Origin: Bradyrhizobium sp. AZCC 2176
Lineage (GTDB): Bacteria > Pseudomonadota > Alphaproteobacteria > Rhizobiales > Xanthobacteraceae
NCBI RefSeq assembly: GCF_036924645.1
Contig: NZ_JAZHRX010000001.1
Span: forward strand, 4,491,501 to 4,555,500
DNA length: 64,000 nucleotides
Reading direction: 5' to 3'
Part shown: positions 1 through 64,000 of the stretch, piece by piece
Layout of the letters: each line of letters begins with the position of its first letter
Numbering within the stretch: the stretch's first letter is position 1
The notes under the pieces: model-generated
Seen by the model: only the letters and a program-made list of their open reading frames with translations
Told to the model about the DNA's origin: nothing
The model's database searches: none
Program-made: the position numbers and the translations under genes

Positions 1-105
1 TCACTTCATCGAAGTAAAACATATCGACATAGCATCGGCGAAGCGAGAAGCCGGTGTTGGATGCATAATCGCTTAGCCGGCGTTGACGAACGTTCGAATT
101 ATCGG

Positions 106-1272
106 TCACTTCGCCGCACCCTCTGCCGAAAGACCCGCGACCGCGGCCAGATGTCCGGCGAATTCCGCGCAGAGATGGTCGGCATTGTACGCCTGTCGGG
201 CCCGGTCAGAAATTGTCCGGCGAGCAATTGGTGACACCGAAAGCGGCAGGACCGCCAGTGCGGCCTCAGCTAATGATTGAGGATCGGGGCTTGCCTGGCA
301 GCCGTTTACTTCATCAACAACGTGGTCATGGAGGTTAAGTTGGCTATTGGCTACCACTGGAACGCCACAACACAACGCTTCCAACATGACATTGGGCAAC
401 CCTTCACGCGTTGATGTTAGCCAGAGCTGATCGGCCGCGTGATAGATTTTGGAGGCGTCGGCGACGGTTTCCGCATGGATGATAACACGATGCTGCAGGC
501 CCAACCTCTCGATATCGCGGCGCACTGAAGATAGATACTCCTGGTCTTCGGCGAACGCAGGTCCCGCCAACAGCAGATGGTGTGGTTGTGGCAAGTTCGC
601 GAGGGCCTGGACGGCGAGGCGCTGATTCTTGCGTGGTTGGAATCGGCCGAAGACCACGCTCAGGCATGCGCCGTCCGATATTGCAAACGCTGAACGGGCC
701 GCGAGTCTCTCGGCGGCGGTTGGCGGACGAAAAAGGTCAAGATCAACCGGATTGGGGCGCAGCCAGATCCGTTCCGGTGCCACGCCAATATTGAGGAACC
801 ACGCGCGGATCGTGTTATTGAGTGCAATCAGCAATCTAGCTCTCGTTATAGCCAACAACGCTATTCGGTCGCGCAGCCGGTGGCCTGGCGGATCGGGATC
901 CACAGTCATTTCCGCGATCACCGGGATTCCGGCGACAAGACCGGCAATGCCGATGAGCTGGGCAGCTTTGGAGAAGCCTGCAATGTGCATAGTGGCGAAA
1001 CGGCGCGCTCCTCCTCCGCTCAGAAAGGCCGGAAAGGCTTTGAGCAGCGAGATTGCGGAACTGTCGGGCGGCAAGGCAAAGACCGGCATCTCTTCGTAAA
1101 TTGACCATCCAGGCTTGTAGTGCCGGCCAGCCTCTGTGATGACGACAATGTCGAGCGGCAGCATGCGCAGCATGCGCTGGTACGTGCGAAAAATCCTCAA
1201 TCCGCCTCCTCCATGGGAAGGAGGAAAACTCAAAGCCACCAAAAGGAGAGACTTGCGTTTCATCGATCGCAT
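106..1272 (-). CDS. GT4-type glycosyltransferase
   Basis: Predicted cytoplasmic glycosyltransferase that moves a sugar from a nucleotide donor to a growing surface glycan; donor and acceptor are unknown. The 388-residue protein has the two-domain GT-B layout: a glycine-rich N-terminal loop after the first strand (SFPPSHGGGG, residues 15-24), the start of the C-terminal donor domain at VVFGRFQPRKNQ (207-218), and the E-x7-E signature in EGLPNVMLEAL (Glu290, Glu298) that marks family GT4. Its start codon follows directly on the stop of the upstream methyltransferase gene (no gap), so the two are almost certainly cotranscribed and translationally coupled. An internal ATG three codons in is an alternative start. 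The stretch looks AT-richer than the genes after 7 kb, as is common for polysaccharide genes. Family call is firm, substrate is not. Confidence 0.85.
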   Translation of the reverse strand: MRSMKRKSLLLVALSFPPSHGGGGLRIFRTYQRMLRMLPLDIVVITEAGRHYKPGWSIYEEMPVFALPPDSSAISLLKAFPAFLSGGGARRFATMHIAGFSKAAQLIGIAGLVAGIPVIAEMTVDPDPPGHRLRDRIALLAITRARLLIALNNTIRAWFLNIGVAPERIWLRPNPVDLDLFRPPTAAERLAARSAFAISDGACLSVVFGRFQPRKNQRLAVQALANLPQPHHLLLAGPAFAEDQEYLSSVRRDIERLGLQHRVIIHAETVADASKIYHAADQLWLTSTREGLPNVMLEALCCGVPVVANSQLNLHDHVVDEVNGCQASPDPQSLAEAALAVLPLSVSPIARRTISDRARQAYNADHLCAEFAGHLAAVAGLSAEGAAK

Positions 1273-2094
1273 TCACCCGGCATGACGTGATGAACCGTCG
1301 TTCCCGCCTTGAGGTGAACTGTCGTTCGTGCGCTTTAGAGACGAATCTTCCGGTGGGTTGATTCCGTCGTATCGCATCGTCAGAATGAAATAGCTGCTGA
1401 TGAAGTAAAAGGCGACGGCGTTGCCGAGCAACCGGCGGCCTAGGGATCCAAGCGTATTGTGAATGCCCCAGCGGACCGTCGGCGTGGAAAAGCCGCATTC
1501 TTCGAAAAGCCTGATCCAGATCTTCGGCTGTTGGTGCTTCTGCCAATCGATGCTCGGCACGAGCGGATTGCGCAGGCCCAGATCACCGAAGAAATTGCGT
1601 CGCGCGCAATCTGAAATCACGATGGTCGAACCGGGACGCAAGAGCGATCCCAGCTTGATTATGATCGCGCGATATTGTTCCCTCGCGGACTTGCTCTCCT
1701 GGAGGGATACCACTGCGTCTTCATCCAGATGATTGATCGATGCCTCAAGAATCGCCACGTCGAAATTACCGCCGTGGCAGTCGAATTCTTGCAGCGTACA
1801 GGGCTCGATTGCGAGTCGATCCGTCAGCCCTAATTCTTCGCGTATGCTTCTCGCGCGAATGAGCTGGCGATTTTGGCTACCTGCGGCTTCCGGCTCCAGA
1901 AGCGTGGCGCGCTCGGCGCCATGCGCAAGCGCGTAGGTCGCGGCCAGGCCAATGCCTCCTCCAATGTCGAGAACTTTCTTACCCTTGAAGTCGATGCCTT
2001 CCAGCAGGCGCGCATAGAAGAGCCGCCAATTCATCGGAGCGCGATGCTTGGCGGCCAGCTGCGACCAGTGTTCAAGATCAATATCGGACATCAT
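1273..2094 (-). CDS. SAM-dependent methyltransferase, class I
   Basis: Putative class I methyltransferase of 273 residues. The SAM-binding glycine loop is clear at VLDIGGGIGL (residues 41-50), followed by an acidic strand end (LLEPEA) and a post-motif DVAILEASINHLDED where catalytic and binding residues of the fold usually sit. There is no signal peptide or membrane segment near the N-terminus. The gene lies between a sugar aminotransferase and a glycosyltransferase on the same strand, so methylation of a sugar or glycan end is a reasonable guess, but a small-molecule substrate cannot be excluded. It begins with two consecutive ATG codons, either of which may be used. The last 25 residues are polar and low in complexity. 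Confidence 0.75.
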   Translation of the reverse strand: MMSDIDLEHWSQLAAKHRAPMNWRLFYARLLEGIDFKGKKVLDIGGGIGLAATYALAHGAERATLLEPEAAGSQNRQLIRARSIREELGLTDRLAIEPCTLQEFDCHGGNFDVAILEASINHLDEDAVVSLQESKSAREQYRAIIIKLGSLLRPGSTIVISDCARRNFFGDLGLRNPLVPSIDWQKHQQPKIWIRLFEECGFSTPTVRWGIHNTLGSLGRRLLGNAVAFYFISSYFILTMRYDGINPPEDSSLKRTNDSSPQGGNDGSSRHAG

Positions 2095-2210
2095 CGTTGA
2101 AAAAGACGCTTGGCACGGCTCGTTGTTGCAGGGCGTGCGATCATTGGAAGCATTGGAAGCTTGATCTCATTTGCGGCGCAGCGCTGGTGCGGGCGACATG
2201 GCTCTGATCA

Positions 2211-3314
2211 TCAGCTCCCAAAGTGCGACCTGATTGCATGGATAATGATTTCCACGTCCGAGTCCTTTATCTCCGGATAGAGAGGAAGTGTGAGAATTCG
2301 GTCAACCAGACGTTCAGTGACGGGAAGGCCATCGCGTGGAAACACCGCTGCCTCCATGTAGCCGGCTTGACGGTGAACCGGCAACGGATAGTGAACACTA
2401 GAGTCGATGCCAGACTTTACAAGGCTTGACCTTAGCGCCTCACGATCCGCGCAGGCGATGACGTAGAGATGATATACGTGTTCACAGCCAGGGCGCTGAG
2501 CTGGAGTCGTCAGCGGCAAGCCAGCAAGGCCCGCACCATACCGTGCAGCAATGGCACGCCGACGAGCGTTGTCTGAGTCAAGAAAGGGGAGTTTTACTCC
2601 GAGAATGGCTGCCTGAATTTCATCCAGCCGAGAGTTTACGCCGGGCTTTCGCGTCTGCCGTCGGTCGTCCCACCCGTATTGACGCAATTGCCGGACACGA
2701 TCGGCTATCGCGGGATCGGCAGCGACGACCATGCCGCCATCGCCGATGCCACCCAGATTCTTGGTTGGATAGAAACTGAAACAGCCGATATCCCCATAAG
2801 TCCCTACGCGCCGCCCTCGATAGAACCCACCCGCCGCTTGGGCGCAGTCCTCTACGACCCAAATTCGATTTCGTTTTGCGAAAAGATGAATTGCATCAAG
2901 ATCGGCGGTTTGTCCGTAAAGATGAACTGCTATTGCCGCCTTTGTTCTTTCGCTCACCGCCGCATCGAGGGCTGAGGGGTCGAGCGTGTAGAATGTTGGA
3001 TCGACGTCCACCAATACGGGAGTAGCGCCGACTGCCAGCACCGCGGCAACTGTGGCAACCGCGGTGTGAGACACGGTGATGACCTCGTCGCCGCGGCCAA
3101 CGTCAAGCGCCTTCAGCGCCAGGATGAGTGCATCGGTACCGCTACCGACGCCAACTGCGTGGCCCACGCCGCAAAAGTCCGCAAACGCGCGCTCGAACGC
3201 GGCGACCTCCTGACCTAGAATGTAGGTGCCACCATCCAGCACCTTCGCTATTGCAGTCTGAATTGCGTCCTTGTGCGTCCTATATTGGGCAAATGGAAAA
3301 AGGACAGGAATCAC
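2211..3314 (-). CDS. DegT/DnrJ/EryC1/StrS-family sugar aminotransferase
   Basis: PLP-dependent aminotransferase of the DegT/DnrJ/EryC1/StrS family, which converts a keto-sugar nucleotide to an amino-sugar nucleotide with glutamate as usual donor. The 367-residue length is typical. Visible family residues are VVEDCAQAAGG (Asp156 and Gln159, which hold the cofactor ring), SFYPTKNLGG with the internal-aldimine Lys185, and the phosphate-binding GSGTDAL (58-64). The only start that gives the full N-terminus is a GTG (IPVLFPFAQY follows). The gene is upstream of the methyltransferase and glycosyltransferase on the same strand, and diverges from the sugar dehydrogenase at 3789. The keto-sugar it uses is unknown; no matching 4,6-dehydratase is adjacent, although a CapD-like protein and gmd lie elsewhere in the window. 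Confidence 0.85.
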   Translation of the reverse strand: MIPVLFPFAQYRTHKDAIQTAIAKVLDGGTYILGQEVAAFERAFADFCGVGHAVGVGSGTDALILALKALDVGRGDEVITVSHTAVATVAAVLAVGATPVLVDVDPTFYTLDPSALDAAVSERTKAAIAVHLYGQTADLDAIHLFAKRNRIWVVEDCAQAAGGFYRGRRVGTYGDIGCFSFYPTKNLGGIGDGGMVVAADPAIADRVRQLRQYGWDDRRQTRKPGVNSRLDEIQAAILGVKLPFLDSDNARRRAIAARYGAGLAGLPLTTPAQRPGCEHVYHLYVIACADREALRSSLVKSGIDSSVHYPLPVHRQAGYMEAAVFPRDGLPVTERLVDRILTLPLYPEIKDSDVEIIIHAIRSHFGS

Positions 3315-3788
3315 GAAACTATCTCAACATTTGGCGTGCAGACGCCCTTTTCTTTGCCTGCGACGCCGACAGTTGCCATCTGGATTCTCTGTTCGATATC
3401 CCGCGCAAGCTACCGCAGACCGGGTGACTCGTCGGTACGAAAGGGCGACAATTTGTAAACTTGTTCCGCCCGCGAACCATACGGTGGTCCGCCACCAGGA
3501 ACGTTAGTCATCAAACGCCGATTGCGACGTTTTGTATTGCGTTCACGGCGTGAACGTCAAGTTCAATCTTGGGGATGGCGGCGCCATATTGGAAACTAGC
3601 CAATCCGCCGGGGTGGGCGTCACTTTGTCGTCCGGACGTGTCGGCAGCCTAAAATGCGCTACGGAGATAACGAATGAATTCGCCTGCGCGACGATCGCGC
3701 CGGTGTCGCTACCGTTATTAGGCTATTGCTGAAGGGTGGCACTGCGGTTTAAACAGACCGTTAGAAAGACAGGTTCAGCTGGATAGTT
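3315..3788. promoter_or_regulatory. Divergent intergenic region with inverted repeat at 3540-3556
   Basis: This 474-bp gap separates the leftward aminotransferase from the rightward sugar dehydrogenase and must hold both promoters. It looks AT-richer than its surroundings. A perfect inverted repeat, CGTTCACG-G-CGTGAACG, lies at 3540-3556, about 230 bp before the dehydrogenase start. No convincing gene is seen; the short open frames lack ribosome-binding sites and have shadow-like composition. Confidence 0.45.
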
Positions 3789-5078
3789 TTGTTAGTGGCA
3801 CACGGGCGCAGTATCGCGGTTATCGGCTTGGGATATGTGGGATTGCCTGTGGCAGTATCATTTGCCCGAACGCGCGTTCCAGTCGTTGGTTTCGACGTGG
3901 ATGCGACGCGAATTTCCGAGTTGAACGCGGGCCATGACCGCACCCGGGAGGTCGAAAAGGGCGATCTGCGGCACGTGTCATTGACCTTTTCAGCCGACGT
4001 AAGGGCGATCCGGGAGTGCGATTTCTATATCGTCACCGTCCCGACCCCAATCGACGCGGCGCATCGACCGGATCTCGGTGCGATGATTGCCGCATCACGC
4101 TCGGTGGGGAGCGTGCTCAAGAAGAATGATATCGTCGTCTATGAATCGACGGTGTATCCGGGCGCGATCGAAGAGGAATGCATCCCGGTACTCGAACAAG
4201 CATCCGCGTTGAAGGCCGGCCTGGATTTCCATGTCGGATATTCGCCGGAGCGAATCAATCCAGGCGACAAGCAACACCGGTTCGAAACAATAATGAAGGT
4301 CGTGTCGGCACAGGACGCGAAGACCCTCGACATTGTTGCTGACGTGTACGGATCCGTGGTAACCGCTGGCATTCATCGCGCACCTTCCATTAAAGTTGCC
4401 GAAGCGGCTAAAGTCATCGAAAATACGCAACGCGATCTCAATATCGCGTTCATGAATGAATTGTCGCTGATCTTCCAAGCGCTCGATATCGATACCGGCG
4501 ATGTTCTTGCGGCAGCCCGAACGAAATGGAATTTCATGCCCTTTCAACCGGGACTGGTTGGCGGCCACTGCATTGGCGTTGACCCGTATTACCTGACCTA
4601 TCGTGCCGAAAAAGCGGGGTACCATCCGGAAGTCATCTTGGCCGGTCGGCGCATCAACGACGGCATGGGCCAGCGAATCGCGAGGGAATGTGTTCGCGGG
4701 CTATTGCAGCGGAAAGGCCGCGCGGGGATCGTCACCATCCTGGGCCTGACTTTCAAGGAGGACGTTCCCGATACGCGCAATTCTCGTGTTGTCGATATCA
4801 TACGTGAGCTGGAGTCGTTTGGCCTCTCGATCCAGGTGCATGATCCCTTGGCGAATGCTGCGGAGGTCAGGCAAGAATTCGGTGTGGCGCTGACTGAACT
4901 GGATGCGCTGCGACCTGCCGACGCCGTCATTCTGGCAGTGGCGCACGCTCGCTATATCGATGGCGGCTGGCCGCTTATTCAACAGTTACTGCAAGACAGC
5001 AAAGGTCTTGTTTTCGACGTCAAGTTGAAGCTTGATCGCAGCTCGCGGCCTGAAGGCGTCGAGTTATGGCGGCTCTAG
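3789..5078 (+). CDS. UDP-sugar 6-dehydrogenase (TviB/WbpO-like)
   Basis: Nucleotide-sugar dehydrogenase of 429 residues that oxidises the C6 hydroxyl of a UDP-hexose or UDP-HexNAc to a uronic acid with two NAD. Domains in order: N-terminal Rossmann domain with GLGYVGLPVA (13-22), central helical domain, and C-terminal UDP-binding domain with LTFKEDVPDTRNSRV. The catalytic cysteine is Cys261 in GGHCIGVDPYYLT. The pattern YSPERINPGD (151-160) is typical of the WbpO/TviB branch, which acts on UDP-GalNAc or UDP-GlcNAc, rather than plain UDP-glucose dehydrogenase. The frame opens with a TTG (3789) or GTG (3795); no ATG is available, and GGAT precedes the TTG by about seven bases. The next gene, a uronate epimerase, starts 20 bp after the stop. 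Confidence 0.88.
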   Translation: MLVAHGRSIAVIGLGYVGLPVAVSFARTRVPVVGFDVDATRISELNAGHDRTREVEKGDLRHVSLTFSADVRAIRECDFYIVTVPTPIDAAHRPDLGAMIAASRSVGSVLKKNDIVVYESTVYPGAIEEECIPVLEQASALKAGLDFHVGYSPERINPGDKQHRFETIMKVVSAQDAKTLDIVADVYGSVVTAGIHRAPSIKVAEAAKVIENTQRDLNIAFMNELSLIFQALDIDTGDVLAAARTKWNFMPFQPGLVGGHCIGVDPYYLTYRAEKAGYHPEVILAGRRINDGMGQRIARECVRGLLQRKGRAGIVTILGLTFKEDVPDTRNSRVVDIIRELESFGLSIQVHDPLANAAEVRQEFGVALTELDALRPADAVILAVAHARYIDGGWPLIQQLLQDSKGLVFDVKLKLDRSSRPEGVELWRL

Positions 5079-5098
5079 GGCGCCAAGCCGGAGAGAAG

Positions 5099-6115
5099 AT
5101 GTCCGATCGCGCGATACTAGTCACCGGGGCAGCCGGTTTTATCGGATTTCACGTGGCTCAACGTCTGTTGTCAGCCGGCCGCAAGGTCGTCGGTCTCGAT
5201 ATCATCAATAATTATTATGATCCTGGTCTGAAGGAAGCTCGCCTCGAGATTTTGAAGCGCCATTCGAATTTTAGCTTTGTAAAGCTCGATCTGACCGATC
5301 GTGAAGCGATGAAGTCGCTCTTTGCGCAGCATCGTTTTCCCATCGTCATTCATCTCGCAGCTCAGGCAGGCGTCCGCTACTCGCTCGAAAACCCTCACGC
5401 ATATATCGATTCGAATATCGAAGGGTTCATAAACGTACTTGAGGGCTGCCGGCACAACGCCTGCAAACACCTGCTCTTTGCATCTTCCTCTTCCGTGTAT
5501 GGCGCGAACACTAAACTGCCATTTTCGGTGCAGGATAATGTCGATCACCCTATCAGTCTCTACGCCGCGTCAAAGAAGGCCAACGAGCTGATGTCGCACG
5601 CATACAGCCATTTGTATGGTCTTCCTGCCACCGGTCTACGGTTCTTCACGGTCTACGGTCCTTGGGGCCGCCCGGACATGGCAATGTTTATTTTCGCGAA
5701 AGCTATCTTGAGCGGCGCTCCGATCAAGTTGTTCAACCATGGCAACATGCGTCGCGACTTTACCTTTGTAGCGGATGTCAGCGAGGCGATCGTTCGCCTC
5801 GTCGAATGCCCACCACGGGGCAATCCAAACTGGTCCGGCGACGTCCCCGATCCCGCAAGCAGCGGAGCGCCTTGGAAAGTCTACAATATAGGCAACAACA
5901 ATCCTGAAGATATCACGCACGTAGTTTCGCTTCTGGAGAAGGAGTTCGGGCGAGCGGCCATCAAAGAGATGTTGCCGATGCAGCCCGGCGACGTGCCGGC
6001 AACGTATGCCGATATTGAGGATCTGGCCCGCGACATTGGATTCAAACCTGCGACCACTATTGAAGATGGCATCGAACGATTTGCAAAATGGTATCGCGAG
6101 TACCACAAGGTTTAG
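5099..6115 (+). CDS. lpsL: UDP-glucuronate 4-epimerase (LpsL-like)
   Basis: Short-chain-dehydrogenase-type epimerase of 338 residues that interconverts UDP-glucuronate and UDP-galacturonate, the donor for galacturonic acid in rhizobial LPS. It has the NAD-binding TGAAGFIG (residues 9-16), the family-specific NNYYDPGLKEARL (37-49), AAQAGVRYSLENPHAY, the catalytic Tyr155-x3-Lys159 in LYAASKK and the conserved FTVYGPWGRPDMA. The ATG at 5099 is chosen because GGAGAG precedes it at good spacing; an upstream ATG at 5066 would overlap the dehydrogenase and adds a non-family leader. It probably forms an operon with the dehydrogenase. If that enzyme acts on UDP-HexNAc, this one might accept the N-acetylated uronate, so the symbol is tentative. 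Confidence 0.86.
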   Translation: MSDRAILVTGAAGFIGFHVAQRLLSAGRKVVGLDIINNYYDPGLKEARLEILKRHSNFSFVKLDLTDREAMKSLFAQHRFPIVIHLAAQAGVRYSLENPHAYIDSNIEGFINVLEGCRHNACKHLLFASSSSVYGANTKLPFSVQDNVDHPISLYAASKKANELMSHAYSHLYGLPATGLRFFTVYGPWGRPDMAMFIFAKAILSGAPIKLFNHGNMRRDFTFVADVSEAIVRLVECPPRGNPNWSGDVPDPASSGAPWKVYNIGNNNPEDITHVVSLLEKEFGRAAIKEMLPMQPGDVPATYADIEDLARDIGFKPATTIEDGIERFAKWYREYHKV

Positions 6116-6339
6116 CAGAAGCGACGGAATCGCCGAGAAGCCGTAAGTTCGATGTGATTGCGCAAGCCCCCAATTCGCGGCACGTCCTTCGCAAAACGTC
6201 GAGATCTGCCTTCGTCGTTTCTCACGGTAATGCTAACCTGGACTGAGCGAGCACCAATCCTACGCGGGCGAGTCTGCTCTAGCAGTTGGGGACCGGGAGT
6301 GCGCGTTGTAACCAGTCCGATCGTTCAGCCAGTATCGCT

Positions 6340-6846
6340 TTAATTGAGAGGCAAGAGCGGCTTTAAGAATTGGGCAAGATGGCCGCCTGAGTACAAATAG
6401 CCTTGAACGCCAGCGGCCCGCGCCGCTTCCAGGTCGGTGGGCTTGTCGCCTATGAGAATGCTGCGACTGATGTCCACTGGAAAGCGCTCCAGCAGATCGT
6501 TGATCATCCCGGGTGCGGGCTTACGCCGATGGCTTACCTGACGATACTGTTCTATCAGCGCATTGGGATGGTAAGGGCAGTATTCGAACGCGTCTATGTG
6601 AGCTCCGATCTTCGCCAGATCGTCCGCCATCCATCTATGTAATGCTTCAACTTGAGTTTCCTCGTAAAGGCCCTTGGCCACGCCTGACTGGTTCGTAACT
6701 ACGAACGCAAAACATCCTGCATCGTTGGCGGCCTTCACTGCTTCGCGCGCGCCGTCAATCCACCTCAGCTTACTGATCTCGAAAACATAACCCTTGTCCT
6801 CATTGAGCACTCCGTCCCTGTCGAAGAAAACTGCCGGTCTCTTCAT
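6340..6846 (-). CDS. gmhB: HAD phosphatase, GmhB-like (heptose bisphosphate phosphatase)
   Basis: HAD-superfamily phosphatase of 168 residues resembling D-glycero-D-manno-heptose-1,7-bisphosphate 7-phosphatase, a step to ADP-heptose for the LPS core. Motif I is FFDRDGVLNE with nucleophile Asp9 and general acid Asp11, motif II VVTNQSGVAKG (49-59), motif III RKPAPGM, motif IV GDKPTDLEAA. The start is the ATG at 6846, preceded by AAGG; longer frames add a non-family leader. The usual zinc loop is partly lost: CPYHP (Cys90, His93) is present but the second Cys-x-Cys pair before RKP reads VSHR. It could therefore be a zinc-free GmhB or a related sugar-phosphate or histidinol-phosphate phosphatase. 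The other heptose genes (hldD, hldE) are nearly 48 kb away. It converges on the epimerase gene. Confidence 0.75.
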   Translation of the reverse strand: MKRPAVFFDRDGVLNEDKGYVFEISKLRWIDGAREAVKAANDAGCFAFVVTNQSGVAKGLYEETQVEALHRWMADDLAKIGAHIDAFEYCPYHPNALIEQYRQVSHRRKPAPGMINDLLERFPVDISRSILIGDKPTDLEAARAAGVQGYLYSGGHLAQFLKPLLPLN

Positions 6847-6986
6847 TTCATCGCCTTGAATCAGGTTACGCTTTCCAGTGAATACTGCTTCATTCACAAC
6901 TCTGAAGACTATAGCAGTCGTGGCGGGGCCAGTGAAATCCTGGGCCGCATATGCTGCTGGTAGTGTTGTCGAATGGTGAAGTCTAT

Positions 6987-8210
6987 TTATCGCTCGTCGG
7001 ATATCACCTTGCCGTCGTTCGGCAGTGAGCCCGCCGCGACCAGTTCGATATTGCCGCCGAGCTTCGTCACTGAGCGCAACGTCGCGGCGATGTCATCTCC
7101 CCGGAGGCTGCCGGGCGCGGCCGTTTCCGCCTTTAGCGTCATCACGTCGCTCTCGCCGGATCGCGTGACCACGAGGCGCAGCCGTCCGAGTTCGGGATGG
7201 CGCTTGCCGATCTCGGCGACCTGCTCGGGGCGCACGAACATGCCCTTGACCTTGGTGGTCTGGTCGGCGCGGCCCATCCACCCCTTGATGCGCATGTTGG
7301 TGCGCCCGCACGGGCTTACGCCCGGCAGAGCGGCAGTGAGATCGCCGAGCGCGAGGCGGATCCACGGGTGCTGAGGGTCGAGCGAGGTGACGACGATTTC
7401 GCCGACATCGCCGGGCGCCACGGGATCGCCGGTGCCGGGGCGCACGATTTCCATGATCAGGTCCTCGTTGACGACCATGCCGTCGCGCGCCGGCGTTTCG
7501 AACGCGACCAGACCGAGGTCGGCGGTGCCGAATCCCTGATAGGCATCGATGCCGCGCGACTTCACTTCGTCCTGCAGCGATTTCGGAAACGCCGCGCCTG
7601 ATACCAGTGCGCGCTTGATCGAGGAAACGTCGCGGCCCGCGCTTGCGGCGGCGTCGAGCAGGATCTTGAGGAAATCCGGCGTGCCGCTATAGCCGACCGG
7701 CCGATAGGCTTCGATCAGTTCGAACTGCTGTTCGGTATTGCCCGGGCCGGCCGGAATCACCGCACAGCCCAGCGCCCGCGCCGACGCATCGAAAATGAAG
7801 CCGCCGGGCGTCAGATGGTAGCTGAACGTATTGAGCACCACGTCGCCGGGCCGGAGGCCTGCCGCAAACAGCGCCCGCGCGCCGCGCCAAGGGTCGGCGT
7901 GAACCGGCTCGGGCTCGAAGATCGGCCCCGGCGAGGTGAACAGCCGCCCGAACGATCCCAAAGGCCCGGCCACGAACCCGCCGAACGGCGGCGCGGCCTT
8001 GTGGAGGGCAGGGAGTTCCGACTTGCGCAGCACCGGCAGGCGCGCCAGCGCGGCGCGGCTGGTCACTGAGGCCGGATCGATGCCCTCCAGCCGCTCGGCA
8101 TAGGCCGGCGCGGCCAGCGCCTTGCGCAGGATGTCCGGCAGACGAGAAAACAGCTCAGCCTCGCGTTTGGCCGGCTCGCGCGTCTCGAGTGCGTCGTAAT
8201 GGTCCGTCAT
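6987..8210 (-). CDS. Phenylacetate-CoA ligase family protein (PaaK-like)
   Basis: Adenylate-forming CoA ligase of the PaaK family, 407 residues (PaaK is about 430-440). It would activate an aromatic or other carboxylic acid to the acyl-CoA through an acyl-AMP. Family marks include a Ser/Gly/Pro loop after the N-terminal domain (RLFTSPGPIFEP), YSGTPDFLKILLD, YQGFGTADLGLVAFE and the late GEIVVTSLDPQHPWIRLALGD with the ribose-binding Asp. An ATG with upstream GGGGAA sets the start. The livG-ligase-livHM-SBP-livF operon lies upstream on the same strand, with an AGE-family gene on the other strand in between. I infer that this ligase once ended, or still works with, that uptake operon; its true acid substrate cannot be read from sequence. 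Confidence 0.82.
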   Translation of the reverse strand: MTDHYDALETREPAKREAELFSRLPDILRKALAAPAYAERLEGIDPASVTSRAALARLPVLRKSELPALHKAAPPFGGFVAGPLGSFGRLFTSPGPIFEPEPVHADPWRGARALFAAGLRPGDVVLNTFSYHLTPGGFIFDASARALGCAVIPAGPGNTEQQFELIEAYRPVGYSGTPDFLKILLDAAASAGRDVSSIKRALVSGAAFPKSLQDEVKSRGIDAYQGFGTADLGLVAFETPARDGMVVNEDLIMEIVRPGTGDPVAPGDVGEIVVTSLDPQHPWIRLALGDLTAALPGVSPCGRTNMRIKGWMGRADQTTKVKGMFVRPEQVAEIGKRHPELGRLRLVVTRSGESDVMTLKAETAAPGSLRGDDIAATLRSVTKLGGNIELVAAGSLPNDGKVISDER

Positions 8211-8302
8211 GACGAGTTCCCCAAGTTAGGGTCGATTGCGTGCCGCCTCTGACGTGGTATCAGACGGCGGCCACCGGTTTTGCTGATGTTCAAGGGGACG
8301 CA

Positions 8303-9463
8303 ATGGCTGAAGGACACACCGCTGCGGCGGCAGATGCTGGCGCTTCGGCCGACATCGTCGGGAAGCTCAAGCTTCGCATGATCGACCACTGCCTGCCGCT
8401 GTGGTCGACGGAAGGCTGGGACGACAAGGGCGGCGGCTTCGTCGACCGGCTCGATTCCGACGGCCGTGCCGATGCTTCGGCGCCGCGCCGGGTTTTCGTG
8501 CAGGCGCGTCAGATCTATTGCTACGCCAAGGCGGCGCAAATGGGCTGGTATCCGGACGGCCGTGCGATCGCACTGAAAGGGTTGGAGCATCTCCTGGCGA
8601 CGGCGAAAGCCCCCGATGGCCGACCGGGTTTCGTGCACACACTGACGTCGGATGGCGCTGTACGGGACCCGCTGCGCGATTCCTACGATCACGCCTTTAT
8701 CCTTCTCGCCCTTGCAACCGTCTATGGGCTCGACCGCGATGCGCAGGTCCGCGCCGAGATCGATGCGCTGTGTCACTTCATCGACACGGAGCTGCGCTCG
8801 CCGCATGGCGGCGTTCACGAAGGATTGCCGGTCTCGATGCCGCGGCGGCAGAACCCGCAGATGCATCTGTTCGAAGCGATGATCGCGGCGTTTGACGCGA
8901 CCCACGACACGGTGTTCCAGAACCGGGCCGGGAATTTCTTCAGCCTGTTTCTGGCCAACATCTACGACAAGCAGCTGCAGGTGCTTGGGGAGTATTTCGA
9001 GGAAGATTGGTCGAAGATCGAGCCCGTCAGCGTCGAGCCCGGGCATCAGGCGGAATGGGCCTGGCTGCTGAAGGGCTTTGAACGCATCACCGGCTGCCCG
9101 ACCGGCCGCTACCGCGGGGAATTGCTGGCATCCGCGCTGCGCTATCGCGACGCGGCGACCGGCTGCCTGACCGACGAGGGCGACGCTAACGGCAATATCA
9201 GGCGGCATACGCGCCGGCTGTGGCCGCAGACCGAAATCGCCAAGGCGTGGATCGCGCAGGCGGAAGCGGGCGAGGCGGGGGCTGCGGATGAAGCGCGCGC
9301 GGCGTTGTTGCGGCTCGAACGGCATCATCTCAGCCATCCCGTAGCGGGCGGCTGGTATGACCAGTTCGATCGCGACGGCAACTCGCTGGTTGCCACGATC
9401 CCTGCATCTTCGTTCTACCATGTGCTTTGCGCGGTCGCGGAAGCGGAGCAGGTGCTCGGCTGA
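8303..9463 (+). CDS. AGE-family (N-acylglucosamine 2-epimerase-like) sugar isomerase
   Basis: Protein of 386 residues of the AGE superfamily, (alpha/alpha)6-barrel enzymes that epimerise or isomerise free or phosphorylated sugars (N-acylglucosamine 2-epimerase, aldose-ketose isomerase, mannose isomerase). Barrel signatures include GGGFVDRLDSDG, RVFVQARQIYCYA, DHAFILLALA, NPQMHLFEAMIAA, EPGHQAEWAWLL and GGWYDQFDRDG; the His residues in these segments match the active-site histidines of the family. The ATG at 8303 is chosen because AAGGGGAC lies just upstream; the longer frame from 8240 lacks a site. It is encoded against its neighbours, between livF and the PaaK-like gene, whose transcription it opposes. 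A role in mannose supply to the polysaccharide pathways in this window is possible but unproven. Confidence 0.82.
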   Translation: MAEGHTAAAADAGASADIVGKLKLRMIDHCLPLWSTEGWDDKGGGFVDRLDSDGRADASAPRRVFVQARQIYCYAKAAQMGWYPDGRAIALKGLEHLLATAKAPDGRPGFVHTLTSDGAVRDPLRDSYDHAFILLALATVYGLDRDAQVRAEIDALCHFIDTELRSPHGGVHEGLPVSMPRRQNPQMHLFEAMIAAFDATHDTVFQNRAGNFFSLFLANIYDKQLQVLGEYFEEDWSKIEPVSVEPGHQAEWAWLLKGFERITGCPTGRYRGELLASALRYRDAATGCLTDEGDANGNIRRHTRRLWPQTEIAKAWIAQAEAGEAGAADEARAALLRLERHHLSHPVAGGWYDQFDRDGNSLVATIPASSFYHVLCAVAEAEQVLG

Positions 9464-9477
9464 GCGCCTGAATTCAC

Positions 9478-10317
9478 TCACAACCACCGCTTTCGCCGCT
9501 TGAAGCTCTTGAGGTTCTTGAAGCTCTTGCGCTGGTCGCCGGCGCCGCCGAGGTAGAATTCCTTGACGTCCTCGTTGTCGCGCAATTCGTCGGCGGTGCC
9601 GTCGAGCACGACCTTGCCCTGTTCCATGATGTAGCCGTGGCTCGCGACCGACAGCGCCGCGCGCGCATTTTGCTCCACCAGCAGTATGGTGACGCCGAGG
9701 TCGCGGTTGATCTCCTTGATGATCGCGAACACCTCCTTGACCAGGAGCGGGGACAGGCCCATCGACGGCTCGTCCATCAGGATCATCTTGGGCCGCGCCA
9801 TCAGCGCGCGGCCGATCGCCAGCATCTGCTGTTCGCCGCCGGAGAGATAGCCGGCGAGCCCGGTGCGCTCCTTCAGCCGCGGGAAATATCTGAACACCAT
9901 GTCGATGTCGGCGGCGACCTCGTTGTCGGCCCGGGTGAAGGCGCCGAGCTTCAAATTTTCGATTGATGTCATGTCCGATATGATGCGGCGGCCTTCCATC
10001 ACCTGAAAGATGCCCCGGCGGACGATCTTGTCGGGATCGATGCCGTTGATGCGTTCGCCGTCGAAGACGATTTCGCCGCGGATGACTTCGCCGTCCTCGG
10101 TCTTGAGCAGGCCCGAGATCGCCTTCAGCGTCGTTGACTTGCCGGCGCCGTTGGCGCCGAGCAGGGCTACGATCGCGCCCTTCGGCACTTCGAGGCTGAG
10201 GCCGCGCAGCACCAGGATGACCTTGTCGTAGACCACCTCGATGTTGCTGACGCTGAGGAGCGGCGAGGCCGGTGCCGCCGCCGTCGCGGGACGATTGATC
10301 ACGGTTGCTTCAGTCAT
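9478..10317 (-). CDS. Branched-chain-type ABC transporter ATPase (LivF-like)
   Basis: ATP-hydrolysing subunit of a hydrophobic-amino-acid/organic-acid uptake (HAAT) transporter, 279 residues. Walker A GANGAGKST (about residues 53-61), signature LSGGEQQMLAIGRAL, Walker B MILMDEPSMGLSP and the switch His-region LLVEQNA identify a LivF-type ATPase. Compared with LivF it has about 20 extra N-terminal residues rich in Ala and a basic C-terminal tail (KSFKNLKSFKRRKR). It is the last gene of the operon running from 16717 to 9478. The neighbours (acyl-CoA ligase) suggest a carboxylic acid rather than an amino acid as cargo. Confidence 0.88.
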   Translation of the reverse strand: MTEATVINRPATAAAPASPLLSVSNIEVVYDKVILVLRGLSLEVPKGAIVALLGANGAGKSTTLKAISGLLKTEDGEVIRGEIVFDGERINGIDPDKIVRRGIFQVMEGRRIISDMTSIENLKLGAFTRADNEVAADIDMVFRYFPRLKERTGLAGYLSGGEQQMLAIGRALMARPKMILMDEPSMGLSPLLVKEVFAIIKEINRDLGVTILLVEQNARAALSVASHGYIMEQGKVVLDGTADELRDNEDVKEFYLGGAGDQRKSFKNLKSFKRRKRWL

Positions 10318-10355
10318 GTCCTGATCCTGACATCGTCAGTAGAGCCCTCTGCTGT

Positions 10356-10482
10356 CATCACCCGCCTTGCGCGCAATTGCGCACTGGAGCGGGTGATCCA
10401 GTATTCCAGAGATCCTTGCGATTTACCGAGAAGCCGCGGCGTACTCGGTCCCCCGCCTTCGCGGGGACGACGGCTGAATGCG
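10356..10482. repeat. Palindromic dispersed-repeat candidate in livF-SBP gap
   Basis: The 191-bp gap between the binding-protein gene and livF holds nested palindromes: CACCCGC...GCGGGTG arms around TTGCGCGCAATTGCGCA, and CCCCGCCTTCGCGGGG near the right end. Translated, one frame gives strings such as VIQYSRDPCDLPRSRGVLG that I recall as recurrent artefacts in Bradyrhizobium annotation, which suggests a multicopy element. This is from memory and sequence form only. Confidence 0.5.
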
Positions 10483-10508
10483 TTGGGTCGCCTCTCGGCA
10501 ACCGCTAC

Positions 10509-11789
10509 CTACCAGCCGAGCCACTCGGGCTTGCGCGGCAGGTCGACCGTCTTCACCTTCTCCATCTTGATGCCGCCGTTCTTGACGAGATCGTTGAGCG
10601 GAGCGTCGGTCGCACCTGTGACCTTCATGCGATAGAGATCAACCTTGAGCGTGCCGCGGTGGTCCGTCTCGGTGAAGGTCGAGGGGTTGCAGATGCCTTC
10701 GCCGCCGGCGGGTACCCAATCCTTCTTCTGATAAAAACCCTTCTTGACGTTCTCACCGGTGGCGCCGCCGTTCTTGGCAGCCCATTCCACGGCTTCCTTC
10801 ATGTAGAGCGCGGTGCAGACGCCGGCGACGTAATGCACGGGACGGTAGGTGGTGCCGGCCGCGTCCGACATCTTGGAGATTTCCATGAAGGTCTTCATGC
10901 CGGGCGCGTTGCCGCCCCAAGCCACTGCGGTGCGCAGCGGGAACACCACACCATCGGCAGCAGCGCCTGCGGCTTTCGCAGCGTTCTCGTCCATGCCCCA
11001 GACGTTGCCGAGGAACTGCACGTCGACGCCGGCTGCCTTGCAGGCGTTGAGCACGGAGATGTTGGAGCCGGCGGTGTTGCCGAGATAGGCGTAGTTCGCG
11101 CCCGAGCTCTTCAGGGTCAGGCACTGCGCGCTGTAATCACCGGGCGTCAGCGCGAACACGATCGGCGGCAGCAACTCGAAGCCGAGTTCGGCGGCAATCG
11201 CCTCGCCGGCGGCCTTCGGCGCGTTCGGATAGGGGTGGTTGGCACCCATGTGAACGAACTTCGGCTTGCCGGGCTTGCCCTTGGACTTCCAGTCTTCGGC
11301 GGCCCAGGTCAGCATGCCGCGAACCGCATCCGAGTAGCTCGGGCCGTAGAAGAAGTTGTAGGGGGCAGGCTTGGCCTTGCCGCCGGCGCCGGTCGGATCG
11401 GATAGCGCCGCGGCATAGGATGCCGAAATGTCCGGGATCTTGTCCTGGGCCAGGAATCCCGTCAGCGCTTCGGTGTCGGCGGTGCCCCAACCGAGAATGG
11501 CGGCGACCTTGTCGGAACCGGACCACTTCTTGTACTGGGCGATAGCGCGCGGCACCTGATAGCCGTAGTCGACGGTGTCGACATTGACCTTGGCGCCGTT
11601 GACGCCGCCGTTCTTGTTGATCCAAGCATAGGTGTCCGCGACACCCTGTCCGAACGGCGTCCCGACGTCGGAAGTCGGACCCGAGTAGTCGGCGAGATGC
11701 CCCAGCGAGATCGGCGCCTGGGCCGATGCCGCGGTGCTACCCAACAGCAAAGCGAGCGAGGCGGTGCTCAGTAGAGTCTTCATCGTCAT
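10509..11789 (-). CDS. Periplasmic binding protein of Liv-type ABC transporter
   Basis: Substrate-binding protein of 426 residues in the periplasmic binding-protein type I (LivJ/LivK-like) class. A signal peptide is visible: MTMKTLLSTASLALLLGSTA then cleavage after ASAQA, with mature protein starting near PISLGHLADYSGPTSDVG. Repeated aromatic and Gly-rich stretches (YGYQVPRAIAQYKKW, GWGTADTEALTG) fit the family. GGAGG eight bases before the first ATG fixes the start. It sits between livM and livF in the operon. Family members bind branched amino acids, amides, or aromatic and other carboxylates; the acyl-CoA ligase in this operon favours a carboxylate. Confidence 0.87.
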   Translation of the reverse strand: MTMKTLLSTASLALLLGSTAASAQAPISLGHLADYSGPTSDVGTPFGQGVADTYAWINKNGGVNGAKVNVDTVDYGYQVPRAIAQYKKWSGSDKVAAILGWGTADTEALTGFLAQDKIPDISASYAAALSDPTGAGGKAKPAPYNFFYGPSYSDAVRGMLTWAAEDWKSKGKPGKPKFVHMGANHPYPNAPKAAGEAIAAELGFELLPPIVFALTPGDYSAQCLTLKSSGANYAYLGNTAGSNISVLNACKAAGVDVQFLGNVWGMDENAAKAAGAAADGVVFPLRTAVAWGGNAPGMKTFMEISKMSDAAGTTYRPVHYVAGVCTALYMKEAVEWAAKNGGATGENVKKGFYQKKDWVPAGGEGICNPSTFTETDHRGTLKVDLYRMKVTGATDAPLNDLVKNGGIKMEKVKTVDLPRKPEWLGW

Positions 11790-11845
11790 GGACTAATCCT
11801 CCGGTTATTTCTCGAGGTCTTCTTGTTGTCCGTCCCGTTCCGACC

Positions 11846-12919
11846 TCAATGCGAGAACGGGTAGAGTTTCCAGTATGCCTTGATCTGCCGCCATCGATGC
11901 GCGAGTCCGTCCGGTTCGAACACCAGAAAGACGATGATGATGATTCCGATCGCCATCTCGCGCAAGAAAGCGATATTGTTCTTAAGTCCCAGAAATTGGT
12001 CGATCGGACTGCCGCGCAGCGCGACGCTGAGCCATTCCATCGATTCCGGCAGCAGCACCATGAAGGCGGTTCCCATCAGCGTGCCCATGATCGAGCCGAG
12101 CCCGCCGATGATGATCATGGCCAGGAAGATGATCGAGCGGTCGATGCCAAAGCCTTCGTTGGAGACCACCTGATTGTAGTGCGCATAGAGCGCGCCACCG
12201 ACGCCGGCAAAGAAAGCCGCGAGACCGAACGACAGCGTCCGGTATTTTGTCAGGTTGATGCCCATGATCTCGGCGGACAGATAGTGGTCGCGCACCGCCA
12301 CCAGCGCGCGCCCGTCGCGCGACCGGATCAGGTTGGTGACCAGGAGATAGCAGACGACGACATAGGCGAGCACGACATAGAAATACTGTTTGTCGCCGCG
12401 CAGTGTGTAGCCGAAAATCGAGAACGGTTCGGCGCTGGCGGGAACGCTGCCGCCGGTGAACCATTCGGCGCGGGCAAAGAAGTCGAGCAGGATGTACTGC
12501 GCCGCCAGCGTCGCGATCGCGAGATAGAGCCCTTTCAGCCGCGCGGCGGGCAGGCCAAAGATCAGGCCGACCGCCGCCGTCACGACGCCCGCGAGCGGGA
12601 TGCAGAAGAAGACGGGAATGCCGAACCGGTTCGAGAGATAGGCCGACGTGAAGGCACCGAAGCCGAAGAAGGCGGCATGGCCGATCGATATCTGGCCGGT
12701 GAAGCCGACGACGATGTTCAGCCCGAGGGCTGCGATGCCGAAGATGCCGATCTGGATCAGCAGGCTAAGGATGTATTCGTTGACGACGTGAGGCGCAAAG
12801 CAGACCAGCACGATGCCGGCGATCATGGCGTTGCGGCTGGTCGTGGTCGGAAACACCGTGGTATCGGCCGCATAGCTGGTGCGGAAATCGCCGGCGGGAA
12901 TGAGGGTCTGGCCTGCCAT
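11846..12919 (-). CDS. LivM-like ABC transporter permease
   Basis: Inner-membrane permease of 357 residues, LivM type. Several hydrophobic helices are evident (for instance AGIVLVCFAPHVVNEYILSL and YVVLAYVVVCYLLV) along with the family signature GLNIVVGFTGQISIGHAAFFG and the coupling loop RSRDGRALVAVRDHYLSAEIMGIN. An N-terminal soluble stretch of about 30 residues precedes the first helix. The gene follows livH by six bases, so the pair is cotranscribed, and it precedes the binding-protein gene. It forms the pore with the LivH partner and carries the binding-protein cargo into the cytoplasm. Confidence 0.88.
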   Translation of the reverse strand: MAGQTLIPAGDFRTSYAADTTVFPTTTSRNAMIAGIVLVCFAPHVVNEYILSLLIQIGIFGIAALGLNIVVGFTGQISIGHAAFFGFGAFTSAYLSNRFGIPVFFCIPLAGVVTAAVGLIFGLPAARLKGLYLAIATLAAQYILLDFFARAEWFTGGSVPASAEPFSIFGYTLRGDKQYFYVVLAYVVVCYLLVTNLIRSRDGRALVAVRDHYLSAEIMGINLTKYRTLSFGLAAFFAGVGGALYAHYNQVVSNEGFGIDRSIIFLAMIIIGGLGSIMGTLMGTAFMVLLPESMEWLSVALRGSPIDQFLGLKNNIAFLREMAIGIIIIVFLVFEPDGLAHRWRQIKAYWKLYPFSH

Positions 12920-12925
12920 GATTGT

Positions 12926-13819
12926 TTACACCCGCTCGATGTCTTTGGTGCCGAACAGGCCGTATGGCTTGATCATCAGGATGATGATGAGGGCATAGAA
13001 CGGCGCGATCTCGTAGAGATTGCCCCAGTGCAGATATTCGCTGTCGAGGAAGTGCGCGACGTTCTCCAATAGCCCGATGATGATGCCGCCCAGCACCGCG
13101 CCGCCGACGCTGTCGAGGCCGCCGAGGATCGCCGCCGGAAACACCTTGACGCCATAGGCAGACAGGCCAGCGGAGACGCCGTTGACGACGGCCACCACCA
13201 CGCCGGCGACGGCGGAGACGGTAGCCGAAATCGCCCAGGCCATCGCAAACACGCTTTTGACGGAGATGCCGAGCGATTGCGCCACCTGCTGGTTGAACGC
13301 GGTGGCGCGCATCGCCAGACCATATTTGGAGAGGCGGAAGAACCACGCCATTCCCACCATCATCGCCACCGACACCGCGAGGCTCATCAGATAGACGGTC
13401 TGCACCTGCAGTCCGAGGATATTGACGTTCTGGGTCTGGAAGATGCGCGGGAACGGCTGCAAATTGACGCCGAACATCCACTTCATCAGCGCCGAAAATA
13501 CCGTCGACAGCGCGATCGTCACCATGATCACGGAGATGATCGGCTCGCCGATCATCGGGCGCAGGATCACGATCTGGATGGCGATGCCGAACAGGAACAT
13601 GAAGACCAGCGTGATCGGCATGCCCAGATAGAACGGCACCTGATATTTGGTGAGCAGCCACCAGCACACCCAGGCGCCGACCAGCAGCAGTTCGCCCTGC
13701 GCGAAGTTCACGACCTGCGTCGCCTTGTAGATCAGCACGAACGACATCGCGACCACGCCGTAGAGCGTGCCGACCACGAGGCCGTTGACCAGGAGTTGGA
13801 TCAGAAGCTGGGTGTTCAT
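12926..13819 (-). CDS. LivH-like ABC transporter permease
   Basis: Inner-membrane permease of 297 residues, LivH type, partner of the LivM-like protein. N-terminal helix QLLVNGLVVGTLYGVVAMSF, the family segment KATQVVNFAQGELLLVGAW and the late GGLDSVGGAVLGGIIIGLLE are classic. The region between it and the ligase gene upstream (13820-13967) contains a palindromic repeat rather than a promoter I can recognise. The ABC coupling loop with the ATPases lies around LSKYGLAMRATAFNQQVAQSLGI. Confidence 0.88.
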   Translation of the reverse strand: MNTQLLIQLLVNGLVVGTLYGVVAMSFVLIYKATQVVNFAQGELLLVGAWVCWWLLTKYQVPFYLGMPITLVFMFLFGIAIQIVILRPMIGEPIISVIMVTIALSTVFSALMKWMFGVNLQPFPRIFQTQNVNILGLQVQTVYLMSLAVSVAMMVGMAWFFRLSKYGLAMRATAFNQQVAQSLGISVKSVFAMAWAISATVSAVAGVVVAVVNGVSAGLSAYGVKVFPAAILGGLDSVGGAVLGGIIIGLLENVAHFLDSEYLHWGNLYEIAPFYALIIILMIKPYGLFGTKDIERV

Positions 13820-13842
13820 GCGGTCTCACCGAACTTGCAATT

Positions 13843-13934
13843 CGTCATCGCCGGGCTGGACCCGGCGATCCATCGCTTAAAAAAGAACTTCTTCGAAAGA
13901 GGATGGATGCGCGGGTCAAGCCCGCGCATGACGG
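13843..13934. repeat. REP-like palindromic element, copy A
   Basis: A 92-bp element made of two hairpins: GCCGGG(ctgga)CCCGGC and GCGGGTCAAGCCCGC, bounded by CGTCAT at the left and ATGACG at the right. A close relative is at 43898-43970, with the same order of GCCGGGCTTGACCCGGC, ATCCAT, GATGGAT and CGGGTCAAGCCCGCG. It lies inside the operon between the ligase and livH. Confidence 0.75.
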
Positions 13935-13967
13935 CTGGATTTGTGGCGACGCCGGCGAACAAATCCA

Positions 13968-15899
13968 TCATTCCGCAGCCTCCGCCATCGGCGCGTGCCC
14001 GCCGAGATCAACCACGCGGAGCGTGGTGCGGATGCGCTGGGTGGTGCCGTCCTGGAAGCGGATCACGGTGTCGACGGGAATGTCGCTCTTGCCGCCATAG
14101 ATCGCGTCGATGATGTCGGCGTATTTCTCGTTGATGACGCTGCGGCGGACCTTTCGGGTGCGCGTCAATTCGCCATCGTCGGCGTCGAGTTCCTTGTAGA
14201 GCAGCAGGAAGCGCGAGATGCGCTGTGCCGGCGGCAGCGTGGCGTTGACGCTCTCGACCTCCTTACGCAGCAGCGCATAGACCTCGGGGCGCGAGGAGAG
14301 GTCGGTATAGGTGGTGAACGAGATGCGGTTCTTCTCTGCCCATTTCGAGATGATGGAGTAGCGGATGCAGATCATCGCCGCCAGCGTGTCGCGGCCGGCG
14401 CCGAGCACCACGGCCTCCGCGACGTAGGGCGAGAACTTCAGCTTGTTTTCCAGATATTGCGGTGAGAAGCGCTCGCCGCGCGAAGTCTCGGCGAGATCCT
14501 TGATGCGATCGATGACCACGAGCTGCTTGTCGATATTGAAGTAGCCGGCGTCGCCGGAATGCATCCAGCCGTCTTTCATGTCGGCGGCCGAGGCCTCCGG
14601 ATTTTTGTAGTAGCCGAGGAACATGTTGGGATGGCGCACCACGATTTCGCCGACGCCGTTGACATCAGGGTTGTCGACGCGGATCTCGATATCGCCGGCC
14701 ATCGGCACGCCGGTCGTGTCCGGATCGACCTTGTCGGCGGGGTGAAGCGTGTAGGCCCCGAGCATCTCGGTTTGGCCGTAGAGCGTACGGAGCGGCACGC
14801 CTATGGCCTGGAAGAACTTGAACGTGTCCGGTCCGAGCGCGGCGCCGCCGGTCGCGGCCGAGCGCAGCCGCGTGAAGCCTAAGCGGTCGCGTAGCGCGCG
14901 GAACAGCAACTGGTCGGCAAACCTCGAGCGCTTGCCATGGGCAAGCGCCGAAAGCCCCGTCTTCATGCCGACGTCAAAGAGTTTTTGTTTCAGCGGCGAG
15001 GAGTCCATCACGCCGGCGCGCACGTCGGCCGCGATCGATTCCCAGAGCCGCGGCGCGAACAGCACGAAGGTCGGCGCGATCTCGCGGAAATCGTGCATCA
15101 TGGTTTCGGGCTCTTCGACGAAGCTGACCTTCATCCGGCAGAGCAGCCCTTTGCCGAGCGCGTAGATCTGTTCCATGATCCAGGGCAGCGGCAGCACCGA
15201 GACATATTCGTCGTCCGGTCCCTTCGGATCGAAGGCGAGATAGGCCGCGCAATGTTTGAGGACGCGCCCCGCTGCCAGCATCGCCAGCTTGGGATTGGCC
15301 GTGGTCCCAGAGGTGGTGCAGAGGATCGCGACATCCTCGCCGCTGGTCGCATCGACCAGCCGGTCGTAAAGGCCGGGCTCGCGTGCGGCACGGTTGCGGC
15401 CCATCGCGGCCAGCTTTTCCGCCTCCATCAGGCGCGGGTCGTCATATTTCCGCATGCCGCGCGGATCGGAATAGACGATATGCTTGAGGTTGGGCGCGCG
15501 GTCGGCCAACGCCAGCAGCTTGTCGACCTGCTCCTCGTCTTCGGCGAACACCAGTTTGGCGTCACCGTAGCTGAGCAGATACGCCGCTTCCTCGTCCAGC
15601 ACGTCGCGATAAAGGCCGAGGCTCATGGCGCCGATGGCATGCGTTGCGATTTCGGCGGCGACCCAGTCCGGGCGGTTGTCGCCGATGATGCTGATGACGT
15701 CGCCGCGCCCAAGACCCAGCTCGACCATGCCGAGCGCGAAATCATGCACGCGCGTCTGGTAGTCGTTCCAGGTGAAGACGCGCCACAGCCCGAGATCCTT
15801 TTCGCGCAAGGCGATTTCGCCGCCGTGCTCCCTGGCATTGAGGCGCAGGAGTTTTGGGAAGGTCTCCGCCTGGGCGGCGCGTCCGGCGTAATCCATCAT
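13968..15899 (-). CDS. AMP-dependent long-chain acyl-CoA ligase (FadD15/ACSL-like)
   Basis: Adenylate-forming ligase of 643 residues. The P-loop-like AMP motif reads LCTTSGTTANPKLAM (193-207), with later motifs LYGQTEMLGAYTL, GWMHSGDAGYFNIDKQLVVIDR, and the hinge region with KDL. Length and the long segment after the hinge are typical of the long-chain or FadD15-like branch; an aromatic or dicarboxylic acid is also possible. It overlaps the livG gene upstream by four bases (two tandem ATG codons at the start), so the ligase and transporter ATPase are coupled. The position inside the transporter operon suggests that the acid is trapped as its CoA ester straight after import. Confidence 0.88.
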   Translation of the reverse strand: MMDYAGRAAQAETFPKLLRLNAREHGGEIALREKDLGLWRVFTWNDYQTRVHDFALGMVELGLGRGDVISIIGDNRPDWVAAEIATHAIGAMSLGLYRDVLDEEAAYLLSYGDAKLVFAEDEEQVDKLLALADRAPNLKHIVYSDPRGMRKYDDPRLMEAEKLAAMGRNRAAREPGLYDRLVDATSGEDVAILCTTSGTTANPKLAMLAAGRVLKHCAAYLAFDPKGPDDEYVSVLPLPWIMEQIYALGKGLLCRMKVSFVEEPETMMHDFREIAPTFVLFAPRLWESIAADVRAGVMDSSPLKQKLFDVGMKTGLSALAHGKRSRFADQLLFRALRDRLGFTRLRSAATGGAALGPDTFKFFQAIGVPLRTLYGQTEMLGAYTLHPADKVDPDTTGVPMAGDIEIRVDNPDVNGVGEIVVRHPNMFLGYYKNPEASAADMKDGWMHSGDAGYFNIDKQLVVIDRIKDLAETSRGERFSPQYLENKLKFSPYVAEAVVLGAGRDTLAAMICIRYSIISKWAEKNRISFTTYTDLSSRPEVYALLRKEVESVNATLPPAQRISRFLLLYKELDADDGELTRTRKVRRSVINEKYADIIDAIYGGKSDIPVDTVIRFQDGTTQRIRTTLRVVDLGGHAPMAEAAE

Positions 15900-16717
15900 G
15901 CCGCACTCTCCGCATGAGCCGGCGTATCGTCGGGGTCGACCAGCACGTCGTCCTCTTCGCCGAGATAAGCGCGCTTCACATGGGGATCGGCGAGCACGGA
16001 AGCCGGATCGCCTTCAGCGATCTTGCGGCCGAAATCCAGCACCACGACGCGGTGGGAGATATCCATCACCACGCCCATGTCGTGCTCGATCATCATGACG
16101 GTCATGCCGAACTCTTCGTTGAGATCGACGATGTAGCGCGCCATGTCCTCCTTTTCCTCGAAGTTCATGCCGGCCATCGGCTCATCGAGCAGGATCAGCT
16201 TCGGCTCCAGCGCCATCGCGCGGGCGAGCTCGACGCGCTTGCGCAGGCCGTAGGGCAGGGTGCCGGCGGTGGCCTTGCGCACCGACTGCAGGTCGAGGAA
16301 GTCGATGATCTCCTCCACCTTGCGGCGATGCTCGAGTTCCTCGCGCCGCGCGCCGGTCAGCCAGTACAGCGAGCCCGTGAGGAAGTTGTTCTTCAGGAGG
16401 TGGTGCCGCCCGACCATGATGTTGTCGAGCACGCTCATATGATGGAACAGCGCCAGGTTCTGGAAGGTGCGGCCGATGCCGAGCGCGGGTCGCGCGTTCG
16501 GATTGAGGCCGGTGATGTCCTTGCCGCGATAGAACAGTTGGCCTTCGGTCGGCTTGTAGCGGCCCGAAATGCAATTGACGATGGAGGTCTTGCCGGCGCC
16601 GTTCGGGCCGATGATCGAGAACAATTCGCCCTCGTTCACGCCGAATGAGACCTCGGTCAGCGCGCGAACGCCACCGAAGCGCAGCGATACCCCGCGCACT
16701 TCCAACGTGTCAGCCAC
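15896..16717 (-). CDS. LivG-like ABC transporter ATPase
   Basis: ATPase of 273 residues, LivG type, first gene of the leftward uptake operon. Walker A GPNGAGKTS, LPYGLRKRVELARAM in place of the classic signature as in LivG, Walker B LILLDEPMAGMN and EHDMGVVMDISHRVVVLDFG are clear. The segment RPALGIGRTFQNLALFHHMSVLDN is the LivG hallmark. The C-terminal extension EEDDVLVDPDDTPAHAESAA is acidic. It is transcribed away from the Crp/Fnr regulator at 17030. Confidence 0.88.
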   Translation of the reverse strand: MADTLEVRGVSLRFGGVRALTEVSFGVNEGELFSIIGPNGAGKTSIVNCISGRYKPTEGQLFYRGKDITGLNPNARPALGIGRTFQNLALFHHMSVLDNIMVGRHHLLKNNFLTGSLYWLTGARREELEHRRKVEEIIDFLDLQSVRKATAGTLPYGLRKRVELARAMALEPKLILLDEPMAGMNFEEKEDMARYIVDLNEEFGMTVMMIEHDMGVVMDISHRVVVLDFGRKIAEGDPASVLADPHVKRAYLGEEDDVLVDPDDTPAHAESAA

Positions 16718-16940
16718 TCATTCCCTCCGGATACGGCGCTTGAGCAGCGCTCTTTATCGGTTGTTTGCAATCACATGCGCGATCCTACATCGGCGGTGAC
16801 GGGCAGGCCATCCGACTATCGATGCCGGACGATGTCCTGTGTCACGCGTGGTAGCGTCGCACCCTGGCTACCCGCGCCATAGGCTGCGCGTACCGAGGTG
16901 GCCCTCCTTAGGGCAATGCGATAGTTTGAAATGTCTTTTG

Positions 16941-16957
16941 CCTGACAATTGGTCAGG
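16941..16957. promoter_or_regulatory. Perfect inverted repeat between livG operon and crp-like gene
   Basis: CCTGAC-AATTG-GTCAGG, six-base arms with a five-base spacer, 73 bp before the regulator start and 224 bp before livG. Half-sites TGAC/GTCA are Crp/Fnr-like, but the TGA to TCA spacing is seven bases, one more than the six in FNR and CRP sites. The rest of the 312-bp divergent gap (16718-17029) shows no gene. Confidence 0.5.
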
Positions 16958-17029
16958 AAATTTCGCTGGGCGGCACTCCTGTTGCAGTGCAGCACGAGAA
17001 TCAATGGGGACGCGACGGTCGATGCGATC

Positions 17030-17704
17030 ATGATTGCTGCGGAATACCTCAAGCGCATCGCGGCCTGGTCGCGCGAACTGAACGAACGGGAAATCGAGGT
17101 CGCCCGCGCCGGCATCGTGGAGAAATCCTATCGTGCCAACGAATTCGTTTTCATGCGCGGCGATACCTTCGACTACTGGACCGGCATCGTCACGGGCCTT
17201 GCCCGAATGGGTACCGTGTCGAGCAGCGGCAAGGCCGTGACTTTGGCCGGCATGACCGCGGGGGCCTGGTTCGGGGAGGGCTCCGTGCTCAAGAGCGAGC
17301 CGCGCCGTTACGATGTGGTGGCGTTGCGCGATACAAGGCTGGCGCTGATGGACCGTAGCGCCTTCTTCTGGTTGTTCGAGAACAGCGTCGCCTTCAACCG
17401 CTTTCTGGTCCGGCAGCTCAACGAGCGGGTCGGCCAGTTCATCGGGGCGCTGGAACATGGCCGCACGCTCGATGCCACCAGCCGCGTTGCGCGCTCCATC
17501 GCCTCGCTGTTCAATCCAATCCTGTATCCGGACCTGACGCGTCATCTGGAGATCACCCAGGAGGAGATTGGCGCCTTGTCAGGCCTGTCACGGCAGAATG
17601 CCAACCAGTGCCTGAAGCGGCTGGAGAAGGAGGGCCTGCTTCGACTGGAATATGGCGGGGTGACGATCGTCGATCTCGAAAAGCTGCGCTGTCACGGCGA
17701 GTAA
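17030..17704 (+). CDS. Crp/Fnr-family transcriptional regulator
   Basis: Regulator of 224 residues: an N-terminal cyclic-nucleotide-binding-like beta-barrel (about 20-120, ANEFVFMRGDTFDYWTGIVTG, MTAGAWFGEGSVL), a dimer helix (122-150) and a C-terminal winged helix-turn-helix (about 176-202, ITQEEIGALSGLSRQNANQC). There is no N-terminal cysteine cluster, so it is not an oxygen-sensing FNR or AadR type; the ligand is unknown. The ATG at 17030 gives the usual family length; a TTG at 16949 would add 27 residues of unlikely composition. It diverges from the livG-ligase operon, which I infer to be its target, with the palindrome at 16941 as the obvious candidate site. Confidence 0.82.
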   Translation: MIAAEYLKRIAAWSRELNEREIEVARAGIVEKSYRANEFVFMRGDTFDYWTGIVTGLARMGTVSSSGKAVTLAGMTAGAWFGEGSVLKSEPRRYDVVALRDTRLALMDRSAFFWLFENSVAFNRFLVRQLNERVGQFIGALEHGRTLDATSRVARSIASLFNPILYPDLTRHLEITQEEIGALSGLSRQNANQCLKRLEKEGLLRLEYGGVTIVDLEKLRCHGE

Positions 17705-17779
17705 GACTGGTCCCGACGTCCTCGAAATTGAGCAAAGGCAGCATGTTGCCGATCGCTCTCGTTGTTGTGTTCGCGGGCG

Positions 17780-17837
17780 ATACGGTACCGTATTGAAAAT
17801 CGAAACTGCAAGTGGTATTGATACGGTACCGTATCAA
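17780..17837. promoter_or_regulatory. Two palindromic operators before the Rieske oxygenase gene
   Basis: The perfect palindrome ATACGGTACCGTAT occurs at 17780-17793 and again at 17821-17834, where it is extended to a 20-bp perfect palindrome (TTGATACGGTACCGTATCAA, 17818-17837). Centre-to-centre distance is 41 bp, close to four helical turns, so two dimers would sit on one face. The form resembles TetR-family operators. The second copy is 44 bp before the oxygenase ATG. Confidence 0.7.
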
Positions 17838-17881
17838 GCGAGTGATCGGTTTTGAGACCACAGCCAGCCGGAGGATGTCCG

Positions 17882-19036
17882 ATGAGCAGGCAGGATCAGA
17901 TCAACCTTTTGAAGCGGCTGTTGCACTACGTGGAGACCCGGACCACGGCGATGGCGGAGAGTCCCTGGCGCAACGAGGTGTCGGCCTACACGGACGCAGA
18001 GCGCCTCGCCGAGGAACAGCGGGTTCTGTTTCGCAGGCATCCGCTGGTCATGGGGTTCGCTTCGGACTGGCCCGCGCCGGGGAGCTTTAGCACCGACGAC
18101 CATGCCGGTTTGCCCGTTCTGATCGTGCGGGGACGCGACAGCAGATTACGCGCGTTCCTGAACGTGTGTCGCCACCGCGGCGCCAAGGTAGCCGAGGGCT
18201 GCGGCAAGGCGCGGCTGTTCTCGTGCCCCTATCATGCCTGGACCTACGATCTCGCCGGCGAGCTGATGGGCATTCCCGACGAGCGCTGTTTTCCCGACGT
18301 GCGCAGCGAACGCGCGTCGCTCGTCGAACTACCGCTGTGTGAAAAGCACGGCCTTGTGTGGGTGATCCCGACCGCGGACGGTTCGACGAATTTCGACATC
18401 GATCCATGGCTTGGGGGACTCGCGGAGGAGCTCGCTTCGTTTGGATTTGCGTCCTGGTCGTTCTACGACCGGCGCGTGATTCCGGAGACCATGAACTGGA
18501 AGATTGTCGTGGATACGTTCAACGAGGGCTACCACGTCGGCTTCCTGCACCGCGATTCCCTGCGCGACATCCTGCATGGCAACGTGACCGATTTCGAGGC
18601 GTTCGGTCTCAACCACCGTCTGACGTTTCCGCGCAGGAAACTCGAGCGGCTCAAGGCCGAGCCTGAGGACAAATGGGACTTGATGTGGAATACGACGCTC
18701 GTCTATTCGCTGTTTCCCAACACCGTTCTCCTCGTGCAGGGCGACCATGTCGAACTCGCGCGGGCGTTTCCCCGCGAGGGACGCGCGGATCGCTCTGTCA
18801 TGGACCTTGGGCTTTACGTGCCGAAGGCGCCGAGTACCGAGGAAGAGCGCATCCATTGGGACAGGAACATGCAGCTCGTCCTCGATGTTGTGACCGGCGA
18901 GGATTTCCCGGCCGGGCGGAGCATTCAGGTCGGCCTGACTTCCGGCGCGCAGACGCACACCGTCTACGGCCGCAACGAGCCGGCCATGATCCACTACCAT
19001 CAGTCGATGCGGACGGCGCTCGGCCTAAGGGTCTGA
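17882..19036 (+). CDS. Rieske non-heme iron oxygenase, alpha subunit
   Basis: Aromatic-ring-hydroxylating or demethylating oxygenase alpha subunit, 384 residues. The N-terminal Rieske domain has the [2Fe-2S] ligands Cys96-x-His98 (CRHRG) and Cys115-x2-His118 (CPYHAW). The C-terminal catalytic domain has the mononuclear iron histidines His218 and His223 in NEGYHVGFLH; the residue that normally bridges electrons, Asp three before the first His, is Glu215 here. GGAGG seven bases before the ATG at 17882 sets the start. No ferredoxin, reductase or beta subunit is adjacent, so electron-transfer partners must lie elsewhere. Two TetR-like palindromes upstream suggest induction by a small molecule. 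The substrate is unknown. Confidence 0.87.
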   Translation: MSRQDQINLLKRLLHYVETRTTAMAESPWRNEVSAYTDAERLAEEQRVLFRRHPLVMGFASDWPAPGSFSTDDHAGLPVLIVRGRDSRLRAFLNVCRHRGAKVAEGCGKARLFSCPYHAWTYDLAGELMGIPDERCFPDVRSERASLVELPLCEKHGLVWVIPTADGSTNFDIDPWLGGLAEELASFGFASWSFYDRRVIPETMNWKIVVDTFNEGYHVGFLHRDSLRDILHGNVTDFEAFGLNHRLTFPRRKLERLKAEPEDKWDLMWNTTLVYSLFPNTVLLVQGDHVELARAFPREGRADRSVMDLGLYVPKAPSTEEERIHWDRNMQLVLDVVTGEDFPAGRSIQVGLTSGAQTHTVYGRNEPAMIHYHQSMRTALGLRV

Positions 19037-19118
19037 AATTGAGCCACTTTCGGATTAGACTCTGCCTCTAGCGGATGCTATGGCCTGCGCCGCGCAGGCG
19101 CTTCCGGCGCAGCCGGGA

Positions 19119-19163
19119 CTTGAGGCTCAGAGGCTTGAGGCTCAGTGACCTGGGGCTCAATTG
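19119..19163 (+). repeat. Three imperfect 15-bp tandem repeats before gmd
   Basis: Units CTTGAGGCTCAGAGG, CTTGAGGCTCAGTGA and CCTGGGGCTCAATTG stand head to tail, ending 35 bp before the gmd ATG. The shared core is TKRGGCTCA. They may be a leader feature or a slipped-strand product. Confidence 0.55.
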
Positions 19164-19198
19164 TCCCCGGGCCTGTCCGGCCGGCTCTTGGAGAGACT

Positions 19199-20281
19199 AT
19201 GACGGCTCAAAATCCAAAGCGTGTGGCGCTGATCACGGGCGTCACCGGCCAGGACGGTGCCTATCTGGCCGAATATCTGCTCGGCCTCGGCTATGAGGTC
19301 CACGGCATCAAGCGGCGGTCGTCCTCGTTCAACACCGCGCGCATCGATCACCTCTACCAGGATCCGCATTCCCGCAACGTGCCGTTCCTGCTGCATTACG
19401 GCGACATGACCGACTCGACCAACCTGATCCGGCTGATGCAGCAGATCAGGCCGACCGAGATCTACAACCTCGCCGCCCAGAGCCATGTCGGCGTCAGCTT
19501 TGAGAGCCCGGAATATACCGCCAACGCCGACGGCATCGGCGTGCTGCGGCTGTTGGAAGCGATCCGCATCCTCGGCATGGAAAAGGAGACGCGGTTCTAT
19601 CAGGCCTCGACCTCGGAGCTCTACGGTCTGGTGCAGGAAGTGCCGCAGAGGGAATCCACGCCGTTCTACCCGCGCTCGCCTTACGGCGTCGCCAAGCTGT
19701 ACGGCTACTGGATCACGGTCAATTACCGCGAGGCCTACGGCATGTTTGCCTCGAACGGCATCCTGTTCAACCACGAGAGTCCGATCCGCGGCGAGACGTT
19801 TGTCACCCGCAAGATCACGCGCAGCGTCGCCCGCATCGAGGCCGGCCTGGAAGAGGTACTCTATCTCGGCAACCTCGAAGCCAAGCGCGACTGGGGCCAT
19901 GCGCGGGATTATGTCGAGGGCATGCACAGGATCCTGCAGGCGGACGCGCCCGACGATTTCGTGCTGGCGACCGGCGAGACCCGTTCGGTGCGCGAGTTCG
20001 TCGAACTGGCGTTCGCCGAGGTCGGCCGCACCATCGAATGGCGCGGCCAGGGCATCGACGAGACCGGCGTCGACAAAAAATCCGGCAAGACCCTGGTCCG
20101 GATCGATCCGACCTATTTCCGGCCGACCGAAGTCGACCTTCTGGTCGGCGATGCCAGCAAGGCGCGCGAGAAGTTGGGCTGGCAGCCCAGGACGTCGTTT
20201 GCCCAACTGGTCAAGGAAATGGTCGCGGGCGATCTGGCAGAGGCGCGGCGGGAGGCGGCCAATGGCAAGCCTTCCATTTGA
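19199..20281 (+). CDS. gmd: GDP-mannose 4,6-dehydratase
   Basis: Converts GDP-D-mannose to GDP-4-keto-6-deoxy-D-mannose, the first step to GDP-L-fucose (or GDP-rhamnose/perosamine). The 360-residue protein is close to the usual length. Family signatures: [19 protein letters not shown] (NADP Rossmann), [35 protein letters not shown], the catalytic Tyr/Lys in [15 protein letters not shown], and [20 protein letters not shown]. The ATG at 19199 is preceded by GGAG. The gene overlaps fcl by 20 bp, so both are in one operon. The substrate would come from the ManC-type enzyme at 62676. GDP-fucose is used in LPS, EPS and, in some rhizobia, in Nod factors, but no nod gene is seen here. Confidence 0.95.
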
Positions 20282-21215
20282 GCTGAAGGGCAAGACGGTC
20301 TACGTCGCCGGACATCGCGGCATGGTCGGCGCCGCGCTGGTGCGCCGGCTGGCACGCGAAGACATTGAACTGCTGACAGCAACAAGGGACGAAGCCGATC
20401 TGCGCGATCAGGCCGCGGTCACCAAATGGTTCGCCGCCAAGCGTCCGCAGGTGGTGTTTCTGGCGGCGGCCAAAGTCGGCGGCATCGTCGCCAACAACAC
20501 GCTGCGCGCCGAGTTCCTCTACGACAATCTGGCGATTGCGACGAATGTGATCCATGCGGCGCATGTCCATGGCGCCGAGAAGCTGATGTTCCTTGGCTCG
20601 TCCTGCATCTATCCCAAGCTGGCGCCGCAGCCGCTGCGCGAGGATTCGATGCTGACGGGACCGCTGGAGCCGACCAATGAGCCCTATGCGATTGCCAAGA
20701 TCGCCGGGATCAAGATGGTGGAGGCCTATCGCAGCCAGTACGGCGCCGACTTCATCAATGTGATGCCGACCAATCTGTACGGGCGCGGCGACAATTATCA
20801 TCCCGAATACAGCCACGTCGTCGCCGCCCTGATCCGCCGCTTCCACGAAGCGAAGCTGTCCGGCGCCGGGGAGGTCGTGGTCTGGGGCACCGGCACGCCG
20901 CGGCGCGAGTTCCTCTATGTCGATGATCTCGCCGATGCCTGCATCCATTTGATCAGGACCTATTCCGGCGCTGAACTGGTCAATATCGGCACCGGCGAGG
21001 ACATCACGATCGCCGAATTCGCCCGCGTGGTCGCGGCGATTGTCGGCTACAGCGGTGAGATCAGCTTTGATGCCTCGCGGCCGGATGGCACCCCGCGCAA
21101 ACTGCTCGATGTCAGTCGGCTGGCCAAGCTGGGCTGGCGGGCCAGCACGAAGCTCGAGGAGGGCATCCGGCTCGCCTACCAGGCGTTCCTGAGCGAGCAC
21201 GCGGCGAACGTCTAA
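20262..21215 (+). CDS. fcl: GDP-L-fucose synthase
   Basis: Bifunctional 3,5-epimerase/4-reductase that turns GDP-4-keto-6-deoxymannose into GDP-L-fucose with NADPH. The 317-residue product starts with the ATG at 20262 behind GGGAGG, inside the 3' end of gmd; the much longer frame that runs through gmd from 19485 is a shadow. Signatures: [47 protein letters not shown], the catalytic Tyr-x3-Lys in [14 protein letters not shown], and [15 protein letters not shown]. It makes a complete two-step GDP-fucose branch with gmd. Confidence 0.94.
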
Positions 21216-21239
21216 CTCGCCGAACGAAAGACCTGTCAG

Positions 21240-21310
21240 CCGGCGTTAACGCGAAAGCATTTCGCCTCTCCCTGACGAAAATCGGTACCCAATTTTCCCG
21301 ATCATGCTCT
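21240..21310. repeat. Dispersed-repeat candidate (GAAAATCGGTACCCAATTTT type)
   Basis: GACGAAAATCGGTACCCAATTTTC followed by GATCATGCTCTAG is a form I recall as scattered through Bradyrhizobium intergenic DNA. It fills the gap between fcl and the binding-protein gene. Copy number cannot be checked here. Confidence 0.35.
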
Positions 21311-21365
21311 AGGATGCTCGCGCCGAGCGGCCGCAAAAAACCGCCGGCGTGCGCTTGGAGGAAGC

Positions 21366-22346
21366 ATGATGAAATATCAGCGTCGCCAATTCTTGCAGCT
21401 TGTCGCCGGTGCGGCCGCGCTTCCCGTTACGTCAGGCATCGCAAGCGCGCAGGCCTATCCATCGCGACCGGTACGCCTCGTGATTGGCTATACGCCCGGC
21501 GGCTCGGCCGACCTCACGTCGCGCCTGATGGGGCAGTGGCTGTCGGAAAAGCTCGGGCAATCCTTCGTGATCGAGAACCGGCCGGGCGGCGGCACCAATA
21601 TCGCCACCGAGCAGGTGCTGCGCGCCACGCCTGACGGCTACACGCTGCTTCTGGTGGCGCCGGCCAACGCCATCAACGCCACGCTCTACGACAAGCTGCC
21701 CTTCGATTTCATGAAGGAGATCGAGCCGATCGCGGGCATCATTCGCTTTCCCAACGTCGTGGTGGTGCATCCCTCGCTGCCGATCAAGTCGATCCCTGAA
21801 TTGATCGCCTATGCCAAAGCCAATCCGGGCAAGCTCAACATGGCCTCATCCGGTAACGGATCGACGATCCACATGTCGGGTGAGCTGTTCAAGATGCTCA
21901 CGGGCACCAACATGCAGCATGTGCCCTACCGGGGCGGCGCACCGGCGCTCACCGATATGCTCTCCGGCCAGATGCATGTCATGTTCGACAACCTTCCAAC
22001 CTGCGCCGAGCACGTCAAATCCGGCAAGCTGCGCGGCCTTGCGGTCACCAGCACGACCCGCTCTGACGTGCTGCCCGACCTGCCGCTGGTCGCGGATTAC
22101 CTGCCGGGCTACGAGGCAAGCGCCTGGTACGGCCTCGCCGCGCCGAAGGGCACCCCGCCGGAAATCATCGACAGGCTCAACAAGGCGGTGAATGAAATCC
22201 TGGCTGATCCCAAGGCAAAGGCGCGATTTGCCGAGATCGGCGCGATTCTGCTGCCGGGCTCGCCCGCCGACTTTGGAAAGCTGGTGGCGGACGAAACCGA
22301 GAAATGGGGCAAGGTGGTCAAGTTCGCCGGTGCGAAGGTGGATTAG
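21366..22346 (+). CDS. Tripartite tricarboxylate transporter binding protein (Bug/TctC family)
   Basis: Periplasmic solute-binding protein of 326 residues, Bug/TctC family, usually capturing carboxylates. The N-terminus MKYQRRQFLQLVAGAAALPV carries a twin-arginine-like motif and hydrophobic core, with cleavage likely after ASAQA. Typical features follow: YPSRPVRLVIGYTPGGSADLT, VIENRPGGGTNIA, ATPDGYTLLLVAP, VPYRGGAPALTDMLSGQ. GGAGGAAG precedes two tandem ATGs. No TctA/TctB membrane partners are nearby, which is common for Bug proteins in this group of bacteria. The ligand is unknown. Confidence 0.9.
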   Translation: MMKYQRRQFLQLVAGAAALPVTSGIASAQAYPSRPVRLVIGYTPGGSADLTSRLMGQWLSEKLGQSFVIENRPGGGTNIATEQVLRATPDGYTLLLVAPANAINATLYDKLPFDFMKEIEPIAGIIRFPNVVVVHPSLPIKSIPELIAYAKANPGKLNMASSGNGSTIHMSGELFKMLTGTNMQHVPYRGGAPALTDMLSGQMHVMFDNLPTCAEHVKSGKLRGLAVTSTTRSDVLPDLPLVADYLPGYEASAWYGLAAPKGTPPEIIDRLNKAVNEILADPKAKARFAEIGAILLPGSPADFGKLVADETEKWGKVVKFAGAKVD

Positions 22347-23188
22347 CGGCGCACCGTCGCTCGGGGCGGATTCTTGCCAAGCGCTGCCGCCATCGCCGAG
22401 ATCAGCGGTCGCATGAAGAAGGCGTCCTCGGCCGGATAAATATCCGTGCGCAGGCCGTGAGACTTGAGTTCTTCTGACACGGCCGGTCCGACGGACGCGA
22501 TCGGCGTACATTCAAGCCCCTCGCGTAGCCGATCCTCGCAACCGCGCGCCCGCGCGACCTCGATGAGACGGCGCACCTGGCCGAGATTGGTCAGCGCGAT
22601 CGCGTCGACGCGGCCTTCCGCCATCTCGTCGATCGCGGTGATGATATTGGCGTCGGCGGCCTGCGCGTCATAGGCATAGGGCAGCACGGTGTCGACTTCG
22701 GCGCCTTGCGCCTTGATCGCGCCGAGCAGGACGCTGTGATCCTTGTCCGGGTAAAGCTGCAGGCCGAGGCGATGGCCGCCAAGGTCGAGGCGCGACAGCA
22801 TCTCGGCTATGCCTTCGGAAGTCGGCTTTTCCGTCGTCATCTGCGGTTCCAGCCCGATTTCGCGCAACGCCTTGCCCGGTTTGGGCCCGCGCGCGAATTT
22901 GCGCGCCTTGCCGAGCGAAGCAACGAATTCCTGTTCGGCACCGATGCGCCGTACGACTTTCATCAGCCGGCGCAGGCCTTCGCCCGTCATCAGCACGATG
23001 TCGTCGAAGGGCTGTTCAATGCACCGCCCGATCCAGGCTTCGACCGGCGCCGGGTCCGGCGCGTCGTGGATGGTGAACATCGGACATTGCAGCACGTCGG
23101 CGCCCTGTTCGGTGAGCAGGCGGGAAAACTGCGCTTCCTCGCGGGTTTCCAGGATCAGGATGCGGTAACCGTCTAATTTGTCAGCCAT
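22343..23188 (-). CDS. Uroporphyrinogen-III synthase family protein (HemD-like)
   Basis: Protein of 281 residues with the HemD fold: two Rossmann-like lobes, RILILETREEAQFSRLLTEQGADV at the N-terminus, DIVLMTGEGLRRLM in lobe two, and the late signature IALTNLGQVRRLIEVA and CTPIASVGPAVSEELKSHGL that matches the IGxxTAxAL-like motif. The start at 23188 follows GGAG. It converges on the Bug gene with a four-base overlap of stop codons. HemD closes uroporphyrinogen III in heme synthesis; the isolated context (no hemC) and sequence divergence mean it may be a HemD paralogue instead of the main enzyme. Confidence 0.8.
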   Translation of the reverse strand: MADKLDGYRILILETREEAQFSRLLTEQGADVLQCPMFTIHDAPDPAPVEAWIGRCIEQPFDDIVLMTGEGLRRLMKVVRRIGAEQEFVASLGKARKFARGPKPGKALREIGLEPQMTTEKPTSEGIAEMLSRLDLGGHRLGLQLYPDKDHSVLLGAIKAQGAEVDTVLPYAYDAQAADANIITAIDEMAEGRVDAIALTNLGQVRRLIEVARARGCEDRLREGLECTPIASVGPAVSEELKSHGLRTDIYPAEDAFFMRPLISAMAAALGKNPPRATVRR

Positions 23189-23328
23189 GATCTCGCTCCA
23201 ACGCTTTTGCTTCGCGCTTTGTTCATCCTGACTCCGGTTTACGGATTGGCGCAAGCGCGCCCGCAGTGATAGAGCAGGGCCCGCAATCGCCGCTTCACCC
23301 TTTTGCCTGAATTGTAGTCAGCTTCGCC

Positions 23329-24192
23329 ATGCCCGATCACCAGTTCGTCTTGACCCTGTCCTGCCCGGATCGTCCCGGCATCGTTTCGGCGGTGTCGACC
23401 TTTCTCGCCCATAACGGGCAGAACATTCTGGATGCCCAGCAGTTCGACGACATCGAGACCGGCAATTTCTTCATGCGGGTGGTGTTCACCGCCGCCGATC
23501 TCGCCGTCGAATTGCAGGCGCTGCAGACTGGCTTTACCGCGATCGCCGATCGCTTCGCCATGGAATGGCAGATGCGCGACCGCGCCAATCGCCGCCGGGT
23601 GATGCTGCTGGTCTCCAAATCGGATCACTGCCTGGTAGACATCCTCTATCGCTGGCGTACCGGCGAACTCGAGATGATCCCGACCGCAATTGTCTCCAAC
23701 CATCCGCGCGAGACCTACGGCAATCTCGATTTCGGCGAGATCCCGTTCCACTACATGCCGGTGACAAAGGAAACCAGGCGCGAGCAGGAAGAGGCGGTCT
23801 GGAAACTGGTTCAGGACACCAGGACCGATCTCGTGGTGCTGGCGCGCTACATGCAGATCCTGTCGGACGAGATGTCGGCAAAGCTGTCGGGGCGCTGCAT
23901 CAACATCCACCACTCGTTCCTGCCGGGATTCAAGGGCGCGCGGCCCTACCACCAGGCGCATGAGCGTGGCGTCAAGCTGATCGGCGCCACCGCGCATTAC
24001 GTCACGCGCGACCTCGACGAGGGCCCGATCATCGACCAGGACGTCGAGCGCATCAGCCATCGCGACACGCCGGAGGATCTGTCGCGCAAGGGCCGCGACA
24101 TCGAGCGCCGCGTGCTGGCGCGCGCGATGCGCCATCACCTGGAGGATCGCGTGATCCTCAACGGCCGCAAGACCGTGGTGTTCATGGACTAG
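23329..24192 (+). CDS. purU: Formyltetrahydrofolate deformylase
   Basis: Hydrolyses 10-formyl-THF to THF and formate, balancing one-carbon pools and supplying formate for purines. The 287-residue protein has the expected order: an N-terminal ACT domain ([20 protein letters not shown]) and a C-terminal formyltransferase-fold domain with [30 protein letters not shown] and [18 protein letters not shown], which show the catalytic Asn, His and Asp. It diverges from the HemD-like gene, and its 3' end overlaps the convergent lipoprotein gene by four bases. Confidence 0.94.
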
Positions 24193-24467
24193 CGGTTCGC
24201 ATCCTGCGCGGCGGGCGCGGGCTTGGTCTCTTCGCCCCGTTCGGAGGCCGGCAACAGTCGCTTCCGCTCGCGCTCCCGCATGTATTCGTCGTACTTCGCG
24301 GTCCCGGGGCGCGGCGGCGCGTCCGCGGGCATGCCGCCGATCGCCGCCGGGATGGCGTCGCTGACACCAGCGGCCAGCTTCTCGTTGATAGTTCCGCAGC
24401 CGCTCACGCCGCAGCCCGCGAGGGCAACGGTGACGATCGTGACGATATGGCGCGCGCTGGTCGGCAT
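24189..24467 (-). CDS. Small predicted lipoprotein
   Basis: A 92-residue protein. The ATG at 24467 gives a short basic start, a hydrophobic stretch and a lipobox LAGC ([16 protein letters not shown]), so the mature protein would be lipid-anchored and about 75 residues long. The remainder is polar with [20 protein letters not shown], which I recall from hypothetical lipoproteins of Bradyrhizobiaceae but cannot assign to a function. A longer frame from 24593 runs into the promoter region and would bury the signal peptide. Confidence 0.6.
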
Positions 24468-24548
24468 CGGCAGAAGGTTACAACCTGACCCTTTAAAGAT
24501 GATGGATTTAGGGCGCTGGCCTTCGGGAACCGGTGAGGGCTCTTCTTG

Positions 24549-24586
24549 TTGACAAGACCATTTTATTTGTACAATCGTACAAATAA
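24549..24586 (+). promoter_or_regulatory. Promoter overlapped by a 24-bp inverted-repeat operator
   Basis: TTATTTGTAC-AATC-GTACAAATAA is a perfect inverted repeat (24563-24586, ten-base arms). TTGACA at 24549-24554 and TACAAT at 24570-24575 look like -35 and -10 boxes, spaced 15 bp, and the repeat covers the -10. Binding there would block the polymerase, so a repressor (TetR, or GntR/VanR type) is likely. The start of the downstream binding-protein gene is about 245 bp further, leaving a long leader in which I see no gene. Confidence 0.65.
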
Positions 24587-24829
24587 GCGGCAACTGAGGA
24601 GGGCGTCGGGCAGTTATATCGGGTTACATCGGGTCATATCATAATACCGTCGCGTCTTTTACGCCTGGCCTGGCCTCTTCGCCACGGCACGCCAATGGTC
24701 CGGTTGACAAAAGTACGGCCAAGGACGCCATGTTGCCGTGCTACCCGGCCGAAAAATCTGGGTTATGGTGAGATCAAGGGCCGGGGACTCGGTTCGAGGA
24801 CACAAGGCCGACCAGGGGGAGAAATGTTC

Positions 24830-26002
24830 ATGTCTATTCGCAGTCACATGTTGTTGGCCGCAGGCGCCGTCGCCGGGATGCTGGCGCTTGCGCCGGCGCA
24901 GGCCCAGGAGACCGTCAAGATCGGCCTGATCCTGCCGATGACCGGCGGCCAGGCATCGACCGGCAAGCAGATCGACAACGCGGTCAAGCTCTACATGCAG
25001 CAGAACGGCGATACCGTCGCCGGCAAGAAGATCGAAGTCATCCTCAAGGACGACGCGGCTGTTCCCGACAACACCAAGCGCCTCGCGCAGGAACTGATCG
25101 TCAACGACAAGGTCAATTTCATCGCGGGTTTTGGCGTGACGCCCGCTGCACTCGCGGCGGCGCCGCTGGCGACGCAGGGCAAGATTCCCGAAATCGTGAT
25201 GGCGGCTGGCACCTCGATCATCACCGAGCGTTCACCCTATATCGTCCGCACCTCGTTCACGCTGGCGCAGTCGTCGACCATCATCGGTGACTGGGCCGCC
25301 AAGAACGGCATCAAGAAGGTTGCAACGCTGACCTCCGACTATGCGCCCGGCAACGACGCCCTGAACTTCTTCAAGCAGAACTTCACCGCCGGCGGCGGCG
25401 AGATCGTCGAAGAGGTGAAGGTGCCGCTGCAAAACCCTGATTTCGCTCCGTTTCTGCAGCGCATGAAGGACTCCAAGCCGGACGCCGTGTTCGTGTTCGT
25501 GCCGGCGGGACAGGGCGGCAATTTCATGAAGCAATATGCCGAGCGCGGGCTCGACAAGTCCGGCATCAAGGTGATCGGCCCCGGCGACGTCATGGACGAC
25601 GACCTGCTCAACGGGATGGGCGATGCGGCGCTCGGCACCGTCACCGCGCATCTCTATTCTGCGGCCCATCCCTCCGCGGCAAATAAGGAATTCGTCGCCG
25701 CCTACAAGAAGGCCTTCAACCAGCGCCCCGGCTTCATGGCGGTCGGCGGCTATGACGGCATCCGCCTGATCTATGAGGCGCTGAAGAAGACCGGCGGCAA
25801 GACCGACGGCGATGCGCTGGTCGCGGCGATGAAGGGCATGAAGTGGGAAAGCCCGCGCGGCCCGATCTCGATCGATCCGGAAACCCGCGACATCGTGCAG
25901 AACATCTACATCCGCAAGGTCGAGAAGGTCGATGGCGAACTCTACAACGTCGAATTCGCGACCTTCGAGGCGGTGAAGGATTCCGGCAAGACGAAGAAGT
26001 GA
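24830..26002 (+). CDS. Periplasmic binding protein of second Liv-type transporter
   Basis: Solute-binding protein of 390 residues, LivK-like. Signal peptide MSIRSHMLLAAGAVAGMLAL with cleavage after PAQAQ; the mature part opens with ETVKIGLILPMTGGQASTGKQ, a strong family signature, and continues with ILKDDAAVPDNTKRLAQELI. The ATG at 24830 is taken because AGGGGGAG ends eight bases before it; the ATG six bases upstream would be too close. First gene of a five-gene transporter operon, behind the operator at 24563. Ligand unknown; family members take amino acids, amides or carboxylates. Confidence 0.88.
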   Translation: MSIRSHMLLAAGAVAGMLALAPAQAQETVKIGLILPMTGGQASTGKQIDNAVKLYMQQNGDTVAGKKIEVILKDDAAVPDNTKRLAQELIVNDKVNFIAGFGVTPAALAAAPLATQGKIPEIVMAAGTSIITERSPYIVRTSFTLAQSSTIIGDWAAKNGIKKVATLTSDYAPGNDALNFFKQNFTAGGGEIVEEVKVPLQNPDFAPFLQRMKDSKPDAVFVFVPAGQGGNFMKQYAERGLDKSGIKVIGPGDVMDDDLLNGMGDAALGTVTAHLYSAAHPSAANKEFVAAYKKAFNQRPGFMAVGGYDGIRLIYEALKKTGGKTDGDALVAAMKGMKWESPRGPISIDPETRDIVQNIYIRKVEKVDGELYNVEFATFEAVKDSGKTKK

Positions 26003-26011
26003 CGCGGAAAG

Positions 26012-26105
26012 CGTCATTCCGGGGCGCGCGTTAGCGCGAACCCGGAATCTCGACATTGTTGCACAAGATTCCGGGTTCAGCGCTATCGCGCTGCCCCGGA
26101 ATGAC
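26012..26105. repeat. REP-like palindromic element, CGTCATTCCGGGGC type
   Basis: A 94-bp element that begins CGTCATTCCGGGGCGCG and ends GCCCCGGAATGAC, so its ends form one long hairpin; inner pairs include GCGCGTTAGCGC and GGAATCT...AGATTCC. It sits between the binding-protein and LivH genes of the operon and resembles elements I recall as multicopy in Bradyrhizobium. Confidence 0.65.
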
Positions 26106-26135
26106 AACCCATCAAGGTCTTCCGGCGCCTAACCC

Positions 26136-27005
26136 ATGACCACGCTCTTCACCATCCTGTTCGACGGTGTCGCCTACGGCATGCTGTTGTTCGTGCTGGC
26201 CTGCGGGCTGGCGGTGACGCTCGGGCTGATGAATTTCGTCAACCTGGCCCATGGCGCCTTCGCCATGACCGGCGGCTACATCTGTGCGGTATTGGTCAAC
26301 AACTCCGGCTGGCCGTTCTTCACGGCGCTTCCGCTCGCCTTTGTCTCGGCCGCCGCGATAGGCGTGTTGCTGGAGCGCACGCTGTACCGCCACCTCTACA
26401 CCCGCAGCCATCTCGATCAGGTGCTGTTCACGATCGGCCTCACCTTCATGTCGGTGGCGGCGGTGGACTACATCATGGGATCGTCGCGGATCTTCATCAA
26501 GCTGCCGGCGGCGCTCGAGGGCCAGTTCGATTTCTTCGGCGTCGGCATCGGCCGCTACCGGCTGATGATCATCGTGATCTGCGGACTGCTGACGGTGGCG
26601 CTGCAATTGATCCTGGCGAAGACCCGCTTTGGCAGCCGCCTGCGCGCGGCGGTGGATGATCCCCGCGCGGCCAGCGGCCTCGGCATCAACGTGCCCCAGG
26701 TCTTTGCGTTCACCTTTGCGTTCGGTTGCGGCCTTGCCGGTCTCGGCGGCGCGCTGAGCGCCGAAATTCTCGGGCTCGACCCGTATTTTCCGTTGAAGTT
26801 CATGATCTACTTTCTGATCGTGGTCACCGTCGGCGGTTCCTCGAGCATCACCGGGCCGTTCCTCGCCTCGCTCTTGCTCGGCATCGGCGACGTCGCCGGC
26901 AAATATTACGTGCCGAAGATGGGCCCGTTCGTCATCTACACCATCATGATCGTGATCCTGATCTGGCGTCCGAACGGCCTGTTCGGCCGCACCGCCACGC
27001 GATGA
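26136..27005 (+). CDS. LivH-like ABC transporter permease (second system)
   Basis: Inner-membrane permease of 289 residues. Family marks: FDGVAYGMLLFVLACGLAVT as the first helix, LGLMNFVNLAHGAFAMTGGY in the H-subunit position, and the late RVAVTVGGSSSITGPFLASLL-like Gly-rich loop (VTVGGSSSITGPF). About eight helices can be traced. It lies 133 bp after the binding-protein gene (with the REP-like element between) and seven bases before the LivM-like gene. Confidence 0.9.
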   Translation: MTTLFTILFDGVAYGMLLFVLACGLAVTLGLMNFVNLAHGAFAMTGGYICAVLVNNSGWPFFTALPLAFVSAAAIGVLLERTLYRHLYTRSHLDQVLFTIGLTFMSVAAVDYIMGSSRIFIKLPAALEGQFDFFGVGIGRYRLMIIVICGLLTVALQLILAKTRFGSRLRAAVDDPRAASGLGINVPQVFAFTFAFGCGLAGLGGALSAEILGLDPYFPLKFMIYFLIVVTVGGSSSITGPFLASLLLGIGDVAGKYYVPKMGPFVIYTIMIVILIWRPNGLFGRTATR

Positions 27006-27012
27006 GCCCGCG

Positions 27013-28044
27013 ATGACCGCAGTTTCCGATGTCTCATCCCATGCCATCGCCCGCGCCCGCTGGCGCCCGGCCGAAATCGCGTTCTGGATCCTCGCGGCAT
27101 CCTGCGCGTTCCTGTTTCCGTCCCGCTATCTGATCATGACCGACATCATTCGGCTGGCGCTGTTCACGCTGTCGCTCGATCTGATCCTCGGCTACGCCGG
27201 CATTGTCTCGCTGGGGCACGCCGCCTTCTTCGGCGTCGGTGCCTATTCGGCGGGGCTATTGGCCCTGCACGGCATCATCAACGAGCCGGTGATCGCGCTG
27301 GTCGCGGCCGGCTTGATTGCGACCGTGCTCGGTTTCCTCACGAGCTTCCTCGTCATCCGCGGCGTCGACCTGACGCGGCTGATGGTGACGCTCGGCATTG
27401 CGCTGCTGCTGGAGGCGCTGGCGGAACGCTTCTCCAACATTACCGGCGGCACTGACGGGCTGCAGGGCATCGAGATGCAGCCGATCCTCGGCCTGTTCGC
27501 ATTCGACATGTTCGGCAAGACCGGCTTCTTCTATTCGCTGATCGTGCTGTTCCTGCTGTTTCTGCTGGCGCGGCGGATCGTGAATTCGCCGTTCGGCCTC
27601 TCGCTGCGCGCGATCAAGAACAATCCGTTGCGGGCGTCCGCCATCGGCGTGCCCGTCAACCGCCGCCTGATCGCGATCTACACGGTGGCGGCATTCTATG
27701 CCGGCATTGCCGGCGCGCTGTTCACCCAGACCACGGCCCTGGCCTCGCTCGACGTGTTCGCGTTCGAGCGCTCGGCCGATCTGATGCTGGTGCTCGTCAT
27801 CGGCGGCACCGGCTATCTCTATGGCGGGCTGATCGGCGCGGTCGTGTTCAAGATGCTGCAGGAGCTGTTTCAAACCATTACGCCGCAATACTGGATGTTC
27901 TGGATCGGACTCGTTCTGGTCGTGATCGTGCTGGTCGGCCGTGAGCGCATCCATCGCTGGGTGCTTTGGGGGCCGAACCTCGTGATACGCCAGGTCTTCG
28001 GACGCAAGGCCGTTGTGGCCGTTCCCGAAAGCGATGCGCCATGA
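27013..28044 (+). CDS. LivM-like ABC transporter permease (second system)
   Basis: Inner-membrane permease of 343 residues. Signature DLILGYAGIVSLGHAAFFGVG is clear, as is the coupling loop LSLRAIKNNPLRASAIGVPV with the inner ATPases. The first helix follows about 25 soluble residues (AEIAFWILAASCAFLF). The last four bases overlap the ATG of the LivG-like gene, so expression is coupled. Confidence 0.9.
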   Translation: MTAVSDVSSHAIARARWRPAEIAFWILAASCAFLFPSRYLIMTDIIRLALFTLSLDLILGYAGIVSLGHAAFFGVGAYSAGLLALHGIINEPVIALVAAGLIATVLGFLTSFLVIRGVDLTRLMVTLGIALLLEALAERFSNITGGTDGLQGIEMQPILGLFAFDMFGKTGFFYSLIVLFLLFLLARRIVNSPFGLSLRAIKNNPLRASAIGVPVNRRLIAIYTVAAFYAGIAGALFTQTTALASLDVFAFERSADLMLVLVIGGTGYLYGGLIGAVVFKMLQELFQTITPQYWMFWIGLVLVVIVLVGRERIHRWVLWGPNLVIRQVFGRKAVVAVPESDAP

Positions 28045-28793
28045 CGATCGCGCTGGCAACCAAGGGACTGGAGAAATCGTTCGGCGGCTTGAAGGTCACG
28101 CGCGATCTGTCGCTGCAGGTGAAGCAGGGCGCCCGCCATGCCCTGATCGGGCCGAACGGCGCCGGCAAGACCACCGTCATCAATCTCTTGACCGGCGTGC
28201 TCAAGCCCAATGGGGGGCGGATCCTGCTCGAGGGCAACGACATTACCGATCTGCCGGTTCATACGCGGGTGCTGCGCGGGCTTTCGCGCACCTTCCAGAT
28301 CAATCAGCTTTATGCCGACCTCACTCCGCTCGAAACGATTGGGCTTGCCGTCTCCGAACGGCTCGGCCGCGGCGGCGACTGGTGGCGGCGGATGGGCACT
28401 CGCGACGACGTCAACCAGGAGATCGCGGAAACACTCGGGCGCTTTCATCTGCTCGACGTGATGAACGAACGCACCGCGACGCTGCCTTACGGCAAGCAGC
28501 GCCTGCTCGAGATCGCGGTCGCGATCGCGACGAAGCCACGCGTGCTGCTGCTCGACGAGCCCGCCGCCGGCGTGCCCGAAAGCGAGCGCCACGATATTCT
28601 GGCGGCGGTTGCCGCGCTGCCGCGCGATGTCACGGTGCTCTTGATCGAGCACGACATGGACCTGGTATTCTCGTTTGCCGACCGCATCTCGGTGCTGGTC
28701 AATGGCGCCATGCTGGTGGAGGGCCCGCCCGACGAAGTGGCGCGGGATCCGCAAGTCAAGGCGGTCTATCTCGGTGAGGCCTCCGATGCCTGA
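28041..28793 (+). CDS. LivG-like ABC transporter ATPase (second system)
   Basis: ATPase of 250 residues. Walker A GPNGAGKTT, LSRTFQINQLYADLTPLE, LPYGKQRLLEIAVAIA as the LivG-type signature, Walker B VLLLDEPAAGV and the switch segment IEHDMDLVFSFADRI. The start at 28041 (ATG within ATGACG) is chosen by the four-base overlap with livM; a longer in-frame opening at 27966 only reads through livM. The pattern PESERHDI differs from the usual GxNPxET, so this is a distinct subclade from the LivG at 15896. Confidence 0.9.
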   Translation: MTIALATKGLEKSFGGLKVTRDLSLQVKQGARHALIGPNGAGKTTVINLLTGVLKPNGGRILLEGNDITDLPVHTRVLRGLSRTFQINQLYADLTPLETIGLAVSERLGRGGDWWRRMGTRDDVNQEIAETLGRFHLLDVMNERTATLPYGKQRLLEIAVAIATKPRVLLLDEPAAGVPESERHDILAAVAALPRDVTVLLIEHDMDLVFSFADRISVLVNGAMLVEGPPDEVARDPQVKAVYLGEASDA

Positions 28794-29502
28794 TCTTCTC
28801 GCCATCGATGCCTTGCGCGCCGGCTACGGCGAAGCCGTGGTGCTGCCTTCGATGTCGCTGTCCTTGGGCGAGGGGCAGGTGCTGGCACTGCTCGGGCGTA
28901 ACGGCACCGGCAAGACCACGCTGATCAATTCGATCGTCGGCATCACCCGCCGTTTTGGCGGCAGCCTTGCGCTCGGCGGGCTCGACATCACGGCGATGCG
29001 GCCGGACCAGCGGGCGCGGGCAGGAATCGGCTGGGTGCCGCAGGAACGCAACATCTTCCGCTCGCTGACGGTCGAGGAAAACATGACCGCGGTGGCCCAG
29101 CCCGGCCTGTGGACCGTCGAGAAGGTTTACGAAATGTTTCCGCGGCTGAAGGAACGCCGCAACAATTTCGGCAACCAGCTCTCCGGCGGCGAGCAGCAGA
29201 TGCTGGCGATCGGCCGCGCGCTGACCCTCAATCCGAAGGTTCTGCTGCTGGACGAGCCGACCGAAGGCCTGGCGCCGATCATCGTCGAGGAACTACTCCG
29301 GGCGCTGGGCACCATCACCCGTTCCGGGGGCATCTGCTCGATCATCGTCGAGCAGAATGCGCAAAAGATTCTGGGGCTGGCCGATCGGGTTGTGATATTG
29401 GAACGCGGCGCAATCGTGCATGATGCGCCAAGCCACGCGTTGAAGGCCGATCCTGCGGTGCTCGAACGCTATCTCGGCGTCGCCGGCGCCACTGCGCACT
29501 AG
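28786..29502 (+). CDS. LivF-like ABC transporter ATPase (second system)
   Basis: ATPase of 238 residues, LivF type: Walker A GRNGTGKTT, LSGGEQQMLAIGRAL, Walker B LLLDEPTEGLAPIIVEEL, and IIVEQNAQKILGLADR. It overlaps livG by eight bases. WVPQERNIFRSLTVEENM is the LivF-type variant of the Q loop. With the four genes before it this makes a full binding-protein-dependent importer. Confidence 0.9.
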   Translation: MPDLLAIDALRAGYGEAVVLPSMSLSLGEGQVLALLGRNGTGKTTLINSIVGITRRFGGSLALGGLDITAMRPDQRARAGIGWVPQERNIFRSLTVEENMTAVAQPGLWTVEKVYEMFPRLKERRNNFGNQLSGGEQQMLAIGRALTLNPKVLLLDEPTEGLAPIIVEELLRALGTITRSGGICSIIVEQNAQKILGLADRVVILERGAIVHDAPSHALKADPAVLERYLGVAGATAH

Positions 29503-29522
29503 ATTTGATGGGAGTTGAGACC

Positions 29523-30641
29523 ATGCAGAGAACAAAGCCCCCGTTCCGCGCCGACGAGGTCGGCAGTCTGTTGCGGCCGCAGCGCATCAAGGAGGCGCGC
29601 GCCAAGCTCGAAAAGGGCGAGATCACGGCGGACGACTTGCGCAAGGCCGAGGACCTGGAGATCGAGAAGGTCGTGCACAAGCAGGCCTCGATCGGCCTGA
29701 AGCTTGCAACCGACGGTGAATTCCGCCGCTCCTGGTGGCATTTTGATTTTCTCGCCAAGCTCGGCGGCTGCGAGCTCTTCCACCCCGAGACTGGTATTCA
29801 GTTCGCAGGCGTCGAGACCCGCCATGACGCCGTCCGCGTGATCGGCAAGCTCGATTTCCCCGACAACCACCCGATGCTGGATCACTTCCGCTTCCTGAAG
29901 AAGCATGCCGACACCGCCCACGTCACGCCGAAGATGACGATTCCGTCGCCCGCGGTGCTGCATTTCCGCGGCGGCCGCAAGTCGATCTCGCAGGAGGTCT
30001 ATCCCGATCTTGAGGAGTTCTTCCTCGACCTCGGCAAGACCTATCGCAAGGCGGTGAGGGCATTCTACGATGCCGGCTGCCGCTACCTGCAGTTCGACGA
30101 TACCGTGTGGGCGTATCTCTGCTCGCAGGACGAGTTGCAGAAGGCGCGCGAGCGCGGCGACAATCCTGATGGTCTGCAGGAAATCTACGCGCGCGTCATC
30201 AACTACGCGCTGGCGGAGCGGCCGGCCGACATGGTGGTCACCACGCATGTTTGCCGCGGCAATTTCCGCTCGACCTGGATCTCGTCCGGCGGCTACGAGC
30301 CGGTGGCCGAGACCATGCTGGCCGGCACCAATTACGACGGCTATTTTCTCGAATATGATTCCGACCGCGCCGGCGGCTTCGAGCCGCTGCGCTATTTGCC
30401 GAAGGGCAACAAGGTGGTCGTGGTCGGCGTCATCACCTCGAAATTCGGCGAATTGGAGAAGAAGGACGACATCAAGCGCCGCCTCGAGGAGGCCGCCAAG
30501 TTTGCCCCGCTCGACCAGCTCGCGGTCTCGCCGCAATGCGGCTTTGCCTCGACCGAGGAAGGCAACATCCTGTCCGAGGAAGAGCAGTGGGCGAAGCTGA
30601 GCCTCGCGGTCGAAGTCGCCAACGAGGTATGGGGGAAGTGA
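29523..30641 (+). CDS. Cobalamin-independent methionine synthase family protein (MetE C-terminal-like)
   Basis: Protein of 372 residues that matches only the C-terminal catalytic half of MetE (MetE itself is about 750). Zinc-ligand pattern is present: His and Cys in TTHVCRGN and Cys in VSPQCGFAS; the opening FRADEVGSLLRPQ and the acceptor loop TDGEFRRSWWHFDF are typical of the YxjG/YxjH-like branch. Such proteins transfer methyl groups to homocysteine from folate or other donors, or act on other thiols. GGGAG precedes the ATG. It lies 20 bp after livF and probably belongs to the same operon, linking this importer to a methylated or sulfur compound. Confidence 0.85.
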   Translation: MQRTKPPFRADEVGSLLRPQRIKEARAKLEKGEITADDLRKAEDLEIEKVVHKQASIGLKLATDGEFRRSWWHFDFLAKLGGCELFHPETGIQFAGVETRHDAVRVIGKLDFPDNHPMLDHFRFLKKHADTAHVTPKMTIPSPAVLHFRGGRKSISQEVYPDLEEFFLDLGKTYRKAVRAFYDAGCRYLQFDDTVWAYLCSQDELQKARERGDNPDGLQEIYARVINYALAERPADMVVTTHVCRGNFRSTWISSGGYEPVAETMLAGTNYDGYFLEYDSDRAGGFEPLRYLPKGNKVVVVGVITSKFGELEKKDDIKRRLEEAAKFAPLDQLAVSPQCGFASTEEGNILSEEEQWAKLSLAVEVANEVWGK

Positions 30642-30687
30642 CGCGCGCCGGCGCGCGCCCCGGGATGACGGCGCGTCAGTCACACCG

Positions 30688-32439
30688 TCACTTCTCCGCC
30701 AGATAGACCTCACCAAGCAGCGACGAGTTCGACCACGGCACCTGCTTGCCCTTGGTCGCGGCGACCACCTCGGCCCGTACCCGCGTCAGCATCTGCTGCA
30801 CTTCCAGCCCGGGCGTGCCGATGTGGCGGGTCAGCGCGGCCGAGAACGGGCTGTTGGCGCCTTCGCCGTCCAGCGCGACCTGTCCAGGCGCGGTGGCGAA
30901 CGCGATCAACGTTCCCGCCCCATGCGTCGCGCCGGCGCCGAGCGTAGCGGGCGCGGCAAGCCCCGAGCCGGCTTCGATGCCGCGGGCTGGACCTGCGGAA
31001 GCCAGCTTCGGCGCCATCGGGTTGTTGCGGCAGGCATCCAGGATCAGGATGTTGGTGCGGACCTGATCGTCCAGGCCGGCCGTGATCGTGTCCATGTCCA
31101 TCATCGCATCCGTCATGCCGCTGCCGGTCTGAAACTGGATATCGATCGGCGCCAGGTAATTGCGGCCGTCGATCTGTACGCCGTGACCGGCGTAGTAGAC
31201 CACTGCCACCTGCGCCCGCGCGGCATCGCGCAGGAAGTCGCGGATCGTCGCCTGCATCGCCCTGCGGTCGAGGTCGGAGCCCTCGGTCACCACGAAGCCG
31301 ATGTCGCGCAGGCTTTTTGCCATCGCGCGCGCATCGTTGGTCGGATTGGGCAGCGCTCGGACATGCGCATAGGCGCCGTTGCCGATCACCAGTGCGACGC
31401 GCCTGACGGTTTCTCTGTTGGCCTCTGCGCGCTGGCGCTGCTCCGCTGCAGGCGGCGGGGACGGGCTCGCTGCGCCCGTCGGCGAAGCCGGCGCGGCCTT
31501 GCTGGCCGGCGGCGGTGGCGCCGTGGTCGCCGTTCGCGGCGCGGGCGGCACCGTCTCTGACAACAGCGACAGGCGAACTTTTGCGGTTGCCTGGTTGGCC
31601 TTGCTGCCGGCGTCGGAGGCCTTGCCTTCGAGAGCCGCGGCGTAGTCCATTTTGGCGCGGTCGAAATCGCCCTTGGCCTCGTAGGCAAGCGCGCGATGGC
31701 TATAGGCCGAGATCAGCACGCTGCCGGGCGGCGTCATGATGTTGACCGGCGCCTTGGCCTTGGCGAGCCGGATCGCTTCGGTCGTATCGGCGATGGCGCG
31801 ATCGAAGTCGCCTTTGGCGCGCCAGATCACCGCGCGGCTGGTCAATGGTTGCGGCAATTCCGGATCGAGCCGGATCGCTTCGTTGATGTCGGCCAGCGCG
31901 CCATCGAGATCGCCGAGCGCGCGTTTCGATATCCCGCGGTTCTGCCACGAAAAGGCGGACGGCGGACCGAGCCTGATCGCTTGATCGTAGTCGGCGATCG
32001 CCTTGGCGAATTCGCCCTTGTTGCGCCAGGCGTTGCCGCGGTTGTGAAAGATGATGCCGCTTGGCGGCCCTATCCGCAGCGCGTCGTTGAAGTCGGCGAT
32101 CGCGATGTCGTCCTCGCCCTTGTCGTAGTAGGCCGAGCCGCGCAGATTGTAGAGGGCGACGCTGGGGTGCAGGCGGATCGCCTCGCCGGCGTCCGCGATC
32201 ACCTGGTCGTAGTTGCCTTTCTTGTTCCAGCCGACCGCGCGCCAGAAGTAGATCGTCGCGAGCTTCTCGCCGGAAAATACCTTCAGTGCGATGATCTTGT
32301 TGCAGGCGCCGATCTGCTGATCTGCCGGCGTGGTGTCGGTGGTGCAGAGCGGCCCAAGCTGGTTGCGCGGTTGGGCGAGGGAAGGCGCCGACCACAACGC
32401 GGCGGCAAGCAACGTGAGTATCAGGATTGCGCGGCGCAT
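30688..32439 (-). CDS. Secreted TPR-caspase-like (metacaspase-type) protein
   Basis: A 583-residue protein: signal peptide MRRAILILTLLAAALW (cleaved after LAQ), about six TPR-like repeats (residues about 40-300, e.g. GNYDQVIADAGEAIRLHPS, GEFAKAIADYDQAIRLGPP), a Pro/Ala-rich linker, and a caspase-fold p20 domain from about residue 347 (RVALVIGNGAY). The catalytic dyad is intact: His419 in YYAGHG and Cys470 in DACRNN. Such bacterial metacaspase-like proteins cleave after Arg or Lys. The ATG at 32439 follows GGGGAC. It converges on the MetE-like gene and is the intact version of the decayed copy at 38690-39369. Substrate and role are unknown; a periplasmic place is inferred from the signal peptide. 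Confidence 0.85.
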   Translation of the reverse strand: MRRAILILTLLAAALWSAPSLAQPRNQLGPLCTTDTTPADQQIGACNKIIALKVFSGEKLATIYFWRAVGWNKKGNYDQVIADAGEAIRLHPSVALYNLRGSAYYDKGEDDIAIADFNDALRIGPPSGIIFHNRGNAWRNKGEFAKAIADYDQAIRLGPPSAFSWQNRGISKRALGDLDGALADINEAIRLDPELPQPLTSRAVIWRAKGDFDRAIADTTEAIRLAKAKAPVNIMTPPGSVLISAYSHRALAYEAKGDFDRAKMDYAAALEGKASDAGSKANQATAKVRLSLLSETVPPAPRTATTAPPPPASKAAPASPTGAASPSPPPAAEQRQRAEANRETVRRVALVIGNGAYAHVRALPNPTNDARAMAKSLRDIGFVVTEGSDLDRRAMQATIRDFLRDAARAQVAVVYYAGHGVQIDGRNYLAPIDIQFQTGSGMTDAMMDMDTITAGLDDQVRTNILILDACRNNPMAPKLASAGPARGIEAGSGLAAPATLGAGATHGAGTLIAFATAPGQVALDGEGANSPFSAALTRHIGTPGLEVQQMLTRVRAEVVAATKGKQVPWSNSSLLGEVYLAEK

Positions 32440-32620
32440 CAGGTCCCCGTGATTGGCGGTCGCAGTGGCGGATACAACTTTGTTGCCCCCTGCGGAACGG
32501 CGGTTCAAGCAAGGACGTCGATCCATGCCGGTCGCAGACGGCGGCATTTCCCCTGTTGGGCAGATGGTGGTGGGACAGGCAGGTCATCCCATCCTGCCCA
32601 CCGGTGCTTCGCCGCGAATT
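32440..32620. promoter_or_regulatory. Duplicated promoter segment, copy 1
   Basis: This segment upstream of the caspase-like gene matches 39364-39535 at both ends (GCATCAGGTCCC..., TTTGTTGCCCCC, GCATTTCCCC, GTTGGGCAGATGGTGGT and CTGCCCACCGGT). It contains GGGCAG (32558-32563) and CTGCCC (32594-32599) as the arms of an imperfect palindrome. The rest of the gap to 32775 shows no gene. Confidence 0.6.
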
Positions 32621-32775
32621 CCTTTATCGCTGGACTGAACGGATAGTGGCTTGATTAGCCCGCGTGTGGCCAGCTGTTGGCCATTGGAGCGGAGGCGGAG
32701 GGAACCGCTTCAATTGGTGTTGAGCCTAGCCTAGCGATGGTAGCGGCGCCGCTGAAGCCCATGTAGCGCAGACGA

Positions 32776-35373
32776 TCACCGATCGGACGGTTGCCACGGC
32801 TCCGCTTTTGTAACGTAGAACCAGTAATCGCCATAGCGACTGCTATCGCCCCACCGCTTGAGATCGAAGTGCCAAGCCAGGATGTCGCGGCGTTCCACAA
32901 CGTTAGCCGGTACGATGTATAGATAACGACTGATGCTGCCCTTCTCCAGGCGCGGAGCAAAGACGAAGCCGAAGGGCAGCGGCGGAAGGATCGGGTGAAT
33001 GAGATCTTGGTACTGTTCCACGCCACTCTGTGTGATGATGGCATCGAAGTCCGCCACGTGAAGCGAGGGAATGTCGTCGCGAAGAGGCTGGTCGTCGTCG
33101 ACTACGAGGAAGCCGGACATTCGACGACCGCCGAATACAAAAGTCTCGTCGTTCTTTTCCGCCGGAGTTACCGCGACCAACGTATCGATGGGAGAGAGGC
33201 GATGGGCCATCCATGGAACGCAAACAAAGAGCACTGCCGCCGCAATTAGTCCAATTAAGCCATTTCGTGACAGCGAGGAACTCGACTGCAACTTCGCCGG
33301 TACCAAGGCCACGTTGCTCATTCCCAGCGCAAAGAACAGCGCCATCATCGGCTGGCTCGCGGCGAGAGAACGTGCGCCATCATCAAAGTAGATCAAGGAG
33401 GACGACACCACAATGCTTGCCCAGACAAGACTCCAGAAAGTAAGTTCGACAGCTTCGGCTCTTCTCGCAGCGCCGTACAAAAGCCCGATGAGGGCCATCG
33501 CAGTCAATACGCCGCGAAGTAGCCAGTCAGGCGTGTTGATCTGTCCATAGCCTCTCCAAATTACCCCAGGAAATTGCGTAGCGAAGGCCTGAGCGCTATC
33601 GGCGAGTCTCCGGAAAAGGATTCCGGGCTGCGCGCGGAAATTCTTCCAAGCTGCGGAATACAGTTGCCGCGCACGGTCATCTTCGGAGCCTTCAAGCGGG
33701 GTGCCTTCAGCGGCAAGTTTTTTGGCGCAGCCGTCCCATGTTGTCCCGATCGACAATCCGCAGAGCACGTAAGCAAAGTTCCCGGTGCCGGGACTAGGAC
33801 CTGTCGCATAAGCTCTTTGCAGCAGCGAATTGAGCCCGAAAACCCCGATCAAGGTGCAGATCGTTATGGCGCAAATCCTGATTTTCGCTGCGGCGCCTTT
33901 CCCGAATTGCCAAACCAGCCATACCACCAAGGCAGGGATCGTGAACATGCTTCCCATTCGCGTCGTCAGGGCTACGGTCGTCATCGCAAACGCCACCAGC
34001 GCGGCATTTACCGAGTGATCACGGAAAGCCTTGATGAAAAACGGGATCGACAACAGCGCCCAGAACAACCCAAACGGTTCAGTGAGAGTAGTGGGCACAA
34101 AGTAGCGGGCGTAAATGTATGTCAGCGCAAAGAAGGTTATGCCGGCCCAGACGCCCCGCCACGCGATGATGGCATGGGTCGCGAAGCAGAGGGCCCCGGC
34201 CACCAGACAGGCTTGCAGGATAAGCATGAACTGCAGCGAGGAATTACCAAAAACTAGAAGGGCGGACCTGAAAGCCGCAGCCAATGGCCGCCGCAGTGCC
34301 AAGTCGTTCCAGACGCCATCCTTCACCTGATCGAAGGCAGCTGCGAGATATCCGCGCGCGTCTGAAAATGGAACCAAACCGCCAATGCTCGAGGGATTCG
34401 GGTCACCCGGTCTGAGAATTCCCGCCCACATAGCGCTGCTACAAAAAACGAAGGCGCAAGCGGTGATCGGAAATCCGCACCAAGCGAGAAGCCGTCGCAG
34501 CGACTGCTCCGTCTGATCCAGCAACGGCCGATAGTGAGGTGCGCTCGAGCCGACGAGCCAAGTCATTGCCGTCCCGAGGCCTGCCAGCATCAAAAGCAAG
34601 TAGGCGAAATAGGGCTCATTCCTGCCCGCCCATTCGGCGACCGGCGACCAACGAATCAATGCAGTGGTTGGCAGGGCCCAACCCGCTGCCAACGCATAGA
34701 GGGTGGACACGAGATACACCGCCGAAGCGGTCAAGCCAGCCCAGCAAAGTCCAAACAATATCAGGTACGGCGCTCTTATTACGATCGCCTTCGGCATGTC
34801 CCCAAAGCGTGCCGCGAGCGATCTGAGCGGACCAGAGTAAATGGAATAGCCGAGCAGGGCACTCAAAATCCCCAGTGCATAGCTGACCCAGGTTCTCGGC
34901 CGTACATTGTACCGAATTGTTGCTATTGTTTCAGGACCATTCGTCACGCCTGGAGGAAGTGAGAATATCACCTGAGCGCCCCAGTGGCTGAAGCCAGTCG
35001 TCTTGCCCGTCCGAATCTCTTCGTGCAACGTGTGCGGAGGCCCCATCTCGCGGCCATTGATGCGTAACTCAAGAAACGACTGAAAAGGCTTCTCGCCGTT
35101 GTCGCCGTTCGGCGGCCGCCTCCACCACTGAGCCCGCCCTTCTTGCGGGACGTTCAATATCAGCGAAGCCCGCGCCGGATTCGTCTCTGTTGCGAATGGG
35201 CCGGCAAATTTGACTTCCTTCGACCAGGCACCGAGCTGAAGCGCCAGCGACACCAGCGCCAACACGACGAGCGGCCAGAATATTAGCTTGGCACCGACCA
35301 GCATCCAGTCGCGGAAGCAGCGGACAGAAGCCGACTTGATGGCGATTCCGGAAGTCCGCAACAGCTCCTGCAT
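32776..35373 (-). CDS. Large polytopic membrane protein of unknown function
   Basis: An 865-residue protein with one early membrane helix (LIFWPLVVLALVSLALQLG), a soluble beta-rich domain of about 140 residues (SLILNVPQEGRAQWW to RYNVRPRTW), then about ten further helices, and a soluble C-terminal domain of about 150 residues. The layout resembles membrane-bound (GT-C or oligosaccharide-modifying) proteins of surface glycan loci, but no motif allows a firm family call. It starts at the ATG 35373, two bases after the upstream methyltransferase stop; the longer open frame that continues to 36072 is a shadow of that methyltransferase. It is the last gene of the four-gene set bracketed by the caspase copies. 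Confidence 0.65.
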   Translation of the reverse strand: MQELLRTSGIAIKSASVRCFRDWMLVGAKLIFWPLVVLALVSLALQLGAWSKEVKFAGPFATETNPARASLILNVPQEGRAQWWRRPPNGDNGEKPFQSFLELRINGREMGPPHTLHEEIRTGKTTGFSHWGAQVIFSLPPGVTNGPETIATIRYNVRPRTWVSYALGILSALLGYSIYSGPLRSLAARFGDMPKAIVIRAPYLILFGLCWAGLTASAVYLVSTLYALAAGWALPTTALIRWSPVAEWAGRNEPYFAYLLLMLAGLGTAMTWLVGSSAPHYRPLLDQTEQSLRRLLAWCGFPITACAFVFCSSAMWAGILRPGDPNPSSIGGLVPFSDARGYLAAAFDQVKDGVWNDLALRRPLAAAFRSALLVFGNSSLQFMLILQACLVAGALCFATHAIIAWRGVWAGITFFALTYIYARYFVPTTLTEPFGLFWALLSIPFFIKAFRDHSVNAALVAFAMTTVALTTRMGSMFTIPALVVWLVWQFGKGAAAKIRICAITICTLIGVFGLNSLLQRAYATGPSPGTGNFAYVLCGLSIGTTWDGCAKKLAAEGTPLEGSEDDRARQLYSAAWKNFRAQPGILFRRLADSAQAFATQFPGVIWRGYGQINTPDWLLRGVLTAMALIGLLYGAARRAEAVELTFWSLVWASIVVSSSLIYFDDGARSLAASQPMMALFFALGMSNVALVPAKLQSSSSLSRNGLIGLIAAAVLFVCVPWMAHRLSPIDTLVAVTPAEKNDETFVFGGRRMSGFLVVDDDQPLRDDIPSLHVADFDAIITQSGVEQYQDLIHPILPPLPFGFVFAPRLEKGSISRYLYIVPANVVERRDILAWHFDLKRWGDSSRYGDYWFYVTKAEPWQPSDR

Positions 35374-35375
35374 AC

Positions 35376-36128
35376 CTACACTCGCTCCAGCACAACCATC
35401 ATCCGAAATGCCAGATGCTTTCGGAAAATAGCGGGCACCATGTTCTCGAATGCCAGCGTCGGGCTTACCAGTGCCGCTGGAATCAATGACCATTTCTGAA
35501 ATCCGCCGCTCATCGGATAGGCAATCAGGCTGTGCCAGTCCACACTTCGGACGCGCAACGATGGAATCGTCTGTTCGACACGCTGGCGCGCCGGCGTGGT
35601 GGCAAACAGCAGCGAGGGAATTGCCTGATTGGAATCGAACGGGTCTCGATTGGGGTTGATCGTTACCGGCGCGAATGGGTCGACGTTCATGTCTACGGGC
35701 TCTTCGTGAAAGCGATCGTAGAATCTTTGCGCCAGCGTTGTCATGGCCGGTTCGATCATCACGAGTCGTCCGCCGGGCCGCAATACGCGCGACGCTTCCT
35801 CGAGGAATTCGATCGGGCGCTCGAGATGATGCATGACGTCGAGCATGACCACGCCGGCAAAAAAACAGTTCTGGAATGGAAGTTGGTGAGCGTCGGCGAC
35901 CACGTCGATACCCGGAAAGGACTGGATATCGGCGGAGACGACGTCGGGATGAGTTTCCTTGATGTGGGCGGTGCCGCCGCCAATGTCGAGGACGGCGCCT
36001 TCGGGACAGTTTTCGAAAAGCTGCCGATGGTAGTCCTGGTAGATGAGCCTGAGCGCTTTCTTGCGCTCCCACAGTTCTCGATGGGTGATCTGGCGTTGGC
36101 TCAAACCGATCGCGTTCGTTGTGGTCAT
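35376..36128 (-). CDS. SAM-dependent methyltransferase (class I)
   Basis: Methyltransferase of 250 residues. SAM-binding motif I VLDIGGGTAHIKE, motif II-like DIQSFPGIDVVADAHQLPF, and the post-motif VVMLDVMHHLERPIEFLEEA and VLRPGGRLVMIEPA are all clear and place it with UbiE/Ubi-type or polysaccharide O-methyltransferases. The ATG at 36128 is chosen (SAM motif then at about residue 44); another at 36173 overlaps the fusion gene. It lies 11 bp after the fusion gene stop and two bases before the membrane-protein gene, so all three are one transcript. Substrate unknown; a glycan or its lipid carrier is likely from context. Confidence 0.78.
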   Translation of the reverse strand: MTTTNAIGLSQRQITHRELWERKKALRLIYQDYHRQLFENCPEGAVLDIGGGTAHIKETHPDVVSADIQSFPGIDVVADAHQLPFQNCFFAGVVMLDVMHHLERPIEFLEEASRVLRPGGRLVMIEPAMTTLAQRFYDRFHEEPVDMNVDPFAPVTINPNRDPFDSNQAIPSLLFATTPARQRVEQTIPSLRVRSVDWHSLIAYPMSGGFQKWSLIPAALVSPTLAFENMVPAIFRKHLAFRMMVVLERV

Positions 36129-36139
36129 GGGCTTGCCGA

Positions 36140-37603
36140 TCAAACGGCTTTGAGTTTGCGATAGGCGAACCACACCATTTTCAACAGCAGCCAGCCGTCT
36201 CGAAATCGCGATATCTGGGTTTCGCCGAAGGTACGCGCCTTGTAGTGGATCGGTATCTCGATGATCTTGAGATTTTGCTTGGCTGCGCCGAAGATCAGAT
36301 CGAAATCGCCGAACGGGTCGAAATTGCCGAAATAGTCGCGCTCCCGCGCCAGCACCTCGTAATCCTTTCGCAACAGAACCTTGGTGCCGCAGAGTGTGTC
36401 CGTCAGCCGCGTATTCACCAGATAACTGAACATGTAGGCAAAGCAGCGGTTGGCGGCGAAATTAAGCGGCCGCATCGCCTCGTTTTCCATGGGGTAGATC
36501 AGGCGGGTTCCGTTGACGAATTCGGCCTTTCCGCTCTCGATGATCGCATGATACTTCGGAAGCATTTCCGGGGGCATCGTCAGGTCGGCATCCAGAATCA
36601 TCAGCACGTCGCCGCTCGCGGCGGCAAAGCCCTTGCGGACCGCGTCTCCTTTGCCCTTGCCCTCCTGCTTCATGACCTTGATATCCCAGCTATCCCTGTA
36701 GGCATCGCGTACCCGCTCGCACTCCTCAAAAGTGCCGTCGCTGGAATTCCCCTCGACGAACAGAATTTCCTGGCTCGCTGCAAATCTCGGCATTCGCAGT
36801 ACAGCGTTTTCGATATTTCCCTTCTCGTTGCGGCAGGGGATGATGATGCTCACCGATAGTTTCCGATCCGGAAACGGCAGCACCGGACGTCCGACGATAT
36901 AGGTTCGCAAGCACAGTTTTCTGATGCCCGGCAGCGGCGCTACGAACCGGTTGATGAACGGACCAAGTCCGAACCATCGCCGCGGCAGCAATTGTCTTTG
37001 CTCCTGATTGATCACCTCGAAATCCGCAAGGTCCATGAGATTCAGAAAGTCAGTGGTGGCGATGAAATTGATTCTCGGTTGCTTGCTGCGCAAACGCAGC
37101 AGTTCGGCAAATTTCAGGATCGGCTCCCACAGATGGGAGTAATAGGCGATGATGATCCGCGTGGAGGGCGTGCACAAATGGTGCACTTGTCGCAAGGTGC
37201 CGTCGATGTCCTCGAACATGCCGATGGTGTCGGCGATCACGATGTAATCGAAGGGGCCCTCGATCCCGGCCAGCGTCGCCGGATCTTCAACGTCGCCCAT
37301 GACGAAGTGCAGATGGGGGAACGCCTCGCGCGTCTTGGCGATGGTCCTGGCGCTGAAATCAATGCCGACTCCGTAGGAGGGCTCCAGCGCCGCGAGCAGA
37401 CGCGCGGTGCCGCAGCCCAGTTCCAGAACCCGCTTGCCGGGCGGGATGAGAAATCGCATGAACTTGCGATCGTCCTCGTGATAGGCGGCATTGAACTTGC
37501 GCCAGCGCTCCAGGTCGTCGAGATTAGTGTCGACGTGTTCGAGTAATTCCAGTTTTCGCGGGCTGTTCAGCTGTAGCGGAACGGCAGATTGCGCTAGATT
37601 CAT
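36140..37603 (-). CDS. Methyltransferase-glycosyltransferase (GT2) fusion
   Basis: A 487-residue protein with two domains. Residues about 30-200 are a class I methyltransferase (VLELGCGTARLLAALEPSYG, FVMGDVEDPATLAG, FDYIVIADTIGMFEDIDG). Residues about 250-487 are a GT2 transferase of the dolichol-phosphate-mannose-synthase type: SVSIIIPCRNEKGNIENA, EILFVEGNSSDGTFEECERV, KGDAVRKGFAAASGDVLMILDADL with the DxD metal site. No membrane helix pair is seen at the C-terminus. It could methylate a polyprenyl-linked sugar and add the next one. GAGG precedes the ATG at 37603; an ATG 30 bases upstream has no ribosome-binding site. Sits in the middle of the bracketed four-gene set. Confidence 0.82.
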   Translation of the reverse strand: MNLAQSAVPLQLNSPRKLELLEHVDTNLDDLERWRKFNAAYHEDDRKFMRFLIPPGKRVLELGCGTARLLAALEPSYGVGIDFSARTIAKTREAFPHLHFVMGDVEDPATLAGIEGPFDYIVIADTIGMFEDIDGTLRQVHHLCTPSTRIIIAYYSHLWEPILKFAELLRLRSKQPRINFIATTDFLNLMDLADFEVINQEQRQLLPRRWFGLGPFINRFVAPLPGIRKLCLRTYIVGRPVLPFPDRKLSVSIIIPCRNEKGNIENAVLRMPRFAASQEILFVEGNSSDGTFEECERVRDAYRDSWDIKVMKQEGKGKGDAVRKGFAAASGDVLMILDADLTMPPEMLPKYHAIIESGKAEFVNGTRLIYPMENEAMRPLNFAANRCFAYMFSYLVNTRLTDTLCGTKVLLRKDYEVLARERDYFGNFDPFGDFDLIFGAAKQNLKIIEIPIHYKARTFGETQISRFRDGWLLLKMVWFAYRKLKAV

Positions 37604-37770
37604 TGCCGCCTCAGATGGGGGACTTGCGTCCATATTGATCGATCAGTCAAAATGCGGGGCGTGGCTTACGCTTCGGATTTTACCGTGACTTAGACCAATC
37701 TTGTAGACTGAACCGGCTTCGAACCGCAACCACAGGTGTGGCGGGTCTTCGTGACCAACATTTGCGGCGA

Positions 37771-38613
37771 TCAGCCTACGCGCGCGATGACATTTACGCT
37801 TTCACCGCTGGCAACCAGTCCCTGCAACTCCTTGGCAGCGGATGGCAGCCGCTGAAGAGTCCGTTCATTGTAAAACGAGTAGCCATTAGGAATGAAGTAA
37901 GAAAGAAGCTGGTCCAGCGATGCACCCCGCTCCTCTAGCACATAGGGTGCCAGTTCCATCACGAAGATTGGGCGCGTATCGTGAAGCAACGAAGCCGCGC
38001 CTTGCAGCACGTCACATTCAAAGCCGTCCACGTCAAGTTTAACCAGCTGAACCTTGCGATCGGTACGCTCCGCCAGAATGCTATCGAGGCTCCGCGCCTT
38101 TGCCGAATTCGTCTGCATTTCGCGGCCTAGGTGCTTGGCGTGCAGTCCAGCTTCTGCTGCGAGCGGCCAACTTGAATAAATTGCGTCTGGAACGGAAGTC
38201 CCGTCGGCGGCGGTCAGGAAGCAATGGAACGCTTCCACGCGGGAGGCAAGCGACGGATTGAGGTCGAGGTTGCGTCGAAGCTTGCGGAATGCAAATTCGG
38301 TCGGCTCAAACGCCATTACCCGTCCCTTGGGACCAACGAGATTGGCCAAGCGCAATGTATGCGCCCCGATATTGGCTCCGATATCGAGCACAAGAGAGGA
38401 CGGCTCGGTCAATTTGCTCAAAGCGATTGCGGTGCTGCGCTCGAAAATTCCGCCGAGATAAATGGCAAAATCTATTCCCTGTGAGAGGTCCAGATCATAG
38501 GTAATGCCGCCCCTGACCACGATCTGCCGATCGGTTCGCCCCAGCAGCGTGCGCCCGGCATGAACTGCATGATAGATCATGCGGGCAGCACCGATTTTGT
38601 GGGCGGTCTTCAT
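37771..38613 (-). CDS. FkbM-family methyltransferase
   Basis: FkbM-type SAM methyltransferase of 280 residues. Typical VLDIGANIGAHTLRLANLVG, VMAFEPTEFAFRKLRRNL, LVKLDVDGFECDVLQGAA and PIFVMELAPYVLE are present. Family members often O-methylate sugars or glycan ends. The ATG at 38613 is chosen; the longer frame to 38790 would reach into the decayed caspase copy and includes non-family sequence. First gene of the bracketed set, followed by the fusion gene after a 167-bp gap. Confidence 0.82.
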   Translation of the reverse strand: MKTAHKIGAARMIYHAVHAGRTLLGRTDRQIVVRGGITYDLDLSQGIDFAIYLGGIFERSTAIALSKLTEPSSLVLDIGANIGAHTLRLANLVGPKGRVMAFEPTEFAFRKLRRNLDLNPSLASRVEAFHCFLTAADGTSVPDAIYSSWPLAAEAGLHAKHLGREMQTNSAKARSLDSILAERTDRKVQLVKLDVDGFECDVLQGAASLLHDTRPIFVMELAPYVLEERGASLDQLLSYFIPNGYSFYNERTLQRLPSAAKELQGLVASGESVNVIARVG

Positions 38614-38689
38614 CAATGTGTTCCAGCAGGTGGGTCGGCGAAGAGCTATGCCTAGCCGATGAGCGATTCCGTGTAAATTGAAGAGCGGT

Positions 38690-39369
38690 CCCTCCCCAGC
38701 AGCGACGAATTCGACCACGGCACCTGCTTGCCGTTGGTGGCCAAGCCGATCCAGCTTCGATGCCGCGGGCCGGTCCGGCGGACGCAACATTCGGCGCTAT
38801 CGGGTTGTTGCGGCAGGCGTCGAGGATCAGGAGGTCGGTGCGGACCTGATCGTATCCATGTCCATCATCGTGTCTGTCATGCCATTATCGGCCTGAAACC
38901 TGGTATCGATCGGCACCAGGTAATTGCGGCCATCGACCGGAATGCCGTGGCCCACCGCGAACTGCGACCGCGCCGCTTCGCACAGGAAGTCGCGGATCGC
39001 GGCCCGATGCGCAGCGCGTCGTTGAAAATCGGCGGTCGCGATGTCGTACTCGCCCTTGTCGTAACCGGCTGAGCCGCGGAGATTGTAGGCGGCGACACTG
39101 GGCTGCGGCCGGATCGCTTCGCTGGCGTCCGCGATCACCTGCGTGTAGTTGCCCTTCTTGTTCGAGCTGACCGCCCGCCAGAAGTAAATCGACGCCAGCT
39201 TCTCGCCGGAGAACACTTTCAGCGCGATGCTCTTGTTGCGGGCATTGATCTGCTGGTCGGTCGGCGTCGTATCGGCTGTGCAGAGCGGACCGAGTTGGTT
39301 GCGCGATTGGGTGGGCGAAGGCGCCGACCACAGCGCGGCGGCGAGCAGGGTAAGGTCAGGATCGCGCAT
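38690..39369 (-). pseudogene. Decayed duplicate of the TPR-caspase-like gene
   Basis: Fragments match the intact gene at 30688 in the same order. The N-terminal part (RNQLGPLCTADTTPTDQQIN, IALKVFSGEKLASIYFWRAV and the first TPRs) matches 32070-32439; then an internal loss of about 815 bp removes the rest of the TPRs and linker; then pieces matching the catalytic domain (IRDFLCEAARSQFAV, YLVPIDTRFQADNGMTD) and, after another loss of about 200 bp, the 3' end (matching SNSSLLGEV, at 38693-38742). The DACRNN coding is still visible but out of frame. The longest remaining frame is 180 residues (38827-39369). Confidence 0.85.
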
Positions 39370-39535
39370 CAGGTCCCGTTGATTGCCGGCCGCAGTGGTG
39401 GATACCGCTTTGTTGCCCCCGGCTGGACGGGTTCACGGGTAGATGTCCGGCGTTGTCGGGCTTGGGCTCGGCATTTCCCCGTTGGGCAGATGGTGGTAGG
39501 ATATACCGGTCATCCGAATCTGCCCACCGGTACTT
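39364..39535. promoter_or_regulatory. Duplicated promoter segment, copy 2, with interrupted palindrome
   Basis: Second copy of the segment at 32440-32620. It holds a cleaner palindrome: GGGCAGAT (39484-39491) and ATCTGCCC (39518-39525), with inner GGAT/ATCC pairs. It lies between the decayed caspase copy and the methyltransferase ATG at 39566, so it probably serves as a divergent promoter. Confidence 0.55.
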
Positions 39536-39565
39536 CCCAAACCCCCTTTCGGAATTTCTGGCCTG

Positions 39566-40921
39566 ATGAAGAACGACCAGATCCTCAGCCAGATAACGGA
39601 GTTCTGCCGCCAGGCCGACATGGCGGAGAGCACGTTTGGCCGCCGGGCCGTCAATGACGGCAAGCTGGTGCACCGGCTGCGCGAGGGCAAGCGCATCACC
39701 ATCGACACGCTGGATCGCATCCAGGCCTATATCGCGGCGTCCACACCGGGCGGGGTGCCGCCGCCACGCGGCCTCGAAGTGCCGCCCGAAAAGCGCGACC
39801 CCAGAGGCAATTTCCGCTTTTTCGAGAACCGCCAGAAATACCTGCTGTTCGTCCATACCTGCAGCGAAAAGCGGGTAATTGCCGAGCGGGTGGCATTGGA
39901 GCTTTCCAGCCTGCACCCGCGCCCGCCGGCGCTTCGGGTATTCGACGCCGGCGTCGGTGACGGCACGGTGCTGGCGCGGGTGATGCGCTCGATGCACGGC
40001 CGCTTTCCCCACATGCCGTTCTATATCGCCGGCAAGGAATTGAGCCTGGAGGACGTCCGCCTGACGCTCGACAAGGTGCCCGACCGACTGTTCGAGCACC
40101 CGGCGACCGTCTTCGTCCTCACCAACATGTACTACGCCGAGGCACCCTGGCTGACCCCGGCTTCGCCCTCCGCGGCCGCGGGCATGATCTGGCATGAGGT
40201 CGCCTTGCGAGGGGCCTCGTCCGGCGAATTCGAGGCCCAGATCGCCGAATTGGGTCCGTTTCTGGAACAAAACTGGCGAGCCAATATCAGCCCCAAATCG
40301 GGCATGCCGACCTATGAACGGCCCGTGGCACTGGTCGTGTACCGGGAGGACCACCGGTTCCTGCTTGATTCGATCATCCCCCGGGCGGGCCGGACCGAGG
40401 CCAATTTCGACCTTGTGATCGCTTCCCAGCCCTATCGGGCCAAATCCTCTGTGAATTTCCGCGCCAAGCGGATTATTGCGCCATTGGCCCGGAGTTTGCG
40501 GGCAGGGGGCCGTTTGATTGGAATTCACTCCCACGGGCAGGATCCGGGCCTGGAAATCATCCAGTCGGTGTGGCCGGGAGAAAATCCTTTCGCCGTGAGC
40601 CGTCATGAGCTATTGCGCGCCGTGAAATACGAGCTGGGATCGGCCGGGCGCGACCTTAACTTTAATGCCTACGCCGATAACCGTTCCATCTTCCGTTATG
40701 ATATGGAAGCGCTGCCCAACGAGGTCACCGGCCAGATCGGAACCTCGACGGCCTTTGCAGCGTGGAATGCGGCGGTGTATGTCGCCCAGATCGAAGACGA
40801 CCGGTTGACGGAAATGACAGAAAACAGCCGAACCCTCGATGCCACCAGGGAGGTTCTGCGCAAGCATAATGGGCTTTGGTTTTACGACGAATCCTACGTC
40901 ATTTCGCGCCGTCGCGACTGA
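39566..40921 (+). CDS. SAM-dependent methyltransferase-like protein with N-terminal HTH-like segment
   Basis: A 451-residue protein. Residues 1-60 (ILSQITEFCRQADMAESTFG) look like a small helix-turn-helix or LacI/regulator-type head. Residues 115-350 resemble a class I methyltransferase: LRVFDAGVGDGTVLARVM as motif I, FYIAGKELSLEDVRL, and later IIAPLARSLRAGGRLIGIHSHG as the post-motif. The C-terminal 80 residues are not assigned. It is followed by metK after 60 bp, then ahcY, all in one direction, so it may be a dedicated consumer of SAM or a regulator of that pathway. Its upstream segment is the second copy of the caspase-gene promoter. Confidence 0.7.
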   Translation: MKNDQILSQITEFCRQADMAESTFGRRAVNDGKLVHRLREGKRITIDTLDRIQAYIAASTPGGVPPPRGLEVPPEKRDPRGNFRFFENRQKYLLFVHTCSEKRVIAERVALELSSLHPRPPALRVFDAGVGDGTVLARVMRSMHGRFPHMPFYIAGKELSLEDVRLTLDKVPDRLFEHPATVFVLTNMYYAEAPWLTPASPSAAAGMIWHEVALRGASSGEFEAQIAELGPFLEQNWRANISPKSGMPTYERPVALVVYREDHRFLLDSIIPRAGRTEANFDLVIASQPYRAKSSVNFRAKRIIAPLARSLRAGGRLIGIHSHGQDPGLEIIQSVWPGENPFAVSRHELLRAVKYELGSAGRDLNFNAYADNRSIFRYDMEALPNEVTGQIGTSTAFAAWNAAVYVAQIEDDRLTEMTENSRTLDATREVLRKHNGLWFYDESYVISRRRD

Positions 40922-40981
40922 CATTCCAGGAACACATTCAGAAACAAACGTCGGAGTTCGACGAAAAGAGGGGTCTGCTTG

Positions 40982-42175
40982 ATGCGCGCGTCTTACCTGT
41001 TCACCAGCGAGTCGGTCTCGGAGGGTCATCCCGATAAGGTCTGCGACCGAATTTCCGACGAGATCGTCGACCTGTTCTACCGGGAAGGGCCGAAGGCGGG
41101 CATCGATCCCTGGCAGATCCGTGCGGCCTGTGAAACGCTTGCCACCACCAACAAGGTGGTGATCGCCGGCGAAACCCGCGGCCCCGAATCGGTCACCAAT
41201 GAGCAGATCGAGAACACCGTGCGCGAGGCGATCAAGGATATCGGCTACGAGCAGGAGGGTTTTCACTGGAAGACCGCCGACATCGAAATTCTGCTGCACC
41301 CGCAGTCCGCTGACATCGCGCAGGGCGTCGACGCCAAGCAGCCCAGCAATCAGGAAGAGGGCGCGGGCGACCAGGGCATCATGTTCGGTTACGCCACCAA
41401 CGAGACGCCCGACTTGATGCCGGCGCCAATCTTCTACGCCCACAAGATTTTGCGGCTGATTTCCGAAGCCCGCCACTCCGGCCGCGAGAAGGTGCTGGGT
41501 CCGGACTCCAAGAGCCAGGTCACTGTGCAGTACGAGAACGGTAAGCCGGTCGGCGTCCGCGAGATCGTGGTCTCGCACCAGCATCTGGTGGAGGATCTGA
41601 CCTCCAATCAGATCCGCGACATCGTCGAGCCCTATGTGCGCGAGGCGCTGCCGAAGGAGTGGATCAACGGCAAGACCATCTGGCACATCAATCCGACCGG
41701 CAAGTTCTACATTGGCGGTCCCGATGGCGACTCCGGCCTCACCGGCCGCAAGATCATTGTCGATACCTATGGTGGCGCGGCCCCGCATGGCGGTGGCGCA
41801 TTCTCCGGCAAGGATCCGACCAAGGTCGACCGTTCCGCGGCCTATGCCGCGCGCTATGTCGCCAAGAACATCGTTGCGGCCGGTCTCGCCGACCGCTGCA
41901 CGCTGCAGCTTGCTTACGCGATCGGCGTGGCTCGTCCGCTGTCGATCTATATCGATACCCACGGCACCGGAAAGGTGTCGGAGGACGAACTCGAGAAGGC
42001 CGCTGCGCGGGCGATGGATTTGACGCCGCGCGGCATCCGCAGCCATCTCGATCTCAATCGGCCGATTTACGCGCGCACGGCGGCCTACGGTCATTTCGGC
42101 CGCACGCCGGACAATGAAGGCGGCTTCTCCTGGGAGAAGACCGATCTGGTCGAGCCGCTCAAGCGCGCGGTCTGA
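40982..42175 (+). CDS. metK: S-adenosylmethionine synthetase
   Basis: Makes SAM from methionine and ATP. The 397-residue length is typical. Signatures: [35 protein letters not shown] (ATP site) and [19 protein letters not shown] (P-loop-like). The ATG at 40982 is preceded by AGAGGGG; the frame could be extended to a TTG three bases upstream but has no reason to be. The 60-bp leader from the methyltransferase gene has no room for a SAM riboswitch. It feeds SAM to the many methyltransferases in this window. Confidence 0.97.
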
Positions 42176-42451
42176 TCCTTTCTTGCCTCTCCCCGCTTGC
42201 GGGGGGAGGTCGCCGCGCCTTCGCGGCGGGTGAGGGGAGTTTCCGCACACGTCGCTGTTTGGATTTCGCGGCAGCAGCCCCTCACCCATAGCCGATGCTT
42301 CGCATCGGCGTTCTGAAGCAAAGAGCGGCGGCCAAAAGGCCGCCGTTGCCTCTCCCCGCAAGAGCGGGACGAGGGAGATCAACGTCACAATGCGTGCAGC
42401 TTCGGCCTGTACGGATACGTCGCCCGAATTCATCGTGTTAGGAAAAACGAC
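42176..42451. repeat. Palindrome-rich region between metK and ahcY
   Basis: Contains CCCCGCTTGCGGGG, CCGCGCCTTCGCGGCGG, CGATGCTTCGCATCG, and a long GGCGGCCAAAAGGCCGCC, all within about 180 bp, with CCTCTCCCCGC and its relative repeated at both ends. This has the form of multicopy intergenic elements and includes likely transcription-stopping hairpins after metK. No gene, and no SAH-riboswitch pattern that I can recognise. Confidence 0.6.
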
Positions 42452-43885
42452 ATGACCACCGCCGCTGCCAAGAAGCCCGCCTTCACCGATTACATCGTCA
42501 AGGACATCTCGCTCGCCGAGTTCGGCCGCAAGGAAATCTCGCTGGCCGAGACCGAAATGCCGGGCCTGATCGCAACGCGCGAGGAATACGGCCCGAAGCA
42601 GCCGTTGAAGGGCGCCCGCATTGCCGGCTCCCTGCACATGACAATCCAGACCGCGGTCCTGATCGAGACGCTGGCAGCACTTGGCGCCGATATCCGCTGG
42701 GTGTCCTGCAACATCTATTCGACGCAGGACCATGCGGCAGCCGCGATCGCGGCCGCCGGCATTCCGGTGTTCGCCGTGAAGGGCGAAACGCTCGCCGAAT
42801 ACTGGGACTACACCGCAAAGCTGTTCGACTGGCATGGCGGCGGCACGCCCAACATGATCCTCGATGACGGCGGCGATGCCACCATGCTGGTGCATGCCGG
42901 CTACCGCGCCGAGCAGGGCGACACCGCCTTCCTCGACAAGCCGACGTCGGAGGAAGAGGAAATCTTCTATGCGCTCGTCAAGCGCCTCCTGAAGGAGAAG
43001 CCGAAGGGGTACTTCGCCGAGATCGCCAGGAACATCAAAGGCGTCTCGGAGGAGACCACGACGGGCGTGCACCGCCTCTACGATATGGCGAACAAGGGCA
43101 CGCTGCTGTTTCCTGCCATCAACGTCAACGACAGCGTCACCAAGTCGAAGTTCGACAACCTCTATGGCTGCCGTGAATCGCTGGTCGACGGCATCCGCCG
43201 CGGCACCGACGTGATGATGTCCGGCAAGACCGCGATGGTCGCTGGCTTCGGCGACGTCGGCAAGGGTTCGGCCGCTTCGCTGCGCCAGGCCGGCTGCCGC
43301 GTCATGGTTTCCGAAGTCGATCCGATCTGCGCGCTGCAGGCGGCGATGGAAGGCTATGAAGTCACGACGATGGAAGACGCCGCACCCCGCGCCGACATCT
43401 TCGTCACCGCGACCGGCAACAAGGACATCATCACCATCGACCACATGCGCGCGATGAAGGATCGCGCCATCGTCTGCAACATCGGCCACTTCGACAACGA
43501 GATCCAGATCGCCGGTCTCCGTAACCTGAAGTGGACCAACATCAAGCCGCAGGTCGACGAGATCGAATTCCCCGACAAGCACCGCATCATCCTGTTGTCG
43601 GAAGGCCGCCTCGTGAACCTCGGCAACGCCATGGGCCATCCGTCCTTCGTGATGTCGGCGTCGTTCACCAACCAGACGCTGGCGCAGATCGAGCTCTGGG
43701 CCAACAACAAGGACGGCAAGTACGAGAAGAAGGTCTACGTGCTGCCGAAGACGTTGGACGAGAAGGTTGCGCGCCTGCATCTCGCCAAGATCGGCGTCAA
43801 GCTGACCGAGCTGCGCAAGGACCAGGCCGACTATATCGGCGTCAAGCCGGAAGGCCCGTTCAAGTCGGATCATTACCGGTATTGA
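42452..43885 (+). CDS. ahcY: Adenosylhomocysteinase
   Basis: Hydrolyses S-adenosylhomocysteine to adenosine and homocysteine, using bound NAD. The 477-residue protein has the bacterial insertion near residue 150. Signatures: [29 protein letters not shown], the NAD Rossmann motif [16 protein letters not shown], and C-terminal [20 protein letters not shown] with the substrate-closing lysine and tyrosine (DHYRY end). With metK and the methyltransferase it completes the SAM cycle in one direction. Confidence 0.97.
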
Positions 43886-43897
43886 TGGTCCCGACTT

Positions 43898-43970
43898 CGT
43901 CATTGCCGGGCTTGACCCGGCAATCCATCTTGCGAAGATGATGGATACGCGGGTCAAGCCCGCGTATGAC
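43898..43970. repeat. REP-like palindromic element, copy B
   Basis: 73 bp related to the element at 13843-13934: CGTCATTGCCGGGCTTGACCCGGC, ATCCAT, GATGGAT, GCGGGTCAAGCCCGC, ATGAC. It starts 12 bp after the ahcY stop and may serve as its terminator. Confidence 0.75.
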
Positions 43971-44029
43971 AAGTTGTACGGGTGATGCGCCGGTGTCCGT
44001 CCTGGTCCGGCTCGCCCTCGGAGACCACG

Positions 44030-45490
44030 ATGTCTGCAGAGCATTTCGATGTGCTTATCGTCGGCGCGGGCCTGTCCGGCATCGGCGCGGGGTATCACCT
44101 GCAGCAGAAGTGCCCGGGCAAGAGCTACGTGATCCTCGAGGGGCGCGATTGCATCGGCGGCACCTGGGACCTGTTTCGCTATCCCGGCATCCGTTCCGAC
44201 TCCGACATGTATACACTCGGCTATTCGTTCCGGCCGTGGACCGAGCCGAAGGCGATCGCTGACGGGCCGCGGATCCTGAACTACGTCCGCGAGACCGCTT
44301 CCGACAACGGCATCGACAGGAAGATCCGCTTCAACCATCGCGTCAAGCGCGCGTCGTGGTCGTCGCCGGCTTCGCGCTGGACGGTGGAGGCCGAACGCAT
44401 GGCAGGCGAGGGCGCAATCGAGGTCGTGAGTTTCACCTGCAATTTCCTGTTCATGTGCTCGGGCTATTACAAATACGAGGAAGGCTACACGCCCGAATTT
44501 TCCGGCACGGCTGACTTCGCCGGCCAGATCGTGCATCCGCAGAAATGGCCCGAGGATATCGACTATGCGGGCAAGCGCGTGGTGGTGATCGGCTCGGGCG
44601 CGACCGCCGTAACGCTGGTGCCGGAGATGGCGAAGACCGCGTCGCACGTCACCATGCTGCAGCGTTCGCCGACTTACGTGGTGGCACGGCCGGCGGAAGA
44701 TGCGCTCGCCAACAAGCTGCGGCAGAAACTCTCGGCCAAGCTCGCCTATCATCTGATCCGCTGGCGCAACGTGCTGTTCGGCATGTATTTCTTCCAGCTC
44801 TGCCGCCGCAAGCCTGACCGCGCCAAGCAACTCATCCTCGGCGGCGTCAAGATGGCTCTGGGGCCGGAATACGACGTGGCTAAGCACTTTACGCCGCGCT
44901 ACAATCCGTGGGAGCAGCGGCTGTGCCTGGTACCTGATGGCGACCTGTTCAAGTCGATCCGCGACAAGCGCGCTTCCGTTGTCACCAGTGAGATCGACAC
45001 TTTCACCAAGGGCGGCATCAAGCTGAAGGATGGCAGCGAGCTTGAGGCCGACATCATCGTTACCGCCACGGGACTGAACCTGCAGGTGCTCGGCGGCCTC
45101 GAGGTCAGCGTCGACGGCCGCACGGTCGATTTTGCGCGAACGCTGAACTACAAGGGCATGATGTATTCGGACATTCCGAACATGGCCTCGGCATTCGGCT
45201 ATACCAATGCGTCGTGGACGCTGAAATGCGATCTGACCTGCGAATATGTCTGCCGGCTCATCAATTACATGGACCGCAACGGCTACAGGCAATGCATGCC
45301 GCATAATGTCGATCCTGACGTCACGGAACTGCCGTCGCTGGATTTCTCGTCCGGTTATGTGCAGCGCTCGATCGCTAAACTGCCCAAACAAGGCTCGAAG
45401 CGGCCGTGGCGGCTGTATCAGAACTACGCGCTCGACATCGTCACGCTGCGCTACGGCAAGGTCGACGACGGGGTGATGCAGTATTCGTGA
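44030..45490 (+). CDS. Flavin-containing (Baeyer-Villiger-type) monooxygenase
   Basis: FAD- and NADPH-dependent monooxygenase of 486 residues. First Rossmann motif IVGAGLSGIGAGYHL; then the fingerprint FAGQIVHPQKW, which fits F-x-G-x3-H-x3-W of flavin monooxygenases and Baeyer-Villiger enzymes; then a second Rossmann motif VIGSGATAVTLVPEMAK. GGTWDLFRYPGIRSDSDMYT is typical of the Baeyer-Villiger branch. GGAG seven bases before the ATG at 44030 fixes the start. It probably oxidises a ketone or a hydrophobic acid to an ester or hydroxyl product; the substrate is unknown. Confidence 0.88.
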   Translation: MSAEHFDVLIVGAGLSGIGAGYHLQQKCPGKSYVILEGRDCIGGTWDLFRYPGIRSDSDMYTLGYSFRPWTEPKAIADGPRILNYVRETASDNGIDRKIRFNHRVKRASWSSPASRWTVEAERMAGEGAIEVVSFTCNFLFMCSGYYKYEEGYTPEFSGTADFAGQIVHPQKWPEDIDYAGKRVVVIGSGATAVTLVPEMAKTASHVTMLQRSPTYVVARPAEDALANKLRQKLSAKLAYHLIRWRNVLFGMYFFQLCRRKPDRAKQLILGGVKMALGPEYDVAKHFTPRYNPWEQRLCLVPDGDLFKSIRDKRASVVTSEIDTFTKGGIKLKDGSELEADIIVTATGLNLQVLGGLEVSVDGRTVDFARTLNYKGMMYSDIPNMASAFGYTNASWTLKCDLTCEYVCRLINYMDRNGYRQCMPHNVDPDVTELPSLDFSSGYVQRSIAKLPKQGSKRPWRLYQNYALDIVTLRYGKVDDGVMQYS

Positions 45491-45701
45491 GCGGTCCGCG
45501 TATTCCGCAAAAGTGGACACGGTTTTGCGGTCAGAATACGCGCAGACAAACCGCGCGAGGTGCGTTCCGGCGCCCCATGCGTTATTTCGCGTATACGTGG
45601 CCGAACGCGAATCGTTCAAGGTACCCTCACGGTTAACGCCGGATTAACCGGCATCCATCTATGCTGCGTGGCTTGTGGCCCCCGACAGCACGAGGAAGCC
45701 C

Positions 45702-45854
45702 ATGGACGCCCAGCGAATTGCCATCGATGCCATCGTGGCGCTGACCGATTGCGACCGCGAGGCGGCCGCCGCCTTCATCCGCAAGTTCTATCTCGCCGGC
45801 GTCCGCGATCCGAAGCGGCTCACGTTCAAGGGCCTGCAGGCGCTGCGGGGCTGA
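45702..45854 (+). CDS. Short 50-residue protein
   Basis: A small ORF behind GAGGAAG with the ATG seven bases on. The product is 50 residues and helical in look: MDAQRIAIDAIVALTDCDRE, AAAAFIRKFYLAGVRDPKR and the end LTFKGLQALRG. No domain is recognised. Codon third positions are GC-rich as in real genes of this window, which supports coding. I recall similar short proteins in Bradyrhizobium but cannot verify it. Confidence 0.55.
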   Translation: MDAQRIAIDAIVALTDCDREAAAAFIRKFYLAGVRDPKRLTFKGLQALRG

Positions 45855-45859
45855 GGTCT

Positions 45860-46490
45860 CTCCTCCGTGAGGATGGATTTCGGGTTCGGCCGTCAAGCGG
45901 TTCGCCCGCAATGAAGTGGATATGGTTTTGCGTTCTCGCGACGCATTGCGCCCGAGGTTTGATCTTCGTTTGCCCTCTTCGAAATAGAGGGCGCAGGGAA
46001 GACCGGGTGCTTGCTGCACCCGCGGTCTCGCGTGCGATTTGCGCAAACAAAACTGCACACGAGCATACAGGGCAGCGGGAGCATTCCGGCCTTCCCTGCG
46101 CAATGGCTTTACGGCTTACTTCGTGCTCTCCCTGGTGAACGGCTCTTTTGCCACCATCGTTACGCAGAACTTCCGCGCAACTTAGCGCCAGCACCGCGGC
46201 GCCCGAACCACACGACTTCGCCGTACGCTCAAGCTGCACACGTCAGTCGCAGCTCGCGCGTCCATCGCATCTCACCGCACGTTCGTGACGATGGCCAACG
46301 CCCCTCATCTGCCGTGAGACGGGCGGAGTTATGCTGCTGATTTGGGTGACATGTTAAGCGGAATATTTTTGCGCGAAGGGCTGGACGACCCAAATCGCGT
46401 TGATGCATCGGATAAATTTCGTCTGAGCGCGCAGGCCATCGAGACCGCGCTCGTCCTCACTCAGCCGTGAACCCGCTTACGGACTCTTGC
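45860..46490. repeat. Long noncoding stretch, likely dispersed repeat
   Basis: Over 600 bp without a plausible gene. Several frames encode phrases (ICANKTAHEHTGQREHSGLP, CAMALRLTSCSPW) that I recall as recurrent artefact proteins in Bradyrhizobium and Rhodopseudomonas annotation, pointing to a multicopy element. Contains CCCTCTTCGAAATAGAGGG, a hairpin. Multicopy nature is from memory, not computed. Confidence 0.45.
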
Positions 46491-46609
46491 TACCGGAGCG
46501 CGAGCATGATGAAATGTGGTCGAAATGTAACCAAACGGAAACCAGCACGACCCCCGAATTTCCTGGGCCGCGGATCAAATCCGCGCATCACGGGTACAGG
46601 AACCGGAAA

Positions 46610-47539
46610 ATGCTACAGCAGCTTTTCGCGCCACAGCTCGTCTTTCTCTATATCCTCTTTGCATCGACGCTCTATGTGCACTTCCGCGGCCGCGAGCGGC
46701 TCCGGATCGCGCGCCAGCTTGGCGATCATTCGACCTATCTCGCGCCCTACAACGTGCTGATGTATGCGGGCTCGGCGATTCCGAACCAGCCGGTGATCCC
46801 GGTCGAGCGCTTCCCCGAACTGGCAAAGCTCAGCGAGAACTGGGAGGCGATCCGCGAGGAGGCGGTGCGACTGTTCGACGAGGGCTTTATCCGCGCCGCC
46901 GCGAAGAACAACGACTGGGGCTTTTACTCGTTCTTCAAGAGCGGCTGGAAACGGTTTTATCTGAAATGGTATGACGACTTTCTTCCTTCCGCGCGCACCC
47001 TGTGCCCGAAGACGGTCGAACTGTTGAACTCGATCCCGACGGTGCACGGCGCGATGTTCGCCATGCTGCCGCCCGGCGGCAAGCTCGGCGCGCATCGCGA
47101 TCCCTTTGCCGGCTCGCTGCGCTATCACCTCGGTCTCGTCACGCCCAATTCGGACAAATGCCGGATCCTGGTCGACGGCGTGCCATGCGTCTGGCGCGAC
47201 GGCGAAGCCTTCATGTTCGACGAGACTTTTATCCACAGCGCGGAGAATGCGACCGACGTCAACCGCATCATCCTGTTCTGCGACGTCGAACGTCCCATGA
47301 AGTATGGCTTCATGACCGCGATCAACCGCTGGGTCAGCCACCACATCGTCAAGGCCTCCGCCACCCAGAACATGGAAGGCGAGCATGTCGGCGTGCTCAA
47401 CAAAGTGTTCGGCAAGCTCTACGAACTTCACCTCGCCAGCCGCAAGGTCAAGGAGTGGAACCGCAAGGTCTACTACGCGCTGAAGTACAGCCTGATGGTC
47501 GGGATCGTCGCGCTGATCGTGGTGTCGGCGTTGCGATGA
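46610..47539 (+). CDS. lpxO: Aspartyl/asparaginyl beta-hydroxylase-like (LpxO-type) dioxygenase
   Basis: Fe(II)/2-oxoglutarate dioxygenase of 309 residues of the LpxO type, which hydroxylates the secondary acyl chain of lipid A. An N-terminal membrane helix (LFAPQLVFLYILFAS) and a C-terminal one (VGIVALIVVSALR) flank the catalytic domain. Iron ligands His-x-Asp are in GAHRDPFAG and the distal His in FDETFIHSAEN; the 2-oxoglutarate Arg is in TDVNRIILFCDV. Preceded by AGGAACCGG. It fits the LPS theme of the window but lies apart from the core cluster. Another family member may modify another lipid, so the symbol is tentative. Confidence 0.82.
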   Translation: MLQQLFAPQLVFLYILFASTLYVHFRGRERLRIARQLGDHSTYLAPYNVLMYAGSAIPNQPVIPVERFPELAKLSENWEAIREEAVRLFDEGFIRAAAKNNDWGFYSFFKSGWKRFYLKWYDDFLPSARTLCPKTVELLNSIPTVHGAMFAMLPPGGKLGAHRDPFAGSLRYHLGLVTPNSDKCRILVDGVPCVWRDGEAFMFDETFIHSAENATDVNRIILFCDVERPMKYGFMTAINRWVSHHIVKASATQNMEGEHVGVLNKVFGKLYELHLASRKVKEWNRKVYYALKYSLMVGIVALIVVSALR

Positions 47540-47626
47540 TGCGTAGGGCGGACTAGCGATAGCGTAATGCGCCATCTTGACCAGCTACGGGTGCTGACGG
47601 TGCAACGGGCGTACGTCTAAGAGGTA

Positions 47627-47652
47627 GGCGGGTTACGCTTCGCTAACCCGCC
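47627..47652. terminator. Hairpin GGCGGGTTA-loop-TAACCCGCC
   Basis: Nine-base stem around CGCTTCGC, in the convergent gap between lpxO and the EthD gene. A related form (GGGTGGATTACGCTTCGCTAATCGCCC) is at 48135-48161, so it is also a repeat type. No run of T follows. Confidence 0.5.
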
Positions 47653-47682
47653 CGACTTATCAAGTCGGGAGGCTGCGCATCT

Positions 47683-47997
47683 TCAGCCGACGACGACTTC
47701 GCTGATCTGGATGACCGGAGACTGATCGGTATAGTTCGGGATGTCGGCCATGATCTCCTTGGCATGAGGCCCAAAGCCGGTCTGGAACGCCTCGAGCGAG
47801 TCGCAGAAGATGTGACACATGCCGACATAGGTCGCGGGAGCGCCGGGCGCGCCGCCGGCGAGGCCCTTGTCGACTGTGTAGGACTTGCAGGCATCGCCCA
47901 TGCGCGCCTTCACGAGCGGCATATGCTTGTCGCGGTAGTAGTCGTGATCGAAGCGCCCGCCGGGTGTATTGGGATACATTACGCTTACCTTGATCAT
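47683..47997 (-). CDS. EthD-family protein
   Basis: 104-residue protein of the EthD family, small dimeric alpha-beta barrel proteins associated with degradation of ethers and other compounds. The start MIKVSVMYPNTPGGRFDHDY matches the family opening, and HMPLVKARMGDACKSY and GMCHIFCDSLEAFQTGFG fit the rest. The ATG at 47997 follows GGAGGGC. Function unknown. Possibly cotranscribed with the gene that follows in the reverse direction, but there is a repeat between them. Confidence 0.75.
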   Translation of the reverse strand: MIKVSVMYPNTPGGRFDHDYYRDKHMPLVKARMGDACKSYTVDKGLAGGAPGAPATYVGMCHIFCDSLEAFQTGFGPHAKEIMADIPNYTDQSPVIQISEVVVG

Positions 47998-48167
47998 GGA
48001 CGTGCCCTCCGTTTCGACGTTCGCCGTTGGTTTCCGGCAATAGTTGAAATCTGTGTCAGTTTTGCGGATCTTGCAACCGGAAGGTGGCGGCCTTCGCGTC
48101 ATCCTGCCGCCGAAGGACGTGGGCGATCATCATAGGGTGGATTACGCTTCGCTAATCGCCCAACGAA

Positions 48168-48194
48168 AAAGCCCCGGATCAGATCCGGGGCTTT
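48168..48194 (-). terminator. Rho-independent terminator of the FAH-type gene
   Basis: AAAGCCCCGGAT-CAG-ATCCGGGGCTTT, a perfect twelve-base stem. On the minus strand it is followed by TTTTT, placing it 30 bp after the stop at 48223 as a classic intrinsic terminator. Confidence 0.85.
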
Positions 48195-48222
48195 GCACTT
48201 CGCGGAGGCTCTCAGTCGCAGA

Positions 48223-48924
48223 TTATTCCGGCTTGCCGATCGCAACCTTCAGCGTGCCGACGCCGTCGACGCCGCACTCGATCTGGTCGCCGGGGTTGAG
48301 CTGGGAGACGCCGGCGGGCGTTCCCGTCATGATGATGTCGCCGGCGGCGAGTTTTACCTGCTGCGAGAGCTGCCAGATGATTTCCGGCACGTTCCAGATC
48401 AGCTCGGTGAGATCACCTTTTTGCGTTTCCTTGCCGTTCACCGTCAGCCAGATCTTGCCCTTGGTGGGATGGCCGATCTTCGCGGCGGGCTGAATCGCGG
48501 AACAGGGTGCGGAATAGTCGAACGACTTGCCGACTTCCCACGGCCGCTCCTTCTTGCGCGAGGCGAGCTGCAGGTCGCGGCGGGTGAGGTCGATGCCGAC
48601 GGCGTAGCCATAGACATGGTCGAGCGCCTTGTCGGCGGGAATGTTGAGGCCGCCGCTCTTCATCGCGACGATCAGCTCGACCTCGTGATGCAGATCCTTG
48701 GTCAGCGGCGGGTAGGGAATGGTGGCGCCGTCGGGCACCAGCATGTCGGCATGCTTGCCGAAGAAGAACGGCGGGGCGCGCTCGTCATTGCCCATCTCGC
48801 GGATGTGCTCGAGATAATTGCGCCCGACGCACCAGATGCGGCGGACCGGATAGGTGCCCGTTTCGCCGACGACGGGAAGGGCGGGCTGCGGGGCTGCTGA
48901 TATGACGTAGGAGGCTGCGTTCAT
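48223..48924 (-). CDS. Fumarylacetoacetate hydrolase-family protein
   Basis: Protein of 233 residues of the FAH family, which cleaves or decarboxylates dicarbonyl acids in aromatic degradation. Metal-binding pattern: HHEVELIV (Glu ligands) then a distal Asp in VGIDLTRRDLQ. GRNYLEHIREMGN and IIMTGTPAGV are typical of fumarylpyruvate hydrolase or acylpyruvase members. Signal peptide absent. It could handle products of a ring-cleavage pathway; the next ABC gene is unrelated. Confidence 0.85.
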   Translation of the reverse strand: MNAASYVISAAPQPALPVVGETGTYPVRRIWCVGRNYLEHIREMGNDERAPPFFFGKHADMLVPDGATIPYPPLTKDLHHEVELIVAMKSGGLNIPADKALDHVYGYAVGIDLTRRDLQLASRKKERPWEVGKSFDYSAPCSAIQPAAKIGHPTKGKIWLTVNGKETQKGDLTELIWNVPEIIWQLSQQVKLAAGDIIMTGTPAGVSQLNPGDQIECGVDGVGTLKVAIGKPE

Positions 48925-49008
48925 GAAAAGGGTCTCGGGAGGTTACAGGTGGAAATTTCGGGAATAGCTCTACGCGGTTGCGCTGACCGGCGCCAGACTG
49001 GGGATGGG

Positions 49009-49083
49009 CAGTGAGGGTGGCTCAGAAGTTCTCTTCCCCGTCGCCGCGGGTCCGTCAAGAGAACTTCTGAGCCACCCTCACTG
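49009..49083. repeat. Perfect 27-bp inverted repeat
   Basis: Left arm 49009-49035 (CAGTGAGGGTGGCTCAGAAG...), right arm 49057-49083, loop of 21 bp. Sits between the FAH-type gene and the end of the ABC exporter gene, both leftward. On the plus strand a run TTTTT follows 10 bp later; on the minus strand there is no T run, so it is not a simple terminator for the exporter gene. Confidence 0.85.
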
Positions 49084-49128
49084 AAATCAGAAATTTTTGC
49101 GGTGTCCTTTATCGGATCCGACGCTCGC

Positions 49129-50955
49129 TCAAGATGCTACGATGGAGTAGGCGAGCGTCGGCTCCGGGACACTGCTGTCGCGCTGTTGCAGGCGGAAGAA
49201 CGAGGCGTAGCGGCCGCCGCGCCGCAGCAAATCATCATGCTGCCCGCGCTCGACGATTTCGCCGGCCTCGACCACCAGGATCGCATCGGCGTGCATGATG
49301 GTGTGCAGGCGGTGGGCGATGACGATGGTGGTGCGGTTCCGGCAGAGATGCTCGATCGCTTCCTGCACGGCTTTTTCGGACTCGGAGTCCAGCGCCGCGG
49401 TGGCCTCGTCGAGCAGGATGATCGGCGCGTTCTTGAGCAGCGCCCGCGCGACGGCGATGCGCTGGCGCTGGCCGCCGGATAGCTGCGTGCCGTGCTCGCC
49501 GACGGGCGTGTCGTAGCCGAGCGGGAAGCCCATGATGAAGTCATGCGCGCAGGCCGCCTTGGCCGCCGCCACGATCTCGTCCTGGGTGGCGCCTTCCTTG
49601 CCGAAGGCGATGTTGGCGCCGATCGTGTCGCGGAACAGATAGACGTCCTGCCCGACATAGCCGCTCTGGGCGCGCAGCGAATGCCGCGACACGCCTGATA
49701 TCTTCTGGCCGTCGATCAGGATCTCGCCGTCGTTCACTTCGTAGAGCCGCAGCAGCAGTGCGAGCACAGTGGACTTGCCGCCGCCGGACGGGCCGACCAG
49801 CGCGGTGGTCTTGCCGGGCTCGGCGACGAAGCTCATGTTCTTCAGCACCGGCTCGTCCGGCCGGTAGCGGAAATTGACGTCGCGGAACTCGACCCGCGCG
49901 TTGGAGAGTTTCAGCGCCGGCTTGTCGTTGTCGGCGGGCTCGCTCGCCGGGCTGTCGACGATCTCGAGCAGCATGCGCGCGCCGACCAACTGGCTGTTGA
50001 GGTCGATGTTGAGCCGCGCCAGGCGCTTGGCCGGTTCGGTCGCCAGCAGGAACGCGGTCATGAAGGAGAAAAACTGTCCGGGCGTGGCGCCGAGCGCGAC
50101 CACGCTGTAGCCGCCATAGAGCAGGCAGCCCGCGACGGCAAAGCCGCCGAGCATTTCCATCAGCGGGTTGGAGCGATTGGAGACCCGCGCCATCTTGTTG
50201 GCGTTCTTCTCGACGATCGCGATATTCTCGTCGATGCGCCGCTGCATGGTTTGTTCCAGCGTGAACGCCTTCACGGTGCGGATGCCTTGCAGCGATTCCT
50301 GCATCACCTCGAGGATATCGGCGGTGCCGGTGAACTGGTTGTGGGCAAGGCCCTTGATGCGCTTCACCAGCTTGCGCAGGATCAGCATCGCCGGCGGCAC
50401 CACCACCAGGCCGATAAACGACAGGACCGGATCCTGCGTCACCATCACGAATATCAGGCTGACCAGCAGCAGCAGGTCGCGTCCGACCGCATTGATCAAC
50501 AGCGTCAGCACGTCGGTGATGGATTTTGCGCCCGACGTCAGCCGCGCCAGGAATTCGGACGAATGCCGCTCGGAATAGAATCCGATGCTCTCGCTCATCA
50601 GCTTGGCAAACAGCCGCCGCTGGTTATTGGCGAGAATGGCATTGCTGATCTTCGACAGGATCACGGTGTGGCCGTAGGCCGCCAGACCCTTGATGAACAG
50701 CAGCACCACCGTGACGCCGGAGAGGATAGCGATGCCGACGACGTTCTTGTCGATATAGGCCTGGTTGATCACCTGGCCCAGGATATAGGCCGAGCCCGCG
50801 GTGGCGCCGGCGGACACGCCCATCAGCGCGAACGCGGTCAGATAGCGCCGCCAATAGACAAAGCCCTGTTCCATGACGAGGCGGCGAATCAGGATCGCCG
50901 CGCCGTAGGGATCGTCGGTGATTTTTCGTGTCGGTTTGCTTGGAAGTTCGGTCAT
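49129..50955 (-). CDS. ABC exporter half-transporter (MsbA-like)
   Basis: Fused membrane and ATPase protein of 608 residues. Six helices in the first 330 residues (GYIL...AFALMGVSAGATAGSAYIL and later DLLLLVSLIFVMVTQ) then an ATPase domain with Walker A GPSGGGKST, signature LSGGQRQRIAVARALL and Walker B IILLDEATAALD. This is the MsbA/lipid A-core flippase layout, and its neighbours (LPS core genes) fit; other lipid or polysaccharide exporters in this family cannot be excluded. The ATG at 50955 follows an upstream region without a strong site. Confidence 0.85.
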   Translation of the reverse strand: MTELPSKPTRKITDDPYGAAILIRRLVMEQGFVYWRRYLTAFALMGVSAGATAGSAYILGQVINQAYIDKNVVGIAILSGVTVVLLFIKGLAAYGHTVILSKISNAILANNQRRLFAKLMSESIGFYSERHSSEFLARLTSGAKSITDVLTLLINAVGRDLLLLVSLIFVMVTQDPVLSFIGLVVVPPAMLILRKLVKRIKGLAHNQFTGTADILEVMQESLQGIRTVKAFTLEQTMQRRIDENIAIVEKNANKMARVSNRSNPLMEMLGGFAVAGCLLYGGYSVVALGATPGQFFSFMTAFLLATEPAKRLARLNIDLNSQLVGARMLLEIVDSPASEPADNDKPALKLSNARVEFRDVNFRYRPDEPVLKNMSFVAEPGKTTALVGPSGGGKSTVLALLLRLYEVNDGEILIDGQKISGVSRHSLRAQSGYVGQDVYLFRDTIGANIAFGKEGATQDEIVAAAKAACAHDFIMGFPLGYDTPVGEHGTQLSGGQRQRIAVARALLKNAPIILLDEATAALDSESEKAVQEAIEHLCRNRTTIVIAHRLHTIMHADAILVVEAGEIVERGQHDDLLRRGGRYASFFRLQQRDSSVPEPTLAYSIVAS

Positions 50956-51058
50956 CCGCGTTCCATTGACGGGGCCGGTAGACCGGCGCGTCAGGGCTGC
51001 TGCGGACTAGTCCTTGCCTGCTTGGCGGGGCTTTTTCAAGCCCAATAAGCACTTGATT

Positions 51059-52072
51059 TCAGGCCGATTCCGCATGCTGCAGGAGGCCGCCGCGGTCGCG
51101 GAACAGCTTCTCTTCCCAGGCCAGCGCGTGGGCGGCGATGGTCTCGAGGTTGTCGTATTGCGGCGTCCAGTCCAGCGTCGCATGAATGCGGCGCGTATCG
51201 GCGACCATGGTCACGATGTCGCCGGGGCGGCGCGGCGCATAGGAAACCGCGAAATTGCGCATGGAGACCCGGCGGACGGCCTCGATGGTCTCGAGCACCG
51301 AGTAGCCGCGCCCGTAACCGCAGTTCAGCGTGATCGAGCCTCTCGCGCCGCGCAAATAGGCCAGCGCAGCGCGATGGGCCTGCGCGAGATCGCTGACATG
51401 GATGAAGTCGCGGATGCAGCTTCCGTCCGGCGTCGGATAATCCGTGCCGTACACGTCGATCTTGGCGCGCTGGCCGGTCGCGGCTTCGACCGCGATCTTG
51501 AGCAGATGCGTAGCGCCGACGGTGGCGAGGCCGCAGCGGCCCAAAGGATCGGCGCCGGCGACGTTGAAATAGCGCAGCACGACATAGTTCATGCCGTGTG
51601 CGGAGGCCACGTCATGCAGCATGATTTCCGTCATCAGCTTGGAAGAGCCGTAGGGCGATGCCGGCCGCGTCGGCGCATGCTCGGGCACCGGCACCTGGTC
51701 CGGATTGCCGTAGACGGCAGCCGTCGACGAGAAGATGAAGCGGTTGACGCCGCCCTTGACCGCGGCATTGAGCAGGCTGCGGGTCGTCATGGTGTTGTTG
51801 CGGTAATAGCCGAGCGGATCGCGCACCGAATCCGGCACCACGATGGAGCCGGCGAAATGAATGATGCTCTCGATGCCGTGCTGGGCGATCACGCCTGCGA
51901 CGAGGTTTTCATCGCCGGCATCGCCAATGAACAGCGGCACGCCTTCGGGCAGGAAGGCGGAGAATCCGGTGGACAGATTGTCGATCACGACGACGCTTTC
52001 GCCGGCGTCCGCCAGCGCATGAACCATGTGACTTCCGATATAGCCGGCGCCACCGGTGACGAGCACGGTCAT
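51059..52072 (-). CDS. galE: UDP-glucose 4-epimerase
   Basis: Interconverts UDP-glucose and UDP-galactose, supplying galactose for LPS and EPS. The 337-residue protein has VLVTGGAGYIGSHMVHAL, VVIDNLSTGF, IHFAGSIVVPDSV, the catalytic Ser and Tyr-Lys in FSSTAAVYG and YGSSKLMTE, and CGYGRGYSVLETI. It diverges from the glycosyltransferase gene at 52189. Confidence 0.93.
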   Translation of the reverse strand: MTVLVTGGAGYIGSHMVHALADAGESVVVIDNLSTGFSAFLPEGVPLFIGDAGDENLVAGVIAQHGIESIIHFAGSIVVPDSVRDPLGYYRNNTMTTRSLLNAAVKGGVNRFIFSSTAAVYGNPDQVPVPEHAPTRPASPYGSSKLMTEIMLHDVASAHGMNYVVLRYFNVAGADPLGRCGLATVGATHLLKIAVEAATGQRAKIDVYGTDYPTPDGSCIRDFIHVSDLAQAHRAALAYLRGARGSITLNCGYGRGYSVLETIEAVRRVSMRNFAVSYAPRRPGDIVTMVADTRRIHATLDWTPQYDNLETIAAHALAWEEKLFRDRGGLLQHAESA

Positions 52073-52188
52073 GGGCCACCTCTCCTGAATTGTTGGAGGC
52101 GATGCTAGCGGGGCTGCGATGAAGAGTGGGTTTCGGCGCCTGCGAACTGGCCACTATGCTTAATGTTGCGTATAGGAACTGGCCGAAA

Positions 52189-53244
52189 ATGGAGCCGGAC
52201 GTGCCGATCGAGAACAATTTGGCCAGTGATCTGCAACTGATCGTGCCGAATCTGCACAGGCGCTATTCCGGCGTCACGGCGACCAACCGGATGGTGGCGC
52301 CGAAGCTCGCCCGGATGTACCGGGCGGCATGGCTCGGACCGCACGCGCCCGACGGCATCGCGCGGATGGGTTTTGCGGATCTCCTGAAACTGCGGCGCCA
52401 CGGCACGCCGCTGATCTGGCACGCGCGGCGCAATGACGAGATGATCGCAGGGCTATTGCTGCGCGCGCTCGGCTGGCCGCTGAAGCTCGTCTTCACTTCG
52501 GCAGCACAGCGGCATCACAAGCGGCTGACGCGCTGGCTGATCCGGCAGATGGATGCGGTGATCGCCACTTCAGAACTCTCGGCGTCGTTTCTCAAGCGCG
52601 AGGCAACGGTGGTGATGCATGGCGTCGATACCGATGCTTACGCACCGCCCACAGACCGCGCGGCGGCATTTGCGGAAGCCAAACTGCCGGGACGCTACGC
52701 GATCGGCTGCTTCGGCCGCGTGCGCGCGCAAAAGGGCACGGACGTGTTTGTGGCCGCGATGTGCCGGCTGTTGCCGCGCTATCCCGATTTCACCGCAATC
52801 ATCGTCGGCGCGGTCGTGCCGGAGCAGCAGGGGTTTGCCAACGGTCTGAAGCAACAGATCGAGGCGGCCGGGCTGCAGTCGCGCATCGTCATCATGGGCG
52901 AGCTCGCAATCGACGAAGTGCAGCGCTGGTATCAGCGGCTGACAATCTACGCCTTCACCTCGCGCAACGAAGGCTTCGGCCTGACGCTGATCGAGGCGAT
53001 GTCCGCAGGTACGGCACTGGTGGCGTCGCGCGCGGGCGCCGCCGAATTCGTGGTCGAAGAGGGCGTGACCGGCCTATTGACGCCGCCGGGCGATGTCGAC
53101 GCGCTGGTCGCCGCACTGGAGCCGTTGATGCGCGATCCGGCATCGGCAATCGCGATGGGCGAGCGCGCGCGGGCGCGCGTGCTGAAAAAATTCAGCCTCG
53201 ATGCAGAAGCGAACGCGATCGCCGCGGTCTATCGTGCACTATAG
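52189..53244 (+). CDS. Glycosyltransferase GT4 (LPS core mannosyltransferase-like)
   Basis: GT-B glycosyltransferase of 351 residues. Donor domain marks: IGCFGRVRAQKGTDVFVAAM and the E-x7-E motif in EGFGLTLIEAMSAGTALV. The opening LASDLQLIVPNLHRRYSGVTATN fits LpcC/LpsB-type mannosyltransferases of the rhizobial LPS core, which use GDP-mannose and act on Kdo. The ATG at 52189 is chosen because AGGAAC precedes it. Diverges from galE and converges on the heptosyltransferase. Confidence 0.8.
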   Translation: MEPDVPIENNLASDLQLIVPNLHRRYSGVTATNRMVAPKLARMYRAAWLGPHAPDGIARMGFADLLKLRRHGTPLIWHARRNDEMIAGLLLRALGWPLKLVFTSAAQRHHKRLTRWLIRQMDAVIATSELSASFLKREATVVMHGVDTDAYAPPTDRAAAFAEAKLPGRYAIGCFGRVRAQKGTDVFVAAMCRLLPRYPDFTAIIVGAVVPEQQGFANGLKQQIEAAGLQSRIVIMGELAIDEVQRWYQRLTIYAFTSRNEGFGLTLIEAMSAGTALVASRAGAAEFVVEEGVTGLLTPPGDVDALVAALEPLMRDPASAIAMGERARARVLKKFSLDAEANAIAAVYRAL

Positions 53245-53300
53245 CGTTTTCGAGCGAAGTGGATGCCGGTTCGCGCATAGAAAACGCGTCAAAACAAAGA
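53243..53300. repeat. Dispersed-repeat candidate (AGCGTTTTCGAGCGAAGTGG type)
   Basis: The run from the glycosyltransferase stop contains CGTTTTCGAGCGAAGTGG, CCGGTTCGCG and AGAAAACGCGTCAAAACA. I recall this arrangement as a common intergenic element in Rhizobiales. It lies in a convergent gap. Confidence 0.5.
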
Positions 53301-53329
53301 ACAGAGCTCGGTTCTGTAAGCAGAACCGA

Positions 53330-54394
53330 TCAGGCTCTGGGCTGAGCGACCAGCAGGCGGTGCGCCACATCGGCCACGTAGGAGGGATCGATGTCGCGCA
53401 TGCAGCGGTGGTCGTTCATGGTGCAGACGGTGCGTTGGCAGGGCTGGCAGGGCAGCACGGTCTTGGTTTGAAGAACCGTCGCGGCAAGACCGTTCAGCGG
53501 CGCCCAGAGATAGGGACTGGTGGGGCCGAAAATGCCCATGGTCGGCGTGCCGATCGCGGCCGCGATGTGCATCAGCCCGGAATCGTTCGAGATGGCGACG
53601 CCGGCCGCCGCCATCGCCAGGATGCCGTTGCGCAGGTCTGACCCGGTGAGGTCGCGGACCTTGCCGCGGCCGGCGGCAACGATCTCCTGCGCCAGCGCCT
53701 TCTCGCCGGGGCCGCCGACCACCCAGACGTCGAGCCCGCGCTCGGCCAGGAGCCGTGCGGCGCCGGGGTAATAAGTCCAGCGCTTGGAGGCGCCGACGGA
53801 CCCAGGGGCCAACGCCACCGCGGGCCCCGTGCCGAGGTCGTTGGCCTGCCGCCAGCGCGCGATTTCCTCCGGCGGAACTGCGAGCTGCGGCACCGGCCAT
53901 TCGCCCGGCAGCGCCGCGCCCGCAGGCAGCGCCAGCGCGGCGTTCTTGTCGATGAAGCGGGGCAGGGCTTTTTCACCCCAGCGCATCCGGTTGATCAGCC
54001 CAAATCTCGCCTCGCCGAAAAAACCGACGCGCTCGGGTATCCCCGCCAGCGTGGGCGCAATCGCGGCCTTCCAGGTGCGGGGCAGGACGAGAGCGGTTCC
54101 ATAGCCTCGGGCGCGCAGTTCGGCGGCCAGCCCCCACTGCTTGGCCACCGCCAGCCGACTGCGGGGCAGGTCCCAGACAATGCCCGCCCGGACACCGGGC
54201 ATATAGTCGACCAGCGGTGCGCAAAGGGGGGTCACCAGGAGGTCAACCGGGCGATTCGGCCAGCGCTGCTTGAGAACACGGACGACCGTATGGCCGCGCA
54301 CGAAGTCGCCGATCCACATATAGGGCACGATCAGGATCGGCCGCGTGTCCGTCGCGTCCTCGGTCCCAATCCCTATGATTGAATCTTGATTCAT
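53330..54394 (-). CDS. waaF: ADP-heptose:LPS heptosyltransferase (WaaF-like, GT9)
   Basis: GT9 heptosyltransferase of 354 residues that adds L-glycero-D-manno-heptose to the LPS core. Signatures: ILIVPYMWIGDFVRGHTVVRV near the start, ALAPGSVGASKRW, and the GT9 nucleotide loop VAISNDSGLMHIAAAIGTPT and IFGPTSPYLW. A C-terminal Cys cluster (LPCQPCQRTVC) is typical of WaaF. The ATG at 54394 is taken; the much longer open frame beyond it (to 57136) is a shadow. It diverges from hldD, which makes its donor. Confidence 0.9.
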   Translation of the reverse strand: MNQDSIIGIGTEDATDTRPILIVPYMWIGDFVRGHTVVRVLKQRWPNRPVDLLVTPLCAPLVDYMPGVRAGIVWDLPRSRLAVAKQWGLAAELRARGYGTALVLPRTWKAAIAPTLAGIPERVGFFGEARFGLINRMRWGEKALPRFIDKNAALALPAGAALPGEWPVPQLAVPPEEIARWRQANDLGTGPAVALAPGSVGASKRWTYYPGAARLLAERGLDVWVVGGPGEKALAQEIVAAGRGKVRDLTGSDLRNGILAMAAAGVAISNDSGLMHIAAAIGTPTMGIFGPTSPYLWAPLNGLAATVLQTKTVLPCQPCQRTVCTMNDHRCMRDIDPSYVADVAHRLLVAQPRA

Positions 54395-54550
54395 AAAATG
54401 AGCGGCCGGCCGATGTTCGGCCACGTCGGTAACCGGTCCGCGCCGGGAGGTAAAGCGTTCATCCCCAAGGGCTTGAGAACGCCGATTGCCTGTGGCGCGG
54501 GACTGGGGGCAAAGCTGAACCCTGCTGGGGGCAAGGACAAGGATTTCGGG

Positions 54551-55531
54551 ATGTTGCTGGTAACCGGGGGCGCCGGTTTCATCGGATCGAACGTCGTGGC
54601 CGCGTTGAACGACGCTGGGCGCAGCGACGTCGCGGTCTGCGATATCCTTGGGTCCGACGGCAAGTGGCGGAACCTGGCCAAGCGCCAGCTCGCCGATTTT
54701 GTGCCGCCTTCCGAGCTGATGGGGTGGCTGCACGGCCGCCGGCTCGACGCCATCATCCATCTCGGCGCGATCTCCTCGACCACCGCGACCGATGGCGACC
54801 TCGTCATGGACGCCAATTTCAAGACGCCGCTGCGGCTGCTCGACTGGTGCACGGCGACCGCCACCCCGCTGATCTATGCCTCGTCGGCCGCGACCTATGG
54901 CGACGGCGAGCAGGGATTTGATGATGACGGCTCGGTCGAGGCGCTGAAGCGGCTGCGGCCGATGAACCTGTACGGCTGGAGCAAGAACCTGTTCGACATA
55001 GCGCTGGCCGAGCGCGCGGCACGCGGCGAGAAACTGCCGCCGCAATGGGCCGGATTGAAATTCTTCAACGTCTTCGGCCCCAACGAATATCACAAGGGCA
55101 CGATGATGAGCGTGCTGGCGCGGCGCTTCGACGACATCAAGGCCGGGCGCCCGGTGCAATTGTTCAAGTCCCATCGGGAAGGCATTGCGGACGGCGACCA
55201 GCGCCGCGACTTCATCTATGTCGACGACGTCGTTCGCGTCACGATGTGGCTGCTGGCGACACCTCATGTCAGCGGGCTCTTCAACGTCGGCACCGGCACC
55301 GCGCGCAGCTTTCGCGACCTGATGCTGGCGGCCTATGCTGCGCTCGGCACAAAACCGAACATCCAGTATATCGACATGCCCGAAGCGATTCGCGGCAGCT
55401 ATCAATACTTCACCCAGAGCGAAGTCGATCGGCTGCTGCGTGCCGGCTATAATGGCGGCTTCACGGCGCTGGAAGACGCGGTCGAGACTTACGTGAAAAA
55501 TTTTCTCAATCGCACAGATCGTTTTCGCTGA
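54551..55531 (+). CDS. hldD: ADP-L-glycero-D-manno-heptose 6-epimerase
   Basis: Last step in ADP-heptose synthesis. The 326-residue SDR protein has VTGGAGFIGSNVVAAL, IIHLGAISSTTATDGDLVM, YASSAATYGDG, the catalytic Tyr-x3-Lys in NLYGWSKNLFD, FNVFGPNEYHKGTM and RRDFIYVDDVV. The ATG at 54551 follows AAGGACAAGGA; the longer frame from 54386 adds an unrelated leader. It lies 18 bp before hldE in one operon. Confidence 0.94.
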   Translation: MLLVTGGAGFIGSNVVAALNDAGRSDVAVCDILGSDGKWRNLAKRQLADFVPPSELMGWLHGRRLDAIIHLGAISSTTATDGDLVMDANFKTPLRLLDWCTATATPLIYASSAATYGDGEQGFDDDGSVEALKRLRPMNLYGWSKNLFDIALAERAARGEKLPPQWAGLKFFNVFGPNEYHKGTMMSVLARRFDDIKAGRPVQLFKSHREGIADGDQRRDFIYVDDVVRVTMWLLATPHVSGLFNVGTGTARSFRDLMLAAYAALGTKPNIQYIDMPEAIRGSYQYFTQSEVDRLLRAGYNGGFTALEDAVETYVKNFLNRTDRFR

Positions 55532-55549
55532 CGGGCTACGGATAGACAG

Positions 55550-57022
55550 ATGTTCGATTTTGAAGCCCTGAGCCAGGCGATCCCACATCAGACCGTGCTC
55601 TGCGTCGGCGATCTCATGCTCGACGAATTCGTCTATGGCGAGGTGTCGCGCATTTCGCCGGAAGCGCCGGCGCCCGTCATCGCGGTTCAGCGTAGCGAGA
55701 CCAATGTCGGCGGCGCCGGCAACGTCGCCCGCAACATCGCAGCTCTCGGCGCGCGCTGCATCTTTGCAGGCCTGGTCGGCGAGGACGAGGCGGGCGCGAA
55801 GCTGAAGACCGATCTGGCGCGGGAGAGGCTGATCGAGGCCGTGCTGGTCACGGATTCCTCCCGCCCGACGACGCGCAAGGTGCGTTTCGTCTCCGAGCAT
55901 TTTTCCACCCATATGCTGCGCGCGGATTGGGAGTTGGCCGTGCCGGCCTCCGCCGATGCCGAGCAGCGGCTGATCGACGCGATTCTGCCGCAGCTCGCGC
56001 GCGCCGATATCGTGCTGCTGTCCGACTATGCCAAGGGCGTGCTGACGGCGCGCGTCATCCGCAATATCATCGATACCGCGAAAAAGCTCGGCAAGCGCGT
56101 GATCGTCGATCCGAAGAGCGCCAATTTCGCGATCTACCGCGGCGCCACGCTCTTGACGCCCAACCGCAAGGAGTTTGCGGAAGCCACCCGCAGCCGCGCC
56201 GATACCGACCTGAACATTGCCGCCGCGGCGCAGGACGCGATGGTTCTCGCCGATTGCGAGGCGATGCTGGTGACGCAGAGCGAACACGGCATGACGCTGG
56301 TGGCGCGCGGCGGCGAAGCGATCCATGTGCCGGCGTTGTCGGTCAAGGTGCGCGACGTCTCCGGCGCGGGCGACACGGTCGCCGCCGTGCTGGCGCTTTC
56401 GCTTGCGGCCGGAGCCGACTGGGAGACGGCGCTGCGGATGGCGAATGCGGCAGCCGCGGTTGCGGTCGGCAAGAAGGGCACTGCGACCGTGACGCCGGCG
56501 GAACTGCGGCGGAAAATCCTGCCGCATGCCTCGCTGGCGGCCGAAGAGAAGATCGTGCCTGCTGGCGGCGATCTCGCCGTGCATCTGGCGGAGTGGCGCC
56601 GGCAGGGCCTGCGCATCGGCTTCACCAATGGCTGCTTCGACATTTTGCATCCCGGCCACGTCAAGGTGCTGACGGCCGCGCGCGGCGCCTGCGATCGCCT
56701 GATCGTCGGGCTCAACAGCGATGCCTCGGTGAAGCGGCTGAAGGGCGAGGGGCGCCCGGTTCAGGACGAGCAGGCGCGCGCCGAGGTGCTGGCGGCGCTG
56801 GAGGCGGTCGACCTCGTCGCGATCTTCGAGGAAGACACACCGATCGACCTGATCACGCGGGTGAGGCCGAGCGTTCTGGTCAAGGGTGGCGATTACACCC
56901 GCGAGCAGGTCGTCGGCTACGAAATCGTCGAGGCTACCGGCGGCGAGGTCGTGCTCGTCGACATTCTGCCGGGCCACAGCACGACGTCGCTGGTCCGTCG
57001 CGCGCGGGGAGGCAAGGCGTGA
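55550..57022 (+). CDS. hldE: Bifunctional heptose 7-phosphate kinase/heptose 1-phosphate adenylyltransferase
   Basis: Two-domain enzyme of 490 residues. Residues 1 to about 320 are a ribokinase-type kinase ([52 protein letters not shown] with the catalytic base Asp in GAGDT). Residues about 345-490 are a nucleotidyltransferase with the HxGH motif in [15 protein letters not shown]. It makes ADP-heptose precursor from heptose-7-phosphate, with the phosphatase GmhB acting between the two steps. Its stop overlaps the GTG of the ligase gene. Confidence 0.94.
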
Positions 57023-58308
57023 GCGGGGGCGCGGCATTGTCGCCGATGGCCAGGGCGCTGCCGGTCTGGCGCGATCCGGCCGCCTGGATGAAGACGACCG
57101 ACATCGTCGCGGTGCTGCTTGCGTTGTCGCTGCCATGGTCGACCTCGCTGGTGGGCATCCTCGGCCTGGTCCTGCTCATCACGGTTGCGCCGACGCTCGA
57201 ACTGAAGGGTTTTCTGGCCGCGCTGAAGCGTCCGATTTTCGCGACGCCGATCGCTCTGTTCGTTCTGGCGCTGGTCGGAACCCTGTGGTCCGACGCCGCC
57301 TGGGGCGCGAGGCTGTATGCCGTGGGGCCGGGTGCGAAGCTCCTGGTGCTCCCGGTTCTGCTCTATCATTTCGAGCGTTCGACGCGCGGAAAGTGGGTGC
57401 TTGCGGCGTTCCTGGGCTCCTGCACGCTGTTGATGCTGATGTCCTGGGTGGTCTTTCTGCATCCTGGTTTATCGATGAAGCCAGCGGGGGACGCAGCCCG
57501 CGGCATCTTCGTCAAGAACTACATCGCCCAGAGCCAGGAATTCACGCTGTGTGCGGTCGCGCTGGCCTATCCGATCATCATGCTGCTGCGGGCAAAGCGG
57601 ATCGCGTTGGCACTGCTGCTCACCGCCATCGCATTCGCCTTCTTCGTCAACATGGCTTTCCTGGTGGTGTCGCGCACGGCGCTGGTCACGGTGCCGATCA
57701 TGTTTGCGGTGTTTGCGCTGCTGCATCTGAGGTGGCGCAGCATCGTCATCATCCTGTGCGTGGCGGCTGCATTCGCCGCCGTGGCCTGGCAGACGTCTCC
57801 GGCATTGCGCCGGACCGTGGAGACGTTCACCCGGGACTACCAGCTCTACAAAGAACAGAACATTGCGACATCGATCGGGCTGCGGCTTGAATTCTGGCGG
57901 AAATCGCTCAGCTTCTTTGCCGAGGCGCCGTTGATCGGCCACGGCACGGGTGCGACGCGAGGGCTGTTTGAGCGCGTCGCCACGCACGGCTCCAACCAGG
58001 CCAGCAGTGAGGTGATCGGCAATCCGCACAACCAGACGCTCAATGTCGCAGTGCAATGGGGCATTGTCGGCGTCGTTGTGCTGTACGCGATGTGGCTCTT
58101 GCACCTGCTGCTGTTTCGGGGCGACGGGCTCGCCAACTGGATCGGACTACTGGTGGTCGTGCAGAACATCTTCACCTCGCTGTTCAACTCGCACATCTTC
58201 GATTTTCACGAGGGCTGGATGTATGTGCTGGGCGTGGGCGTCGCCGGCGGCATGGCGCTACGCGCCAGATCCGAGGTCAAGGAATCTTCCGGTACAGCCC
58301 GGCTATGA
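57019..58308 (+). CDS. O-antigen ligase/polymerase (WaaL-like)
   Basis: Polytopic membrane protein of 429 residues with about eleven helices and the Wzy_C/O-antigen ligase large periplasmic loop near [20 protein letters not shown], with the characteristic [13 protein letters not shown] and [14 protein letters not shown]. This family joins O-chain or polymer to lipid A-core. GTG at 57019 overlaps the hldE stop (GTGA) with GGGAGGCAAGG upstream; an internal ATG 27 bases on is a weaker choice. Long reading frames in other phases of this region are shadows. Confidence 0.85.
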
Positions 58309-58393
58309 TCGCTGGCATGCGCGCCGGAGATAAGATATCAGCGGGCGCGGGACGCCCTTCGAACAACCATCGGTTCCGCAGCCGGCCATTGGA

Positions 58394-60310
58394 ATGACGC
58401 CTCTTTCGCAACTGACCCGCCGCAACTATCTCATCGCAGCGCATGATGCGCTGGCGACCGCGTTTGCGCTGCTCGCAAGCTTCTATTTGCGGTTCGAGGG
58501 AAGCGAGGCCTTCTTTGCCCGCCTGCCGCTATTGCTGCGCATTCTGCCGCTCTTCGTCGTCTTCAGCGTCGTAATCTGTTACGTCTTCAACCTGACGACC
58601 ACGAAATGGCGTTTCATTTCGCTCCCCGATGCGCTGAACATCCTGCGGGTGGCAAGTGTTCTGACGGTCGCGCTCATCGTGCTGGACTATACCTTCATCT
58701 TCGCGGTATCGAACGGCAAGGCGCCGGTGCTGTTCGGCCGTATCACCATCGTCCTCTACTGGTTTCTCCAGGTGTTCGCGCTGAGTGCGCTCCGTTTCGG
58801 CTATCGCTATTTCCGCTACTCGCGCGTTCGCCGCCATGCCCGGACCGAGGGGGCCTCGTCGACCCTGCTGATCGGGCGCGCCGCCGATGCGGAGGTGCTG
58901 TTGCGCGCGATCGAGAGCGGCGCGGTCAAGCAGCTTTGGCCGGTCGGCGTGCTGTCGCCGTCGGCCGCGGATCGCGGGCAGTCGATCCGCAATGTGCCGG
59001 TGCTCGGCGGCATCGACGATGTCGAGGACGTGGTGCGCGATTATGCCGGACGCGGTAAAGCGATTTCGCGGGTCGTCATGACCCCGTCGGCGTTCGAACC
59101 CGAGGCACATCCCGAGGCGGTCCTGATGCGGGCCAAGCGGCTCGGCCTGTTCGTCAGCCGCCTGCCGTCGCTTGAAAGTGGCGACGTGCCGAGGCTGACC
59201 AATGTCGCCGTCGAAGACCTGCTGCTGCGGCCGAGCGAGAAGATCGATTACGCGCGGCTCGAGATGCTGGTGAAGGGCAAGGCGGTGATCGTCACCGGCG
59301 GCGGAGGCTCGATCGGTTCGGAGATTTGCGACCGTGTCGCGACCTTCGGCGCCGCGCGGCTGTTGGTAATCGAGCATTCCGAACCGGCGCTTTACGCGGT
59401 GACGGAGGCGCTGACGGCGCGCGCCACCCAGGCGGTGATCGAGGGCCGGATCGCCGATATCCGCGATCGTGACCGGATCATGAACCTGATGCGGGAATTC
59501 AAGCCCGATATCGTGTTCCATGCCGCAGCCCTGAAGCACGTGCCGATCCTCGAGCGCGACTGGAGCGAGGGCGTCAAGACCAACATCTTCGGATCGGTCA
59601 ACGTCGCCGACGCCGCGCTGGCGGCGGGCGCCGAAGCAATGGTGATGATCTCGACCGACAAGGCGATTGAGCCGGTCTCGATGCTCGGCCTGACCAAGCG
59701 CTTTGCCGAAATGTATTGCCAGGCGCTCGACCATGACCTGATGACGCAATCGGACGGCAAGCCGCATATGCGGCTGATCTCGGTGCGGTTCGGCAATGTG
59801 CTGGCCTCGAACGGATCGGTGGTGCCGAAATTCAAGGCGCAGATCGAGGCCGGCGGTCCGGTCACGGTGACGCACCCGGATATGGTCCGCTACTTCATGA
59901 CGATCCGCGAAGCCTGCGATCTCGTGCTGACGGCGGCGACCCACGCGCTGACGCCGGCGCGGCCCGATGTCTCCGTCTACGTCCTCAACATGGGACAGCC
60001 GGTCAAGATCGTGGAAATGGCCGAGCGGATGATCCGCCTGTCCGGCCTCGAACCCGGAATCGATATCGAGGTAGTGTTCACCGGCGTGCGGCCGGGCGAG
60101 CGGCTGAACGAGATCCTGTTTGCGAGCCAGGAGCCGACGATGGAGATCGGGGTCGCCGGCATCATGGCGGCCAAGCCGAACGAGCCGCCGATGCAGACGT
60201 TGCGCAAATGGCTCGCGGCGCTCGACGAGGCGATTGCGCGGGATGACCGTTCCACCATCCGCGCCGTGCTCAAGGACGCCGTGCCGGAATTCGGATCGCA
60301 CGCCGCCTGA
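58394..60310 (+). CDS. CapD/FlaA1-type nucleotide-sugar dehydratase
   Basis: Membrane protein of 638 residues: four N-terminal helices (to about residue 130), a NAD-binding domain resembling a CoA-binding fold (about 150-260), then a SDR domain with VTGGGGSIGSEICDRVA, VFHAAALKHVPILERDWSEG, and MISTDKAIEPVSMLGLTKR. This is the CapD/PglF-type, usually a UDP-GlcNAc 4,6-dehydratase that starts amino-sugar (for example FucNAc, bacillosamine) synthesis. It follows the ligase gene after 85 bp. Its product could feed the sugar aminotransferase at 2211, although the two genes lie far apart. Confidence 0.88.
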   Translation: MTPLSQLTRRNYLIAAHDALATAFALLASFYLRFEGSEAFFARLPLLLRILPLFVVFSVVICYVFNLTTTKWRFISLPDALNILRVASVLTVALIVLDYTFIFAVSNGKAPVLFGRITIVLYWFLQVFALSALRFGYRYFRYSRVRRHARTEGASSTLLIGRAADAEVLLRAIESGAVKQLWPVGVLSPSAADRGQSIRNVPVLGGIDDVEDVVRDYAGRGKAISRVVMTPSAFEPEAHPEAVLMRAKRLGLFVSRLPSLESGDVPRLTNVAVEDLLLRPSEKIDYARLEMLVKGKAVIVTGGGGSIGSEICDRVATFGAARLLVIEHSEPALYAVTEALTARATQAVIEGRIADIRDRDRIMNLMREFKPDIVFHAAALKHVPILERDWSEGVKTNIFGSVNVADAALAAGAEAMVMISTDKAIEPVSMLGLTKRFAEMYCQALDHDLMTQSDGKPHMRLISVRFGNVLASNGSVVPKFKAQIEAGGPVTVTHPDMVRYFMTIREACDLVLTAATHALTPARPDVSVYVLNMGQPVKIVEMAERMIRLSGLEPGIDIEVVFTGVRPGERLNEILFASQEPTMEIGVAGIMAAKPNEPPMQTLRKWLAALDEAIARDDRSTIRAVLKDAVPEFGSHAA

Positions 60311-60330
60311 TCTTTTTCGCATGCTGCCTT

Positions 60331-60435
60331 ATGCCTTTGCCGCCGCCGCGCGAGGCCGAAATCGCAGGGCGTTTCGACTTTGAGACTACCATGGCCGACT
60401 ATTGCGGCCTGATCCGCGAGCTTGCGCAGAAGTAG
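60331..60435 (+). pseudogene. Possible glycosyltransferase C-terminal remnant
   Basis: A 34-codon frame ending FDFETTMADYCGLIRELAQ that resembles the C-terminal end of GT4 transferases (RFD-x2-x-TM-x-x-Y). It sits in the 130-bp convergent gap between the CapD-like gene and the WecA-like gene. It may simply be chance, as no ribosome-binding site is seen. Confidence 0.3.
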
Positions 60436-60440
60436 CCGGA

Positions 60441-61460
60441 TCAGCCGGGGGACTGCCTGCGTGAGAAGCGGTGCATCAGCAGCGCCGTGGCGATGCCGCC
60501 TGCGATGAAAAGCAGGATTGCGATGGCCGTCGACGAGGTCATGACTGAGCCGATTGCCAGCGCAGCCAGCAGGAGGTTGAGCGCGAACACCTCGCTCACC
60601 ACGCGCCACACCGGAAAGCCGTTGTCGGTGGCGCGCTGATAGAAGTGGCTGCGATGCGCTGCCCAGAACGGTTCGCGCCTTGCCATCCGCTGAAATAGCG
60701 TGACGGTGGCATCGGCCAGATAATAGAGCGGCAACAATAGCGCCGCCGTCACGTGCTGATGCCAGGCGAGTTGCAGCAGACACCAGCCGGCCAGCAGGCC
60801 GACCGGCAGGCTGCCGACGTCGCCCAGAAAGATCTTCGCCACCGGTCGGTTGAAAGGCGCAAATCCGAGCATCGCCCCGAACAGCGCCGCGGCGGCGACG
60901 GTCGCGGGCACCGGAAGTTCGGCGAGCCAGCCGAGCAGAACGAGCGCGCCGGTTACCGGCACGATCTCGGCGACCGTCATCAGGTCCAGCCCGTCCATGA
61001 AGTTGACGAGGTTCACGAACCACAGCCCCGCGACGAACAGCAAGCCGCGCTCGAGCCAGAGCGGGCAGACTGGTGCGATCCGCAAGGTTTCGGGCGCGGC
61101 GAGGATCACGGCGGCGACGGCGAGCCCCTGCAGCAATAGCCGCGGCACGATCGGGATGGTTCTGACGTCATCGACAAAGCCGACGGCCGCGATGAACAGC
61201 GTCGCGCCGAATACCGCGACGGGAATCTTCATCTCCGCCGTGCCGGCCAATGCGATGACCGTGACGCCCGAGATCAGCGTGGCCGCGATCACCGCGATGC
61301 CCGCGCCTTGTGGCGTCGGAACCCGATGGGACGAGCGCGCATTTGGCCTTGCCAGCGCTATCCGAACGAGCAGCGGCCGGATCGCCCGTGTCAGGACGCC
61401 TGACAACAGCGCCGCCAGCACTGCTGCGGCAAACGACAGCAATAGTTGCGAATGGGCCAT
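60441..61460 (-). CDS. Polyprenyl-phosphate sugar-1-phosphate transferase (WecA/MraY family)
   Basis: Integral membrane protein of 339 residues with about ten helices. Signatures: SSHRVPTPQGAGIAVIAA (first cytoplasmic loop), FVNLVNFMDGLDLMTVAEIV (with the Asp pair) and KIFLGDVGSLPVGLLAGW. It primes glycan synthesis by putting a sugar phosphate (often GlcNAc-1-P or QuiNAc-1-P) on undecaprenyl phosphate. It follows the flippase-like gene by 28 bp and is probably cotranscribed with it. Confidence 0.87.
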   Translation of the reverse strand: MAHSQLLLSFAAAVLAALLSGVLTRAIRPLLVRIALARPNARSSHRVPTPQGAGIAVIAATLISGVTVIALAGTAEMKIPVAVFGATLFIAAVGFVDDVRTIPIVPRLLLQGLAVAAVILAAPETLRIAPVCPLWLERGLLFVAGLWFVNLVNFMDGLDLMTVAEIVPVTGALVLLGWLAELPVPATVAAAALFGAMLGFAPFNRPVAKIFLGDVGSLPVGLLAGWCLLQLAWHQHVTAALLLPLYYLADATVTLFQRMARREPFWAAHRSHFYQRATDNGFPVWRVVSEVFALNLLLAALAIGSVMTSSTAIAILLFIAGGIATALLMHRFSRRQSPG

Positions 61461-61488
61461 TCTACCTGCGCGGAAAGTTGCTCGAAGA

Positions 61489-62448
61489 TTATTTGGGGAC
61501 CTCGATGGCCGCCGTGCCCTGCGCGGCTTTCTCGGCGCTCAATATCCAGACCAGCCCGCCGATCGCGCCGACGATGAAGGATACCGCCCCGTAGAGCAGG
61601 GAGATGTTGACGCCCTCGCTGGCCATCAGGCCGGCATAGCCGAACGCCAGCCCCATGGTGGCCTCGCGGACGCCCCAGCCGGCGATCGATATCGGCAGCA
61701 TGGTGATCAGCATCACCGGCGGGATGAGCTGGAAGATCTGGCCGAACAGCACGGGGGCTGCGATCGACTGCACCACGCACCAGGCGATCACGACTGCGAG
61801 CACGTGCACGAGCAACGACAGCACTGCGACTTTCGGGCCGTGGGCGCGGCCGAACAGCACGCGATTGGCGATCACCGAACAGGCGTGGATGTGATGGGTG
61901 CCCCACCAGTGCTTCAGCCACGGCCATTGCAGCCGGCCGAGCAGCAGAAATCCGAGGCCGCCGGCGAGCGCTGCGAAATCGACGAACAGCAGCGCCGACC
62001 TGCCGTTGGGATCGGTGATCAGGCGGTAGCTCCAGGGCAGGCTCGCGACGATGACCACCGCGAGTGCGATCAGGCCGATGGCGCGGTCGACGAAGATGGA
62101 ATAGGTCGCAGCCCGCCAGCCGTGACCGCTGCGAGCCACCAGCCACAGCCTGACCGCATCGCCGCCGATTGAGGACGGCAACGTCTGGTTGAAGAAGGTT
62201 CCGATCACGTTGAAGCGCATCGCCTGCCGGATCGGCAGCGGCGCGCCGCACTCCGCGCTGATCTCGCGCCATCGCAGCACGCCGATGAATATCTGCAGGA
62301 AGGTCACGGCAATCGCCGCGCCGATCCAGCCCAGGCTGGAAACGTCGATGCGGGCGACGAGGTCGGCAAGATCGACCTTGCGCAGCGAGAAATACAAAAG
62401 CGCCGCCGAGACCAGTATCTTCAACGTCGAAAGCAGGATACGGCGCAT
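61489..62448 (-). CDS. YbhN/UPF0104-type membrane protein (flippase-like)
   Basis: Membrane protein of 319 residues of the lysylphosphatidylglycerol-synthase/glycosyltransferase-2 associated family. Helices begin at RRILLSTLKILVSAALLYFS; family motifs are GVLRWREISAECGAPLPI, IGTFFNQTLPSSIGGDAVRLW and SIAGWGVREATMGLAFGYAG. Such proteins are proposed to move lipid-linked sugars, not shown for this one. The ATG at 62448 is chosen; a longer opening at 62595 has no family support. It diverges from manC. Confidence 0.8.
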   Translation of the reverse strand: MRRILLSTLKILVSAALLYFSLRKVDLADLVARIDVSSLGWIGAAIAVTFLQIFIGVLRWREISAECGAPLPIRQAMRFNVIGTFFNQTLPSSIGGDAVRLWLVARSGHGWRAATYSIFVDRAIGLIALAVVIVASLPWSYRLITDPNGRSALLFVDFAALAGGLGFLLLGRLQWPWLKHWWGTHHIHACSVIANRVLFGRAHGPKVAVLSLLVHVLAVVIAWCVVQSIAAPVLFGQIFQLIPPVMLITMLPISIAGWGVREATMGLAFGYAGLMASEGVNISLLYGAVSFIVGAIGGLVWILSAEKAAQGTAAIEVPK

Positions 62449-62675
62449 CTCGCCCGTGCTGGGTTTGAGAAGGGGGGTGCAAAAAACGATGCAATTCGGC
62501 GCCTTGGTATGGTTTTCGGGCCGATCTGGCAATAGCGGGGACGCTAGGTGTTGCGGCGACCTCGGCAACGCGGGTAAAGAGGGCCGGACAGACATTTCAG
62601 CCTTTGAGCGGTACCGAGGACGGGCTTGCCGATTTGTCGCCTGGTATTGTGACTACTAAAGGATTTGAGAGGCCG

Positions 62676-64000
62676 ATGAACCGACGAATTATCCCCCTGA
62701 TCATGTGCGGCGGCGCGGGAACGCGGCTGTGGCCGGCCTCGCGCGAGGTTCACCCCAAGCAGTTCCTGTCCCTGTTCGGGGCGCGTTCGACGTTCCAGGA
62801 CACGCTGTTGCGGGTTTCCGATGCTGGTCTGTTCGAACGGCCCGTCATCATCACCAACAACGCCTATCGCTTCATGGTGCTCGAGCAACTGGCGGAGATC
62901 GGGCTCGAGGCCGACGTGCTGCTCGAGCCGATGCGGCGCGATTCCGGTCCCGCGATCGCGGCCGGCGCCGCGTTTGCCGAAACGCGCGACAAGGATGCGA
63001 TCGTGCTGGCGCTCGCCGCCGATCACGTGGTTTCCGACACGCCTGCGTTCCTCGCCGCCTGCCGCGAGGGGCTGGCTGCGGCGGAAGCCGGGCACATCGT
63101 GACGTTTGGCGTGCAGCCCGAACGCGCCGCCACCGAATATGGCTACATCAATCCCGGCGAGGTTATTTCGGGCAAGGTCCGCGCGGTCGCGAAGTTTGTC
63201 GAGAAGCCGGATCCGGCAACGGCTGCGGGTTATGTCGAGGCCGGCTATCTCTGGAACAGCGGCAACTTCATGTTCCGCGCCGCCGTGTTGTCGGATGAAT
63301 ATCGCAAGGTCGATGCGGATAGCGTCCAGGCCGTGACCGATGCGGTGGCCAAGGCGGGCGCCGACCTCGGTTTCGTCAAGCTCGACGAGGCGGCGTTCGG
63401 ATCGGCGAAGTCGATCTCGATCGATTATGCTGTGATGGAAAAGACCGCGCGCGCCGCCGTCGTGCCGGTCGCGTGCGGCTGGTCCGATGTCGGCTCCTGG
63501 CATGCGGTGTGGGAATTGTCCGGCAAGGATGGCGAGGGCAACGCGGCGCGCGGAACCGCGGTGTTCGAGAATTCCCGCAATTGCAACGTATCGACCGACC
63601 GCGCGCTGGTCGCGCTCGAAGGCGTCGACGACCTCGTGGTGGTCGCCACCCAGGACGCCGTGCTGGTCTCCAGGCAGGAGGACGCCAACGGGCTGAAGCG
63701 GCTGGTCGCGAAGCTGAAGACGGTCGCCCCGCAGGTGACGGAAGATCACATCAGGGTGCACCGGCCCTGGGGGTCCTATCAGTCGGTCGACAATGGCGAC
63801 CGTCATCAGGTCAAGCGCATCATCGTCAAGCCGGGCGGGCGGCTGTCGCTGCAGAAGCACCATCACCGCGCCGAGCACTGGATCGTGGTGCGGGGAACGG
63901 CGCAGGTCACCGTCAACGAGCTGGTCAAGACCGTGCACGAGAACGAATCGATCTATATCCCGATCGGCGCGGTGCACCGGCTGGAGAATCCCGGCAAGAT
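62676..64000 (+). CDS. manC: Mannose-1-phosphate guanylyltransferase/mannose-6-phosphate isomerase, cut by window end
   Basis: Makes GDP-mannose for LPS and for gmd. The first 441 codons are in the window; the family is about 470-480 residues, so only the last few dozen residues are missing. N-terminal nucleotidyltransferase domain: LIMCGGAGTRLWPASREVHP then KQFLSLFG, and FVEKPDPATAAGYVEAG. C-terminal cupin isomerase domain: VHRPWGSYQSVDNGDRHQVK, GGRLSLQKHHHRAEHWIVV. Start ATG at 62676 is preceded by GAGAGG. The 227-bp divergent gap with the flippase-like gene has no other ORF of note. Confidence 0.93.
   Translation, partial: MNRRIIPLIMCGGAGTRLWPASREVHPKQFLSLFGARSTFQDTLLRVSDAGLFERPVIITNNAYRFMVLEQLAEIGLEADVLLEPMRRDSGPAIAAGAAFAETRDKDAIVLALAADHVVSDTPAFLAACREGLAAAEAGHIVTFGVQPERAATEYGYINPGEVISGKVRAVAKFVEKPDPATAAGYVEAGYLWNSGNFMFRAAVLSDEYRKVDADSVQAVTDAVAKAGADLGFVKLDEAAFGSAKSISIDYAVMEKTARAAVVPVACGWSDVGSWHAVWELSGKDGEGNAARGTAVFENSRNCNVSTDRALVALEGVDDLVVVATQDAVLVSRQEDANGLKRLVAKLKTVAPQVTEDHIRVHRPWGSYQSVDNGDRHQVKRIIVKPGGRLSLQKHHHRAEHWIVVRGTAQVTVNELVKTVHENESIYIPIGAVHRLENPGK

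Follow-up and report, generated by a model that had tools for sequence, protein, structure and literature searches.

The window, by which the whole analysed stretch of 64,000 nucleotides of Bradyrhizobium sp. AZCC 2176 DNA is meant, contains a gene for a caspase-like protein with tetratricopeptide repeats (TPR) and, at higher coordinates, a second copy of the same gene. Four minus-strand genes, here called the module, lie between the copies. The arrangement is enclosed by a metE-like gene on the left and by a gene for a conserved protein, here called HTH, on the right, and the interval between these two border genes is referred to as the slot. The features of the slot in the window are the following:

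29505..30641, plus strand: metE-like gene (Meth_synt_2, PF01717), conserved left border of the slot, with a match at E ≤ 1e-120 in 141 of 146 genus genomes
30688..32439, minus strand: intact gene for a 583-residue protein with TPR and a caspase domain (Peptidase_C14, PF00656, E = 4.7e-45)
32440..32610, no strand assigned: left copy of the caspase/HTH leader, homologous to 39370-39536, with a TGGGCAG...CTGCCCA element (32557-32600)
32611..32775, no strand assigned: left joint between the caspase leader and the module; 32446-32792 does not align with the B. tropiciagri locus L188 (joints compared by eye)
32776..35373, minus strand: GTmem, putative membrane glycosyltransferase of 865 residues, whose homologues are named glycosyltransferase family 39, RgtA/B/C/D-like in some sources
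35376..36173, minus strand: MT1, SAM-dependent methyltransferase (PF08241, Methyltransf_11)
36140..37633, minus strand: MTGT2, fusion of a methyltransferase and a GT2 glycosyltransferase (PF00535 and PF13489), with an AglJ-like match far below the cut-off
37771..38613, minus strand: FkbM methyltransferase (PF05050, TIGR01444); the start at 38613 is assumed, as the listed open reading frame to 38790 enters the pseudogene
38691-39369, minus strand: decayed second caspase copy, recognized from self-comparison, gaps, a site test, and codon-position counts
39370..39536, no strand assigned: second copy of the leader, directly before HTH, with the TGGGCAG...CTGCCCA element at 39483-39526
39566..40921, plus strand: gene for HTH, a conserved 451-residue protein, which forms the right border of the slot, precedes metK and ahcY, and has a match at E ≤ 1e-60 in 145 of 146 genus genomes

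Self-comparison of the window shows that the second copy is collinear with the intact caspase gene and its leader and lies on the same strand. This agrees with a preliminary description of the DNA, according to which the intact gene and its upstream segment are matched, in the same order and orientation, by a degraded copy and a second upstream segment; its coordinates are correct to within a few bases. The best block of the repeat (32064-32610 versus 38999-39536) is 80.7% identical over 548 bp (E ~1e-139), the middle block (30963-31247 versus 38746-38999) is 75% identical over 285 bp (E = 1.5e-55), and a short block (30708-30759 versus 38691-38741) is 90% identical over 52 bp (E = 1.4e-11). 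The start codons of the intact and second copies are at 32439 and 39369, respectively. The homology ends on the right at 39536, about 30 bp short of the HTH gene, and on the left at 38691, equivalent to a point within the intact gene some 20 bp from its stop end. Further caspase-domain matches in the same genome are 31–47% identical at the protein level, whereas the N-terminal stretch of the second copy is 82% identical. The copies are thus much closer to each other than to paralogues elsewhere in the genome, and the duplicated footprint is confirmed.

The Peptidase_C14 match spans residues 346–578 of the intact caspase protein, and its translation contains, as judged by eye, the caspase His and Cys motifs. 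The gene is seemingly working, with a p20 domain of the metacaspase/orthocaspase type and a predicted His-Cys dyad. The protein is 75–93% identical to those in the loci of 29 relatives (L009-L037), and the window stretch 29000-32509 has 91.5% DNA identity to G230. The divergence of the intact copy is slightly greater than that of its neighbours, as the caspase is 85–92% and the metE-like gene 91–94% identical to those of relatives. Because it runs on continuously from the metE-like gene, and its divergence is near that of its neighbours, the intact copy looks native.

The second copy is missing about 0.82 kb and 0.20 kb of the intact sequence. Shorter gaps remove a further 19, 6, and 4 bases, and a single base is inserted. 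At columns that are invariant in eleven reference rows, it is changed at 33 of 196 first, 30 of 205 second, and 26 of 118 third codon positions. Each of the eleven reference rows carries between 1 and 20 private changes, which fall predominantly at third positions, though this does not hold for all rows. On the evidence of the nearly flat distribution of substitutions over codon positions, together with the deletions, the second caspase copy is a pseudogene, which bears out the earlier claim that one copy is degraded.

The decayed copy is 75.9% identical to the caspase of G023 and 74.2% identical to the intact copy, and it scores 507 bits against a copy from another species versus 494 bits against the intact one. 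At 16 columns, the intact copy deviates from a state common to ten relatives; the decayed copy has the state of the relatives at 12 of them, that of the intact copy at two, and another state at two. In the same count of private sites, single relatives share 0 to 2 with the intact copy. The agreement of the decayed copy with the relatives at 12 of the 16 private sites indicates that the split of the two copies probably predates the intact copy's own branch. The first caspase tree included 37 of the 38 rows tried, from 36 loci (G015 had no match), and later trees included 20 and 27 hand-chosen rows, with G182 removed from the last set before alignment. In trees of shared columns, both copies fall within one species group (86/93 and 75/91, neither starred), and their placement inside it is weak.

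A segmental duplication in this lineage, followed by the decay of one copy, was among the origins proposed in the preliminary description. It would account for the similarity and collinearity of the copies, and AU tests do not reject their sisterhood (p = 0.132, 0.125, and 0.148). However, the decayed copy has just two of the 16 private changes of the intact copy, which is within the range of single relatives, and the caspase of another species matches it equally well or better. In addition, none of the sites of the 20-row alignment is shared by the two copies alone, although the same is true of 6 of the 18 other rows. The relationship of the copies and the decay of one of them stand, but the private-site test disfavours a recent tandem duplication, and we regard an origin within this lineage as highly improbable.

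The four intervening genes were previously described as resembling glycan enzymes. They include the GT2 domain of MTGT2, the putative membrane glycosyltransferase GTmem, and three methyltransferase domains; GTmem has no match in Pfam or NCBIfam. The GC content of the module is 55–60%, compared to mostly 62–70% around it. Surface glycan pathways that use polyprenyl-phosphate sugars and GT-C enzymes combine a GT2 enzyme, a membrane glycosyltransferase, and methyltransferases. The module is similar to these pathways in its GT2 domain, putative membrane glycosyltransferase, and methyltransferases, and it differs from them in that GTmem lacks a family match. Judging from the domains, the GT2 part may synthesize a lipid-linked sugar, GTmem may transfer it, and the three methyltransferase domains may methylate it. 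The module enzymes are therefore likely to produce a methylated lipid-linked sugar that goes into a surface glycan. The possibility that the locus is a defence system was rejected: PADLOC matched the caspase in part to its caspase model (2.2e-12) and three methyltransferase proteins to mad2, and assembled no system.

The gene order in relatives is livF, metE-like, cargo, HTH, metK, and ahcY, and in the typed loci the interval between the metE-like and HTH genes has conserved borders and contents that vary across the genus. Slot contents were typed by tblastn in fetched loci, and other genomes were judged from distances; one typing round, which included L188, G218, G182, G211, G250, and G251, considered only matches longer than 60 residues. 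For 119 of the 265 genus genomes, the only queries were GTmem, MTGT2, and the decayed copy. The commonest cargo is a single caspase gene, and 85 of 146 genus genomes, including the window's own, have a caspase match that covers no less than 97% of the query (counted by eye, with the slot position checked in fetched loci). Each of the ten close species used in the site test has one caspase at the slot. As anticipated in the preliminary description, there are close relatives (G019, G023, G052, G054, and G230) with a single caspase and none of the four module genes between the metE-like and HTH genes. The distance between the border genes is less than 0.8 kb in 27 of 146 genomes (coordinate subtraction, by eye), and the slots of the five that were fetched (L136-L140) are nearly empty. 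Other occupants include a flavin monooxygenase gene (G031, G217, G102, and G015), transporter genes (G012 and G032), a GDP-mannose dehydratase-like gene (G128), and an open reading frame that is acyltransferase-like by eye (G103 and G028). A gene for a TPR-aspartyl protease is located between the caspase and HTH in G024 and G005 (L068:6372-7457 and L122:5052-6140). Tandem caspase copies that are 70–72% identical to the caspase of the window occupy the slot in G047 and G007 (L071 and L072).

In G087 and G125, a 3′ remnant of the caspase adjoins another gene, which is TPR-like by eye. The caspase of G087 is replaced by a gene resembling that of the TPR-aspartyl protease, as judged by eye, and in G125 a shortened protease-like gene runs directly into the final 39 caspase codons (L103 and L104). 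Caspase fragments of differing identity are scattered over 17 kb in G025 (L110), and a group II intron maturase gene is located amid these fragments. A Pfam scan of slot filler, covering 30 of 59 listed open reading frames of at least 180 residues from 16 of 17 genomes, identified a single group II intron maturase but neither a transposase nor an integrase domain; eight of the open reading frames had no match. There is no tRNA gene within the 64-kb window. The HTH protein has no family match in Pfam, NCBIfam, or PADLOC scans, and its likeness to helix-turn-helix proteins and methyltransferases is by eye only; a second gene whose protein is 62% identical to it is located in the same genome at G000:C1:21009-22373. 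The metK protein is only 57–61% identical to that of the window in seven loci (L157, L160, L167, L285, L287, L289, and L070), in which the adjoining HTH is 93–96% identical, and the remaining metK matches listed for typed loci are 87–98% identical. This suggests that the housekeeping gene beside the slot was replaced in the seven loci.

GTmem is present in 6 of 265 genus genomes at E ≤ 1e-30, and MTGT2 in 78 of 265 at E ≤ 1e-50, with the window's own genome included in both counts. Records of B. canariense and B. elkanii also contain GTmem. The slot of B. tropiciagri SZCCT0338 (L188) has the order metE-caspase-GTmem-MT1-MTGT2-FkbM-HTH with a single caspase, and G094 carries these four genes in the L188-type order, but its caspase is decayed. 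In G218, G182, and G211, the order is metE-MTGT2-caspase-HTH with a near full-length caspase; MTGT2 is the only module gene on the metE side of the caspase in every case seen. Module genes occupy a slot without a caspase in G020 and G127, and also, by matches longer than 60 residues, in G250 and G251. MTGT2 follows the metE-like gene in G075, G090, and G132, in which the contigs are broken. In G225, MT1-MTGT2-FkbM is inverted and located about 15 kb from the caspase, whose slot is without the module; the homology of the window to G225 on the FkbM side extends to 38687. The module stretch of G225 corresponds to positions 17702-19188 of the window, which carry a Rieske-type oxygenase-like gene (17852-19036) with matches below the cut-off. 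In many other genomes, MTGT2 is located away from the slot. The proposal that the arrangement marks a linked function that has since been lost is unsupported, because the slot can hold either the caspase or module genes alone and MTGT2 occurs elsewhere in many genomes; a functional link between caspase and module is likewise unsupported.

The module of L188 is 93–96% identical to that of G094 in MTGT2 and FkbM, about 89–92% in MT1, and 70–91% in GTmem. In the flanks, the two loci are 74–80% identical in HTH, 84–88% in the metE-like gene, 88–93% in metK, and 86–96% in the next kilobase. The identity shifts inside GTmem and just before HTH. The order is reversed when L188 is compared to the window: FkbM is 68% and the rest of the module 73% identical, whereas the stretch from the metE-like gene to the caspase and HTH are each 83% identical. 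This reversal speaks for a recent sharing of MT1-MTGT2-FkbM by the species of L188 and G094. Trees of different parts of the module conflict over these two loci: the window groups with G225, L188, and G094 in the MT1 tree (88/97, not starred), whereas L188 and G094 are outside the window's group in the tree of the N-terminal half of MTGT2 (99/98, starred). On both flanks, the window is almost equally similar to many relatives, and its neighbours in quick trees are G103 and G028 for the metE-like gene (91) and G031 for HTH (90), neither of which is starred. Therefore, the flanks of the window neither show nor exclude a join. Among the loci, raised homologous recombination in flanking core genes is hinted at by the contrast between module and HTH in L188 and G094 and by the divergent metK of the seven loci.

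We infer that the interval between the metE-like gene and HTH-metK may be a cargo slot exchanged by recombination between relatives, in which two diverged caspase alleles were united around the module and the redundant one decayed, and we give this explanation about an even chance of being correct. The slot would usually hold one TPR-caspase, or alternatively the glycan module on the 5′ or 3′ side of a caspase, or in place of it. In the lineage of the window, a caspase-left haplotype would have recombined with a caspase-right, or plain caspase, haplotype, bringing two caspase alleles that had diverged beforehand onto a single chromosome, one on each side of the module. The left caspase, continuous with the metE-like gene, would have been kept intact, and the right one, being redundant, would have decayed. 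Exchange is supported by the existence of haplotypes with a single caspase, with module and caspase, with MTGT2 before the caspase, and with the module but no caspase. It is also supported by the modules of L188 and G094, which are far more alike than their divergence from the module of the window predicts. However, L188 and G094 are also alike in metK and beyond, so that the contrast is limited to HTH and the metE side, and HTH may be the odd gene. None of the genomes examined has two intact caspases flanking a module, whether with the same four genes or otherwise, and none has the reciprocal joint at corresponding breakpoints. The window's left joint is unlike those of L188 and G094, and a cross of caspase-left and caspase-right haplotypes was therefore rejected as the exact event and is retained only as a likely route.

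The common clade of the two copies would also follow from an old tandem duplication of the caspase and its leader before the radiation of the species group, with the module inserted later and one copy, along with the module if present, lost elsewhere. Such an origin fits the observation that each copy keeps its native outer flank while the novel joints are internal, and tandem caspases are known at the slot in G047 and G007. However, the limited identity of those tandem genes to the caspase of the window, and the repeated loss required in ten close species with one caspase each, make it somewhat unlikely. It is nevertheless the main rival, and the form in which the insertion between tandem copies proposed in the preliminary description is retained. 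A Campbell-type single crossover, in which a circular molecule carrying a caspase and the module integrated into a resident caspase, predicts the repeat-module-repeat layout, and caspase-module haplotypes are available as its source; nevertheless, no integrase, plasmid, or phage gene was noticed between the copies, and we consider this route improbable.

The exact TGGGCAG-N30-CTGCCCA pattern (spacing of 22–40) occurs at only two places in the genome, 32557-32600 and 39483-39526, and a reversed control gave no matches. The short form GGGCA..TGCCCA precedes the HTH-metK genes in 74 of 91 distinct leaders of relatives, and the spacing is 30–32 in the 88 of 91 leaders that fit a looser pattern. 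A structured RNA was rejected, as Rfam has no match in the leader (its sole weak match in the window is at 42580), and positions within the arms vary so that pairing is disrupted. For the same reasons, the element looks more like a DNA site of fixed spacing than a structured RNA, and it is possibly an operator. A more speculative, and rather unlikely, extension of exchange at the slot is that the caspase with its long shared leader serves as a handle for recombination at a cassette slot. Glycan modules would come and go beside the caspase. Haplotypes with the caspase at the left, right, both, or neither side would then interconvert, and the window would be a preserved intermediate with both. 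The duplicated leader may also put the caspase and module under a regulator beside metK.

If exchange between relatives formed the locus, it shows how long-standing allelic diversity at such a slot can mimic a duplication with an insertion. The locus is compact and testable, with several combinations of two cargo types within one genus. Many species of the genus lack the caspase-like gene or have it in decayed, duplicated, or displaced form, which argues against an essential role. Among the papers listed by literature searches, none deals with this locus in its title or abstract opening, which is not a claim of its absence in print.

Metacaspases have been reported to be abundant in Alphaproteobacteria, including rhizobia, and the combination of TPR with Peptidase_C14 in the caspase of the window is shared with prokaryotic metacaspases and orthocaspases (PMC3501461). 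The caspase of the window has an N-terminal TPR and a signal-like N-terminus, unlike FS pseudo-variants, whose TPR is described as C-terminal (PMC6426788). The protein also differs from those variants in having His and Cys motifs, assigned by eye. Hotspots of horizontal gene transfer that are exchanged by homologous recombination in their flanks were described in 2017 (PMC5635113), and the slot resembles them in its conserved border genes and variable cargo. It may also resemble them in lacking transposase or integrase domains, none of which occurs in the scanned filler, and in the signs of recombination within and beside the cargo. By contrast, the slot is seen genus-wide rather than within one species, and in the window it retains a decayed second copy of its usual occupant. 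Exchange slots are already known, and the window is one more documented case.
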